A stretch of 64,000 nt of DNA from Boswellia sacra (lineage: Eukaryota > Streptophyta > Magnoliopsida > Sapindales > Burseraceae), in assembly GCA_013180625.2 (NCBI GenBank), contig SNVD02013081.1, positions 1 to 64,000 on the forward strand. The letters run 5' to 3'. Position 1 is the stretch's first letter; each line of letters opens with the position of its first letter. Shown one piece after another: positions 1 to 64,000 of this stretch. Both the position numbers and the translations under genes were made by a program. Below the pieces are notes generated by a model. That model searched no databases. It saw only the letters and a program-made list of their open reading frames with translations, and had not been told where the DNA came from.

Positions 1-145
1 TGTCCTCCACATGCTTCAGAATGACAAAAGTTAATGACACTACTTACCTCATTGTCCGGTATGCATCTTCTCATTATTTAGTCTGGACAATATTTGAACA
101 GATATGGGTCATCCCAGTAAAAATTTTTCACCTCGGTTAAAAATT

Positions 146-685
146 TTATTTTGTCTTGGCATTCCAATGAGGTGGCATTTTCCGTGTCGCAAGAAAATTT
201 ACAATGTTAGCAAACCACGGTACAGTAGCAACAGAAAATAAAAATTCATCAGGAAAAGAATCATTGATAGGTGAAGTTTCAATTAATGTCTCTGTCGTTA
301 GTCTTGAAAGATGATCAGAAACGACATTTTTGGCTCCTTTCTTATCCTTTATTGTGATGTTGAATTCTTGGAGCAATAAGATCCACCGTATCAATCTAGT
401 TTTTGCATCCTGTTTAGTCATTAAATATCTCACAGCTGCATGGTCAGTGTAAACAATTGTTGGAGAGCCAATTAAATAAGATCGAAATTTGTCCAATGCA
501 AATACTACTGCAAGTAGTTCTTTCTCAGTTGTTGTGTAAGTCATTTGTGCATCATTTAAAGTCCTACTTGCATAGTATATTACATAAGGCTTACCTTCTT
601 TTCTTTGTCCTAAGACAGCACCAACGGCATAGTCACTTGCATCACACCTCAATTCAAAAGGCAAGGACCAATCAGGAGATTGCAT
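146..685 (-). pseudogene. Athila-like RNase H domain of pol
   Basis: The open frame holds the RNase HI fold typical of Ty3/gypsy pol: CDASDYAVGAVLGQ with the first catalytic Asp, TTTEKELLAVVFA with the catalytic Glu, and YTDHAAVRYL with the next Asp. It ends in SDHLSRL, which in this lineage precedes the integrase linker. In the element it would degrade the RNA strand during reverse transcription in the virus-like particle. It lies downstream, in minus-strand sense, of the RT fragments. The frame is closed just after the linker, and the integrase expected next (towards base 1) is not in the window. Confidence 0.85.
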
Positions 686-1958
686 AATTGGAGCAGTTGT
701 TAAAAGTCCAATTAGCGTATCAAAGGCATTTTGACATTCTTTAGTCCATTCAAAGGAAGTATCTTTTATTAAGAGGTTACAAAGAGGTTTAGATATAGCA
801 CTGAAATTTCTTATGAACCTCCTATAAAATCCAGCATGCCTAAGAATGAACGAACCTCTTTGACTGTTTTTAGGGGAGGTAAATGGGAAATTAATTCCAC
901 TTTTGCTTTGTCCACTTCAATTCCCTTAGAAAACACCACATGACCTAAAACAATTCCCTGGAGTGACCATATAAGAATTTTTCCCAGGATTCAAAATAAA
1001 CCTTTTTCTACCACCTTTTTTAGACTTTTTTCTAAAATTTTCAAGAACCTATCAAAAGAGTTTCCAAAGACAGTTAAATCATCCATGAAAACTTCTAAAC
1101 AATGCTCAACAATGTCACTGAAAATGCTTAACATGCATCTTTGAAAAGTGGCTGGGGCATTACAAAGTCCAAAAGGCATTCTCCTAAATGCAAAAGTGCC
1201 CAAGGGGCACGTGAATGTGGTCTTTTCTTGGTCTTCAAGTGCAATGGAAATTTGGTAATAGCCTGAGTATCCATCAAGAAAGCAGTAGTAGGGGTGTCCT
1301 GCTACTCTTTCAAGAATTTGGTCAAGAAATGGTAAGGGAAAATGGTCTTTTCTAGTGACAGCATTTAATTTTCTATAATCATGCACATCCTCCAACTAGA
1401 TGAGACCGAGTTTGCAATAATTCACCCTTTTCATTTTTAAACTACTGTATGCCGCTTTCCTTAGGTACTACCACTTGTGTAATTTCTTACCCACTTACTA
1501 TCAGAAATAGGATAGATAATTCCCACATCAAGTAGTTTGAGAACTTCAGCCCTAATGACCTCTTTCATGTGTGGATTTAATCTCCTTTGAGTTTGTTGAG
1601 ATGTTTTGGCATTTTCCTCTAAATGTATTCTATGTGTGCAAATTAAAGGGTTAATGCCTTTTATATCTTTTAAAGTCCACCCAATTGCATTTTTATTCCT
1701 TTTAAGCACTTCTATCAACTTACCTTGTTGCTCGCATGTGAGGGATGAAGAAATTACCACCGGATATGTCTGATTCTCCCCAAGATATGCATATTTCAGT
1801 CCTTCAGGTAAGGGCTTCAATTCTAGCTTGGGAGCTTCAGCTTCCTTGCTTTCATTCATTTGCCCCAATTCTTCAAATCTTGATTTTGAGCCTTTTTCCA
1901 ATACCTGTGCACAATCCAGTAAGGAACCCATATTAGAAAGATCATGTTCTAGTTCCAT
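686..1958 (-). pseudogene. Athila-like reverse transcriptase, frameshifted
   Basis: Two open blocks cover the RT. 1461-1958 has the N-terminal fingers (GWTLKDIKGINP, then KEVIRAEVLKLLDVGIIYPI). 991-1395 has the palm (DYRKLNAVTRKDHFPLPF, CFLDGYSGYYQI, FGLCNAPATFQRCM and the catalytic motif EVFMDD). Between them (about 1396-1460) the frame is lost. 686-990 carries the thumb/connection in broken frames. FMDD in place of YVDD is usual for Athila-group elements. The enzyme would copy element RNA into DNA; the stops make this copy inactive. Confidence 0.85.
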
Positions 1959-2070
1959 ACTTGATTCTAGACGAATTTAACTAAACGGGTTTCAAAGGTC
2001 GAAGAATCTCCCTTTTTGGATTCTGATCTTCCACAATGATTCCGATCATATTAGCCTCCTCAATTTCATC

Positions 2071-2505
2071 TTATTCTTCATGTGGTTGTTTGCACATATT
2101 GAAAACATTTAGTTCCAATGTCATGTTCCCAAAAGATAGCTTCATGACTCCATTCTTGCAATTAATCAAAGCATTAGAGGTAGTTAGAAATGGACGCCCT
2201 AAAATGACAGGAATTGAATTACATACTTCCACTGGTTGTGTGTCCAAGACAATAAAATCCACTGGGTAAATGAATTTATTGACTTGAACTAACACATCTT
2301 CTACTACTCCTCTTTGTACTTTAATTGATCTATAAGCAAGCAAAAGAGTCACAGAAGTCGGTTTTAACTCACCTAAATTGAGTTTCTGAAAAACCGAATA
2401 TGGAAGCAAATTCACATCTATCACCAGAATCCGTAAAGCTTGTTCAATTTTAACGCTCTCCAATAACCACGAAATTGGAGTACAACCTGATCCCTTATAT
2501 TTCAA
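2071..2505 (-). pseudogene. Athila-like retropepsin (aspartic protease) remnant
   Basis: The C-terminal half is well conserved (LNLGELKPT, GVVEDVLVQVNKFIYPVDF, then IPVILGRPFLTTSNALI), matching Ty3/gypsy retropepsin. The active-site block that should read D-L/T-G-A-S just before NLLPYSVFQ is instead LVIDVNLLPYS, so the catalytic loop is corrupted. The protease would mature Gag-Pol. It sits between gag (2539-4307) and the RT N-terminus in the expected order. Loss of the active site means no processing by this copy. Confidence 0.75.
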
Positions 2506-2538
2506 CTGTATTATTATTTTGAAGATGCACTTACTTGC

Positions 2539-4307
2539 TCAGGCTAGAAAGGCCTTCTTTTTCACATTTAGTTTTCTTTTTACAGTGCACAAGTCCTTCA
2601 AAAATTTTGCATAAAAAGGTACCTGTTTGATCACATCAAGCAAGGGAATGTTGACCTTTACCTGTTTGAAAATTTCAAAGATTTCAGAACTGTGAGTTTG
2701 CTTCTTTTGTGTGGCTAATGTTTGAGGAAATGGAGGCACAGATGAGGATATGGTTTCCTCTTCGCTAGGTGTTGGTTTAGCAGCCTCTTCCTGCCCTTTA
2801 GAGATCGATTCTTCTTCTTTCTCACAAGGGTCAGGAAGGTGTTTTTCAACAATCTTACCATTGCGAAGGGTCATGACTGACTTGGCTTGGTCAAAGTAAT
2901 GGTTACTTGAACTTCCTGCATTTGAGTTAGATTGATCTTTGGGGTTTTGCAATGTTTGAGAAGGAAATTTTCCCTTCTCTTGGATGCTAAATGTCGATGC
3001 AAATTTTGCAAGAGTTTCTGACAAATTTGCTAATGTTTGAGCAGTTTGACTATTTAAAGTCTCTTGCTTTGTAATGAATGAATGCAATGTCTCTTCAAAG
3101 TCATTCCTAGGAGGAGGAGCATATGCATGATCATGAGAATTTTGAAAATTTTGTCGTGTTTGAAAAGGGACTTGTGAAGAGTGTGCATGATTGTCATTTT
3201 TCCAGCTAAAATTTGGATGATTTCTCCAACCAGGATTGTAGGTTTGTGAATATGGATTGTGATTTGGCCTTTTGAAAGTGTTCAAGGCATTGGCTTCTTC
3301 ATGGAGACATTCCCTAAAGGCAGGCGAAGTTGGGCAATCATTAGTAGAATGGTCATTGTCATCACAGATGTTACAGACATTTTCTTGAATAGATTTCAAT
3401 TGACCACTCTTTTTCATCTCTAAAGCCTCAACTTTTCTAGCTAGGGATGCAAATTTGGCTTGAAGGTCATGGTCTTCCCTAAGGTTGTAAATACCTCTAT
3501 TGGATGTCGAGGTTTGGGCCTTGCTTGGTACCTCATAGGTGCCAGCAGTGTCCCAATTGTGTGCCTTTTCTGCCAAGGAATCTAGGAAGTCAAGTGCTTC
3601 CTCAGGGTCTTTTTCTTTAAATTCTCCATGACACATTAATTCTACTAGTTGCCTATCTTGAGGTGTTAACCCTTCATAGAAGTGTGCAACTATTCTCCAA
3701 GTTTCAAAACCAGGGTGAGGACAGGTATTAAGTAGTTCTTTATACCTATCCCAACATTGGTAAAGGGTTTCCCCTTGTTTTTGAGAGAAATCAGAAATTT
3801 GTCTTTTAAGAGAATTTGTTCTATGGGTAGGAAAATTTTTTTTCAAAATTGTTGTTTCATCTCATCCCATGAATTGATGGAACTTGACCTCAAATTTTGT
3901 AACCATGTTCTAGCTTTATCTTTTAAAGAAAAAGGAAAAAGCTTTAATCTAATGGTGTTTATGCTACAATTTGGGTCAGTGTAGGATCTACATACCTCTT
4001 CAAAGAGTTTCAAGTGCGAATATGGGTTCTCCATGTCAAGGCCATGAAAAGTGGGTAGAAGTCGAACAAAACTTGGTTTGAAATTGAAATGGATTGAATC
4101 TGGAGGAGAAACTACACAAGATGGTGCACTAGTCCTTACCGAATTCATGTAGTCTCTGAGGGTTCTTCGTTGGTTTTGATCATTTTGTTGCGAACGGTTG
4201 TCCCCTTCATCCGTGAATATTTCCTCATGATTATTGGCCATGTTTTCTAAGGAAGATGATGTTTTTCTAACAAGTCTACCACTAGATGTTCGTGACCAAA
4301 TTTTCAT
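2539..4307 (-). pseudogene. Athila-like gag, split by a frameshift
   Basis: 3843-4307 encodes the N-terminal part, with the Retrotrans_gag start (SFVRLLPTFHGLDMENPY, then LKDKARTWLQNL). 2539-3846 continues in another frame (RQISDFSQKQGETLYQCWDR, then GLTPQDRQLVELMCHGEF). The break falls in an A-rich run at about 3838-3850, a slip-prone site. A CCHC zinc knuckle, CNICDDNDHSTNDC, is visible in the second part, and the C-terminus is Ser/Gln-rich. Gag would form the particle shell and bind genomic RNA. The first ATG (4305-4307) follows the primer site and leader. Confidence 0.85.
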
Positions 4308-4417
4308 GCAAGAGAGGGAGAAGAAAAGAGAGCAAAAGATGAAAACACAAAAATAAAAAATTTAGATCTAAGATGAGAAAAGAGAACACTTACAATTTTG
4401 CACGCCAATTTTTACCT

Positions 4418-4435
4418 TCCCCGGCAACGGCGCCA
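4418..4435 (-). other. Primer binding site, tRNA-Asp type
   Basis: On the minus strand the sequence is TGGCGCCGTTGCCGGGGA, 18 bases complementary to the 3' end of plant tRNA-Asp, as used by Athila-group elements. It lies 6 bases inside the LTR boundary and fixes element orientation. Confidence 0.9.
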
Positions 4436-4441
4436 AAAACT

Positions 4442-5970
4442 TGACACATCCGAAAAAGGATTGTCTCCCAAGTATAGGAGTGTCGAAGTAATAAAATCCG
4501 GTGAGACCGGGGTCGATCCACGAGGAAGGGAATTTTAGCGTTACAAATTATAAGATAAGTAAATATGATATAAATAATTCAAAGAAATGACAAGGTAATA
4601 TCAATAAATATGTAAGAAGGTGGGCGGTATTACCGACCATTCAAATATAAAATGAAAAGCAAGAGGAGGTAAAACCATCCATGGAAATAGGTGGTATAAC
4701 CAACCATAGTAAATTAACGAACAATTTCATAAGGTGGTAGAACCTACCATAGTAAATAAAATAAAAAGTTCATAAACAATAGAATAATTAAAATACAAGA
4801 GGAATTAACACAATAACAATGAAGGCTAAGGTTAGGGGATCCGCCCTTGATATTTCAAATAAGGATAATTAAACCCATTTTAGTTATATGAATTATATTT
4901 GTTTCGTTACCAATATTTATACCACTTCTTGTAAATGGTTTCAAGCATCCAATGTGCCAATCATCATATGTCTACAACAAATCAAGGTTCCTAACTAGAT
5001 TCGTGTCGGTAAGAAGAACCATACATCATCTAGAAAGGATCCAAGCATTTGATGTGCCAAGGATTGTCGACAATGGATCAAGACCTCCACTTTACGAGTG
5101 GTGTCAAGATTGATTAAGAAATTAAATATAAATCATATTGAATAAACATTATAAGATTAAGATTATTAAGCACATATTAAGGGTTAGAGAATCCTTATTC
5201 TCATATCAAGGGTTTCACCCTTTCACCTTAGCAAAAGAGAAATTAGAAGAACATTATAATAGAAAGAAAATAAAATGCAAGAAAAAGGAAATTCATTAAT
5301 AACATAAACACACAAAACACAATACAAGATCCTAGCCAAAGCCAAAATGTTCCAGCCAAGGCCAAGATGCCCTAATGGGTCACAAGGCACCTCTATTTAT
5401 AGATACATCCAGGGGCAAACTTTTCAAATTACAAGGGCATAATTGTCAAATATTAGTTGTAAATATCTTTGACAATTGGGATCATTAGGCACCGACTTTG
5501 ACCATCAATTTTGACATCGAAATGTTGTGAATTTTAATCACATGTCTTCATGAAAGTTGTAGATATTTCTCTCAGCTTTCTAGAACATATTGATTTGCAC
5601 AATTTGGATACGTATTTTGAGAGATACGGTCCAAATACTGAGGCCTGGTCAGACTGGGCCGAGACTGTAGATGGGTTCACTTCAAGCCCAATTTTGGTCC
5701 ACTAAGAGCCCGAATTTGATGATGCTTGTGAAATGCAATCTTGTAGACAATTGAATCAGCTTTCCAAAACATTAAGATTTGCACCATTCTGATCTATAAA
5801 TAGAAAGTTATGCTAATTTTACCGAACCTACAATAAAACCAAAATTAAGAGAAATTAATTCCAAAGATGCAAATGCTACAAATATGCTTAAGTTGAGGAA
5901 TTTAATGACACTATTAATGCAATATGATGAATTAAACTCTTATTAAACATGCATATTTAAGTGTTCATCA
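4442..5970 (-). repeat. 5' LTR of the Athila-like element (1.53 kb)
   Basis: On the plus strand it begins TGACACATCC at 4442 and ends GTTCATCA at 5970, so in element orientation it runs TGATGAAC to GTGTCA with TG/CA ends. The primer site immediately follows. It has no coding capacity. The block at 4444-4540 (CTCCCAAGTATAGG, GGTGAGACCGGGGTCGATCC) is of the kind conserved near the 3' end of Athila-type LTRs. The outer boundary at 5970 is inferred from the TG/CA rule and LTR style because the partner LTR is not visible. Confidence 0.75.
5394..5401 (-). promoter_or_regulatory. TATA box in the Athila-like LTR
   Basis: On the minus strand the sequence reads TATAAATA, about 570 bases into the LTR in element orientation and upstream of the expected R region. 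It is the best candidate for the core promoter driving gag-pol. Confidence 0.5.
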
Positions 5971-6189
5971 ATGATCTAGTTGATGTAGTTGTAGATGGAC
6001 CTAAAAAGGTAAGGCTATCATAACGAAATTAGGCCCTAATTAAGTAGGACAACAGAAAAATTTATGGCCAGGTATAGGAATTGTGAATCAAATAGAAAAG
6101 CATCACTGAGTTGAATTGCTATATTGAATTATATACAATAATGAATTACATAAATGGTAAAGATCACAAGCTATATAAAACAAAAGGAA
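5971..6189. other. Non-coding spacer beside the Athila-like LTR
   Basis: AT-rich sequence without a supported gene. It may be the outer non-coding part (LTR) of the old copia remnant that starts at 6190, but no LTR boundary can be fixed. Confidence 0.4.
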
Positions 6190-6954
6190 TAATCAAATAA
6201 GATAATTGATTCTAATTAAAGTTGATGAGATTGATTGATTGCCTATGATTAAAGATGTTAGATTATTCCTCAATATGCCCCTGCGAGATTGGGGTTCAAT
6301 CATGAACTCCAATCCTGGATTGATGACCAAGGAAGAGTTTTTAGGAAAGTGGCTTTGTAAGGGAATCTGCAAGTTAAGCTGAGGAAGGATCATGTTGAAT
6401 CGAGAGACTTTGACTTAACACCTAACCATGAGCAAAGTATAGTCATAGCAAGATGTTTCATCTGTGAATGGAAAACAGGATTGATGGCTAAGTAAGTAGT
6501 CCCTAGGTTGTCACAAAAAATTGTTGGGGAGGAGTCAAGCCGAACATGAAGTTCACCAAGAAGATATTGAAGCCAATTAAGTTCAGTTGTAATAGAGGGA
6601 ATGGCACGATATTCTGATTTCGTCGAGGATCGAGCAGCTGTTCTTTGCTTTTTAGACCTTCAGTTAATAGGAATAGAGCCTCAAAAATAGTATATGCCAA
6701 AGTTGAGTTTCGATTATCTAGATCTCTGACCCAATCAACATTAGCAAAGGCCTAAAGAGAAAAGAAGAACTCCATCCAAGAAGAATGCCATGTGAAGAAG
6801 TGCCCTTGAGGTATCTTAATACATTCTTGACTGCAAAGCAATTTGAAGTTGTTGAGCAGTGCATATATTGGAACTTGAGTTTCTTGGATGAACAGTAACC
6901 TTAGCTCAAAACAGCTGCTGAGGAAAGTTTCCAAATATATACTAGGGATAGTTA
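6190..6954 (-). pseudogene. Old Ty1/copia pol remnant: end of RT and RNase H
   Basis: Shifting between frames on the minus strand recovers copia RNase H signatures: RSSTKSEYRAIPSITTELNW (6570-6640), then WLQYLLGELHVRLDSSP and the CDN motif near 6510-6525. The C-terminal part around 6300-6400 resembles the LADxxTKPLS motif region. Upstream (6752-6954) are corrupted pieces of the RLTRPDI / VLRYLKGT block. Many stops make this a dead copy. It ends abruptly at the SIRE-like LTR (6955), and its 5' counterpart probably resumes at 14257. Confidence 0.65.
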
Positions 6955-8638
6955 TGTTGACCCAGGTATGGCAACCCAAGAGGGGGGGTGAATTGGGTTT
7001 TTATTTATAAAAACCAATTTAGAAAACTTTTCTTGAAAGATCAAAATTATTTAACTCTTTCTTTGAGAATAAAGATGAAGAAGATGAAAATAGAATGCAA
7101 TAAATAGAATGGCAATAAAGAACAATCATAAGTGCAAGTAAATGTAAAGAGGATAGGGATAGAGAGAGTGCAAACTCGATGTACGTGGTTCGACAAACCT
7201 TGCCTATGTCCACGGCTCCTAGCTCCACAAGCTAGGCTTTCCACTAAGTTGTAGAAATCTTTACAACTTGCTTGATGAACAACCTCACCAAGACTTTTTC
7301 CTTCAACCCTTGATAACACCACACCAAGAGTTCTTCTTGATGAACAACCTCACCAAGGCAACTTTCCTTCAACCCTTGATAACACCACACCAAGAGTTCT
7401 TCTTGATGAACAACCTCACAGGCAATTACTTCCTTCAACCCTTGATAACACCACACCAAGAGTTCTTCTTGATGAACAACCTCACCAAGGAAAGAGTTTT
7501 CTCAAGGATAACTTTTATCCTTTACAAGAACATCTCACTCTCACCACGATACAAGAACACAGCAAATTTTTACAACAAAAGTACAACTCTCTTCAAAGAG
7601 TAGATAAAGAATATAAAAGCTCTCTAGACTTGATATTTCTCTTGTTTTTTTTGCTTGATAAAATGCTTCTCTTGCCTTTTTTGAATGCATAGGAGAATGG
7701 CTTCTTTTATAGGCAAATGAGATGAACTTACTCAAGTGAAGACACCAACTCCAAATTTTCTGCCCTCCATAAAAACCGTAATTTTGTCTACCACTTTTGT
7801 CAATGTTCTGTTTGAAATTTGAAAATATACAAAACATAAAAGATTTTAACATTTAAATAAGCTTTCCAACGCATCAAGAATCAAGTCATGTGAATATCTG
7901 TAGCTCAAGATATGGCCAAAAGACTATTCAGTGCTCATGTGACTTGATTTTTCTTTCTTGTGTCAGTCCACCAAATTGAATGATAATTCTGTCAGTCTTC
8001 CGTTTGAAATTTGAATTTTAGCAAAACATAAAAGATATGTATATTTGAATAATCTTTCCAAAAAATTAATAATCAAAGCATTTGGATATCTCTATCTTAA
8101 GATATGGCCAAAAGACTATTCGGTGCTCATGTGAGTTGATTTTTCTTCTCTGTGTCAGTCCACCGAATTGCATGTCAATTATGTCAGTCTTCGATTTGAA
8201 ATTTGAATTTCTTCAAAACATATGAAATGTGCCTCATTAAGTTCTCTTTCCAATGCCATAATAATCAAGTTATTTTGAGTTTTATAACTGAAGATATGTC
8301 CAAAAAAGTATTTGGTGCTCATGTCAGCTGCTTCCATTTATCTTTCAACTTGCATGATGATTTGGACAACCTTACACTTAAAATTTGAATTTCTTTAAAA
8401 CATATGAAATGTTATAAATTGAGTAAGCTTTCCAAAGGCTCAAGAATCATATTATTTGGACATGTGTAGAGAAATATATGACCAATTGATTGAACATTAC
8501 TCATGTGTCACATTCCTTGAGTCAAACCTTGTTCTTAAACTTGGTGTCTTATTAACATGAGTCTCTCCCTTATGCTTTCAACACTTCAATAAGCATCTTC
8601 AGATTTAAATACTATTAATTGATCTTACTCTGTCAACA
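6955..8638 (-). repeat. 3' LTR of the SIRE-like element (1.68 kb, complete)
   Basis: The plus strand starts TGTTGACCCAGG and ends CTGTCAACA, giving the inverted ends TGTTGAC/GTCAACA. Inside are four copies of a ~66-bp minisatellite (7266-7500), a minus-strand TATAAAAG at 7704-7711 as likely promoter, and about four degenerate ~190-bp units between 7811 and 8510 that share GAAATTTGAATTT and AAGATATGGCCAAAA. No protein-coding content is supported. Confidence 0.85.
7266..7500. repeat. 66-bp minisatellite inside SIRE-like LTR (copy 1)
   Basis: Four tandem units, each containing TTGATGAACAACCTCACC and AACACCACACCAAGAGTTCT. The same array recurs at 11688-11910 and 12986-13260 in the other LTR copies. 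The unit length, divisible by three, creates spurious repetitive reading frames on both strands. Confidence 0.9.
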
Positions 8639-8985
8639 CTAAACCGAGACCCCCACCCTTATTAGTAAAATCTCAAAAGAAATCACCCCCTCATGTGTAT
8701 GTAGATAGTCAATCAAAAATTATCATGTAGCCTTAGGTGTCTCGTACACAGTCCGCTCCCGCTTTTATCATTATGATGACAACATGATTGCTTTCAAATA
8801 ATATCTAAAATAAAGACCGTAAAATAAACTAAAGAATCCCCCCCCCTGGCACTTGTTATGAATATAAGCAATCAACTATTCTCCCCCTTTTGTATCATCA
8901 AAAAGATGACTCAAAAAGAATACCCCTAAATATATTCTCCCCTTAACATATGCTACCATTCAAAGATTATCATATAAAAACAAAA
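8639..8985 (-). other. 3' non-coding region of the SIRE-like element
   Basis: Contains short pyrimidine runs on the plus strand (CCCCCCCCTGG near 8840, TTCTCCCCCTTTTG near 8880), that is, purine runs on the element's sense strand, typical of the stretch between RNase H and the 3' LTR in SIRE/Maximus elements. No env-like frame is seen. Confidence 0.5.
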
Positions 8986-9636
8986 TTAAGACATATCCAA
9001 CATGCCTAATTCTCTTCTAATTATGAAAAATCTATCTTGACTAAGGAGTTTAGTAAATATATCAGCTAATTGTTTATCGGTGGAAACAAATTCTAAAGAA
9101 ATATTACCTTTTTGCACATGATCTCTAATAAAATGATGTCTAATCTCTATATGCTTAGTCCTAGAGTGTTGAATGGGATTTTTTGAAATGTTGATGGCAC
9201 TTGTATTGTCACATTTGATGGGAATATGATCAAATACCACACCATAATCTTTTAAATTTTGTTTCATCCAAAGAGATTGTGCACAACAACTTCCTACTGC
9301 AATATACTCGGCTTTCGCGGTTGATAAGGCAACAGAATGTTGTTTTCTGCTAAACCATGAGACTAATGCATGTCCTAGAAAATGGCAAGAGCCACTAGTG
9401 CTCTTTCTATCAAGAAGACTTTCAGCAAAGTCCGCATCGGAATAACTAATTAGATCAAAATTATCACACTTAGGATACCAAAGACCTAGATTTATGGTTC
9501 CAAGAAGATATCTAAATATCCTTTTGACAGCCTTAAGGTGAGATTCCTTTGGACAAGATTGAAATCTAGCACACATACACACACTAAACATAATATCAGG
9601 TCTACTAGCAGTTAAATACAAAAGAGAGCCAATCAT
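8986..9636 (-). pseudogene. SIRE-like RNase H domain
   Basis: An uninterrupted 216-residue frame with the copia RT/RNase H junction (GSLLYLTASRPDI, AVKRIFRYLLGT), then SYSDADFAESLLDRKSTSG with the first catalytic Asp, LSTAKAEYIAVG with the catalytic Glu, and KCDNTSAINISKNP with the following Asp. It ends after QLADIFTKLLSQ. The family has STAEAEY where this copy has STAKAEY. The frame is separated from the RT by a stop/frameshift at about 9640-9650. It would remove template RNA during reverse transcription. Confidence 0.85.
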
Positions 9637-9650
9637 ACCTCGATATTTTG

Positions 9651-10479
9651 TTACTCAACATCTTTTCCTTTCTCATCTTTATCAAGCTTGGTTAATGTAC
9701 CCATAGGTGTGTTATATGTCCTTGAATTATCCATGCCAAACTTCTTGAGAAGATCTCTTGTGTATTTAGCTTGATTAATGAAGATCCCATCTATTGATTG
9801 CTTGATTTGAAGTCCAAGGAAGAAATTTAATTCTCCCATTAAGCTCATTTCAAATTCTTGTTGCATGCACTTGGAAAATTCCTCACACATAGAGACATTA
9901 GTAGCACCAAATATAATATCATCAACATAGATTTGAACAATTAATAAATCATCATTTTTTGTTTTAACAAAAAGAGTAGTATCAACTTTTTTCATTTCGA
10001 AACCATTATCAATGAGAAATTTGCTCAATCTATCATACCATGCTCTTGGTGCTTGTTTCAAGCCATAAAGGGTCTTTTTGAGTTTGAAAACATGGTTTGG
10101 AAAATCATGATTTTGAAAACCAAGAGGTTGCTCTACATATACTTCCTCCATAATGTAACCATTTAAAAATGCACTTTTGACATCCATTTGATATAATGTA
10201 AAATTTTTATAACATGCAAAATGCACACAACATTCTAATTGATTCTAATCTAGCAACCGGTGCAAAGGTTTCCTCATAATCAATACCTTTTTCTTGATTG
10301 TATCCTTGAGCAGCAAGTCTAGCTTTGTTTCTAATAATAGTGCCATTTTCATCTACTTTATTTCTAAAAATCCATTTAGTGCCTATAATAGAATGATTTT
10401 TAGGTCTAGGGACTAATTCCCAAACCTGATTTCTCTCAAATTGATTTAATTCTTCTTGCATAGCAAATGACTTGATCAT
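9651..10479 (-). pseudogene. SIRE-like reverse transcriptase, one frameshift
   Basis: 10207-10479 encodes the RT N-terminus ([54 protein letters not shown]). 9651-10226 continues in another frame (YQMDVKSAFLNGYI, LYGLKQAPRAWYDRL, catalytic QIYVDDIIFGA, LNFFLGLQIKQ). The two frames overlap at a shift near 10207-10226. The YVDD motif is intact. There is no integrase upstream: the frame runs straight into the gag tail, marking a deletion junction near 10475. Confidence 0.85.
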
Positions 10480-11060
10480 TTTTCTTATCTTGCTTTGAGC
10501 TTTGCCCTTTGTACTCCTTTCTATAATTCTTCTTGAATCCTTGGTTTCTTCTAATCATCCTTTTTAGCTTTCTTGTGATGAATGCAAGATCTTCATCATC
10601 TCCTTCATCGTCGGACTCATCGTCTTCTTTTGTTGAAGATTTGAAAGCGATATTTTTCTTTTTCTTGAAATCTTCTTCATTCTCCTTCAAGGTGATTTCA
10701 TGAGTCATGAGAGAACCCATAATTTTTCTAATGGTAGTTTGGTGAGGTCCTTTGCTTCTTGAATTGCCGTCACCTTTGGCTCCCAAGATTTTGGTAGACA
10801 CTAAGAATCTTTCTCACCATTTCAACATTAGAATAAGATTTACCAAGAGATTTCAAATTATTAATAATATCCGTAAATCTAGTAAACATTTTAGAAATTG
10901 ATTCATCCGATTTCATCTTAAAAAGCTCATAACTATGAACTAGTATACTAATTTTGGATTCTTTAACTTGACTATTTCCTTCATGAGTTACTTCAAGTGT
11001 GTGCCATATTTTTTGTGCCGTAGAACAAGTAGATATTCTATTAAGCATAATATAACACAT
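10480..11060 (-). pseudogene. SIRE-like gag (UBN2-type), frameshifted and truncated
   Basis: 10770-11060 has the UBN2-type capsid segment (AQKIWHTLEVTHEG, SKISILVHSYELFKMKSDES, MFTRFTDIINNLKSLGKSY). 10480-10801 has the acidic linker (DDESDDEGDDEDLAFITRKL) and a basic tail ending near VICYA, where the zinc knuckle should begin. The second frame begins before the first ends, showing a frameshift. Sequence after the start of the knuckle, plus all protease and integrase, is missing. Confidence 0.75.
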
Positions 11061-11355
11061 TCATAGCTTTAGCATTTAAACTCAATTTCTTTTTATCATC
11101 TTCACTAAACTCCTTAGGTTCTTTAAGTATGCATTCCCTATTTTCAATTTTGGTAAGAACAAAAGGTCCTTCAAAAACAATAGATCACAAATCATAATCA
11201 AAAGATTTCAAAAAAATACTCATTCTAGTTTTCCAATAAGAGTAATCACTTCCATTAAAAAATGGAGGTCTAGAGATAGAAAGTCCCTCAACATATGAAG
11301 TTGAATTAAAAGTTGTCATAGCTAAAAAATCGATTAAGATTTAAAAATTGAGTAA
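11061..11355 (-). other. 5' gag/leader portion of the SIRE-like element
   Basis: Broken gag N-terminal coding sequence and leader between the UBN2 segment and the primer site. Minus-strand sequence near 11240-11300 suggests a gag start, but no continuous frame remains. Confidence 0.45.
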
Positions 11356-11371
11356 CCTTGCTCTGATACCA
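11356..11371 (-). other. Primer binding site, initiator tRNA-Met type
   Basis: On the minus strand it reads TGGTATCAGAGCAAGG, complementary to the 3' end of initiator tRNA-Met, two bases inside the LTR that begins at 11374. It fixes the element's minus orientation. Confidence 0.9.
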
Positions 11372-11373
11372 TT

Positions 11374-12675
11374 TGTTGACCCAGGTATGGCAACCCAAGA
11401 GAGGGGGTGAATTGGATTTTTATTTATAAAAACGGATTTAGAAAACTTTTCTTGAAAGATCAAATTATTTAAATCTTTCTTTAAGAACATAGGTGAAGAA
11501 TATGAAAATAGAATGCAATCAAGAGAATGGCAATAAAGAAAAATCACAAGTGCAAGTAAATGTAAAGAGGATAGGGATAGAGAGAGTGCAAACTCGATGT
11601 ACGTGGTTCGGCAAACCTTGCCTACGTCCACGGGCTCCTAGCTCCACAATCTAGGCTTTCACTAAGTTGTAGAAATCTTTATAACTTGCTTGATGAACAA
11701 CCTCACCAAGACTTTTTCCTTCAAACCTTGATAACACCACACCAAGAGTTCTTCTTGATGAACAACCTCACCAAGGCAACTTCCTTCAACCTTGATAACA
11801 CCACACCAAGAGTTCTTCTTGATGAACAACCTCACCAGGGTAACTTCCTTCAACTCTTGATAACACCACACCAAGAGTTCTTCTTGATGAACAAACCTCA
11901 CCAAGGAAATAGTTCTCTCAAGGATAACTTTTATCCTTTACAAGAAGATCTCACTCTCACCACAATACAAGAACAAAGAAAATTTTTACAACAAAAGTAC
12001 AACTCTCTTCAAAGAGTAGATAAAGAATATAAAAGCTCTCAAGACTTGATATTTCTCTTGTTTTTTTTTGCTTGATAAAATGCTTGTTGAATGCATGGGA
12101 GAAGGGCTCCTTTTATAGGCAAATGAGATGAACATAATCAAATGAAGAAACCAACTACAAATTTTCTGCCCACCATAAAAACTATAATTTTGTCTGCCAT
12201 TTTTGTCAATGTTCTGTTTAAAATTTGAAAATCCGCAAAACATAAAAGATCTGCATAATTGAATAAGCTTTCCAAAGCATCAAGAACCAAGTCATTTGGA
12301 TAGCTGTAGCTTAAGATATGGCCAAAACACCATTCGGTGCTCATGTGACTTGATTTTTCTTCCATGTGTCAGTCCACCAACTTGCATGTATTATGTCAGC
12401 CTTCTGTTTGAAATTTGAATTTCTTCAAAGAATATGAAATCTGCTCCATTGAATCATCTTTTCAATGCTATAAGAATCAAGTCATTTTAATATCTCTAAC
12501 TCAAGATATGGACAAACCATCATTCGGTGCTCAAATGAGTTGATTTTTCTTCTCTGTGTTAGTCCACCGAATTGCATGTCAATTATGTCGGCCTTCCGTT
12601 TGAAATTTGAATTTCTTCAAAGAATATGAAATCTGCTCCATTGAATCATCTTTCCAATGCCACAAGAATCAAACT
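11374..12675 (-). repeat. SIRE-like 5' LTR, truncated by a second LTR copy
   Basis: Begins TGTTGACCCAGG beside the primer site, repeats the 66-bp minisatellite (11688-11910) and the ~190-bp units, but stops at 12675 inside the third unit, where another LTR start follows directly. About 380 bp of distal LTR is lacking compared with 6955-8638. Confidence 0.85.
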
Positions 12676-14256
12676 TGTTGACCCAGGTATGGCAACCCAA
12701 GAGGGGGGGTGAATTGGGTTTTTTTTTAAAAAACCAATTTAGAAAACTTTTCTTGAAAGATCAAATTATTTAAATCTTTCTTTCAGAACAAAGGTAAAGA
12801 AGATGAAAATAGAATGCAATCAAGAGAATGGTAATAAAGAACAATCACAAGTGTAAGTAAATGTAAAGAGGATAGGGATAGAGAGAGTGCAAACTCGATG
12901 TACGTGGTTCGGCAAATCTTGCCTACGTCCACGGGCTCCTAGCTCCACAAGCTAGGCTTTCCACTAAGTTGTAGAAATCTTTACAACTTGCTTGATGAAC
13001 AACCTCACCAAGACTTTTTCTTTCAACCCTTGATAACACCACACCAAGAGTTCTTCTTGATGAACAACCTCACGAAGGCAACTTCCTTCAACTCTTGATA
13101 ACACCACACCAAGAGTTCTTCTTGATGAACAACCTCACCAAGGCAACTTTCTTCAACCCTTGATAACACCACACCAAGAGTTCTTCTTGATGAACAACCT
13201 CACGAAGGCAACTTCCTTCAACTCTTGATAACACCACACCAAGAGTTCTCCAAGGAAAGAGTTCTCTCAAGGATAGCTTTTATCCTTTACAAGAACATCT
13301 CACTCTCACCACGATACAAGAACAAAGTAAATTTTTACAACAAAAGTACAACTCTCTTCAAAGAGTAGATAAAGAATGTAAAAGCTCTCTGGACTTGTTA
13401 TTTCTCTTGTTTTTTTTGCTTGATAAAATGCTTCTCTTGCCTTTTTTGAATGCATAGGAGAATGGCTCCTTTTATAGGCAAATGGGATGAACTTAATCAA
13501 GTGAAGACACCAACAATAAATTTTCTGCCCATCATAAAAACCGTAATCTTGTTTGCCATTTTTGTCAATGTTCCATTTGAAATTTGAAAATATGCAAAAC
13601 AGAAAAGATTTGAACATTTGAATAAGCTTTCCAACTCATAAAGAATCAAGTCATTTGGATATCGGTAGCTCAAGATATGGCCAAAACACCATTCGATGCT
13701 CATGTGACTTGATTTTTCTTTCTTGTGTCAGTCCATCAAATTGAATGATAATTCTGCCAGCCTTCCGTTTGAAATTTGAATTATTTGAAACATAAAATAC
13801 CTGTATATTTGAATAAGCTTTCAAAAACATTAAGAATCAAAACATTTGGATATTTTTATCTTAAGATATGGCCAAAACACCATTCGGTGCTCATGTGAGT
13901 TGATTTTTCTTCTCTGTGTCAGTCCACCAAATTGCATGTTAATTATGTCAGCCTTTCATTTGAAATTTGAATTTCTTCAAAACATATGAAATGTGCCTCA
14001 TTAAGTCCTCTTTCCAATGCCGTAAGAATCAAGTTATTTTGAGTTTTCTAACTCAAGATATGTCCAAAAGAGTATTTAGTGCTCATGTTAGCTGCTTCCA
14101 TTTGTCTTTCAAATTGCATGATGATTTGGACAATCTTACACTTGAAATTTGAATTTCTTTAAAACGTATGAAATGTTATAAATTGAGTAGGATTTCCAAA
14201 TGCTTAAGAATCACATCATTTGGACATCTGTAGAGAAATATATGGCCAATTGATTG
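12676..14256 (-). repeat. Third SIRE-like LTR copy, distally truncated
   Basis: Begins TGTTGACCCAGG again and follows 6955-8638 through the minisatellite (12986-13260) and the ~190-bp units, ending at GGCCAATTGATTGAA, about 140 bases short of the expected GTCAACA end. It has no primer site or internal region of its own. It may be a solo LTR inserted in the first, or a product of unequal or illegitimate recombination at the element's edge. Confidence 0.8.
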
Positions 14257-15340
14257 AATTGCTTCTTTCCATTTAAGCTAGTCATGCCTTTGTCTACATT
14301 CATCCACTGTGTGTGGTTCAAAGTCATCATTCATAATATTAGTGGCTACTGCAAATGAAAATACATCGTTAATGACAATTTCATCACGTTTTCACATTTC
14401 TCTAGTATAAGCATAATTAATAGTAAGTTCCTCATTTTTAAATTCAGCTGTTACTTCAGGAACATGCATTTCATCAACAACTTGTGCCTCTTCAGTGGCA
14501 GGTGTCTCTTTAGGAACATTTGTCATTTCAGGAGACAAATCAGAGAATGTGGATTCTTTAGCTCGATCATTATTTATATCAGGACCATTATTAATCAATT
14601 TTCTTTTTCGAGGGATAACATCTTTTGATCCAAGGGGTCTGCCACGCTTCTGGCGTTATTCATTGTTGCTTTAGGGGTTTGCTCAACAGGAATCTCAATT
14701 CGAGCTGGTGTATTTGCAGCATGTATATGTGACTTTGTTATCTTGGCTGCATCAGTAAATGCATCTGGCATCTGACTAGCGATAGTATGAAGATATATCA
14801 TCCTTTGCACTTCATTTTCACATTGAGATGTGGGAGGATCAAGATGAGACAATGTTTTCACATTCCAAGAAAGTTCTGGATTTCTTTCAGGAGGCACATG
14901 CCCAACTTCAAGAGGCAATTTCTTTTTTCCTAAAGGTGGGAAAACTATCTTATCAAAATGACAATCTGCAAATCGCGCAGTAAAAATATCACCCGTCATG
15001 GGTTTCAAATATCTGATAATAGATAGAGAATTGTAACCTACATATATCCCCAACCGGCGTTGAGGCCCCATTTTTGTCCGCTTCGGGGGAGCAATGGGGA
15101 CTTGTACGGCACAGCCGAAAATTCTTAGATGGGATATATTAGGTTGTTGGCCAAGTACAAGTTGTATTGGTGAATATTCATGATAAGCAGTGGGCCTTAA
15201 TCTGACCAATGATACAGCATGTAAAATAGCATGGCCCCAGACAGAGGTTGGCAACTGTGTTCTCAATAATAAAGTTCATGCAATTATCTGCAGTCGCTTT
15301 ATAAGTGATTCTACCAAACCATTTTGATTCAAGGTTATTT
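14257..15340 (-). pseudogene. Old Ty1/copia pol remnant: integrase C-terminus to RT start
   Basis: Minus-strand frames give the end of the integrase core (NGLVESLIKRLQIIA at 15290-15330), then QLPTSVWGHAILHAVSLVRL, HEYSPIQLVLGQQPN, LRIFGCAVQVP and LGIYVGYNS (14595-15266). Next come an acidic linker (14392-14598) and the RT start, RQRHDWLKWKEAI-like, near 14260-14300. Catalytic integrase residues are outside the remnant. The copy has stops and ends at the SIRE-like LTR. It is probably the 5' part of the remnant at 6190-6954, but the central RT is missing from both. Confidence 0.75.
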
Positions 15341-15894
15341 TATGCACTGCTATCATTAGATTATAATAGACAGTTTTTATGCACTGTTATTTTATGCACT
15401 GCTATCATTAATTTTGCAACTAGATGAAATATTGCCAGTTTCATTAGATTATAATAGACAGATGGGCATTTGTTATTTGCAGAATGCATTGGAGATGGCA
15501 ACATTCCTTTGGTCGAACCTGGTAAGTCTTTGTTGCTGATCATTTCAAGGCAAATTATGGAGGTGATTACTGGGAAACATTAAGTAATCAGCTATATATC
15601 AGTTTTTTCTTATCTTTGAGTTCACATGCTCTGACAACGTCTCCAGCAACAGATGGTTGAGACTTCAAATACAAGAAAGAATTACTTTCTAATAGCATGA
15701 CTTTTTAATGGCAAATATTGTGTTGCTTGATTACAAAAAAGTTTATTTAACATTCCAAAATTGTTGTCTTATTTTACTTTCATTGGGAACTTAGGAGTTT
15801 TATGAGAAATTTATTTAATGTGACAAATGATACAGATTATGAATTTCTTAAATTTTTTAAAATACCTATTATATATACATATATTAATTTTTTT
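15341..15894. other. Intergenic, short direct repeats
   Basis: TTATGCACTGCTATCATTA occurs at about 15341 and again near 15393, and AGATTATAATAGACAG occurs twice (about 15358 and 15445). An exon-like snippet flanked by GCAG and GTAAGT lies at about 15480-15523, but nothing around it supports a gene. Confidence 0.4.
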
Positions 15895-16177
15895 AAAATA
15901 CTTGACAGCTAAAAACTGTCAAGTATATTTTTTTTTAATTTTTGAAACTATTATACTTGGCGGCCAAAAACCGCCAAGTATATTTTTTTTAATTTGTAAA
16001 CCTATTATACTTGATGGTCAAAAACCGCCAAATATAGTCAGATGCATATTTGACAGGTTGACTGACCGTCAAATATAGTCAAATTGACTATATTTGACGG
16101 TGCCATTGGTGGCGCTTTCAAGACCATACTTATTTGACGGCCAAAAACCGTCAAATATGATCATTTTTCTTGTAGTG
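15895..16177. mobile_element. CACTA (En/Spm-type) terminus with subterminal inverted repeats
   Basis: The right end reads TTTTTCTTGTAGTG; its reverse complement, CACTACAAGAAAAA, is the classic plant CACTA terminal repeat. Inward of it, short inverted units with the core TTTGACGGCCAAAAACCGTCAAA or the variant CTTGGCGG-CCAAAAA-CCGCCAAG recur about five times between 15897 and 16160, as expected for subterminal transposase-binding repeats. No transposase and no matching left CACTACAAGAAAA end are seen, so this is a truncated or partly deleted element. It abuts WAK intron-1 sequence. Confidence 0.7.
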
Positions 16178-16309
16178 CTAGAAGAGATCATACACGAGAA
16201 ATTAAGCCCATGTAATATGTACTTTGCCATTATTTTCACTCAAATATAACGAAAATATATGAAAGTACTTCATCTTATTAGATCCTTTATTTCACAATCG
16301 TGTTTCTCA
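16178..16309. other. Spacer between CACTA terminus and WAK pseudogene
   Basis: No gene seen. Probably a diverged part of WAK intron 1. Confidence 0.3.
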
Positions 16310-17098
16310 AAATTCTACCCTTCTGAAATAAGGTCCCTTGAAGGATCTTCGAAATGGAGCTCCTTAGACATAAAATTGTCTATTTATGATAAAGAGATTT
16401 CTTTAATGATGAGTTTGATTCTTATGCATATGTAAATGAATGTGACAATCCTGGTCTCAATAATTGCGAGAAAAAGATCTGTGTTAACACAAAAGGGAAT
16501 TACACGTGTCTGTATGGGGATGGAAGAAAAGATGGAAAAGGTTGTACTGCTAATCGATCACTAGTGATTCAGGTCAGCGTTGGTAAGTATTTACATATTC
16601 TGCATACTCTTACGATTTAATTGACACCTACGAGAAGTTAAAAGAAATCTTTTACTCATTTGATGATGGCAACGTGGAAAAAAAAATGGATTCATCTAAT
16701 AATCTAGAAAGTTTCATTCTAGTAGGACATTTCTCACCTTGTGATGGAAGAGGCCACACTGCACTGCATCTATTGAGTTGTCTCCCATTAAATATATATA
16801 CGGGTAGGTCTTAGATTTATAAAAAAGATGGATCCTTCCTCTATCCAATAGACTAGTATTTTGAGTTGAATACAAAGATCTTGAACACCAATATGTGACA
16901 TCACATCGTACCTCAAACCACGGACTAAGAATAACGGTAAAGCATCCGTGGGTTAACGATGAGTCCAATTTGGGAGAGACAAAGTACTTGCTTGGTGAAT
17001 CATCAGGAGCAGCTGTTTATAGTGTTAGTCAAAGCATAGATGTTGGATATGATAGCATGAGGAACCTTGTAATTTTAGCTGTACGTGACGGAAGATAG
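16310..17098 (+). pseudogene. WAK pseudogene lacking extracellular exon 1 and most of the kinase
   Basis: 16310-16429 resembles WAK-A intron 1. 16430-16582 is exon 2, an EGF-Ca-type domain starting VNECDNPGLNNC and ending at a good GTAAGT donor. The acceptor CAG is changed to CAT, and a CxCPxGHHG-like segment is shortened. 16920-17098 encodes only the C-terminal tail ([36 protein letters not shown], stop). About 1.1 kb of membrane and kinase sequence is missing, replaced by ~240 bp of unrelated DNA (16690-16915). The tail is closest to that of WAK-A. Confidence 0.85.
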
Positions 17099-17933
17099 TT
17101 TTTTTCATTATTTTTATTTTTGCGTGCATTAAAAGAAATCTTTTATTGAACTCTGTTTGTATACTACCAGTTCGATTGGCGCGGAATGTATACGAAATTT
17201 AAACCTACTAAGGACAGTTATTGTGTGCCAAATATCATGGTTATTGCCGTTTTTTTCTTCTCTAGAAACTTTTTAATTTAACTGAATCTTATGGAAAAAG
17301 AATGAATTGTGAACTTGTTATAGTGACTCAATGCGTTGTATGATATTTTTCAGTTTTCATATCTACTAACCTAATCTAAAGTTATAAGCTGCAGCTGATT
17401 CTCACACGAGATATCCCCACATACCGTTTGTTTTCATTCCTTTCCATTCCTTTTGCAAGAACAGCATTGTCACTGGAAACTTGGTCTCCTCGGCATTTTA
17501 TCGAACAACTCGCAGTCCTCCACAAGTATACTCTTCAGAAGTGAAATAAATAACTCAACTGCAAAGCATGTTGCAATTGGAATTCCTTCATTAAATCTCT
17601 GATATATTATGTCACCTCTAAAATATGATTGCTGTATCAGTGAACTAGATTAGGTGTATACTATTTGGGGACCTTGTAGTTTTAGAAATTCTTTCAACAA
17701 TTTTTTGAATATAAGATAAATCTCTTTGTTTCTCTGTGTGTTGCAAGAGATGGGCCTGCTGGTCATAACTTATGTGATTGATAGTGAAAATATTCTTAAG
17801 ACAAACTACTCTTCCTTCACGTTTATTTACTTAACATGTCACCCCACTTGATCTGTGTTCTGTGAAGAAGTGAAGAACTAACTACAATAGGAAGCTTCAT
17901 CCATTTAAACTTCATATAATTCAGAAAGGTGCG
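17099..17933. repeat. WAK downstream/upstream spacer, duplicate of 26479-27819
   Basis: Shares long collinear stretches with the WAK-A/WAK-B spacer: GAACTCTGTTT and ATGTATACGA near 17150-17200, GATTCTCACACGAGATATCC near 17398, and GAAGAACTAACTAC just before the next start. This shows that the tandem duplication unit included the intergenic region. No gene is contained. Confidence 0.8.
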
Positions 17934-17975
17934 ATGCGAACCGGAGGGATGCTTTTGCAACTCGCGACAATTGGC
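17934..17975 (+). pseudogene. Orphan WAK signal-peptide fragment 1
   Basis: [16 protein letters not shown] matches the WAK-B N-terminus, with the same 5' leader (ACTTCATA, CAG/CAAAAAGGTGC). Homology ends abruptly after about 14 codons. In WAK-B the upstream ATG at this site is changed to CAA, so this fragment shows the ancestral start. Confidence 0.7.
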
Positions 17976-18855
17976 TTAATCAGGATATTAGAGTATACTA
18001 TCCTTCTCAGAATCTGAAGTCTCGTTTATCAGAAGACGTAGGTTGGAATTAAAATTTAGAATAAGACTTAGAAGATTTAATAATATTTTATCAATGTTTC
18101 ACATGCGGTAAAAGATTGTAGAATAAATTGTGCTATTGGCTTTATAGGATATTAAACGAATACAAATACCTCCACGGATCGACGAAGCCGGAGTAGTCCC
18201 ATGTTCTGAATAATTCTTTCCTATTTTTGAATGCGAAAATTGCAGATTGACCAATGCCAAAGAAATGAAAGAATCAACGGCCAATACGATATTCCGCTCT
18301 TGTTATCGCTTTCGTTTTAAAACAAACAGCTGTATACTTGATATAAGATTATAATGTGATCTGTCAGGCCAGTTGCCCAGGAACTTATATAGTCTTTGTC
18401 ATATCATATGTTTTCCACATGTGATGCAATTGTTAATTTATTGGAACTCTGATGTTATGCACTTTCACCTATCGTTAGAGTTGGTTATTTAATGAAGGTA
18501 TACATCAACTTGAGTAATAATTTAGTTAAACTGAACTTACTAGCTAATCGACAGTTTTGTGCAATTTTTAAAATGCTTGATATGGATGTGTGACCAGAAG
18601 AAGTTGATGAAAACAAAAGAAGTCAACTCGGGGACTTGGTCCTAAGAGGTGTCATGATCACTGACAAAGTAGAACTTATCAATTAATTGCATTATTACTG
18701 TTTGCAAGGTTGCACACAGCCTGAAAATTATCAGCATTTGACTCTACCGCAACAAAATCTTTGAACTATTCGAATGAGAAACTGAGAAACTATTCTAGTT
18801 TTAGGAAAATTGTTCATCTCAAATCTTTCCAGTTAGACAAATATGCAATATAAAC

Positions 18856-18912
<57 letters not shown>

Positions 18913-19336
18913 ACAATCTGAAAACAATATCGGATATATCTATCCGTGTTCTCCATAAAGCAATCCTTCTTTTTGAGATGTGATGATGAAGAAAATTTAC
19001 AGAGGAATTATAATTTTTTACAAAGTTTTTTTCTTTTTTTCTTTTTTTAAGTTGGAAGATGTAGCTCATATTTACGTTCATATAATAATTATAGTCAACT
19101 TTTACACCTGTTAGTGCCAATATTATGTTTTGAAAGTAATACGTAATAATCAATTCAGCCAGTGGATATATAATAAGAGCAAGCCATATGTACCCGTCAA
19201 CACTTATTGAATATTTACCTTATATATGTCAGTGCACTGAATTGGTCGTCCTAATTGACGTTAAAAAGAACTACTACCAAAATCTATTTTGTATTATCGT
19301 TAATCAAGAGAGAGACCCTGAAAAACCATAAGCTCC
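17976..19336. other. Intergenic DNA with SSRs
   Basis: No supported gene. It includes the (TA)n-(GA)n tract at 18856-18908 and T-rich sequence at 19010-19050. The last ~130 bases resemble the promoter-proximal region of WAK-C (GTCAGTGCACTGAATTG against GTCAATGCACTTAATTG). Confidence 0.6.
18856..18908. repeat. Compound microsatellite (TA)n(GA)n
   Basis: About 9 TA units run directly into about 17 GA units. Confidence 0.95.
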
Positions 19337-19378
19337 ATGGAAATTCGAAAATTGCTTCTGCAGCTCACACTAATTGGG
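19337..19378 (+). pseudogene. Orphan WAK signal-peptide fragment 2
   Basis: MEIRKLLLQLTLIGF, in a WAK-like leader context, is followed by unrelated sequence. It resembles the start of WAK-C (RGIALLLTIIGVV) and WAK-B. Only the first ~14 codons remain, so it is a breakpoint remnant of a lost WAK copy. Confidence 0.6.
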
Positions 19379-20007
19379 TTTGAGCGCTACTTTGTATGGG
19401 TCTTGTGTCTAATATTAATAAAATGTATATTGTATATGAGATTTTGCGAAATCTGATACAAAAACTTATTATTTTTCTCGTATTAATGCTAACATTTAGA
19501 ATCAAATTGATACTGGAGTCTAATACTAGAATTTCAAATATCGATTTGCAATTGTAATGTCATAAAATTCTTAATCATATCAAGCCCGATAGGTAGATTC
19601 CTAATGTACAATGCTATATCTATCACAATCTCTTTACAACTTGAGTTAGTAGAAATTCATTGAAAAAGGGGAAAAACAAAAAAATGAATAATATAAGTTA
19701 CAATAAATTATATTATAACTATCCCTTCAGTCTGATTTTTTCAATCTAAGTTGTAGAAAGGGTTCTTTGTTAATATGTTGTAGGTATGGTATTATTTATC
19801 AATGATATACCTTAACTAGCTTTGTAGCCCTCAAGTCCATTTATTATTTCAATCAACAATAAAAACCGTTTCGGATTCTAACTCAAATTTTGTATCTAAA
19901 TGATATATATTTAATTGATGGTTGTCAAATGATTTGAAAATGTAATGAATGGTTTGATAGTTTTAAACCACATCAGGTTATTTATAAAGCATAATTTTGG
20001 GATAATT

Positions 20008-20047
<40 letters not shown>

Positions 20048-20227
20048 TAATTGTTAAGGTGGAGTGATTCGAAGAAAGAATGCCTTTGCACCGATGGCTG
20101 TGAGGCTAAGCTTAAGTCGCTCAGTAGTTCTCATGAAGAGAGAAAGCTCCTTCCCGAAAAATTTGAATGACCACTCATTGTTTTATGGACTGATCCGTTG
20201 ACTGGACTTTAGGCCTTTAGTTAAGAA
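19379..20227. other. Intergenic, AT-rich
   Basis: No supported gene. A (TA)n microsatellite lies at 20012-20045. Confidence 0.6.
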
Positions 20228-20960
20228 GCATGTTTGGTATGCGATATTATATAGTATAATACAGTATTGTATTACATAGTATTGTATTGTATACTACTAA
20301 AAATAATGTTATGTCACTAAAAATAATGTTATGTCAAAATTATATAGTGTTTGATGTACTTATATAATGTATTTATTTGTACAAAAAATAAGAATTTTTT
20401 CAAAAAAGATATACAAAGTATAAATATATTTTTAGTTTATTTACAAAATTAGTTATTTAGTAATTTATCGAACAGATGTTAATTATTGAAAAAATTACTC
20501 GGGGTCCAATACTTCCACTGGACCTATTAGACAATTTGAGTTTATAGTGGCATGCTAGGTGCCAATTGGTCCAACGAAAGTAGTGGACCTCTAGTGTCTC
20601 CTAGTGGGAGCGGTCCCTTCATCCATTCTTTATTTTTAGAAAATAAATTTTAAAATAAATTTCATTTTATAATTTACCTATTAAATACATCTTTATTTAT
20701 TTTAAAAATTTTAAAAATTACAGGGTATTGTTAGATATATAGAATTTTATAAGGATAATTTTGATATTTTTTATTAGTACTATACAATATAATGCTAATG
20801 TCATATATTAATTCTACATAATTTAATATAATATTGATGCATCTAAAGATTGTACTTTGTATTAATTAATACTATATTAAATTAGTACCAAATATATATA
20901 TTATATTATTTAATATAATATAATAAAATAATATTATACAGTTTCACGCCCTAAACATGC
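20228..20960 (+). mobile_element. ~733-bp MITE, copy A
   Basis: Imperfect terminal inverted repeats: GCATGTTTGGTATGCGA at the left and the complement of GCATGTTTAGGGCGTGAA at the right. The interior is AT-rich with one conserved GC-richer block (20497-20630: GGGTCCAATACTTCC, AGACAATTTGAGTTTATAGTG, GTGCCAATTGGTCCAACG). It matches 22441-23180 in reverse orientation over its whole length. It has no coding capacity. The superfamily is uncertain because no clear target-site duplication is visible. Confidence 0.75.
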
Positions 20961-22440
20961 ATAGCAAAGAAAAAAGTAGCGATAACGATTGATGTATGAG
21001 CGCCTAACAAGAATTTGAATTATCCCTTGCGTCTTTGTCTTCGAGTCACTCACTCTGGCTGAAATCATTGTTTACGTAATCAACGAATATTCGAAGTCGA
21101 ATCGCCCAGGGTTCTAGAGGAAACTAACCAATATTTAAATGTCATGCACTTTCTAAGAAAGAGCATCTTGCCGTCTCCATGAGAAATTCTGAGCTAACTT
21201 ATTAAATTTCCATGAAGCCTCTTCTAAGTACGTCTTTAAATAATATCATTCACAATCTTATAGCTTCTAAACCCAACTATAACATAGAATTTAAAATATA
21301 TCATCAGTCTCCGGCGGATATTTACTTGTATTTATTTATTTATTTTTAAAAATCTATAGCTTGTCATTTCATGAAGGTATCAGTTGATAAAATTTAGTGG
21401 GCATGGGTTAAATTCATAGAGACATGATTAACTCATGCCTTTGCCTCCGCGATTGTGGCGTGGATTTCAAATAGAACTATAGCAGTTACTAATTTCCAAT
21501 TAACCGATGTTAAATTCTATTGTTGTGTACGCTTTGGGACCCTTAATTACCCTTAATTAGAATACTTACAAGAAAATTATGGATTTTGCTTGGATCCAAC
21601 TGTTATATGAGTAAAACATATTTTAAATTTATGCAAAAATCATAAATTGGTGTATAAAAATCGTAAATGAGTAAATAAAAATTGAAAAATCATAAATAAG
21701 TAAATGAAAGTTATATAAAAGTTAAAACACAATTTTTTTTACTCATTTACGATTTATATTTATTTATTTATGATTTTTGTACAATTTTAAAATATGTTAT
21801 ATGGATACAACAACTATACTGTAACATAACTCGAAAATTATCGTGTTTAATATTTCTCCCAATCTGCTAAATTATTCTAGTTTGAGGCAGACTAATTGTA
21901 GCAAATTTCAATTCCTCGTATCTTAGTAATTATTAAGATTGTAGACACTCAACTAATTAGCTATTTATCTTGCTTTTCTCATAAAAAATTATAGTATATA
22001 ATACATCAAAGTTTAAATTGTCTTATAAATACTAAAAAAGTTTTTTTTTTTAATTCCATCTTGTCGACTCATTAAACATCATCTCAATGACTCAATCCTT
22101 CTTTTCTGTTTTTTAATTTTACTACTCATCATTCATTTATAATTTTTTTTCTTAAATCAAGAATCATATTGAAATTATTATTATAATGAGATTATCATTC
22201 TTCTTTTAACGAAATAATAACTAATTTCTAGTATTTAAATTTTTTATTATAAAAATGTCAATCGACAATTTTGAAAAGATAAAAACAGTGGAGAAAATTA
22301 CAAATAATTATAATATTAAATGTATCAGAATTAACATATGTTATTTGATGAAATTAATTATATAGTGTTTTGAGTTTTCCACTCATTATTAAAATTTCTG
22401 ACTCCCTAACTGGCCACATCTTGCATTTGTGAGGCACATA
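20961..22440. other. Spacer between the inverted MITE pair
   Basis: AT-rich with no supported gene. It contains the palindromic MITE at 21591-21812. Confidence 0.6.
21591..21812. mobile_element. Palindromic MITE/hairpin element (~220 bp)
   Basis: Two arms of about 90-100 bases are inverted copies of each other: left arm TTGGATCCAACTGTTATATG, AACATATTTTAAATTTATGC, AAAAATCATAAAT; right arm ATTTATGATTTTTGTAC, AAAATATGTTATATGGATAC. The single-strand form would fold into a long hairpin, as in foldback-type MITEs. No coding capacity. Confidence 0.65.
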
Positions 22441-23180
22441 AGGACATATTCGATGCGTAACACTGTATGGTGCTATTTTACTACATTATATTAAATACTC
22501 TAATACATGTGTTTGATGCTAATTTAGTATAGTATTAATTAATACAAAGTACAATCTTTATATGTATCAACATTGTATTAAATTATATAGAGCTAATCCA
22601 TAACATTAGCATTACATTGTATAGCATTAATAAAAAATGTCAAAATTATACCTATAAATTTGTATATATCCAACAATACGCTTTAATTTTTTAAATTTTT
22701 AAAATAAATAAAGATGTATTTACTATATAAATTATAAAATCAAATTTATTTAAAATTTATTTTCTAAAAATAAAGAAGGGATGAAGGGAGTCACCGACCT
22801 CACTGGGTGACACTTGAGATCCATTACCCTCGTTAGACCAATTGACACCTATTATGCTACCATAAACTCGAATTGTCTGATAGGCTCAGTGAGGGCATTG
22901 GACCCTACATAATTTTTTCAACAATTAGCGATTGTTCGATAAATTACTAGATAACTAATTTTATAAATAAACTAAAAATATATTTATACTTTGTATATAT
23001 TTTTTGAAAAAAAATTCTTACTTTTTTGTACAAATTAATATAATACATGAGTACAAATTAATATAATTCTTACTTTTTTATTGTATTTTAATATGATATT
23101 ATTTTTAGTATTATATAATATAATACTATATAATACAATACTATACTATATTATATAATGTCACGTACCAAATATGTCCT
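22441..23180 (-). mobile_element. ~740-bp MITE, copy B (inverted relative to copy A)
   Basis: Ends AGGACATATTCGATGCGTAAC and the complement of AGGACATATTTGGTACGTGAC form terminal inverted repeats. The interior is the reverse complement of copy A, including the block near 22790-22920. It ends ~145 bp before the WAK-A start, so it lies in the probable WAK-A promoter. Confidence 0.75.
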
Positions 23181-23325
23181 AAAAGTCTTGAAATGTCACT
23201 GCATTGACTTAGGACTATTCCCCTGCATTGACTCAGGACTTTTCCCCCTCAAGTCTTGAAATTAAAGCAAGTTTTCTACACCAGCTGCAAACAAGAATAT
23301 GCGAATTAAACAAGAAGAAGCTGCG

Positions 23326-26300
23326 ATGGGAAGGGGAGGGATGCTTTTGCAACTCATAGTAGTCGGGGTTGTGTTGGCAGCTGCTGCAGAGCAACCAAGT
23401 GGTCCCATAGCCAAACCTGGTTGCCAAAATGAATGTGGGAATGTTAGCATCCCGTATCCATTCGGCACAACCGAAGGATGTTACTACGATCCGGAGTTCC
23501 TTGTTACTTGCAACGACAATTTTGATCCCCCAAAAGCATTTTTGACAGGGAGCAAAATAGAAGTAACCAACATTACACTCGAAGGGAAACTGCAAATCAT
23601 GCAATTTATAGCCAAAGATTGTTATAATGAAACTGGTGCAGCGGTTGCCGGTAACAGACCGTGGCTCACTCTGTCAAAATTCATCATCTCTGATACTGAC
23701 AACAAATTTACGGCTGTTGGTTGTGATACAGAAGCCCGGGTCCGTGGTTCCCAAGAAGAAAAAGACTTCTTGGTCGGTTGCATGTCTGTATGTGGGAGCA
23801 TCGACTATGTGGATAATAAAACATGCTCTGGCGTAGGATGTTGCCAGACATCTATTCCAAAAGGTGTAAGAGCCGCAAATATGAGCGTGGATAGTTACAA
23901 TAATCATATTAAGGTATGGGACTTCAATCCCTGCGGCTATGCCTTTATTGTTGAAGCGAGTCAGTTCCATTTTTCTCCAACTGCACTTCGAGATCTAGCA
24001 AACATAGAAAAGCTTCCTATGGTTCTTGATTGGAGTATTGGAACTGAGTCATGTGAGGAAGTTAAAAGCAAAATGATGAGCTATGGATGTCAGGGAAATA
24101 GCACATGTATTACTGCTACCAACGGATTTGGGTATCGTTGTGAGTGCTTAGAGGGTTATCAAGGAAACCCATATCTCCCTAATGGTTGCCGAGGTATATA
24201 TGTTCACAAACTTCTCATCTCTCCGTCTTATTGATTTTAAAAATTTTGTTGGAATCCATATTTGAATTTTTTAAATTTTTTCCCAGAATTTCAGAAAATT
24301 TTCATGACCTACCCTTGGAGGGAAATCATACACAAACTTCCTATATTATTTTTATAAGTAATTCTATATTATTTTTACTATAATAGTATGAAAAAATCAA
24401 TGGCATGGTCTTTATTTTATATAAATCTTTTTGATAAAAAAAACTAAAATCTTAAGTAAGGAACTAATATTCACTTTTATCCTTATAAGGATGCTAGAAA
24501 TTCTGCACTCTGCAATTAGGACCTTATAGGTTCCCTCGCAAGATCTTTGAAATCAAAGCTTGTTAGACATTAAATCATTTTTATTAATCGTTACAGATTT
24601 CTTACTGATGCTGCGTTTTGTTCTTGTGCAGACATAGATGAATGTATGGACCCTAGTCTCAATAATTGCACAGAAATCTGTGTTAATATAGAAGGCGATT
24701 ATAAATGTTTGTGCCCCAAGGGGCACCATGGAGATGGAAGATTAGGTGGGGAAGGTTGTATTGCTGATCGATCACGATCACAAGTAATTCAGGTTACTGT
24801 TGGTAAGGAGATACTACTCTCTATTTCACTCTGAGAAAAAGCACTCATATGCATTTAATTGAAAACTTGAGATCAGATAAAAAAATTTTACATTCTGACG
24901 ATGGAACTGTGGAAGAAAAATGATCCATTTTAGAATCAAAATTATCCATATCATTTAGTAGAAGACAGTACTTCAATGAATAAAATTATAAAGGGGAAAT
25001 TAAATAAAAATTATTGGTAAATTATAGACTTTTTAGCTTTTTCCAAAGGTTTAAAGATTATAATTGGTGATACCATATTTTTCAAAAGATTTTTGTACTT
25101 GATGAGTTCTTCGATGGGTTGAGAGGAAACCTAGAAATATTCTACTCCATGTTGCCAAGATTATGTTGATATCTGCAACTTTGTTACTCTGTAAGTTCTG
25201 CTCATAATTGAAAACAAACTACAACACTGGAGAAGTAATTTAAGAAACGTCTAAAAACTTCAATGCCATATTGCAGGGATTAGTGTAGGCGTGACAGCAT
25301 TGCTAATAGGTAGCACTTGGTTGTACTGGGGATTCAATAAATGGAAGCTCAACAAAATGAAAGAGAAGTTTTTCCGCCTAAATGGAGGCCTTATGCTGCA
25401 ACAGCAATTATCAAGACGGGAAGGATCCACCACAGAAATGGCAAAAATCTTTACAGCTGAGGAGCTTGAGAAGGCGACTAACAACTACGACGAAAGCAGA
25501 ATTCTCGGTCGTGGGGGATATGGTACAGTTTAGAGGGGAAATTTATCAAATGGGAAAATTGTTACAATCAAGAAAGCTAAAGTGGTAGGTCAAAGTCAGA
25601 TTGAACAATTCATTAACGAGGTGATTGTACTCTCCCACATAAACCACAGGAATGTAGTAAAACTTTTAGGTTGTTGTTTGGAGACAGAAGTTCCATTACT
25701 AGTTTATGAATTTGTCACCAATGGCACTCTCTTTGATCACATCCATAACAAAAGCAAAGGTTCCCCGCTTCTGTGGGAAACCCGTTTAAGGTTAGCGGCA
25801 GAAACTGCTCGAGTTCTTTCATATTTGCACTCTTCAGCCTCTATACCAATCATTCATAGAGATATTAAGTCTGCAAATATACTCTTAGATGATAGCTATA
25901 CAGCCAAAGTGTCAGATTTTGGTGCTTCAAGGTTGGTTCCTCTGGATCAAGAAGGATTATCTACTATAGTGCAAGGTACTCTTGGATACTTAGATCCTGA
26001 ATACTTTCATACAAGCCAATTAACAGAGAAAAGCGATGTTTATAGCTTCGGAGTTGTGCTTGTAGAGTTACTCACCGGTAAGAAGGCACTTTCCTTTGAC
26101 AGGCCTGAGAAGGACAGAAATCTAGCTATGTACTTCGTTTCTGCACTGAAAGAAGACCGTTTGGGCGAAATTCTTGATGATTGTATACTGAATGAGGCAA
26201 ATCCTGAGCAGCTTAAAGAATTTGCTAGTCTTGCAAGGCGGTGTGTGAGAGTAAAAGGGGACGAAAGACCAACCATGAAGGAAGTAGAAATGGAACTTGA

Positions 26301-26478
26301 GGGACTAAGAATAATGGTGAAGCATCCATGGGTTAACTATGAGTCCAATTTGGAAGAGACAGAGAACTTGCTTGGTGAATCATCAGAAGCAGGTGGCTAT
26401 AGTGGTAGTACAAGCATAGATGTTGGATATGATAGCATGAGAAACCATGTAATTGTAGCCGTACGTGATGGAAGATAG
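23326..26478 (+). pseudogene. WAK-A: wall-associated receptor kinase with one nonsense codon in the kinase P-loop
   Basis: Exons 23326-24193, 24632-24802 and 25277-26478 join with GT-AG borders and in phase. An in-frame ATG lies 27 bases earlier (23299), but the one at 23326 gives the better signal peptide (MGRGGMLLQLIVVGVVLAAAA). Domains: GUB_WAK ([15 protein letters not shown]), EGF ending exon 1, EGF-Ca in exon 2 ([13 protein letters not shown]), membrane helix at the start of exon 3, then kinase. The codon for the Tyr after GRGGYGTV is TAG (25531-25533), giving a 431-residue kinase-less product. Downstream the kinase stays open to 26478 with HRDIKSAN and [13 protein letters not shown] is changed to VTIKK. 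It is either a recent pseudogene or a truncated receptor. Confidence 0.85.
25531..25533 (+). other. Premature TAG codon in WAK-A
   Basis: WAK-B has TAT AAA (Tyr-Lys) at this spot; WAK-A has TAG AGG. No compensating intron or alternative splice site is evident nearby. Confidence 0.9.
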
Positions 26479-27819
26479 ATTACTTTTTGCGCGGGATAAA
26501 AGAAGTCTTTGTTGAACTCTGTTTTTATACGACCGGCTCCATTGGTAGGGAATGTATACGATATTAAACCTGCTAAATATTTTTATTGTGTGCTAAATAT
26601 CATGATTAGGGCTACTGTTTTTCACCCGTAGAATCTTTTTACCTGAATCTTACAAAGTAGGAATGAATTATGAACTTGTTGTAGTGACTCAATCAATGCA
26701 TCATATTTTTCAATATTCACATACACCAACCTAATCTAACTTTATAAGCTGCAGCCGATTCTCACACGAGATATCCACCCTCCCACGCCATTTTGTTTCA
26801 TTCCTCTCGCTAAAACAGAGCATTGTCACTGCAAACTTTGTCTTTTCGGCATTTTATCAAACATCTAGCAGTCCTTCAAAACGATACTCTTCACATTGCA
26901 TATCGCTAAGAGAATCCTCCTTCAGAAGAGTAAAATTATCAAAGGACGCAAACAACGACAACGATAATAATAAGAAAACAATTCTTGAGGTTCCAGAATA
27001 TAAAAATAAGGGCCAAATTAACTTGGAAGAATAATCTGGCTTAAGCTTTAATGTTAATAACAAATCAAAAGTTTGTTTTTAGTTAGGAAAATTTGGGTAC
27101 AGTGATATTAGTGTTCAACAAATCTTGAATGTACAATTTGTACTCTTATTAGTGTTGTTATTCATGAATGGATAACACACCAATTTATGCGAATGATTCC
27201 AAGGAAAATTGACCAAGTACTTTTCATTGTAAATATCGTGCCGGAATATTTTACGTGTATTTTTATGTAATGAATAACTCAATTGTAATGTTCTATCCAT
27301 AGAAACTACTTGAGATTGGATTTACTTCCTTAAATCTCCATCATACATGTTTACCTCCAAACTCTAAAGTATGATTTTTGTGGGCTGGATTGGGTTATTT
27401 AAATTTTTAGTATTAAAGGGACTTTGTAGTTTTTAAATTTGTTTTCACCTATTTGTTGAACTTAAAAGATGTAAATTTCTTTGTCTCTCTTTATGACTGC
27501 ATGGGCCGGCTTGTGACTTTTCTTACGAGATGTGCTCGAGAGCGGAAACATGTACCGTCTTCTCTAGTAATATATGTTGGTGGATGGAGCCAAGTATACA
27601 GAGGGCTGACATTTGTATCAGTGACAGGCGCAGGACATGAGGTTCCGCTCCATCTTCCTCGACAAAATACTCTTTTCCTCTCTTTTATTTACCTTAGAAT
27701 GTCCACCCACTTGAATCTTGATAAGGGTTCCAAATGAATAAATGAAGAACTAACTACTTTGTGAAGCCTTTTACATTCAACTTCATAAAATTCAAAAAGG
27801 TGCAACAGGAACAGGAGGG
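26479..27819. other. WAK-A/WAK-B intergenic spacer
   Basis: Holds the 3' region of WAK-A and the promoter of WAK-B. No gene supported. Largely homologous to 17099-17933, with an extra ~500 bp (about 26900-27420). The ~120 bases upstream of WAK-B (CCCACTTGA, GAAGAACTAACTAC, ACTTCATAAAATTC) are conserved before the other plus-strand WAK starts. Confidence 0.6.
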
Positions 27820-30344
27820 ATGCTTTTGCAGCTCGCGACAATTGGGCTACTATTAGCAGCTGCTGCCGCAGAACAACTGTTGCCTATAGCCAAGCCTGGT
27901 TGCCAAGACAAGTGTGGGAATGTTAGCATCCCATATCCATTCGGCACAGCCGAAGGATGTTACTACGATCCGGAGTTCCTCATTACTTGCAACGATACTT
28001 TTGATCCCCCAAAAGCATTTCTGACAGGAAGCAAAATAAATGTCACCAATATTACACTCGAAGGGAAACTGCAAATCATGCATTTTATAGCCAAGGATTG
28101 TTATAACGAAACTGGTGCACCAGTTGCCGGTAACCAACCGTGGCTCACTCTGTCAAAATTCCTTATCTCTGATACTGAGAACAAATTTACAGCTGTTGGT
28201 TGTGATACGGAAGCTTTCGTCAATAGTTCCCAGGGAGTAGAAGAATTCTTGGTCGGTTGCATGTCTGTGTGTGATAACATTGACTATGTAGCTAATCATT
28301 CCTGCTCTGGTATCGGATGTTGCCAAACATCCATTGCTAAAGGAGTAAGAGCTATTAATATTCTTGTGAGAAGTTATAATAATCATACAAGGGTATCGAA
28401 ATTTAATCCCTGCAGCTATGCCTTCATTGTTGAAGAGAGTCAGTTCAACTTTTCTTCGAGTTATCTTCGAGATCTACAAAACGCAGAAATGCTTCCGATG
28501 GTCCTCGATTGGACTATTGGAAATGAGTCATGCGGAGATCTAAATGAGAAAATGAATGCATGTCAGGGAAATAGCACGTGTGTTGATGTGGGTAATGGAT
28601 CCGGATACCGTTGCAAGTGCAAAGATGGTTACCAAGGAAACCCGTATCTCCCCAATGGTTGCCAAGGTATACCTATAAATGTTCATCAATTTTCATTTAT
28701 TTTTGTTATTTTTATTTTCGATGAGAGGGACTTAAAATACAGAACTAATATACTGACACCATAAATATTCAAACCTGCAACATGATAAAGTCAACTGAGA
28801 TTTGGAATCAAGTTTCTTAATTGTCAATCCAGCGCTTATTTTTATATATTTGTCTACATTTTGTGATACAAGTGTTTTTCTTGATGAATTTGAATTGGTT
28901 GTTGTGCAGACATAAATGAATGCGAGGACTTTAGCCTAAATCAGTGCGAAGGAACCTGTTTCAACACAGAAGGGAGTTATGAATGTAAGTGTCCCAAGGG
29001 GCATCACGGAGATGGAAGAAAAGATGGAAAACGTTGCACTCCTAATCGATCACTAGTAATTCACATAATTGTTGGTAAGTACATATAAACTTACAATATT
29101 GGATCCCTTACAAATCTTAATTTATGTTTCCATGCCATGTAGGGAGTGTCGTAAGCCTCACAGTATCATTCATGGGATGCACTTGGCTGCTCTGGGGATT
29201 CAGAAAATGGAAGCTCATCAAACTGAAAGAGAAGTTTTTCCGCCAAAATGGAGGTTTTATGTTACAACAGCAACTATCAAAACGGCAAGGATCCACCAGA
29301 GAAACAGCAAAAGTCTTTACAGCAGAGGAGCTTGAGAAGTCCACCGATAACTATGATGAAAGCAGAATTATTGGCCGTGGGGGATATGGTACAGTTTATA
29401 AAGGAACTTTATCAGATGGTAAAGTTGTTGCGATCAAGAAATCTAAGGTGGTGGATCAGAGTCAAATTGGCCAATTTATTAATGAGGTGATTGTCCTTTC
29501 CCAGATTAACCACAGGAATGTGGTAAAACTTTTGGGTTGTTGTTTGGAGACAGAAGTTCCGTTGCTAGTCTATGAATTTGTCACCAATGGCACCCTCGCT
29601 GAACACATTCACAATCAAAGCAAAGCTGAACACATTCCATGGGATATCCGTTTAAGGATTGCTGCGGAGACCGCTGGAGCTTTATCATATTTGCATTCTT
29701 CAGCTTCAATTCCAATCATTCATAGAGATATCAAGTCGACAAATATACTATTAGATGACAGTTATACTGCCAAAGTGTCGGATTTTGGTTGTTCGAGATT
29801 GGTTCCATTGGATCAAGAAGGATTATCTACAATAGTGCAAGGTACTCTTGGATACTTAGATCCTGAATACTTGCACACAAGTCAGTTAACAGAAAAAAGT
29901 GATGTTTATAGCTTCGGAGTGGTCCTAATGGAACTACTCACTGGCAAGAAGGCGCTTTCCTTTGACAGGCCCGAGAATGAAAGAAATCTAGCTATGTATT
30001 TTGTTTCTTCTATGAAAGAAGATCGCTTGACAGAAATTCTTGATGACAGTTTAGTGAAAGAGGCAAACACCAAGCAAGTTAATGAAGTTGCTAGCCTTGC
30101 AAGGCGATGTGTGAAAATGAATGGGGATGAAAGGCCAACTATGAAGGAAGTAGCTATGGAACTAGAGGGACTGATACTGACGGAAAAGCATCCATGGGTG
30201 ATTGATGAGTCAAATTTGGAAGAGACAGAGTGTTTGCTTGTGGAATTGTCAGACCCTGCTGATTACGGTGGTAGCAAAAGGATGAATGCCGGATATGATA
30301 GCATGAGGAGCTATGTAGTCGCACCTGTACATGATGGAAGATGA
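27820..30344 (+). CDS. WAK-B: wall-associated receptor kinase, intact
   Basis: A cell-surface receptor kinase expected to bind pectin/oligogalacturonides. Exons 27820-28666, 28910-29074 and 29143-30344 give 737 residues in frame; introns are GT-AG and short (243 and 68 bp). Signal peptide 1 to about 18 ([17 protein letters not shown]); GUB_WAK domain from Cys28 ([20 protein letters not shown]); EGF about 248-282; EGF-Ca about 283-325 ([13 protein letters not shown]); membrane helix about 338-357; kinase with P-loop GRGGYG at 415-420, VAIK Lys at 436, HRD at 531-533 (RD kinase) and DFG at 551-553. The first ATG is used because the ancestral upstream ATG is mutated. Several N-glycosylation sequons lie in exon 1. 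It is the only intact WAK here, about the usual length for the family (700-760). Confidence 0.93.
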
Positions 30345-31326
30345 TTGTTTTCGTGTGCAACGATAAACACTCTGTTATTGGTCTCTCTTTTCCATTACTA
30401 GCCCTATTGGTAGAAAATTGTCAGAGATATTAAACCTGCAAGTTCTGTAGCTCTTAGCTTTTCTTGATTACAGCAACGTTTTTTCTACAAGTAGAATTAT
30501 TGAACCTTCCATAATTGGTTAATCTTTAATATTAATAGCAATCAAAACTTAGTTCTAGCTAATACAAATTGATAGTGATTATTTAGCCCGCGTTTTTGCT
30601 AAAACTGATCGTTGGGTGGTAGAAGAAGAAAATATTTTGATTTTTGATTTTATTTTTGTTAATGAATTCCGAGGAGTTAATAATAAATCTACATAGTTTT
30701 GTAACAACGAAAATGAAAGATCTAAAAAGGGCGAGCAAATTGGACTCTAGTTAGGGTCACAATCCATTCGTTAATTCTTAACATAATATTGTGCGCGGTA
30801 CAGGATTTAATCATGATTCCGAGTACAGCCTAAAATACTTTTCATTAAACATCATGCAGATATACTTGATTTCCGCCGGATAATTTTGCAAACCGCATGG
30901 CGGTCGTAAATTTGTCCAGATAACTCTGGATTGAAATTACTGATGCATACCAAACAAAGATGCCGTCTATTAATTACTCAGAACTCTGTACATGTTATAA
31001 TTACTTGTAGTCAGTGACTCTTGGAACAGTTTGTTGCGTTTGGCCGGCTTCCAATATTACGAGAACTTTGAAGTTCTAGGAAATAAATTTTTTTTTTCGT
31101 CAACTTGTCATTCTGATCGGAGACATCCCTTGGTTTTTATTAAAGACTAATGGCCGGCAGGCTACCTTATTGACGACGTGATCGATGTTGAAACGGCATT
31201 GCAGACAAAATAAGAAAACCCTCTATCCTATACTTAGTATGTCAATGCACTTAATTGAAATTCACCCAACTAACTACCACAAGAAGTACTCTATATTAAC
31301 TTCATAGAAGAAAACAAAAAGCTGCC
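30345..31326. other. WAK-B/WAK-C intergenic spacer
   Basis: No gene seen. The last ~110 bases (GTCAATGCACTTAATTG, CTAACTACCAC, TTAACTTCATAGAAG) resemble the leader regions of the other WAK copies, so this is the former WAK-C promoter. Confidence 0.5.
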
Positions 31327-32020
31327 ATGAGAGTAAGAGGGATTGCTTTGCTACTCACAATAATTGGAGTTGTATTGGCAGCCGCTGCAGAGAAACCAAG
31401 TGTGTCCATGGCGAAGCCTGCTTGCCAAGATAAGTGTAGGAATGTTAGCATCCCCTATCAATTCGGCACAACCGAAGGATGTTCCTACGACCCGGATTTC
31501 CTCATTACTTGCAACCATACTTTCGATCCTCCAATACATTTTTGACGGATAGTGCAATCAATATCACGAACATTACACTCAAAAGGAAGCTGCAAATCAT
31601 GAAATTTATAGCCCGAAAATGTTATGATAAGGATGGTGCAGTAGTTGCCAGTGACTGAACGAAATTCACACTGAGCAGATTCATTATCTCTGATACTGAC
31701 AAGAAGTTTGTAGCTGTTGGTTGTGATACAAGGCCTTCTTCCAGGGTTTCAAAGATGGAGAAAGATTCCAGGTCGGTTGCATGTCCTTATGTGAGAGCAT
31801 TGACTATGTGGATAATACAACATGCTCTGGCATAGGATGTTGCCAAACATCCATTTCAAAAGGCGTAAGTGCCGTAAATATAAGGGTTTTTCGTTACAAT
31901 CCCTACAGCTATGCCTTTCTTGTGCAAGAGGGTAAGTTCAATTTCTCAAGTTATCTTCGAGATCTAGATAACATAGAAAAGCTTCCAGTGGTTCTTGATT
32001 GGACTATTGGAAATGAGTCC

Positions 32021-32286
32021 TGTTGGCACTAGTGGTTCAGCTCAGTGTGGCTCCAGTGCAGCTCACGCGAAGAAGAAGAGAAAAGGAGGCTATAACGCTG
32101 TTAGTTGAGCTGAGAGGCTGTTAGAGCTAGTTATTTCTGTTCCGTAATTCTAGGAGTAGTTTTAGGAAAATAGAGCAGCACAGTTCACGTGTAGCTATTC
32201 ACATTTCACATGTATTGACTCTTGTATATATAGAGCAATTTCATTGCTTAATAAAATAATAATCTTTCATCTCTCAATTCCTTTCA
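32021..32286 (+). repeat. 5' LTR of the WAK-C copia element
   Basis: TGTTGGCACTAG to CTCAATTCCTTTCA; contains a TATATATAG promoter box near 32225 and AATAAAATAATAA near the 3' end, a likely polyadenylation region. Confidence 0.93.
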
Positions 32287-32298
32287 TAATATCAGAGC
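32287..32298 (+). other. Degenerate primer binding site (initiator Met)
   Basis: TAATATCAGAGC directly after the LTR, against the canonical TGGTATCAGAGC. Confidence 0.75.
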
Positions 32299-32329
32299 TC
32301 ACGGCTAAAGTCAGTTTTCAGATTTTCTG

Positions 32330-33425
32330 ATGACAAATTCTACTATTTTCCCTTCGTTTTCTATTCAGCCAAACACTAATCTCAGTTCAAAAATGATGAA
32401 TTCACAAGTATCACTATCCTATAATCTTCCTACGTTGAACCTGAAGTTGACTAGTATCAATTATGGCTTTTGGAGATCACTTGTACTACTTGCTCTGCGA
32501 TCTCTTGAACTCAATGGTTATGTTGAAGGTATAAACACTTGTCCTCCTAAATTTCTGTCTGTTTCACAATTAGAGATTCCTTCTGAAAGTTCATCTGAGA
32601 TCACATCTCAATTGAATCCTGAGTTTACTACTTGGAAACGTGTTGATTAGTTCATAATGAGCTGGCTCTTGTCTTCTACTCACGAATCAATGTTTGGTCA
32701 TACAGTAAAATGCCACACTTCACATGAATTATGAAAAACACTTGAAACCTTATTTTTCACACAGTCTAGGGCTCAGGTTTTACATCTAAGAAATCGATTG
32801 CAATCTTTGAAGAAAGGTCCTATGAGCATAGGGGAGTATATTCTTAAAATGAAAGAACTAGTAGATACTCTGTTTGCTGCTGGTAATCTGATCACAGATG
32901 ATGAACTTCTTATGTATATCTATAGAGGTCTTAGTTCTGAATTTGATGCAGTTGTGATAAATTTAACTGCTCGAAAAGAATCAGTTTCCTTGCAAGAAGC
33001 ATAGTATCTCTTGCAAAATCATGAACTTCAAATAGAGCAATTAAATACTGCATATTCTCTTGAAGTGCAAAACAATAGTATTGCTTCAGCACATTTTACT
33101 GCTAAAAAAATTCTAAACAAAAGGCTCATTTTTTTTCTCAACAATCATTTGCTAGAGCTCTTTCACAGACTGCATTTCGTGGAGGTAGAGGAAGAGGTCG
33201 AACAGGAGGTCGTGGGAGGTTAGTTTGTCAATTATGTAATAAAATTAGGCATGCAGCACTGCAATGTTATTTTCTGTTTGATACAAATTTTCATGGCTAT
33301 CAAGGTTATCAAGGTCCTGGTAGTTCGAATGCCATGCCTCAGTCTCCTATGGCTAATTACTATCGACCACAAGCTCATGTTCATCAAACATTACCTCCTG
33401 CTCCAGCTTCTTTAGTTCCTTCTTA
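32330..33425 (+). pseudogene. Retrofit-like gag with stops
   Basis: Frames at 32330-32650, 32798-33004 and 33011-33223 together cover a copia gag: the N-terminal segment ending at a TAG (TTWKRVD), the UBN2-type middle (MSIGEYILKMKELVDTLFAA, DELLMYIYRGLSSEFDAVV), a Gly/Arg-rich stretch, and a CCHC knuckle CQLCNKIRHAALQC at about 33227-33270. At least three in-frame stops or shifts separate the pieces. Confidence 0.8.
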
Positions 33426-33469
33426 GGTGCTTGCTGCCACTGCTCAAGGTCTTGTTGCTGATCCTCGTA

Positions 33470-36400
33470 CTATAGTAGATCCCTCTTGGTACCTGGATTC
33501 TGGAGCTACAGATTATGTGACAGCAGACCTTAATAATCTTCAAGCTTAAGCACATTATAGTGGCACAGATAAACTCCAAGTTGGCAATGGTAATCAGCTA
33601 TTTATGCAACATGTTGGCCTATCTAAATACAACTTACCAACATTTTCCAAGCCATTTATACTAAGAGACATATTGCTTGTTCTTGGTATAACAAAAAATC
33701 TTTTAAGTATTTCAAAACTGACTAGGGATAATAGAATTTCTGTTGAATTCTTTGGTACTCATTGCCATGTAAAGGATTTGCAATCCAGAAGGATTATTTT
33801 GCTGGGAACACTTAAGGATGGCCTTTATCGATTGCATATGCCCTCAATTACTCAATGTAGCTTGCATTCCAAGACTCACTTCACATTAGCTCCTTCAAGT
33901 TCTGTTGTGTGTTCTGCTATTAAAAATAATTGTAATAATCAGCTTTGGCATAATAGACTAGGACATCCTAGTGCTATAGTTGTCAAGTTTGTTCTCAATT
34001 CCATGGGAAAGTTAGTGTCACATGATGATCAATCTTTACTGTTTTGTTCATATTGTAAATTTGGCAAGCATACTAAGATTGTATTCCATGCATCATCCAA
34101 TAAAGCCACGCATCTCTTAGCTCTTGTGCATTCAGACGTATGGGTGCCAGCTTCAGTGTTATCAACAGAAGGCTATAGATATTATGTACACTTTCTGGAT
34201 GATTATAGTAGGTTCTTGTAGATTTTTCCAATGAAAAATAAATCTGATGTTTGCAACATCTTTGTCCAATTTCATAAAATGGTAGAAAGGCAGTTTGGAT
34301 ATTCTCTTAAGTGCTTACAATCAGATTTTGGTAGAGAATATAAGGCTTTAGCTTCATATTTCTCTACTTATGAAATCTTAGCTAGATATTCTTGCTCTTA
34401 TACACATCAGCAAAATGGGAGAGCAGAAAGAAGGCATAGGTAGATTGTGGAAGTAGGATTATCTCTCTTGGCTTATGCCTCAATGCCTCTTACTTATTGG
34501 TGGGAATCTTCTCAAGTTGCTGTGTATCTACTAAATCAGTTACCTACCTCCTTGCTTCATGGTAAGTCTTCTTTTGAGGTTTTGTTCAGACTAAGCCTTC
34601 TTATACTCATTTAAGAGTATTTGGCTATGCATGTTATCCATTTTTAAGACTTTATAATAAACATAAGTTTGATTTTCATACTGTCAAGTGCACATTGCTA
34701 GGATACAGTTTCAATCATAAAGGATATAAATGCCTTCACCTATCAGACAGAGTTTATATAGTACCAAGTGTCTCATTTAATGAGTCTTCATTTCTTTTTG
34801 CTACTCAAACTTCTTTCTCTAGTCAATATACTACTGATTCAGGTTCATTTGGTTTTAAACCTTAGGATATTACTGCTGTTGTTTCTCATTCACATACTGA
34901 TAAATTAGCCTGTCCAACTATTTCTCAACTAACACCTATACATACATCTCCTTCTTCAGCTTCTTTACCAACATTGTCACTAGTAAGGTCTCAATCTTCT
35001 CAGTAAAAAATAAACACTTCAACTACTTCTGGTTCTTCTGATTCCTTGTTATCCGATTCTAGGATCAATTCTGAAATTGTCTTACTAATGTAAAATCGTT
35101 CTGGTTGTAATATTCACCCTATGGTTACTAGATCTAAGACAGGATCTTTACCCCTTGTGAGAGTTTTTCTTGCTGATTCTTCTAGTGTGGCAGAGGAACC
35201 ATTGAGTGTCTCACAAGCTATGGCAAATTCTAATTGGTTAGCTGCAATGCATAAGGAATTGAATGCTTTACATAAGAACAATAGTCTCTTGTCCCTTATC
35301 AGCCAGGATTGAATAGTGTTAGAAATAAGTGGGTGTTTAGAGTTAAGTATAACAAGGATGAGAGTTTGCAACGATATGAGGTAAGATTAGTTGCCAACAG
35401 ATTTTAGCAAACACCAGGGTAGGATTTCTTTGAAACTTTCAGTCCTGTTATCAAGTCATCAACCATTCAGATTATTTTCACCATTACAGTATCCAAAGGT
35501 TGGGATATACAACAACTTGACATTAACAATGCTTTCTTAAATGGAGACCTGCAAAAGGAAGTTTTTATGTAGCAACCAGAAGGGTTTAGAGATTCTATGT
35601 ATCCTCATCATGTTTACAGACTTAACAAGGCCTTATGTGGTCTTAAGCAAGCTCATAGAGCTTGTTTGACAAGCTTAAGGCTGCTTTGTTGCATTAGGGC
35701 TTTATTAATTCAATATCGGATACTAGCTTGTTCATTTTTAAGTTTGGTAATCATACACTATATCTTTTAGTGTATGTAGATGACATTCTTATCACTGGTT
35801 CTGATGTCAACTTGGTGCAGCAAGTTATGACTAATCTGAATAAAAAATTTTCTCTTAAGAACTTAGGTTCTATCAACTACTTTCCAGGATTTGAAGCTTA
35901 TAGAGACAACTCAGGCTTGTATCTTACTCAAGCTAAATATGTTAAAGAGCTTCTATAGAAAACTAACATGCTTGCCTCTAAAAGCTGTTCCACACCTATG
36001 GCCACTGGTTTAAAGCTTTCCTTAGTTGACAGTGATACATTTCCACACCTAATGTTTATAGAAGCATGATTGAAGCATTGCAATATCTCATATTGACTCG
36101 ACCAGACATTTCTTTTTCTATGAACAAACCGAGTCAATTTTTAAAGGCTTCTACAGTGAATCACTGGCAAACATGTAAACGAATTCTAAGATATCTTAAG
36201 GGAACAATTGGTGTTGGTCTTTTCTTTAAACCTTGTCAAAGATTTAACTTAGAAGCGTTCTCTGATGCAGACTGGGCTAGCAATTTGGATGACAGGAAAT
36301 CTACATCAGGTTTTGTATTTTTCTTGTATCAAACTAAATTCAATGGAGTTCTAAGAAGCAGAAAATAGCATCTCAATCATCAACAGAGTCTGAATATAGA

Positions 36401-36715
36401 GCTTTAGCTCAAGCAGCAACAGAGCTAGCTTGGATGAAGCAATTGTTTCAAGAGATTGGATTGATTGTATCAAGTTGTCCTATTATGTAGTGTGACAACC
36501 TTGGAGCAAAAGCCTTAGCTTCTAATCCTGTATTTCATTCTAAGACAAAACATATTGAGGTAGATGTTCACTATATACGAGAGAGAGTAGCTGCCAAAGA
36601 AATTGAAATTTGATATGTACCTACAAAACATCAAGCTATTGATATTTTTACCAAGCCTCTATCACAAAGTCAGTTTGAGTTTTTGAATAGCAAGCTCACT
36701 GCTCTGTCAGAGCTG
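33470..36715 (+). pseudogene. Retrofit-like pol (protease, integrase, RT, RNase H), decayed
   Basis: In order: protease remnant with LDSGATDYV near 33500; HHCC integrase N-domain (LWHNRLGHPS, CSYCKFGKH) at 33950-34080; integrase core start (LVHSDVWVPAS, FLDDYSRF, then a stop) to 34443 with QNGRAERRHR; a linker with stops; RT palm (LLVYVDDILITGSD, 35760-35810); RNase H (TRPDISFSMNKPSQ, FSDADWASNLDDRKSTSG, then out-of-frame STESEYRALAQAA and [10 protein letters not shown]) to the end. Many nonsense codons and shifts rule out function. Confidence 0.85.
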
Positions 36716-36732
36716 TATCACTTAAGGGGAAG

Positions 36733-36998
36733 TGTTGGCACTAGTAGTTTAGCTCAGTGTGGCTCCAGTGCATCTCACGTGAAGAAGAAGAGAAAAGGAG
36801 GCTGTAATGCTGTTAGTTGAGCTGAGAGGCTGTTAGAATTAGTTATTTCTATTCCGTAATTCAAGGAGTAGTTTTAGGAAAATAGAGCAACACAATTCAC
36901 GTGTAGCTATTCACATTTCACATGTATTGACTCTTGTATATATAGATCAATTTCATTGCTTAATAAAATAATAATCTTTCTTCTCTCAATTCCTTTCA
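36733..36998 (+). repeat. 3' LTR of the WAK-C copia element
   Basis: TGTTGGCACTAG to CCTTTCA, preceded by the polypurine tract AAGGGGAAG (36724-36732). Same length as the 5' LTR with about 14 substitutions, mostly C/T and G/A transitions. Confidence 0.93.
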
Positions 36999-37754
36999 AG
37001 TCCTGCAAGGTTGCAAATGAGACAACGAAAGGTGGCACATGTCAAGGAAATAGCACTTGTGTTGATGTTGATAATGGATCTAGGTACCAAAGCGAGTGTC
37101 TAGAGGGTTACCGAGGAAACCCGTATATCCCCAGTGGCTGCCAAGGTATAGTTACACTATTATCTGCTCATCAATTTTCACATTTCATTTATTTTTATTT
37201 TTAATTTAAACATAAAAAATAGATGAAGGAATATACACCCTCCTTATACTGTTGCTAGAAATTATAATTAGACATGTACTACAGTCAATTAAGGGATCTT
37301 TGAAACCATGCTTGCTGCATATAACTTGTGTGAAATGGTATATTTTTATTCTCGTATTACTATTGTTGTTTTCATGATGAATTTGTTTCTAATGATGCAG
37401 ACATAAATGAATGTGAGGATTCTAATCTCAATAAATGCCTACGAATCTGTAGAAACACAAAAGGGAGCTTCAACTGTTTGTGTCCCAAGGGGTTCCATAG
37501 GGATGGAAGAATGGATGGAAAGGTTTTATTCCCAATCCATCACTTCTAATTGAGTTGACTATGGGTATTTATACTTGATCACTATTAAATTACATTGACT
37601 TTCAACTTTGGTGATGGAAATCATTCAAATAAATCAAAACAAATGAATTTTTGAACCAGAATTATCAGTTCAGTTCTTGGATTTCAGTTATTGATGGGTT
37701 CAAATGAGAACTGGCAATAATCTAGTCAATGTTGGCAACCTATGTTACATCTGC

Positions 37755-39530
37755 TGTAACATCCCAAGTTTTGTAATATCATTATGCCTTGACGTATGTA
37801 CATTTATTAATGTGTGTATATGTGTTATAGTGATAAATAAATGTTAGGGGGGTAAGAGTGAAGTTTTAAAGATATTAAGTGCCACATTTGAATTCTGCTT
37901 AATACTTATCTACAAATATGCATAAGTCTTTAGAATTTTCATTCTTCCCCGTTATCTTCAAGAAGGCTCCCAACTCTCTCTTTCTTTCCCTTTCGCTCTC
38001 TTCACTTGTGGGAATTCAAGGAAAATTAAGGAACGTAGAAGGGAATTAAGATGATAATCATTCTCTTCTTCTTTTTCTAGTGCTTAGCCATGGATTTCTT
38101 TGAGGTAATATTAGATGGAACAATGGTTAGTGATGTGTTTATGTTATGTACAACATTAGGCATGCTAGAAACATGATTTTATGTGAGTTGTAAAAGAGTT
38201 ATGAAGGTTGAATGTTGTAGGAAGCTAGAAAAAGAGGTTGAGAGTAAATCTTGCAGAGTTCATTTTCTGAGCAGTGCTGAGTGCAAATTTCTTAAAAATT
38301 CTAGGGTTATCATTTAGTTATGAAATTTTTATATGCGAAACTACTAGACATGTTTAGGAGTTTATAGAATTTTGAATCACTAAAAAATTCGAAATGAGCA
38401 ATTTATGGTGAATTTTCAAATCTGCTGAACAGAATTTGAATCTCCCCTGTTTTGAAACAGAGTATGGGAAACATGTCTGATTTGAGGGGTGAATCCTCCA
38501 TGAGAGTTTCTGATTTTTGGTACGTAAAATCATGATTGTGTTTTCTATTGAAATGAAAATTTTTAGGGTTTTTGAAATTTTGCATGAATTTATGCGATTT
38601 TTTAAATTTGTGATTGTAAAACTAGAAATCTTAACTTGCAGAACAGAGTAAGTAAGCTAAATTGTTTTGACTGACTTAGACTCATTGGAAAATCGTGATT
38701 TTTGATAAAATTACTTTATGTGTCTAATTTTAGGCTGGAAAGTTTGGCAAAGATTTGATTAATGTTGGATTTTATAAAATTCTTTAAAGAACTATTGCTC
38801 AGTTGAAGAACCTGTACACAGAAATTTTGTATGGTCTAAATTAAGGGATTTTAAGGGGGCTTATGGTCTCATTTTAATCCAATAAAATTCATGGGATATA
38901 ATATATGTATATACTTTAGTCCCATGAAATTTGATGATGATTAGGCTGAGTACCCCTTTTTCTAAAATTATCCAACCAATATGTGTGTAGTATTGCATTG
39001 TTAATGGTGTTATGAGTTGGTTAGGATTTGCTAATTCTTAAGAGGTTCACTGATTTCTAGGTGGAAATCAAGGTCCGAGAGTGAAGTAAACAGGTAAGTA
39101 GCTATACCATTTCTGAGGCTACAAGTGATATTGTGTTGAGTTGAGCAATGTGCTGGTTTCCTTATGTTTATGTAGTTTATGGATGAATTTATTTGAAATA
39201 CCATAAATATGTATAGTTGGAAAAATGAATTGGGCCATGGATACATGGATGTTAATGTGAAATAACATGATTAACAAATGCCTATGAAGTATTATGTGTA
39301 TGAAAAAGATTGTTATGAGATGAATATGGCTTTGCACACTAATATGTGATGTGTGATTGAAATGTAAATTTTCATGCTAAAACCTTAGGGAAAAAAAACC
39401 TTGAGTTTTTATGGTGTAATTAATGCTTAGGTTGGGTTGTGGAAGTGTCCGCCCTAAGCTAGTGAATGCAATGGGTTGAGTGGCTAGCCGAGATGACGTA
39501 GATTAGGATGCATGTCTTTTTAGTGAAAGG
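37755..39530. repeat. Probable gypsy LTR or LTR fragment (starts TGTAACATCCC)
   Basis: The start TGTAACATCCCAAG has the form seen at the 5' end of many plant gypsy LTRs, and it cuts WAK-C intron 2 cleanly. A T/C-rich leader-like stretch (37960-38020) follows, then long AT-rich sequence without coding potential. I could not find the end, a primer site or the expected target-site duplication TCTGC, so its class and extent are uncertain. Confidence 0.4.
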
Positions 39531-39701
39531 AGGATTGGAGATCGGCCAAAAAAGAGGAGAACAAGGCTGGCTTAGGGGAGAGGTAGTTTATGACGATGGT
39601 GCCATGGAAGAGGAGGTTCGTGAAACCAGAGCGGCGACAGTGACCAATTTCCAAATTCTGGAAATTGTTTTTGAAATCTAATAATAAAAAAACAAATTTA
39701 A

Positions 39702-39735
<34 letters not shown>

Positions 39736-41821
39736 TACACATACACACACACACACACATAACTACACAAATAAGAGAAAACCAAGAGGGAAACAAAAGA
39801 ATTAAAAAAAAAACTGAAAATAACACACAAATTTTAAACCAAAAAAAAAAAATCAAACATAGTAAAACAACAAACAATTATATATGAGAACTAAAAGAAA
39901 AATAAATATAAATTAAAACACAAAGAAAACAAAAAAATTCAAAATTAAATTAAATACAAACAACACGCAAATTCAAACTAAAACAAACTTAATTTATTTC
40001 GATATTAATAAACAAGACAATCCTCAACAATATTGCCACAAACTTGTTGCAAAAAATCTACAAATAAACGAAATCGTTATAAGTAATAAAGTGAAAGTAC
40101 ATACATCTTTTCCAAGAGGACTATCGTTACTAATTATTAAAATTTTGTTAACTCTTATTTAAAATAAAATTGAGAATTGAGAATTGATTTGCAAGAAAAT
40201 TAAATAGTAACAATTAAAATAAAATTAACACTAAGAACACAATTACAAAAATATAAAAAATGAAACACAATAATACAACGCTCTACGGTTCCGATTTCAC
40301 GGAGATTAATCCACTCTAGTTATAAAATACCATAATATCAACCTTATTCCTAATTGTTGCTAATTGATTTCAATGATTTAATTATTATTCTTTCTCAAGC
40401 AACAAAAATTTATATTAATAGATTAGAATTACATCTCCGCCTCATCTAACTCACTATTAATCCCCATTAAGTACAAGAAATCAAATAAAATTGCACAAAC
40501 CACATTCATATCCCTATCTCATGTTGATTTATGATAAAATAATTAAGGACTAACATAGACATCACTTCTCAGTTTCAATTTACATCTCAATTCATGAAAT
40601 AATTGGCCAAAAAATCACACACATTAAGCTTATAATTAAACTGCTCAATAGTATTAGAGTAAATAACTAATATATTAAATTCAATTAATTAGAGTTTCAT
40701 AATTTGGCTACATCTTAACCCTAGGAGATAGAACTTAATTCATACTAAAAGAAAATACACACGACAAACATAATTAAAGGGAGAGAAAAAGAAAACTAAA
40801 CTGTTGGAGACAAATCCGGTGACTACGAACTTCCAACATTGAAAACCGCCGTGTCAACTGCCATAAGAGGGGAGAGAGTTTCTCTCCCTAGGAGAGAAAG
40901 AGTTCTTCTCCGAATGTGAGAGGTCTGAAAAAGAAGGGAAGCACCCTATTTATAAGCTAGGGGAAAAATACAAAAATTCAAAGCTTCAACTTAGGGGGCC
41001 AACTTCAAAATTCTAAATCTGCTATAGTGTCCCGCACTACTATTAAATTATAATTTTGCCCTTTTACACAAAAATACAAATAACTTCTCATACAGAACTC
41101 TGATTGACGAACTGTAAACTCCTTTAGAAAGTAGACTTTTGGGGCTTTCCAACAGTATATCACATGAACTCTAATTCGTTGCAGATCGGTATAGAAAAAT
41201 CTGAGAAGTTAGCAATTCATTTTAAAGATAATGACTGTAATTACTTAAATTGCAGTATTTTTACTAGTAAATTCTCTACATTCGTAATTTAACATTATTT
41301 AACCTACACAAACACAAAACACACGTAAAACTAACAAAAATACCTGAAAATCAATAGAATATTAAGGTTAAAGATACTTAAATTGTAAGTATAAAACTTA
41401 CTCATTAATATTGTTGTAGGTGCACGACGCCAACCATGATATGTCTTCTTTCATGCCTTTTCTTCCATTACATTGTTCCTGTCTTGTGTAAATTGCACAT
41501 AACCTTGGAATGGATGTCATTATTTAGTGTGTAATTGTTAAACTTTCTTCAACAAATTTCCTTGTAATATGTTGTTTTGTGTAATCCGTACAAAACAATT
41601 GGAATGGATTGTAATCACTTTGTATTGTGAAATTGTTGATTGTCAAACTTTCTTATATGTAATCCATTTCGCATGAATTAACAAAAAGATTTGTAAACTA
41701 TATATAAATTTAAAAAAAAGTAAAAAAATGTGATAATAGTCATATGTACATAGAACTGGTATCAATTTAATAGTAAAAAAAAACAAATATATATGGTCTA
41801 AGTCAATCAAGTCCATCTTAT
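39531..41821. other. AT-rich intergenic/TE-derived DNA with SSR
   Basis: No gene supported. It contains (TA)n-(CA)n at 39709-39759 and long A-rich tracts (39770-39960). 40265-41000 contains CTCTACGGTTCCGATTTC, clusters of GAGAGA, and TATTTATAAGC near 40950, which on the minus strand would be a TATA-type box. It may be part of an unclassified LTR. Confidence 0.45.
39709..39759. repeat. Compound microsatellite (TA)n...(CA)n
   Basis: About 13 TA units followed by TTACACATA and about 10 CA units. Confidence 0.95.
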
Positions 41822-44800
41822 GCCTGATATATATCATGTACTACAACATCTAAAGACCCTAGTCTATGAACTGTGCTGGGTGTGAGCCTACTCGATAGCG
41901 GACTCTATAACCTCCATTGGTCTGGCTACTGTGGTGGTATCAAAATAAGCCTCGTCTAACCTATGTCTCTAACAATAAAAGGCCATCTTATGCCTGAGTG
42001 TATCCTCTACGAAGACCTTCATGTTGGAGAACGACACCCTTCCAACCAAATACTCCATGAACTTCAACCAGTATATTTCACATGCCCGATCAACAATATC
42101 TTGCTACGGAACCTCAACGTAGTCCTTGATACACTCTATATTAAAAGGATCAATCAAAAAGTCACAGGAACCCAACACATCTCGCGTCAAAAGTCATGGG
42201 ATGATCTCTGCTAGGCAATAGTAAGTGTCCTTGAGTGTGTTGATCAATGTGTTTTCAATATATGAATCGTAAATGACAATCACCCGGCGATTCAAATCTA
42301 CACGCGCCACCATCTAATGCTGACTATGAAGGCTAATTGATACATATAACTACACATAAAAGAAGTTAGAGCGAAATTCTCGAGGATATAAGTAGCATTA
42401 GCAACTATAATCACAAACTAACTGATATAAATAGAATGGTTGCTTACCCATTCTATTTCATCCCACAATTGATCGACCAGAGGACTATAACCACCAACGT
42501 ATAGGACCAGCTCCACCTCATTTTGCCAGTCGATATCATCCAACTTCTCTATATATCACTGCTATAAATATTATACCTTTAACTGCAATAATTTCAAAAC
42601 AACAAACTGATAAACCAAAAGGGAGGTTAATTACATTATGCTATGATCATAACTGAAGAATGACGTACCCAAAATGTCGTGTCCAGGAATGTGGATTTCT
42701 CCACAAGGTCATAGTTGAGCTCCTTCAATCTATAACGTAATGTCCATAGGTATACACCAATGTGCTATACACATAAAGTTTAGTTAGAATAATATCCATA
42801 TTAACTACTATATTTTTAGGAGTAATATAGTGTATCTACACAAAATAATGCACTCACATCGGAACCTAGCCGAAGCCTAATGGTGGTTAAAATCCTGAAA
42901 AAAACTCTCAATCAGCGAAGCTGACATCGAAGTTGACGTCTCCAACCCCTACCGACATCCAATGATCAAAAGTCCTAATCTCATCGTTTGCAAAAGGTGC
43001 GAGTGGGTCAAACAGAAGACCTGTGCTCAAAGAACAAGGGCTAGCACATCGGGCTAGTCATCCATCAAGTGGTGTTATGTAACTCAGGGTCACTCTGCAG
43101 AAGCAGCTATACGATGGGAGCAAAGACAAGTACAGTGACAGTCTAGGGCAAAGTCTAAAAACCCTTTTTCATCTGGATCTTCTACTTCTTCTATATAGCA
43201 GGGTTGACGAATAGGCTTCATTTATGTTTTTCAAGAAAGAGCCACCAACCTCATAGAGAGACAAATCTATAAGTGGCTTATCAAGAACTTGAACGTTGTC
43301 TTGTGAAGCGTTCTGAACCAGGTTAAGCTCTTGGGGCTCCTCTTCATCAGTGTCATCCCTATCTTACATAGCAAACATATGTTACAATCGAGGAATAATA
43401 CAAAGGTGCACATGAGGAATGTTATGGTTGTTTGGAGATCGACATAGATACCTCATCTGTGTAACCAAATGTCCACCAGTTAATATGATAGTCAAATGAA
43501 GCAGTCGCATCTCTTGCTGCATCTTCTTGTTATCGGCCAAAACCTGAATGTTATGTTCCTGGATCCTATTATAATCTGCCTGAAGTGCTTTCACCTTTTT
43601 CCTAAGTTCCATTAGCTCTTGCAAGACGATAAACTGGAAGTATGTTGTTATGGATGTAGCCCATGTCATAAAAGATGCCAATGTCAATATTCAAAATCAA
43701 ATACAATTTTGATAATATAAAAGATACTTGATAATGTATCTCAGAATCACTATAGAAATATGTATATGATACAGGCAGTGTTAGTGCACTAATGGTGTGC
43801 CCATGTGCGACGAAATCAAACCTAGGTGGTGGACTAGTCGTGTGCAGGTGTGAGGGAGATGGTTCATGTCCTAATAGAGTCGAAAAGTGAACATGTGGTG
43901 AGGATCGTGGTGGAGTGGTACCTAGGGTCGAGACAGTCTCTAGAACTACACACATACAAAACATCGAAACCCCCAGGTCATGCTGATGCTTGAGCTCGAC
44001 CTCAGCTCTGCGTCCTCATCCTAAGGTAGCTCAACAGACTCACCTTTATGTAGAGGAGTGTTCTTAGATGCAGCCCATTGCACATGGATGCCCCTTTGTA
44101 TCCCAACGACCTCTGAAAATGTCCTGTACCAATTCGTGGCACTCTCTGCCTTAGTCGGCTCCAATATGACCAAAGGATGGGCCTACAGCACCAAAAGAAA
44201 AGTGAATTTTAAATACCATATGAACATGTACATATGCGAAAACGAAACAAAGTATATGGAATATGACTAAACTAACCCTCCTCTTCATATTAATCACGTC
44301 ACATAGGACGATATCCGCAAGCAGTGTCTTCAATGTCTCCCACTTCAACAATCGTGGAATCTTCTGCACGAAGTCACCATTTATATAGTCGTATGTATCA
44401 CCGATACAAGGCACGGTTTGATACAAACAAGCTTGTAAATAAAATAAGAATGAATTATAAACCCATTCAATATTATATGTAAGTGCATACTATTCACATC
44501 AATGCATAACATTTAAATACCTATGTAGCATATGGGCACCATTTTAAGTTATACTTCTCAATTTAGGAACCCTTACCCTTCTTTGCAGTCTTTCGTTTCT
44601 TGTACTTCTCCAATCTCCCAACCAACCTTTCTTCATTCCTTTAATAGTCTGGTCATAAGGCACCCATGGATAGTCATTAAACCTATCCAATGATGTCGAT
44701 CCCTCCCATGAAAAATGGCTCCAAAACATAATACACTACCAGCTTCACTGCATCCTTATCTAGAGTAACATGAACATTTATTTTTTGAAACAACGAATAA

Positions 44801-45320
44801 AAATCTATCAACTTCATATCATTACCCCTAAAGTATCTGTCCAACAATGGGCAGGGATTTTGGATATTATGAATGTTTGATAATTTAGTAGCAAACTTCA
44901 AACCAGTTATCAGTCCAAACTCACGTGTAGAGACATGAATAAGTCACCCTGGAAACAAAATTATTTATTATTACAACATACGAACGATGAAACTAATAAG
45001 AAAGTTGAATATAATATTGAAACATATGATATATACCGCACCTTGAATAAGGAACCATATCTTGTTATCATATCCGACTGTCTACACCCCCCGTAGCAAT
45101 ACCTTATAGACTAGCTAGGATAGAAATGTTATGTCCTGAATCTCTAAATAGCGCCTGAAACATGTATTGCAAAACATGTCCTATTGGGCTCAGTCAAAGT
45201 AAAATGAATCGACTATATACAGTCCAATTCGCCAAATTCGTGATTATGGTGTGGTAATGCTCACCCATCTTCACGTTAAATGTAAGTGCTTCTTGATTTG
45301 CCATGTCCAAACCTTCATAT
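41822..45320 (-). pseudogene. Ulp1 (C48)-protease/DUF1985 gene remnant, transposon-type
   Basis: On the minus strand: start MANQEALTFNVKMGEHYH near 45310; DUF1985-like block STREFGLITGLKFATKLSNI (44870-44930) and LLDRYFRGNDMK, then YYVLEPFFMGG (44700-44900); RFNDYPWVPYD; LLKWETLKTLLADIVLC (44300-44370); a coiled coil (ELRKKVKALQADYNRIQEHN, 43500-43620); QNEVELVLYVGGYSPLVDQL (42450-42520); and the protease end. There the catalytic His codon (42317-42319) is followed by TAG where Trp is expected, then ARVDLNRRVIVIYDS with the Asp and RACEIYWLKFMEYL with the Cys. Several stops and unspliced gaps show decay. Such genes are known cargo of MULE elements (KAONASHI type). Confidence 0.65.
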
Positions 45321-46440
45321 AAAAGCACAAAAAACAATTAGATTAAGAAAAACTTTCAAAAAATGTGAAAAATCTGTAAAACTACCAAAACACTCCGTAA
45401 CACTCGACACAGAAACAAATCAACACTCAATGAGACGTTAAAACCGTCATCCTATAATTAACACATTGAGTGTTCGACAATGGTAGGTTGTCAATTTCCT
45501 TAAAGCGATATCCGACATCACGATCGACGCTCAACACTGTGTCGGTTGTCTATTTCATGAAATCAACAGACTCCCACTGTCGAACATGCCTATTAAGCAT
45601 TGAATTTTCCATAAAAATGAACTCGACAACCATTCGTAATCTGGATGTCAAGTGTCGTTTACATGGGAATTTGAATGTCGAATTCCTAGTAATCGACACT
45701 TTATGTCCAGACTATGAAGGGGCATCGATTGTCAGATTTAGTGAATCTAACACTCGATGACTAGACAACGGAGAGTTGTTGGCCAGAGTTATGAATTCGA
45801 CGATTGATAGAAACCCACTTGTCGTCGAATGTCGAGCACAAGTCTAGAAAACGAGTCTGACGCTCGCCATCATCTACCTTTGTCATCGAACACTCAAAAA
45901 TCGACCATTTTTTCACACTCCAAGCATCTAATATACACTCAATCAATCAAACAACTTCAAATTTTCTCACGAAACACACCAAAACTCCATTAACATATTG
46001 ATTCAACATCAAAACCCAACAAAACCCAACGAAATCCCTAATTTTCAAATTTCAAATCTTTCAAATTTCCAATGCAAAATATCTAGCCTATTTCTGCTAC
46101 TAACATGCATCTAACAATGATTTTCATTCAAGACAAACAGAAAATAACCATAAAAAAAGATGGAATCGGAGGCTAACCCTTGTGATTTCGCGCTCTTCAC
46201 AAGTCAGTGTCCGCTGGCTTCTCCCCCTTATGTCAAGCTTTCCCCAAAGGATATCCTCCACATAAATGTAAGATTTTTGCACCTTTGATGGATGTGCAAC
46301 GTGTATTGGTTGATTGAATGAGGATTCAAAAGTTTTTTCAAAGTCCAATTGTAGGAGCAATAGAAGGTAACGGTTATGGAAGTGGAGGGAATGAAGGAAG
46401 TTATAAAAGATTAAATTAATTGAATTCATAAAGATACTAG
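45321..46440. other. Motif-rich flank of the Ulp1-type element
   Basis: 45400-45960 is unusually rich in CGACA, TGTCGA and CGACTC motifs on both strands, about once per 25-30 bases, in otherwise AT-rich DNA. This resembles a subterminal repeat region of a DNA transposon. The small frames here follow the motif spacing and are not considered genes. No terminal inverted repeat could be paired. Confidence 0.4.
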
Positions 46441-46589
46441 GTTAATTTCGCAATCAAAATGGCTATAGCATGCAAATTTTATAGGAGTGGGTTATTTTTC
46501 TAACATGTCCCTAAATTTGGGTTATTTTTTTAATTTTTCCTAAAATGAAAGTGAGAACAAAGCCCAACTCTTAACAACTGCAGCATGTT
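46441..46589. other. Spacer
   Basis: Contains GGGTTATTTTTCTAAC and GGGTTATTTTTTTAAT as a short direct repeat. No gene seen. Confidence 0.4.
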
Positions 46590-47995
46590 AAGATATATAA
46601 AATTGTGATTCCAAATATAGTTGTCAAAGGCGTACTTCTCTTTGAAAAGTGGTACATACGAGAAAATATTTGAATCCTGTATGGGCTAATCTTTAACTGG
46701 TTAATTATGTTCATTGTTACTAATAAACAAAAATAAACTAATGATTGTTATGATTCCAAATTTATTTAATTTTAGAACAAATTATGTTTCACTTTTGTAA
46801 TTACAAACCTATGATTGTTAAATAAGATAAAATTCAGTATAAAATCGGTGAACTATGTCTATGTGACTCATTATAGATTCTAATTATATGTTTATGATAA
46901 ATAATTATAATTATATATATATATATATATTTCGTGTTATTCTTTATATTCTTTTAAAAAAAATTCATAACATCAAGGTTCCTCTCAAAAAAGTAAAAAT
47001 TTATATAGAAGCATGAGGACCAAGTTAGAGTAGTCTCTTTCTTAGAAGTTATCTATTCTGCTTCTTGAAGGCCACCTTGTACTAATCAAAATGAAAAGAA
47101 GAGGATTGTTACAAACAATTGGACTACCAATGTTTCCAATATAAATTTGTGATTCTGACGAAATTTGTTGAACTTATTTTAATACTTTCATTATATCCTG
47201 TTGTATTTTAAAAAGTTAAGTAAAAGCTTTGTATTTTCCTGGAATGGCTTGTGATTGCATTGTCATAATTTGTAAAATGAAAAAGCTCTGCATCAACTTG
47301 AGCTACAGTTTGGTCAATGTACGTGCTTTCGAAATATGAACAGGAGAATTATTGGATGAAAATTGAAGTCACCTTTATGACTTGAAATTTTCAATATCAC
47401 TGATTGGTATTTACCAACTGCATCATTAATTTAAATAAGGTTGCATATGCAAAGCAAGGTTTGAAGTGACTGAGCCCTTAGTCCACTGTTTACCATTCCT
47501 TAAGATAGTTATGCCAATAGATCCACAAAAACAATTAAAAGCTGTAAACATCATTTTCTTAGTCAATTGCGCGCGGGATTGCAAGCACTCGTTGACAGAA
47601 CCTTGCACCATAGTTAATAGTTGAGCTCCTTGCGATGGCACCAACTTGGAAGACCCTAAGATTTTACATTTTGTGACGTAAGCGTTAATTTGGAATTATT
47701 GCTGCTATAAACAGCAACACAAAGTTTTTAAAATCACTTTTTGATGTGCTTCAAAAAGACTTACCAAAAAATGAAAATACTAAAACAGAGTGTTTCTCAA
47801 TCAATTGACATGTTTGCAAGTGTTCAAGTCTAAGTACCCAAGAGTGCCTTGGACCATTGTGGATATCTAAGTAACTTTCATTAGAACTAACTTGGAAGCT
47901 CCAAAATGAGACACTTTGGAATTGTACTCGTCTAAGATTATGTTTGTAGACTTCACATCCGTGTGTATAATTGGAGTAGAAGCTACAAAGTGCAA
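46590..47995 (-). pseudogene. WAK remnant (minus strand) with two partial kinase copies
   Basis: 46597-46690 matches the upstream region of WAK-D (63338-63410: AAAATTGTGATTC, ACTTCTCTTTGAAAAGT). 47200-47480 matches 53340-53640. Two fragments of the WAK kinase C-lobe follow: 47505-47652 and 47804-47995, both covering the [10 protein letters not shown] to YSFGV side, and the second reaching the catalytic loop. In the second, HRD reads HTD and DFG reads HFG, and stops are present. This is an old, scrambled relative of WAK-D. Confidence 0.75.
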
Positions 47996-48185
47996 ATTTA
48001 TTAATTGTTCACAGTCCAAAAAAAAAAATTTATTAAACATGGTTACATAGATATATCACATTACTATGATGATCATGTTCATGTGATGTAAATGTACTTT
48101 AAACTTTCTATTATAATTACTGATATGGACTTTGCCCCAACAACCAACACTTACTGTGAAACGTACTAAGTTGAATATATCATCG
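47996..48185. other. Spacer before copia insertion
   Basis: AT-rich, no gene seen. It ends at the GTTCA target site (48186-48190). Confidence 0.5.
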
Positions 48186-48190
48186 GTTCA

Positions 48191-48721
48191 CGATGCAATT
48201 GTGACTCAAGCCATTGCATCTCAACCAGCAACATGTTATTGTTTTTTGTTGCTGTCTGTCTGTTGTTGTTTTACTATTGTCTGTCTATTATTGTTTTATT
48301 ATCTGTCTATAGTCGTCTTGCTGTCTGTTTGTTGGTTGCTATATTTTCACTTATAGTCAGCCACTTAGAAAGGCTATTAATACTGATGTGCAGTAAATGT
48401 AGGACATGCAAGTCATGTAAGTTGTATAAAAACTTAGTAAAAAATTAAGTGCAGAAGAAGCAAAAACAGAGAGCTTAGAGTAGTTCTAAGCTAAGAATGC
48501 AGTGAGGAGAGTGTGTAATCCGAATTCTCTCTAGTGCATTCATTTCTATCACTCCCGTGGAGTAGATCATGGATCAAACCACGTAAATTCTGTTGTCTTT
48601 TTGTTTATGTTTTCACACTTAAATACAGTTTGTATGCTTGCATGAAAGCATAGAAAATTTTCAGATTTTCTGCTTCAAAACAACCTACTATAGCCACAAA
48701 TTATTTCCAGGTTTCTTCACA
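48191..48721 (+). repeat. 5' LTR of the Tork-like element at 48 kb
   Basis: 531 bp, CGATGCAATTG to TTCTTCACA; pyrimidine-rich CTGTCTGT repeats at 48250-48330 and promoter TATAAAAA at 48425-48432. The first base pair of the canonical TG is mutated to CG. Confidence 0.9.
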
Positions 48722-48813
48722 ACTGGTATCAGAGCTGAGTGTTAAAAATCTAAAGGTGGTTTGCTTCAAACAAGTAAGATTTCTCTGTTGAGAGAGAAGA
48801 TTTTAAGATTGCA

Positions 48814-49896
48814 ATGGCAAACCAGAAAATGGAGATAGAAAAATTTGATGGCAAGACAGATTTCGATTTACAAAAAATGAAGATTCAAGCATTGCTTGGA
48901 AACATAGGGCTTGATGAAGCCTTGGAAGATGAAGAAAAAGTGCCTGAAGATTCAATACCAAAAAAATGGGCTAAAGTTCAAAAGAATGCTAAGAACATAA
49001 TCATTCTTAAATTGGGAGATCAAGTTCTTTGAAAGGTGTTCAAAGAAACCACAGCTGCATCAATTTGGAATAAGCTTGAAGAAATCTATATGGTGAAGTC
49101 TCTACCTAATAGAATTTATTTAAAACAAAAATTCTATGGATTTAGGATGGATGAATCTAAATCAGTAGATGAAAATATAGATGAATTTACCAAGATAAGT
49201 TTAGATCTAAAGAATGTCGGAGTGACAGTAGAAGATGAAGATCAAGCTGTCATTTTGTTAAACTCGCTGCCTAAAACATATGACCAGCTTAGAGATACTT
49301 TGCAGTTTAGCAAGGATACTCTAAGTTTAGAAGGAGTTAATGCTGCAATTCATTCAAGGGAATTAGATCTTAAGATTGAAGGAAAAAGTTCTAACTCTGG
49401 AGAAGGCCTCACTGTTAGAGGAAGAGTTGAAAAAAGAAACTTTAATGCTAAAGGCAGTCATGGTAGATCAAAATCTAAATCTAGAGGTAAATTCAGATGC
49501 TTCCATTGTAACAAAGAGGGACATATTAGACGAAATTGTCCTGATAGGAAAGGTAGAAAGAAAAATGATGCAACAAAAGATGAAGAGAGTGGCAATGCAG
49601 CTGTAGCTTCACAAGGATTTGATGATGCAGAGGTGTTAATGGTGACAGATTTAGAACAACATGGTGATTGGGTTCTGGACAGCGGTTGCACTTTTCACAT
49701 TTGCCCAAATAAGTCATGGTTTTCCACCTACAAACAATTGAATGAAGGGAAAGTTCTCATGGGAAATAATGAGGCTTGCAATGTGGCTAGTATTGGAGAA
49801 ATAAAATTGAAGCTTCATGATGGGATGACGAGGACACTAGCAAATGTAAGACATGTTCGTAGCTTGAAAAGGAATCTAATACAGTTGGCATGTTAG
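48814..49896 (+). pseudogene. Tork-like gag and protease
   Basis: 48814-49032 has the gag N-terminus (KFDGKTDFDLQKMKIQALL) and ends in a TGA just before the block MFKETTAASIWNKLEEIYM. 49036-49896 continues in the same frame with UBN2-type gag (DENIDEFTKISLDLKNVGV), the CCHC knuckle CFHCNKEGHIRRNC (about 49498-49540), the protease motif WVLDSGCTFHICP (about 49670-49710) and VRHVRSLKRNLI. A stop/frameshift at 49896 closes it. Confidence 0.85.
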
Positions 49897-50390
49897 ATTC
49901 TAATGGTTACATAGCTGAGGCTGAAAATGGTGTTCTAAAAATCCTAAAAGGAGCCATGGTTGTCATGAAAGAATACAAGAAGAATGGTATTTACATTGTA
50001 AATGGTGAAACAATTTCTACAGTAGCTGCAATAGCATCAAAATTAGAGGTGAATACAGCCGATTTATGGCGCATGCGCTTTGGACATGTTAGCGAGAAAG
50101 GATTGAAGATTCTTGAAAAGCAAGGTGTCTTTGGAAATCACAAATTACCAGAGCTGAAATTTTGTGAACACTGCGTTTTTGGAAAGAAAACTAGAGTAAA
50201 GTTTGCTGCAGCAGAGCACAATACCAAAGGCATCCTAGAATATGTCCATTGAGACCTATGGGGGCCAGCCAAGACCAAGTCACTAAGTGGTGCTAGGTAT
50301 TTTCTCACTTTTCTTGATGATTTCAGTAGGAGAGTATGGATTTACATGCTGAAATCTAAGGATAAAACATAAGAAAGAATTCAAAGCATT
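49890..50390 (+). pseudogene. Tork-like integrase N-terminal fragment
   Basis: The HHCC zinc domain is present (LWRMRFGHVSEKGLKIL, CEHCVFGKKTRVKF), followed by a corrupted HSDLWGP (a TGA replaces Ser/Asp), [21 protein letters not shown], and then an abrupt jump to RT-start sequence near 50370. The second and third catalytic acidic residues and the C-terminal domain are missing. Confidence 0.8.
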
Positions 50391-51912
50391 GGATAGCTGC
50401 AATGAGGGAAGAAATGAGTTCTTTAGTAAAAATCAGACCTGGGAATTAATTCCAAAGCCAAATGGAATTAAAGTGATAGGCTGCAAATGGATTTTTAAGA
50501 AAAAATATGGTATTAATGGAGTACAACCTGAAAAATTCAAAGCTAGACTTGTAGCTAAGGGTTATTCTCAAGTGAAGGTATTGATTATCAAGAAATATAT
50601 TCTCCGGTAGTGAGATATACATCCATTCATCTTCTATTGGCAATGGCAGCTCAAGAAGACCTGGAAATAGAACAAATGGATGTAAAAACGGTTTTCTTAC
50701 ATGGAAACATTGAAGAAAAAATTCTGATGCAGCAACCTGAAGGCTTTGAAGTTAAAGGCAAAGAAAATCATGTGTGTTTGCTGAAAAAAATCACTTTATG
50801 GGCTGAAACAAGCCCCTAGACAATGGTATAAAAGGTTTAATAGTTACATGATTGCAAATGGACTAAAGAGAAGTCAATTTGATAATTATGTGTACTATCA
50901 AAAATTCTGCAGTGGTGATTATCTCTATTTATTGTTATATGTTGATGACATATTGTTGATAGGAAAGAACAAGCAAAGTATCAACAAGTTGAAGCATTTA
51001 CTAAAATCTGAGTTTGATATGAAGGATATGGAGCTACAAAGAGGATTTTTGGCATGAAGATAATTCGGGACAGATCCAAGAATAAATTATGGTTGAGTCA
51101 AAAAGACTGCATAGAAAAATTGCTGGTCAAGTTCAACATGAACAAAGCAAGGATGGTTTCCACTCCCATGGGTGAACAAATCAAAATTTCTGCAGAAGAT
51201 TGTCCCAAAACCGAAAAGGAGAATGAGGAAATGGCTTCTATACCATATGCAAGCTTAGTTGGTTCTTTAATTGTATGCAATGGTTTGCACTAGACCTGAC
51301 GTTGCATATTTAGTGAGTATGGTTAGTAGATATATGAGTAATCCTGGAAGAATTCATTGGGATGCTGCCAAGTGGATACTAAGATATGTAAGAGGTTCAA
51401 TTTCTCTTGGATTATGTTATGGAAAGAGTTATGATTCAGGTGGAGTTTTGGAAGGATTTGTAGACTCAAATTATGCTGGAGACAAGGATAATAGAAGATC
51501 AATCACAGGTTATGTGTTCACAATTTGGGGAAAAGCAATTAGTTGGAGAGCAGGGCTGCAAAGCATGGTTACACTTTCAACAACTGAAGCTGAATATATT
51601 GCAGCTACAGAGGCAATCAAAGAAGGTTTATGGCTTGAAGGATTGATTAGGGAGTTAGGTGTTGATCAAGACAGTTTTATACTCCATTGTGATAATCAAA
51701 GTGTCATCCATTTGATAAAGAATCAAGTTCATCATCGTAGAGTAAAGCACATATATGTCAAATATCATTTTGTGAAGGAAGTTACAGAGAAAGGAATCGT
51801 TGCAGTGAAGAAAATTCCTACTGCAAGAAACCCAGCTGACATGTTAACCAAACCTCTCCCAACAGAAAAATTCAGGCTCTGTTTGAGCCTAATTGGAGTC
51901 ACCAAGGCATAA
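50389..51912 (+). pseudogene. Tork-like RT and RNase H, frameshifted
   Basis: RT N-terminus ([31 protein letters not shown]) at 50389-50610; palm start (IEQMDVKTVFLHGNIEEKI) at 50610-50819; catalytic LYVDDILLIGKN at 50930-50970; then RNase H (51271-51912) with [45 protein letters not shown] and ADMLTKPLPTEKF. Shifts occur near 50590, 50800, 51050 and 51270. RNase H alone is a 213-residue open frame. Confidence 0.85.
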
Positions 51913-51961
51913 TTGGAGAATTGGAGGGAGAATGCACTGATCTTGAGTCAAGGTGGAGAAT

Positions 51962-52469
51962 TGATGCAATTGTGACTCAAGCCATTGCATCTCAACCAGC
52001 TTGTTTTTTGCTACTATCTATCTGCTGTTGTCTGTCTGTTGTTGTTTTACTGTCTGTCTGCAATCATCTTGCTGTCTCTTTGCTGGTTGCTGTATTTTCA
52101 CTTATAGTTAGCCACTTAGAAAGGCTATTAATACTGATGTGCAGTTAGGACATGCAGGTCATGTAAGTTGTATAAAAACTTAGTAAAGAAAACCGAGTGC
52201 AGAAGAAGCAAAAACAGAGAGCTTAGAGTGGTTCTAAGCTGACAGTGCAGTGAGAAGAGTGTGTAATCCGAATTCTCTCTACTGCATTCATTTCTATCCC
52301 TCCCTTGGAGTAGATCATGGATCGAACCACATAAATTTTGTTGTGTTCTTGTTTATGTTTCTGCACTTAAATACAGTTTGCATGCTTGCATGAGAGCACA
52401 AAAAATTTCCAGATTTTCTGCTTCAAAACAACCTACTCTAGCCACAAATTATCTCCAGGTTTCTTCACA
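51962..52469 (+). repeat. 3' LTR of the Tork-like element at 48 kb
   Basis: 508 bp, TGATGCAATTG to TTCTTCACA, preceded by the purine-rich AAGGTGGAGAA. Shorter than the 5' LTR by indels in the CTGTCTGT-rich segment. Confidence 0.9.
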
Positions 52470-52474
52470 GTTCA

Positions 52475-53326
52475 TCTGCTATTATTGCATTTAATTAAGT
52501 CGCAACTGTCTTTTGCAATAAACTCTTCAAGTCAATGAACTACTACTTATCGAAGTCAATTATTAGTGTCCACTGTAAAATCTCTGTTTCAATTTTCACC
52601 TTCATGAACATGTATTAATTTAATTTACAGAATCTCATGACATTACTTTCTTCGAAATTGTTGCACATACTCCATGCTCTGTGCATTATGTGTTTGATTA
52701 AAGTCCAATTGCTAGGAAAAATTTAGAAAAGATTAATCTTCGTTTAGATGTTCTAAGGTCTTAGTTTGATGCCGGAGATAATTTAACTACCAATTGGCCA
52801 TTGCCCATAATTTAACTACCAATTAGCCATTGGCCAATATGTTGATAAATAATAAATATTGCTGAATATAATTTAACGCAGTTTATCACCACTTGGCTAG
52901 AATTTTAATTATATACTATTTGTATGTAATTAACTTACCCTCAATTCAATTTTCCCTAAGTAAATTATGATTTAACTACATTGTAATTATCTGTAAAGAG
53001 ATTATGAAAAATCATATTGAATCGACATAAGTCGTGATTCTTATTTATTTATATTTATGTTTGGATGTGTTTATGTTGATTTCGATTGAATGAGATAAAA
53101 TAAAGTATAAAGCTGATGGACTATGTAATCATGGGATATAATTCTAAAAGCATGACCTTATTGACCAAGTCAGAGTCGTCTGTTTCTTAGTAATTATCGT
53201 CTGCATCCTGTAATATTCCAAATGAAAATGAAAGAACTGTTCCGAAGAATTGGATATAAAATTGTGATTATGGGGACAGTTGTTGAACTTACTTTAATAG
53301 ATTCATACGGTACTAATTTTCTATTT
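52475..53326. other. Spacer, AT-rich
   Basis: No gene seen. 52790-52840 has a short tandem duplication around TTTAACTACCAATT. 53220-53300 resembles 47100-47180. Confidence 0.5.
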
Positions 53327-53640
53327 TTATTCCTGTTCTAGTTTAAAAATTAAGTAATGGGTTTTGTTTTTTCCTGCAATGTTTTGTAATTGCATCGCTA
53401 TAGTTAGAAAATTGAAGTAGCACATCAACTTGTGCAAGAGGTCAGATTCTGCAAAAAATTGTAATTTCATTGGAGGCATAAACACGAGAGAAAGCGGATG
53501 GAAACCAGAAGTCACCTTGATGACTTGGTCCTCAAAGGTATCAAGATCCCTCATAAATATGAGAGAATACTTACCAATTGCATTACTAATTAAACAAGTT
53601 GCAGATGCATGAAGAGCAAGACCTGTAAACACTGAGCCTT
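53327..53640 (-). pseudogene. Unrecognised coding-like remnant, duplicated at 47200-47480
   Basis: The 101-residue frame contains HASATCLISNAIGKYSLIF, MRDLDTFEDQVIKVTSGF and KLQFFAESDLLHKLM. I do not recognise the family. A diverged, broken copy of the same DNA lies at 47200-47480 in the same orientation and at a similar distance from WAK kinase sequence, so it belongs to the duplicated WAK-D unit. It could be an exon of a neighbouring gene or chance conservation of non-coding DNA. Confidence 0.35.
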
Positions 53641-53817
53641 TTAGAGTTTAGCCCATCATCATAACGATCCCATGGACAACTTTCAGCTATGCAGCAGAAA
53701 TTTCTTATAGAAATAACAATATGTATTTACCTTATACTAATGTTAAATCTCAGAAAGAGAAAAGCATGAATAATTTTTAAAACAGATCAGATTGATACAA
53801 CTTTGGACAGTTATACG

Positions 53818-54171
53818 TCAAGTACAAGCCTCATATAAATTTTGCTGGCAAAAGTAATTCATTTTCTTATTGCATCTTCCGGAACAGAGTAGCTTCTTTG
53901 TGCTGACGTCAAATGACGTGCTGCAGTCTGGACTGGCGCCGTAGTACGACCAGTGTTGGGGATCATGCAATATTCGTGATGGCACTCTTGGGCCAGGATA
54001 TATTCTCAAAGCCTTCAAATATTTTGGATCAAGACAAGTAGTTTCAACGATATATAATCGGAACGAAAACCATGGATTTTTGCAGTTTAGGCTATTAATT
54101 TCTGGTCGAGCCGTTGGAAATTGGAGTGGAATGAAATAAGAACCATGGGAGAATTTTTCCCTAACCTTCAT
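53818..54171 (-). CDS. Hypothetical protein or exon of unknown family
   Basis: 117 residues with normal amino-acid composition: HGSYFIPLQFPTARPEIN, NPWFSFRLYIVETTCLDPKY, HDPQHWSYYGASPDCSTSF, KKLLCSGRCNKKMNYFC. Seven Cys and many aromatics suggest a real, perhaps extracellular, protein segment. I cannot name it. An alternative upstream ATG in another frame (near 54202-54204, MAESLQRLINEG) ends after 12 codons, hinting at a frameshift. It lies downstream of WAK-D on the same strand. No promoter or splice evidence is clear, so it may be a pseudogene exon. Confidence 0.35.
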   Translation of the reverse strand: MKVREKFSHGSYFIPLQFPTARPEINSLNCKNPWFSFRLYIVETTCLDPKYLKALRIYPGPRVPSRILHDPQHWSYYGASPDCSTSFDVSTKKLLCSGRCNKKMNYFCQQNLYEACT

Positions 54172-54502
54172 TGATCAACCGTTGCAGGCTTTCAGCCATA
54201 GTTGCACCTCCTGGGTTATATCTGTGCAACTTGTGTACTTATGTGTGATGAATTAATTAATTACGGAAATCTAATTTAATTAAGACCCTGATAATAAACC
54301 AAGGCGATCCTAAAAGAAATTTAAAGAAGTGGTAGAACACCAAAAAAGAAAAAAAAAGAGTTATATAATATGATTGGAAGGGTGACAAGTTAGAAATAAA
54401 TTGAAACAAATTCGATATACAATACGAGAAAAAATCACAAAACACAGTTCTTTTGTATGACATTAATAAAAAAAAAAAACATTATATGAAATCACGCAGC
54501 AA
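54172..54502. other. WAK-D 3' flank
   Basis: AT-rich, without a supported gene. Expected to include the WAK-D 3' UTR (minus strand). Confidence 0.5.
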
Positions 54503-54839
54503 TCATCTCCCGGTACCATCGAACCCCACCAATACGTTTCTGATCATACTGTCATATACAGCAGTACTTGTACTGCTACCATCAACCCTTCCATGAGCAT
54601 CGGACGCTTTGGGAATCAAGTATTCTGTCTCTTCCAAATCCAACTCACCATTATCCCACGAGTGTTTATGCATGACTCTCAATCTATCCAAGTCCATTGC
54701 TACTTCTCTCATTGTAGGCCTCTCCTCTCCTTTCACTCTTAAGCACATTCTTGCTAGCTCAGCCACTTCCTTCAGCTGCTGTTTATTCCCATCGTTCACG
54801 ATATCACTGTCAAGAACTTCGAATAAGCAATCCTCTTTC

Positions 54840-55408
54840 TGTTGGAGTATTGGCTCTTTAGCCAATGCTATAAGCAATGTGAGGGATCCCACATTGCTCA
54901 AATAGAAATACTTGGGACTCCTTTGGGCTTATAAAAGAAGCCAAGTAGGAGAGTTATGAGTGTACCAAGAGAAATATCCTCCACCCCCTAAAGTTGTAAG
55001 GTCTCACATATAAGACCTCATAGTTTAAGGGCCTTTCCGTAAGGACCTTAAAGTTTGTAATATTTGTTTTTCCCCTTTTGATTTTGGGTATTTGTAGTAT
55101 TGCCCAATTGTTTGGGTAATTACGTTTGGCCCAACTATTTGGGTAATTGCAGTTTGGCCCAATAGTTGTGGTATTTGTATTGTGACCCAAAAGTTTGTAA
55201 TTCTCTTTGAAGATAGTGGAAAGTTTATTCAGCGGCGCTCGAGGACGTAGGTACTAATACCGAACCTCGTTAAATCCTGGTGTGTTTTCTATTTCTGCAT
55301 TGTGGTTGATTTGTTGCCTCTTTTGTTGCTATTATATTCAAATCTGGCATAGTTGTGTTGTGCATTTTGGGTTATTCTGTTGGTTATCGCTTCCGCTTGT
55401 GCATAACA
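54840..55408 (+). repeat. 5' LTR of the young Tork-like element
   Basis: TGTTGGAGTATTGG to TTGTGCATAACA. TATAAAAG at 54930-54937 is the likely promoter. Contains GGCCCAA/TTTGGGTAAT short repeats at 55100-55190. A GTGAGGGATCCCACATTGCTCA segment gives an imperfect palindrome near 54880. Confidence 0.96.
54930..54937 (+). promoter_or_regulatory. TATA box of the young Tork-like LTR
   Basis: TATAAAAG within the 5' LTR; an identical copy is in the 3' LTR near 59763. Because the element is opposite to WAK-D, read-through from it would be antisense to the gene. Confidence 0.6.
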
Positions 55409-55573
55409 ATTGGTATCAGAGCCGAAGGTTGTGGGTAGTTAGTGGCTATTTCATTGAAGCACTTACTACTGTTCTGGGCTGTTGATTTTGGATTGCTAGT
55501 TATTGAATATAATAGTTTGTTTGGAGCTTGGTTATTGGTGTTTGTGTATCGAGCTTATTTGTGAGAGGTAGTA

Positions 55574-57811
55574 ATGGCTTCATCGTCTACTGTATCTGAG
55601 AAGACAGTGACTGTGACAAATGCAAAAATAGATGTTGAAAAATTTGATGGCCGAAATAATTTCGGCTTATGGCAGAGTGAGGTGTTGGACGGGTTGTATC
55701 AGCAGGATTTGGATATTGTTCTGGAAGAAACAAAACCAGAAGATATCAGTGCAAGAGATTGGGACAGGCTGAATATAAAAGCTTGTGGGTTGATTCGCTC
55801 TTGCTTGTGTAGAGAACAAAAGTATCCGTTCACAAAGGAGACATCTGCAAGCAAATTGTGGAAGGCGCTGGAAAACAAATATATGAAGAAAAGCAATGAG
55901 AATCGGCTGTATCTATTGAAGAGATTGTTCCGTCTCCAGTTGAAACCAGGTACGAGCATCAATTCTCATATTGATGAGTTTAATAAGTTAATTGCTGATT
56001 TGTTAAACTTAGATGAAACATTCAAAGATGAGATTAAGGCTATGCTATTGATTGGCTCACTTCCGGATGAATTAGATCATTTATGCATTACTCTTATCCA
56101 TGGGAAAGATAAACTGTCTTTTGAAGAAGTCTGTTCAGCTTTGTTGAATTATGAAATTCGTAAGAAAGATCAAAGGGAACATAGGGATGAGTCAGTAGAT
56201 GCATTGACAGTGAGAGGGCGTAGTCATAGTAGGAAACCAGGAAAAAGGGGAAAATCTTGGTCGAGGGGTAGATTAGGAAAAGATGAGTGTGCCTTTTGTC
56301 GTGAGAAAGGGCATTGGAAGAAAGATTGTCCTAAGTTGAAAAAGAAAGATAAGGGCAAGGCTGTTTCTGATGCATGTGTTGTTGAGCGTGAGGATGATAG
56401 TGATTCAGATATTTGTCTAGTTGGTCATCCATCCACTTCTGTTTCTGATGAGTGGATTATGGATTCGGGTTGTACTTATCATATGTGTCCACATCGGGAT
56501 TGGTTCTTTCAGTTTGAGGAGCTTGATTGTGGAGTTGTGTATATGGGCAATGATGATATTTGCCATACTGCTGGGATAGGTTCGATCCGTTTGAGGAATC
56601 ATGATGGACTGACTAGAGTTCTGACAGATGTTCGGTATGTACCGAAGTTGAAGAAGAATCTCATCTCTTTGGGAGCCTTGGAATCTAAAGGCTGTGGTAT
56701 ATCTATTCGAGATGGTATTCTGAGGGTCACTTCAGGCGCTCTTGTGGTATTAAAAGGCACTAGGAGAAACAACTTGTATTACTATAATGGTAGTACGGTT
56801 ACTGGATCAGCGGCTACGGTTTCTGATAATGATGCAGATTCAGAGATTACGAGACTGTGGCACATGCGTTTGGGACATGCAGGTGAGAAAGCCTTATTCA
56901 GTTTGGTAAAACGAGGCTTATTGAAAGGTGCAAAGACCTGCAAACTGGATTTCTGTGAGCATTGTGTTCTGGGAAAGCAGAAGAGAGTGAAATTTGGCAC
57001 CGCTATTCATAATACCAAGGGTATTCTTGATTATGTTCACTCAGATGTGTGGGGACCTACTAAAACCGCATCTATGGGAGGTAGGCACTACTTTGTTACT
57101 TTTGTTGATGACTTTTCCAGAAGAACTTGGGTGTACTGTTTGAAATCAAAAGATGATGTACTTCGTGTTTTCCTTAAATGGAAAAAGATGATTGAGACAC
57201 AAACTGGCAAGAAGATCAAGCATCTCAGAACAGATAATGGTGGTGAGTATTGCAGTGATCAGTTTTTGAAATTTTGTCAAGATGAAGGTATTGTACGTCA
57301 TTTTACTGTTAGAGGTACACCGCAGCAGAATGGGGTGGCAGAACGCATGAACCGGACATTGCTGGAGAAAGTTCGGTGTATGTTGTCCAATGCTGGGTTG
57401 GGCAAAGAATTTTGGGCTGAGGCTGTGACTTATGCGTGTCATCTCATTAATCGTCTACCATCAGCTGCTATTGGTGATAGAACTCCATTCGAGGTATGGT
57501 CTGGACAACCTGTTTCTGATTATGATTCTTTACATGTTTTTGGTTCTACTGCATATTATCATGTGAAAGAATCTAAGCTGGATCCTAGAGCCAAGAAAGC
57601 GATTTTCTTGGGATTTGCTTCAGGAGTGAAAGGATATCGTCTTTGGTGTCCTAGTTCGAGGAAGATTGTATCCAGCAGAGATGTGACATTTGATGAGTCT
57701 TCAATGTTGAAGAAATCAGAAAACCAGACAAAGGTGAATGGTACTCCACAGCAGGTGGAGCATACTCAGCAGCAGGTGGAGTTTGAAACGACGACATTGA
57801 ACCCCAGTTAG
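55574..57811 (+). CDS. Tork-like Gag-Pol, N-terminal open part (gag, protease, integrase)
   Basis: 745 residues open. Gag (KFDGRNNFGLWQSEVLDGLY, SSINSHIDEFNKLIADLLNL-type UBN2 region); CCHC knuckle CAFCREKGHWKKDC at about residues 237-250; protease DEWIMDSGCTYHMCPH near 294-309; HHCC integrase domain (LWHMRLGHAGEKALF, CEHCVLGKQKRVKF); integrase core with HSDVWGP, RTDNGGEYCSDQF and the Glu of QQNGVAERMNRTLLEKVRC; then GYRLWCPSSRKIVSSRDVTF. All three integrase acidic residues are present. It ends at a TAG caused by a one-base shift near 57797, so RT is no longer fused in frame. Confidence 0.9.
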   Translation: MASSSTVSEKTVTVTNAKIDVEKFDGRNNFGLWQSEVLDGLYQQDLDIVLEETKPEDISARDWDRLNIKACGLIRSCLCREQKYPFTKETSASKLWKALENKYMKKSNENRLYLLKRLFRLQLKPGTSINSHIDEFNKLIADLLNLDETFKDEIKAMLLIGSLPDELDHLCITLIHGKDKLSFEEVCSALLNYEIRKKDQREHRDESVDALTVRGRSHSRKPGKRGKSWSRGRLGKDECAFCREKGHWKKDCPKLKKKDKGKAVSDACVVEREDDSDSDICLVGHPSTSVSDEWIMDSGCTYHMCPHRDWFFQFEELDCGVVYMGNDDICHTAGIGSIRLRNHDGLTRVLTDVRYVPKLKKNLISLGALESKGCGISIRDGILRVTSGALVVLKGTRRNNLYYYNGSTVTGSAATVSDNDADSEITRLWHMRLGHAGEKALFSLVKRGLLKGAKTCKLDFCEHCVLGKQKRVKFGTAIHNTKGILDYVHSDVWGPTKTASMGGRHYFVTFVDDFSRRTWVYCLKSKDDVLRVFLKWKKMIETQTGKKIKHLRTDNGGEYCSDQFLKFCQDEGIVRHFTVRGTPQQNGVAERMNRTLLEKVRCMLSNAGLGKEFWAEAVTYACHLINRLPSAAIGDRTPFEVWSGQPVSDYDSLHVFGSTAYYHVKESKLDPRAKKAIFLGFASGVKGYRLWCPSSRKIVSSRDVTFDESSMLKKSENQTKVNGTPQQVEHTQQQVEFETTTLNPS

Positions 57812-58105
57812 ATCTGTTGAGACAGATGATGGTACTCCTGTGACAGAGGAGATTTGGGAGATGATGGTGAGGGTTCTACTCAGGAACCTCAACAGCAACA
57901 AGAATCTATTGCAATTGATAGGCCAAGACGTGAGATTCGCAGACCTGCTCGATTTGCTGATATGGTGGCCTATGCACTTCCAATTGTAGATGCTGATGTT
58001 CCTTCCACTTATAGAGAGGCAGTCAGATGTTCTGAAGTTGATGAGTGGAAGACAGCTATGAGGAAGAGATGCAGTCTCTTCAGAAGAATGAAACTTGGGA
58101 GCTAG
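57812..58105 (+). pseudogene. Gag-Pol linker segment broken by three one-base shifts
   Basis: The integrase-RT linker (rich in Gln/Glu, then PRREIRRPARFADMVAYALP and [19 protein letters not shown]) appears in successive frames. Changes of frame occur near 57797, near 57850 and near 58069, each consistent with gain or loss of a single base. Confidence 0.8.
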
Positions 58106-59571
58106 CTCAACTACCGAAGGGTAAAAAGGCAATTGGGTGCAAATGGGTATATGCAAAGAAAGATGGATTTCCTGACAAGAATGACGTCCGCTACAAGGCA
58201 AGGTTGGTGGCTAAAGGCTACGCTCAGAGGGAAGGAATTGACTACAATGAGGTATTTTCTCCAGTTGTGAAACATTCTTCCATTAGAATTTTGTTGGCCT
58301 TGGTAGCTCAGATGAATATGGAACTAGTTCAATTGGATGTAAAAACTGCATTTTTACATGGTGACTTGGAAGAGGAAATCTATATGACTCAGCCAGAGGG
58401 ATTCAAAGTTGCTGGTAAGGAAAACTTGGTTTGTAAACTGAAAAGATCGCTTTATGGTTTGAAGCAATCTCCCAGACAGTGGTATAAGCGATTTGATCGG
58501 TTTATGATGGGTCAGAGGTACACAAGAAGCAAATTTGATAATTGTGTATATTTTCGGAGGCTACGTGATGGTTCTTTCATTTATCTACTCTTGTATGTTG
58601 ATGATATGTTGATAGCTTCGACGAATGTCGAAGAAATTGCAAAGTTGAAGACTCAGTTGAATCGAGAGTTTGAGATGAAAGATTTGGGTGAAGCTAAGAA
58701 GATTCTTGGCATGGAGATTAGCAGAGATAGAGGGAGAAGCAAGATTTGTTTGACTCAGAAGCAGTATCTGAAGAAGGTATTACAGCAGTTTGGCATTACA
58801 GAGCAGTCAAAACCTGTAAGTACCCCACTTGCTCCTCATATGAAACTCAGTGCATCTTTATCTCCTAGTACAGATGAGGAACGAGAGTATATGTCTCGAG
58901 TTCCGTATGCTAATGCAGTTGGTAGCCTGATGTATGCTATGGTGTGTACGAGACCCGACATTTCACATGCAGTTGGAGTTGTGAGCAGGTATATGCATGA
59001 TCCTGGTAAAGGACATTGGCAAGCAGTGAAATGGATTCTACGGTATTTGTTGAGAACCGTAGATGTTGGCTTAGTGTTTGAGAGAGATGATACATGTGGT
59101 CAGTATGCTATTGGTTATGTTGATTCAGATTATGCTGGTGATTTGGATAAACGTCGGTCGACAACCGGTTATGTGTTTACTCTTACAAGAGCACCAGTGA
59201 GTTGGAAGTCTACTTTACAGTCTACAGTAGCTTTGTCTACTACAGAGGCAGAGTATATGGCTATGACAGAGGCTGTGAAGGAAGCTATTTGGTTACAGGG
59301 ATTGCTGGATGAATTGGGACTTGGGCAGAAGAAGATCACTCTTTATTCTGACAGTCAGAGTGCTATCCACTTAGCGAAGAATCCAGTGTTCCATGTTCGT
59401 ACGAAGCATATTGATGTTCGGTATCATTTTGTGCGGGAGATCATTGATGAAGGGAGAATCTTACTTCAGAAGATTGGGACTGCCGAGAATCCCGCAGATA
59501 TGTTGACTAAGGTTGTGACAGCGATCAAGTTCAGTCATTGTTTGGACTTGATCAACATTGTGCCTGTTTGA
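58045..59571 (+). CDS. Tork-like Pol C-terminal open part (RT and RNase H)
   Basis: 508 residues open: RT start ([32 protein letters not shown]), [32 protein letters not shown], catalytic [24 protein letters not shown]; then RNase H with [67 protein letters not shown] and [10 protein letters not shown]. All expected catalytic residues are present. It lacks its own start context and would depend on fusion to the upstream part, which the frameshifts prevent. Confidence 0.88.
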
Positions 59572-59672
59572 CCGCGCCATTGGGCGCATTTGGAGGCGTT
59601 GCTGCTGTGATAGAGAATATGGGAAAAAGAAGAGTATTGTGGTGGATTGGCTAAATCGCCAAGGTGGAGAAT

Positions 59673-60241
59673 TGTTGGAGTATTGGCTCTTTAGCCAATG
59701 CTATAAGCAATGTGAGGGATCCCACATTGCTCAAATAGAAATACTTGGGACTCCTTTGGGCTTATAAAAGAAGCCAAGTAGGAGAGTTATGAGTGTACCA
59801 AGAGAAATATCCTCCACCCCCTAAAGTTGTAAGGTCTTACATATAAGACCTCATAGTTTAAGGGCCTTTCCGTAAGGACCTTAAAGTTTGTAATATTTGT
59901 TTTTCCCCTTTTGATTTTGGGTATTTGTAGTATTGCCCAATTGTTTGGGTAATTACGTTTGGCCCAACTATTTGGGTAATTACAGTTTGGCCCAATAGTT
60001 GTGGTATTTGTATTGTGACCCAAAAGTTTGTAATTCTCTTTGAAGATAGTGGAAAGTTTATTCAGCGGCGCTCGAGGACGTAGGTACTAATACCGAACCT
60101 CGTTAAATCCTGGTGTGTTTTCTATTTCTGCATTGTGGTTGATTTGTTGCCTCTTTTGTTGCTATTATATTCAAATCTGGCATAGTTGTGTTGTGCATTT
60201 TGGGTTATTCTGTTGGTTATCGCTTCCGCTTGTGCATAACA
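59673..60241 (+). repeat. 3' LTR of the young Tork-like element
   Basis: Same ends as the 5' LTR; the only differences I see are C/T in GGTCTCACATA and G/A in GTAATTGCAG. Confidence 0.96.
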
Positions 60242-61114
60242 CTTTCAACGAAGAAAGAAAATAAATAGCCAGACTTCTCTGCTCCTCAGGCCTGTCAAAC
60301 AAAATTGGTTTCTTTCCTGCCATTAGCTCCACAAGTACAACTCCAAAGCTGTAGACATCACTTTTCTCGGTCAATTGACTAGTATGCAAGTATTCAGGGT
60401 CTAAGTATCCAAGTGTACCTTGTACCATTGTAGATAATTGAGTTATATCCATTGGAACCAACTTGGAAGCTCCAAAATCAGACACTTTTGCAGTGAAATT
60501 ATGATCCAGAAGTATATTGGAAGACTTGACATCCCTATGGATAATTGGAGTAGAAGCTGAAGAGTGCAAATAGGAAAGCACTTCTGCAGTTTCTGCTGCT
60601 ATTCTTAATCGTGTTTCCCAAGAAATGATGGATGCCTTTTTATTATCATGGATGTGCTCAAAGAGATTGCCATTGCTCACAAATTCATAAACTAGTAAAG
60701 GAACTTCTGTCTCCAAGCAACAGCCCAATAGCTTGACAACATTTCTGTGGTTGATTTGTGAGAGCACAACCACCTCATTGACGAATTGGTCAATTTGACT
60801 TCGATCCACGATTTTGGACTTTTTTATGGCAATCGGGGTATCATCTGTTAAAAATCCTTTATACACTGTACCATAGCCTCCTTGGCCGATTATTCTATCC
60901 TCTGCAAAGTTGTTAGTGGCCTTCTTGAGTTCTTCTGCACTGAAGATTTTTGCTGTGTCAGAAGATCCACTTCGCATATTGAGTTGCTGTTGTAAAAGAA
61001 AACCGCCATTTTGCTGGAAGAACTTCTGTTTAAGTTTGATGAGCTTTCTTTTCTTGAACACCAAGTAGAGCCAAGAGATACTGAGAACCAGAACCACGAG
61101 GCCTATGCCAATAC

Positions 61115-61855
61115 CTGCACGCAAAGCAATTTGAAAGTCTTGTTTGTAAGCAGATTACAACACAACAAATTGAAATGATAAACAATATATACAAAGTATA
61201 TCTAAGTGATCATGGCGTTCCACTTTAATCAATTGTCATGAGTGTGTGACTTCAAGCTGTAGTACTATTGTACCAATTATAATGAGTTTCTGTAATTCAG
61301 CTTAATGAGGAAAAAAACAAAAAAAAAACTCTCCCTAACGGGCGTGCTTAATAAAACGTTGGACAATAAGTTAACGCTTTTGGAAATTATAACAAACAGG
61401 TTTTGTAGTCTTTTCTAGTATTAGGTGTAGTGTTTGGACTTTGAAGTTGTCCAAAAGGGCCGCTAAAAATCTTCTGATTTTGAAGTTTGTCTCGAAATTG
61501 TCATATGAGACCACTTGACAAGAAATCCCAAGTTAGGCCGTCGAAATTCATTGTGGTATATCAAATAAGTAGTAATCAGAAATTCAAAATGATTCAAATA
61601 GCTCCTTTAATATACATAAAGAAAAAAAATTGTAAAACATCATAACAAAGTCCTCAAATGGGTACTTGCTAAATTTGATTGATAATTAAGATCTCTTTTT
61701 TGTTGTATAATATCTTATGTATCTATGTAATCTCCACAATTACAAAATGCAGAACAAAATTTAGCTCGCACACACATTAATGAACCATTTTCTAAAAGGC
61801 TCATTCTCCTCGCATGGATAATATTAATTCATACAAAGAATATCTATGTACTTAC
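61115..61855 (-). other. WAK-D intron 2
   Basis: 741 bp with GT...AG ends on the minus strand. No gene or element seen. Longer than the corresponding introns of WAK-A (474 bp) and WAK-B (68 bp). Confidence 0.8.
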
Positions 61856-63012
61856 CAAGAGCAACCTTAAAGACTTGAAATTGATTGGGTGTACAACCTT
61901 CTCCACCTTCGTTTCCGTCCCCATGGTATCCATTTCGGCATCTGCATGTATAACTCCCTTCTTCGTTAACACATTGATGTGCACAGTCATTGAGATTCGG
62001 ATCCTTGCATTCGTCAATATCTGGAAATCAAATGAAAAGGGATAATTTAAGCACATTCTCAAACACTATGCATGTAGACGTATTCATTTTCTACTCTTGA
62101 TGAGAAGGTTGTTAACATGTTAATGGAAGTACCTTGGCAACCATCAGAGAGGTATGGATTCCCTTGGTAACCCTCCTTGCACCTGCAAAGGTACCCGGAA
62201 GGACTACTGTTGTGAGGTTCAAAGCACTCAGCGTTTTCCTTGCATGCGTATTCTGGATTGCTCCTTGCTTCTTCACAGGAAGTGCCGTTACCAGTTATAG
62301 TCCAATCAAGCACAGTAGGAAACCGATCTTCTGTTAAATTGAAAAGATCACGGGTGGAGAAATTGAACTTGCTTTGTTCAACGATGAACGCATAGGTGCA
62401 TGGATTGAAGTCGGATACATTTGTGTGATTGGCTAAGCTGCGCGCCGTGTACGTGATTTGTTTTAGTCTTTTAGGAATGTCTATCTGGCAACATCCAGTG
62501 CCGGCGCAGGATCCATTTGTCACTAAGGCCATGCTATCACATAAGGAAATGCATCCACTCCTGTACGATTCATTACCTATAAAACCCCGAATGTAAGCAT
62601 AACTATCACAGCCAACGACAGTGAACTTGTTTTGAGTGTCGGAGATGGTGAATTCGGACAAAGAGAATTGAATGGTTCTGTTCTGAGTCAGACGCTGGCC
62701 GTCTTTGTAGCAGTCTTGAGATACAAGGCTCAAGGCATGCAGCTGACCGCTGATGTTTATTTTGGTAACAGAGAGAGTAGTTGATTTCCGCAAAAATGCT
62801 CTGGTAGGATTGTAAGAGTCGTTGCAAGTGATGAGGAAATCTTCGTTAAGGTAACAATCAGGGCTTGTACCAAATGGGTACGGGATTTCAACGTCTCCGC
62901 AGTAATTGCGGCAACCATTCTGGGCTTGTTGTGTTGTTAGTGATGCAGTGGCAACAAGTAGCAGCACCTCCACAAGCAAAAATTGGAAAGACGAAAACCC
63001 TTGGAACCCCAT

Positions 63013-64000
63013 AATTGCAACTTCAATTATCACTGGAATATATCGTCTGCTTGCTTTGGCTAATTCTTGATGTTAAAAACTATACCACCAGACTCCACAG
63101 ACCAATTCAGCGAGTCAAAGTCCACTAATAGGTTTATGCAACACGTACAAATCATTTTTCATAGTTATATGTACCAAGAGCAGCTGCCAGAGTAGTCGCT
63201 TTCTTAACGATTCTATTCATTTTTAATTTAACTGCAGCAATTATCAATAAAATTTGATGGCCCGTTGACCTGTGGACAATGTAATTGAAAGAACAAATTA
63301 AGACCCACAACTTGGAGTCCTACAATGCATTCGTGATATAAAATTGTGATTCTGAGGACAGTTGTCCAAGCCGAACTTCTCTTTTGAAAAGTAGTACAAG
63401 AGACCTATCTCTTTAGGGAAGTGGTTTTGGATCTCTGGAGGTTCATTCTTACCTGAAATCATTAAAAATATTGTGATTCTGAGGACAGTTGGTGAAAATG
63501 GAAAAGTCATCCTGTTGACTGCTCGTTAATTAGGTGTCACGATCACTGTTTAACAGAGGAAAACTACGACTATGATTGCTATACTTTAGCCAAGTTTGAA
63601 GAGCGCGCAAAACCTGAAGATTCCACATTTGACTTTAGTGCAACACGGCTTCTGTAAAAACTGTGAAAGACCAAGATTCGTCAAACAAATTTAAAACGAA
63701 GATTGAAAAGGAAGGGCAGATCATTAACATCACAAGATCAGATGGAACAAGGCAATATAGAAAAGAAGGAAATAAATCACAGAAGATGCATCAAGTCAAT
63801 ATGGAAAAGATGGAAGCAAATCAAGAGCAAGATAATATGGAAAAGAAATCAGGACAGATGCCATTAACCTCAATCAAAGATCAAAACTGATTCTTATTGA
63901 TCATCACACCCTCAAATCTCTCCTTTACATATTTCTTCTTAACGGCTGTATTTTTTTTTATTTTTATTTTGTATAAAGCTATGTTGAACTGCAGCTAATT
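63013..64000. other. WAK-D upstream region
   Basis: Probable promoter of WAK-D on the minus strand. GTGATTCTGAGGACAGTTG occurs twice (63351 and 63472), and the surrounding sequence also matches 46597-46690. The small frame at 63663-63890 is Lys/Gln-rich low complexity and is not considered a gene. A poly-T stretch lies at about 63950-63965. Confidence 0.5.

Follow-up and report, generated by a model that had tools for sequence, protein, structure and literature searches.

Organization of the WAK-D locus

The window, a stretch of 64,000 bp from Boswellia sacra, is part of contig C6406 (74,708 bp) of a genome assembly comprising 639 Mb in 7,431 contigs, which was searched for the present analysis. 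It contains the receptor kinase gene WAK-D, whose third exon is interrupted by a Ty1/copia element of 5,402 bp (54840-60241) in antisense orientation to the gene; the features read from the window are listed in Table 1. When the flanks of the element are joined at a single CTTTC, exon 1, exon 2 and the two parts of exon 3 are connected by GT/AG borders and encode 749 residues and a stop without any internal stop codon, which bears out the continuous frame of 750 codons with correct splice borders proposed in the first-pass annotation. Seven alternative GT/AG combinations, encoding 746 to 764 amino acids, are open as well; the model of 749 amino acids was kept, which fits the aligned homologs.

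Exon 1 encodes the GUB_WAK_bind domain and the WAK ectodomain, both above the Pfam cut-off, the domain pair by which the gene is recognized as a WAK. The 55-amino acid piece encoded by exon 2 has no Pfam match when searched alone and aligns with the corresponding region of related proteins, and the kinase motifs GQGGYG, AIKK, HRD and DFG are present in an alignment with 12 homologs. The best full-length protein relative among the best 120 of 7,774 matches is found in Pistacia vera (68% identity, 96% covered), and further top full-length relatives among the matches listed come from Xanthoceras, Acer and Mangifera. These four genera belong to the Sapindales.

Table 1. Positions of the copia element, its target site and the exons of WAK-D in the window
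Feature	Position	Strand	Basis or remark
WAK-D exon 1, GUB_WAK_bind and WAK ectodomain	62133-63012	-	Splice model, Pfam
WAK-D exon 2, EGF-like as judged from the alignment to other WAKs	61856-62020	-	Splice model, alignment
WAK-D exon 3, 5' portion; membrane helix, then kinase to roughly the end of putative helix alphaG	60247-61114	-	Pfam; helix from homolog model
WAK-D exon 3, 3' portion; C-terminal helices of the kinase, plus the tail	54503-54839	-	Now severed from the gene start
Left target-site duplication copy, CTTTC	54835-54839		Sequence read
Right target-site duplication copy, CTTTC	60242-60246		Sequence read
5' LTR, 569 bp	54840-55408	+	LTR comparison
Primer-binding-site-like stretch, ATTGGTATCAGAGC	55409-55422	+	Starts the internal region
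Gag/zinc knuckle/integrase frame, 745 aa	55574-57811	+	ORF list and Pfam
Reverse transcriptase/RNase H frame, 508 aa	58045-59571	+	ORF list; RVT_2, E 3.9e-80
Polypurine-like tract, AAGGTGGAGAAT	59661-59672	+	Before the 3' LTR; read by eye
3' LTR, 569 bp	59673-60241	+	2 differences from the 5' LTR
First in-frame stop of the truncated WAK-D frame	60171-60173	-	Inside the antisense 3' LTR

A Ty1/copia element in exon 3

The element is flanked by a direct repeat of 5 bp, CTTTC, and its two LTRs are direct repeats with TG...CA ends, as is typical of Ty1/copia elements. The 5' LTR is adjoined by TGGTATCAGAGC, which lies at the position of a candidate tRNA primer-binding site, possibly of the initiator-Met tRNA type. 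An exact LTR pair, a duplication of 5 bp and two half genes that join in phase in a conserved kinase are not a product of chance.

The frame of 745 amino acids contains matches to Retrotran_gag_2, Pol_BBD, gag_pre-integrs, rve and SH3_retrovirus above the Pfam cut-off, and a zf-CCHC match slightly below it. RNase H has no Pfam match of its own in the frame of 508 amino acids; this part of the protein is presumed from its position. In plus orientation, the domains follow the order gag, integrase and then reverse transcriptase, which is the copia order. Of 7,979 candidates scored in a search with the reverse transcriptase piece, 4,340 were relatives at E ≤1e-100. Named relatives among the best 120 of these 4,340 share 82% (Citrus), 81% (Gossypium) and 77% (Malus) identity, and a relative from Cajanus with 64%, among the matches listed, carries the name of the transposon TNT 1-94. 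The element thus has its reverse transcriptase sequence and its Pfam domain order in common with plant Ty1/copia elements, a likeness at the level of the superfamily. Within the window and the other loci retrieved, its LTR was seen solely at the WAK-D locus, in the two contigs that cover it.

The two frames lie in different reading frames and a stop separates the integrase from the reverse transcriptase, so that the copy as assembled lacks the unbroken gag-pol frame of an autonomous element. The element is young as judged by its LTRs, yet its pol frame is interrupted. It may have been mobilized by the proteins of another copy, it may have been broken since its integration, or the interruption may have been misread in the assembly.

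State of WAK-D before the insertion

The insertion site is contiguous in all 12 aligned homologs, which were hand-picked from the best 120 of 7,774 protein matches. Among 218 columns that are invariant in these homologs, WAK-D deviates at three; when each of the 12 homologs is left out in turn, it deviates at 2 to 13 of 217 to 228 invariant columns.

Substitutions in the kinase were assigned to the WAK-D lineage using a frame-broken WAK copy at about 70 kb of contig C6406 as sister and C2644 as outgroup. The changes private to WAK-D comprise 45 synonymous and 49 nonsynonymous ones, compared to a ratio of about 1 : 2.6 expected from mutation only (binomial 3.3e-5, transition weight 4). With the more distant outgroups WAK-A and WAK-B, the ratios are 29:45 (binomial 0.024) and 31:44 (binomial 0.009), respectively. 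The frame-broken sister copy gives 52:51, 49:56 and 46:51 in the same test; since a pseudogene thus reaches a similar ratio, the test covers most of the history of the WAK-D lineage and does not extend up to the insertion. For most of that history, the substitution ratios show the lineage to have been under purifying selection, and the pairwise dN/dS between WAK-D and C2644 is 0.22-0.28. Based on the few deviations at invariant columns and on the selection acting on its lineage, WAK-D looks to have been sound before the element arrived. The earlier proposal that the insertion hit an otherwise intact WAK gene is supported by the anatomy of the junctions, the open frame of 749 amino acids, the homolog columns and the selection test. 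Apart from the insertion, the WAK-D exons showed no further lesion.

Age of the insertion and the second contig

The two LTR differences per 569 bp counted in the first-pass annotation were found again, at 55005 (C) and 59838 (T) and at 55149 (G) and 59982 (A). They correspond to a K of 0.0035 and to an age of 0.14-0.25 My at rates of 1.3e-8 to 7e-9. The 95% counting range is 0.016-0.92 My over 0.7-1.3e-8, and an assumed slower rate of 4e-9 gives 0.05-1.6 My. The youth of the element is thus supported by the two differences; the range of 0.1-0.3 My given with it, however, is too narrow, as it ignores the counting error.

A second contig of the assembly, C6413, overlaps C6406 by its end and also has the insertion. 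At both differing positions, the odd base lies in the 3' LTR of the window, and its 5' LTR and both LTRs of C6413 agree (four LTRs compared). Both differences are of the C/T or G/A type, as would be expected of cytosine deamination after the insertion.

C6413 extends to the position equivalent to 54887 and ends inside the 5' LTR; the right junction is present in both contigs and the left junction in the window contig alone. The host DNA from 60242 to 74708 is 99.94% identical between the contigs; all nine differences lie at 68960 or beyond, and the sequence up to 68959 is the same in both. Between 54887 and 70026, the contigs differ by 170 substitutions and 36 indels, and 169 of the substitutions and all 36 indels are located within the element (another alignment gives 128 mismatches and 53 gaps). 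The two LTRs of C6413 are set apart by 25 differences over 521 sites. Seven frames of at least 100 amino acids are listed for its element, the longest with 290 amino acids, versus 745 and 508 in the window. C6406 and C6413 are taken to be contigs that overlap by their ends at a single locus; they could also be two near-identical haplotypes, both with the insertion.

These observations bear on the possibility that the LTR pair underestimates the age of the insertion. In this case, the LTRs of the window contig would owe their likeness to consensus polishing or to gene conversion, with a true divergence of up to a few percent, corresponding to some My. This could account for a C6413 element that is divergent throughout, including its LTR pair, next to 8.7 kb of identical host DNA. 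However, C6413 stops within the 5' LTR and its frames are more broken, whereas the window contig covers the whole element and continues into the gene at both ends. Outside the indels and two stretches of dense differences, third positions account for 42 of the 80 coding differences of C6413 (38 are synonymous and 42 nonsynonymous; 50 are transitions), as would be the case for reads from other family members, and the WAK-D exons without a second lesion are consistent with a recent event. An older insertion is thus rather unlikely, albeit worth bearing in mind.

Because its differences lean to third codon positions, much of the C6413 divergence seems to reflect true variation from other copies of the family and not random error. 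Since C6406, unlike C6413, reads through the element and reaches gene sequence at either end, the end of C6413 is likely a consensus built in part from other repeat copies. The LTR date depends on the repeat consensus of the window contig, and because C6413 reads a different element sequence at the same site, this date is less certain at the level of single bases than the junctions are. An element that differs between contigs at the same site while its flanks are identical should be taken as a warning for LTR dating.

The first-pass annotation suggested that the empty-site allele may still segregate. A DNA search of the assembly with exon 3, in which 40 of 119 candidates were scored, detected no empty site: both places with 100% identity, the window and C6413, carry the insertion, and the next-best match among these 40 has 83% identity. 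Among the best 120 of 7,774 protein matches, none is more than 68% identical to WAK-D, and the species' own protein is absent from the matches listed.

Predicted consequences for the gene product

Read from the start codon, the split reading frame would encode 662 amino acids, 639 residues of the WAK and 23 from the antisense LTR. The last 110 residues of WAK-D, including the C-terminal kinase helices, are lost, and with them 12 columns that are invariant in 24 WAKs. The Pkinase match covers positions 2-198 of 263 and is followed by LTR sequence and the stop, leaving an incomplete kinase domain. In a structure model of the nearest full-length homolog, P0007, the cut lies at the end of helix 622-636, which by its position would be alphaG, and ahead of helices 640-647, 654-669 and 678-690. 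With a mean pLDDT of 60, this model has low confidence, and it was used solely for the order of the helices near the cut.

It is proposed that exon 3 of a functional WAK gene was recently invaded by a Ty1/copia retrotransposon, which integrated in antisense orientation. Transcripts of the split allele would encode at most the ectodomain, the membrane helix and a kinase domain reduced to roughly three quarters, followed by the LTR-encoded residues, and a kinase deprived of its last helices would very probably be dead or unstable. The inactivation of WAK-D claimed in the first-pass annotation is strongly suggested by the loss of the C-terminal residues; while the anatomy of the locus and the soundness of its coding sequence are demonstrated, the expression, loss of function and frequency of the allele are what we infer. 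Taken together, we hold this course of events, a recent antisense integration that very probably left a dead kinase, to be highly likely.

The allele would not be dead if the truncated receptor, still anchored in the membrane and with its ectodomain complete, acted as a decoy or in a dominant-negative manner, or if the element was removed by splicing. The frame is open from the ATG to a stop at most 71 bases past the edge of the element, and a truncated protein could thus be made. However, the case from tomato that can be compared is intronic, whereas the insertion in WAK-D is exonic and antisense. Furthermore, the tomato study describes an exonic copia insertion in Ph-3 that accompanies transcript truncation (PMC7426864), and for four WAK genes of rice, lines with Tos17 in the coding sequence had reduced expression of the gene (PMC4715279). 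A surviving function of the split allele is accordingly regarded as quite improbable. Likewise improbable is an outright gain, in which a membrane-anchored WAK that retains its full ectodomain of the pectin-binding type but has a crippled kinase would act as a dominant-negative decoy on neighboring WAKs, possibly aided by LTR read-out RNA antisense to exons 1-3; such read-out is conceivable because transcription from the 3' LTR would enter the antisense strand of the gene. A misjoining of the element into WAK-D during assembly, to which the break of the neighboring contig inside the element and the disagreement of the contigs over its sequence might point, is very hard to reconcile with a 5-bp duplication of the exact site, full LTR ends and a right junction in two contigs.

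Comparison with known insertions

In tomato, insertion polymorphisms, most of them rare, are enriched in genes of pathogen and stress response, a bias driven by copia insertions (PMC7426864). The same study provides the closest likeness, copia elements in coding exons of immune-type genes such as Ph-3; however, Ph-3 encodes an NLR, its insertion was shown to be polymorphic and RNA data are given, whereas WAK-D encodes a WAK and is known from the sequence of one assembly (PMC7426864). The rice OsWAK lines resemble WAK-D in that a retrotransposon resides in the coding sequence of a WAK. These lines with lowered WAK expression originate from a mutant collection and have null-segregant sisters for disease-resistance tests, whereas the WAK-D insertion was found in a genome assembly (PMC4715279). 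According to a third study, copia integration in Arabidopsis is guided to environment-responsive genes that are rich in H2A.Z, and insertions in rice and yeast are also located at H2A.Z-enriched sites (PMC6668482). ATCOPIA93 and ATCOPIA78 share with the WAK-D element the copia superfamily and the insertion into an exon of a candidate environment-responsive gene; the H2A.Z chromatin described in that study is known for Arabidopsis, whereas WAK-D is known from its sequence (PMC6668482).

Among the papers listed in a literature search, no previously described natural WAK allele broken by a retrotransposon came to light. The WAK-D locus is a new and well-preserved instance of a well-known kind, the copia insertion in a receptor gene, and is of low surprise. 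Should sequencing reads bear out the date and an empty-site allele still exist, the locus would offer a clean, natural knock-out of a single receptor from a WAK cluster, which could be scored by one PCR and used to link a WAK to a trait. Otherwise, it would add one more receptor gene hit by a copia element to those known from several plants, in a cluster with other decaying members. WAK-D is a clean but ordinary example of the probable loss of a plant receptor gene.

Neighboring WAK genes and probable cluster turnover

Two more WAKs with the same three-block plan as WAK-D are located in the window, WAK-A at about 23.4-26.5 kb and WAK-B at about 27.9-30.3 kb. The kinase exon of WAK-B is open. 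WAK-A has an in-frame stop (25531-25533) right behind the glycine loop of its kinase, directly after GRGGYGTV, while the rest of the kinase is open; it is a second, apparently recent WAK pseudogene of the cluster.

A further WAK kinase exon is present on C6406 at about 69842-70990, with 83% DNA identity to WAK-D and gaps of 1 bp and 8 bp relative to it. A search of stretches beyond this copy detected exon 1 solely as an incomplete piece with 49% identity (L015, 2354-2755). The window also contains two WAK fragments, an exon 1 in three pieces (31360-32008) and a short kinase piece on the other strand (47828-48010). The stop in WAK-A, the gaps in the copy at about 70 kb and the WAK fragments point to ordinary gene turnover in the cluster.
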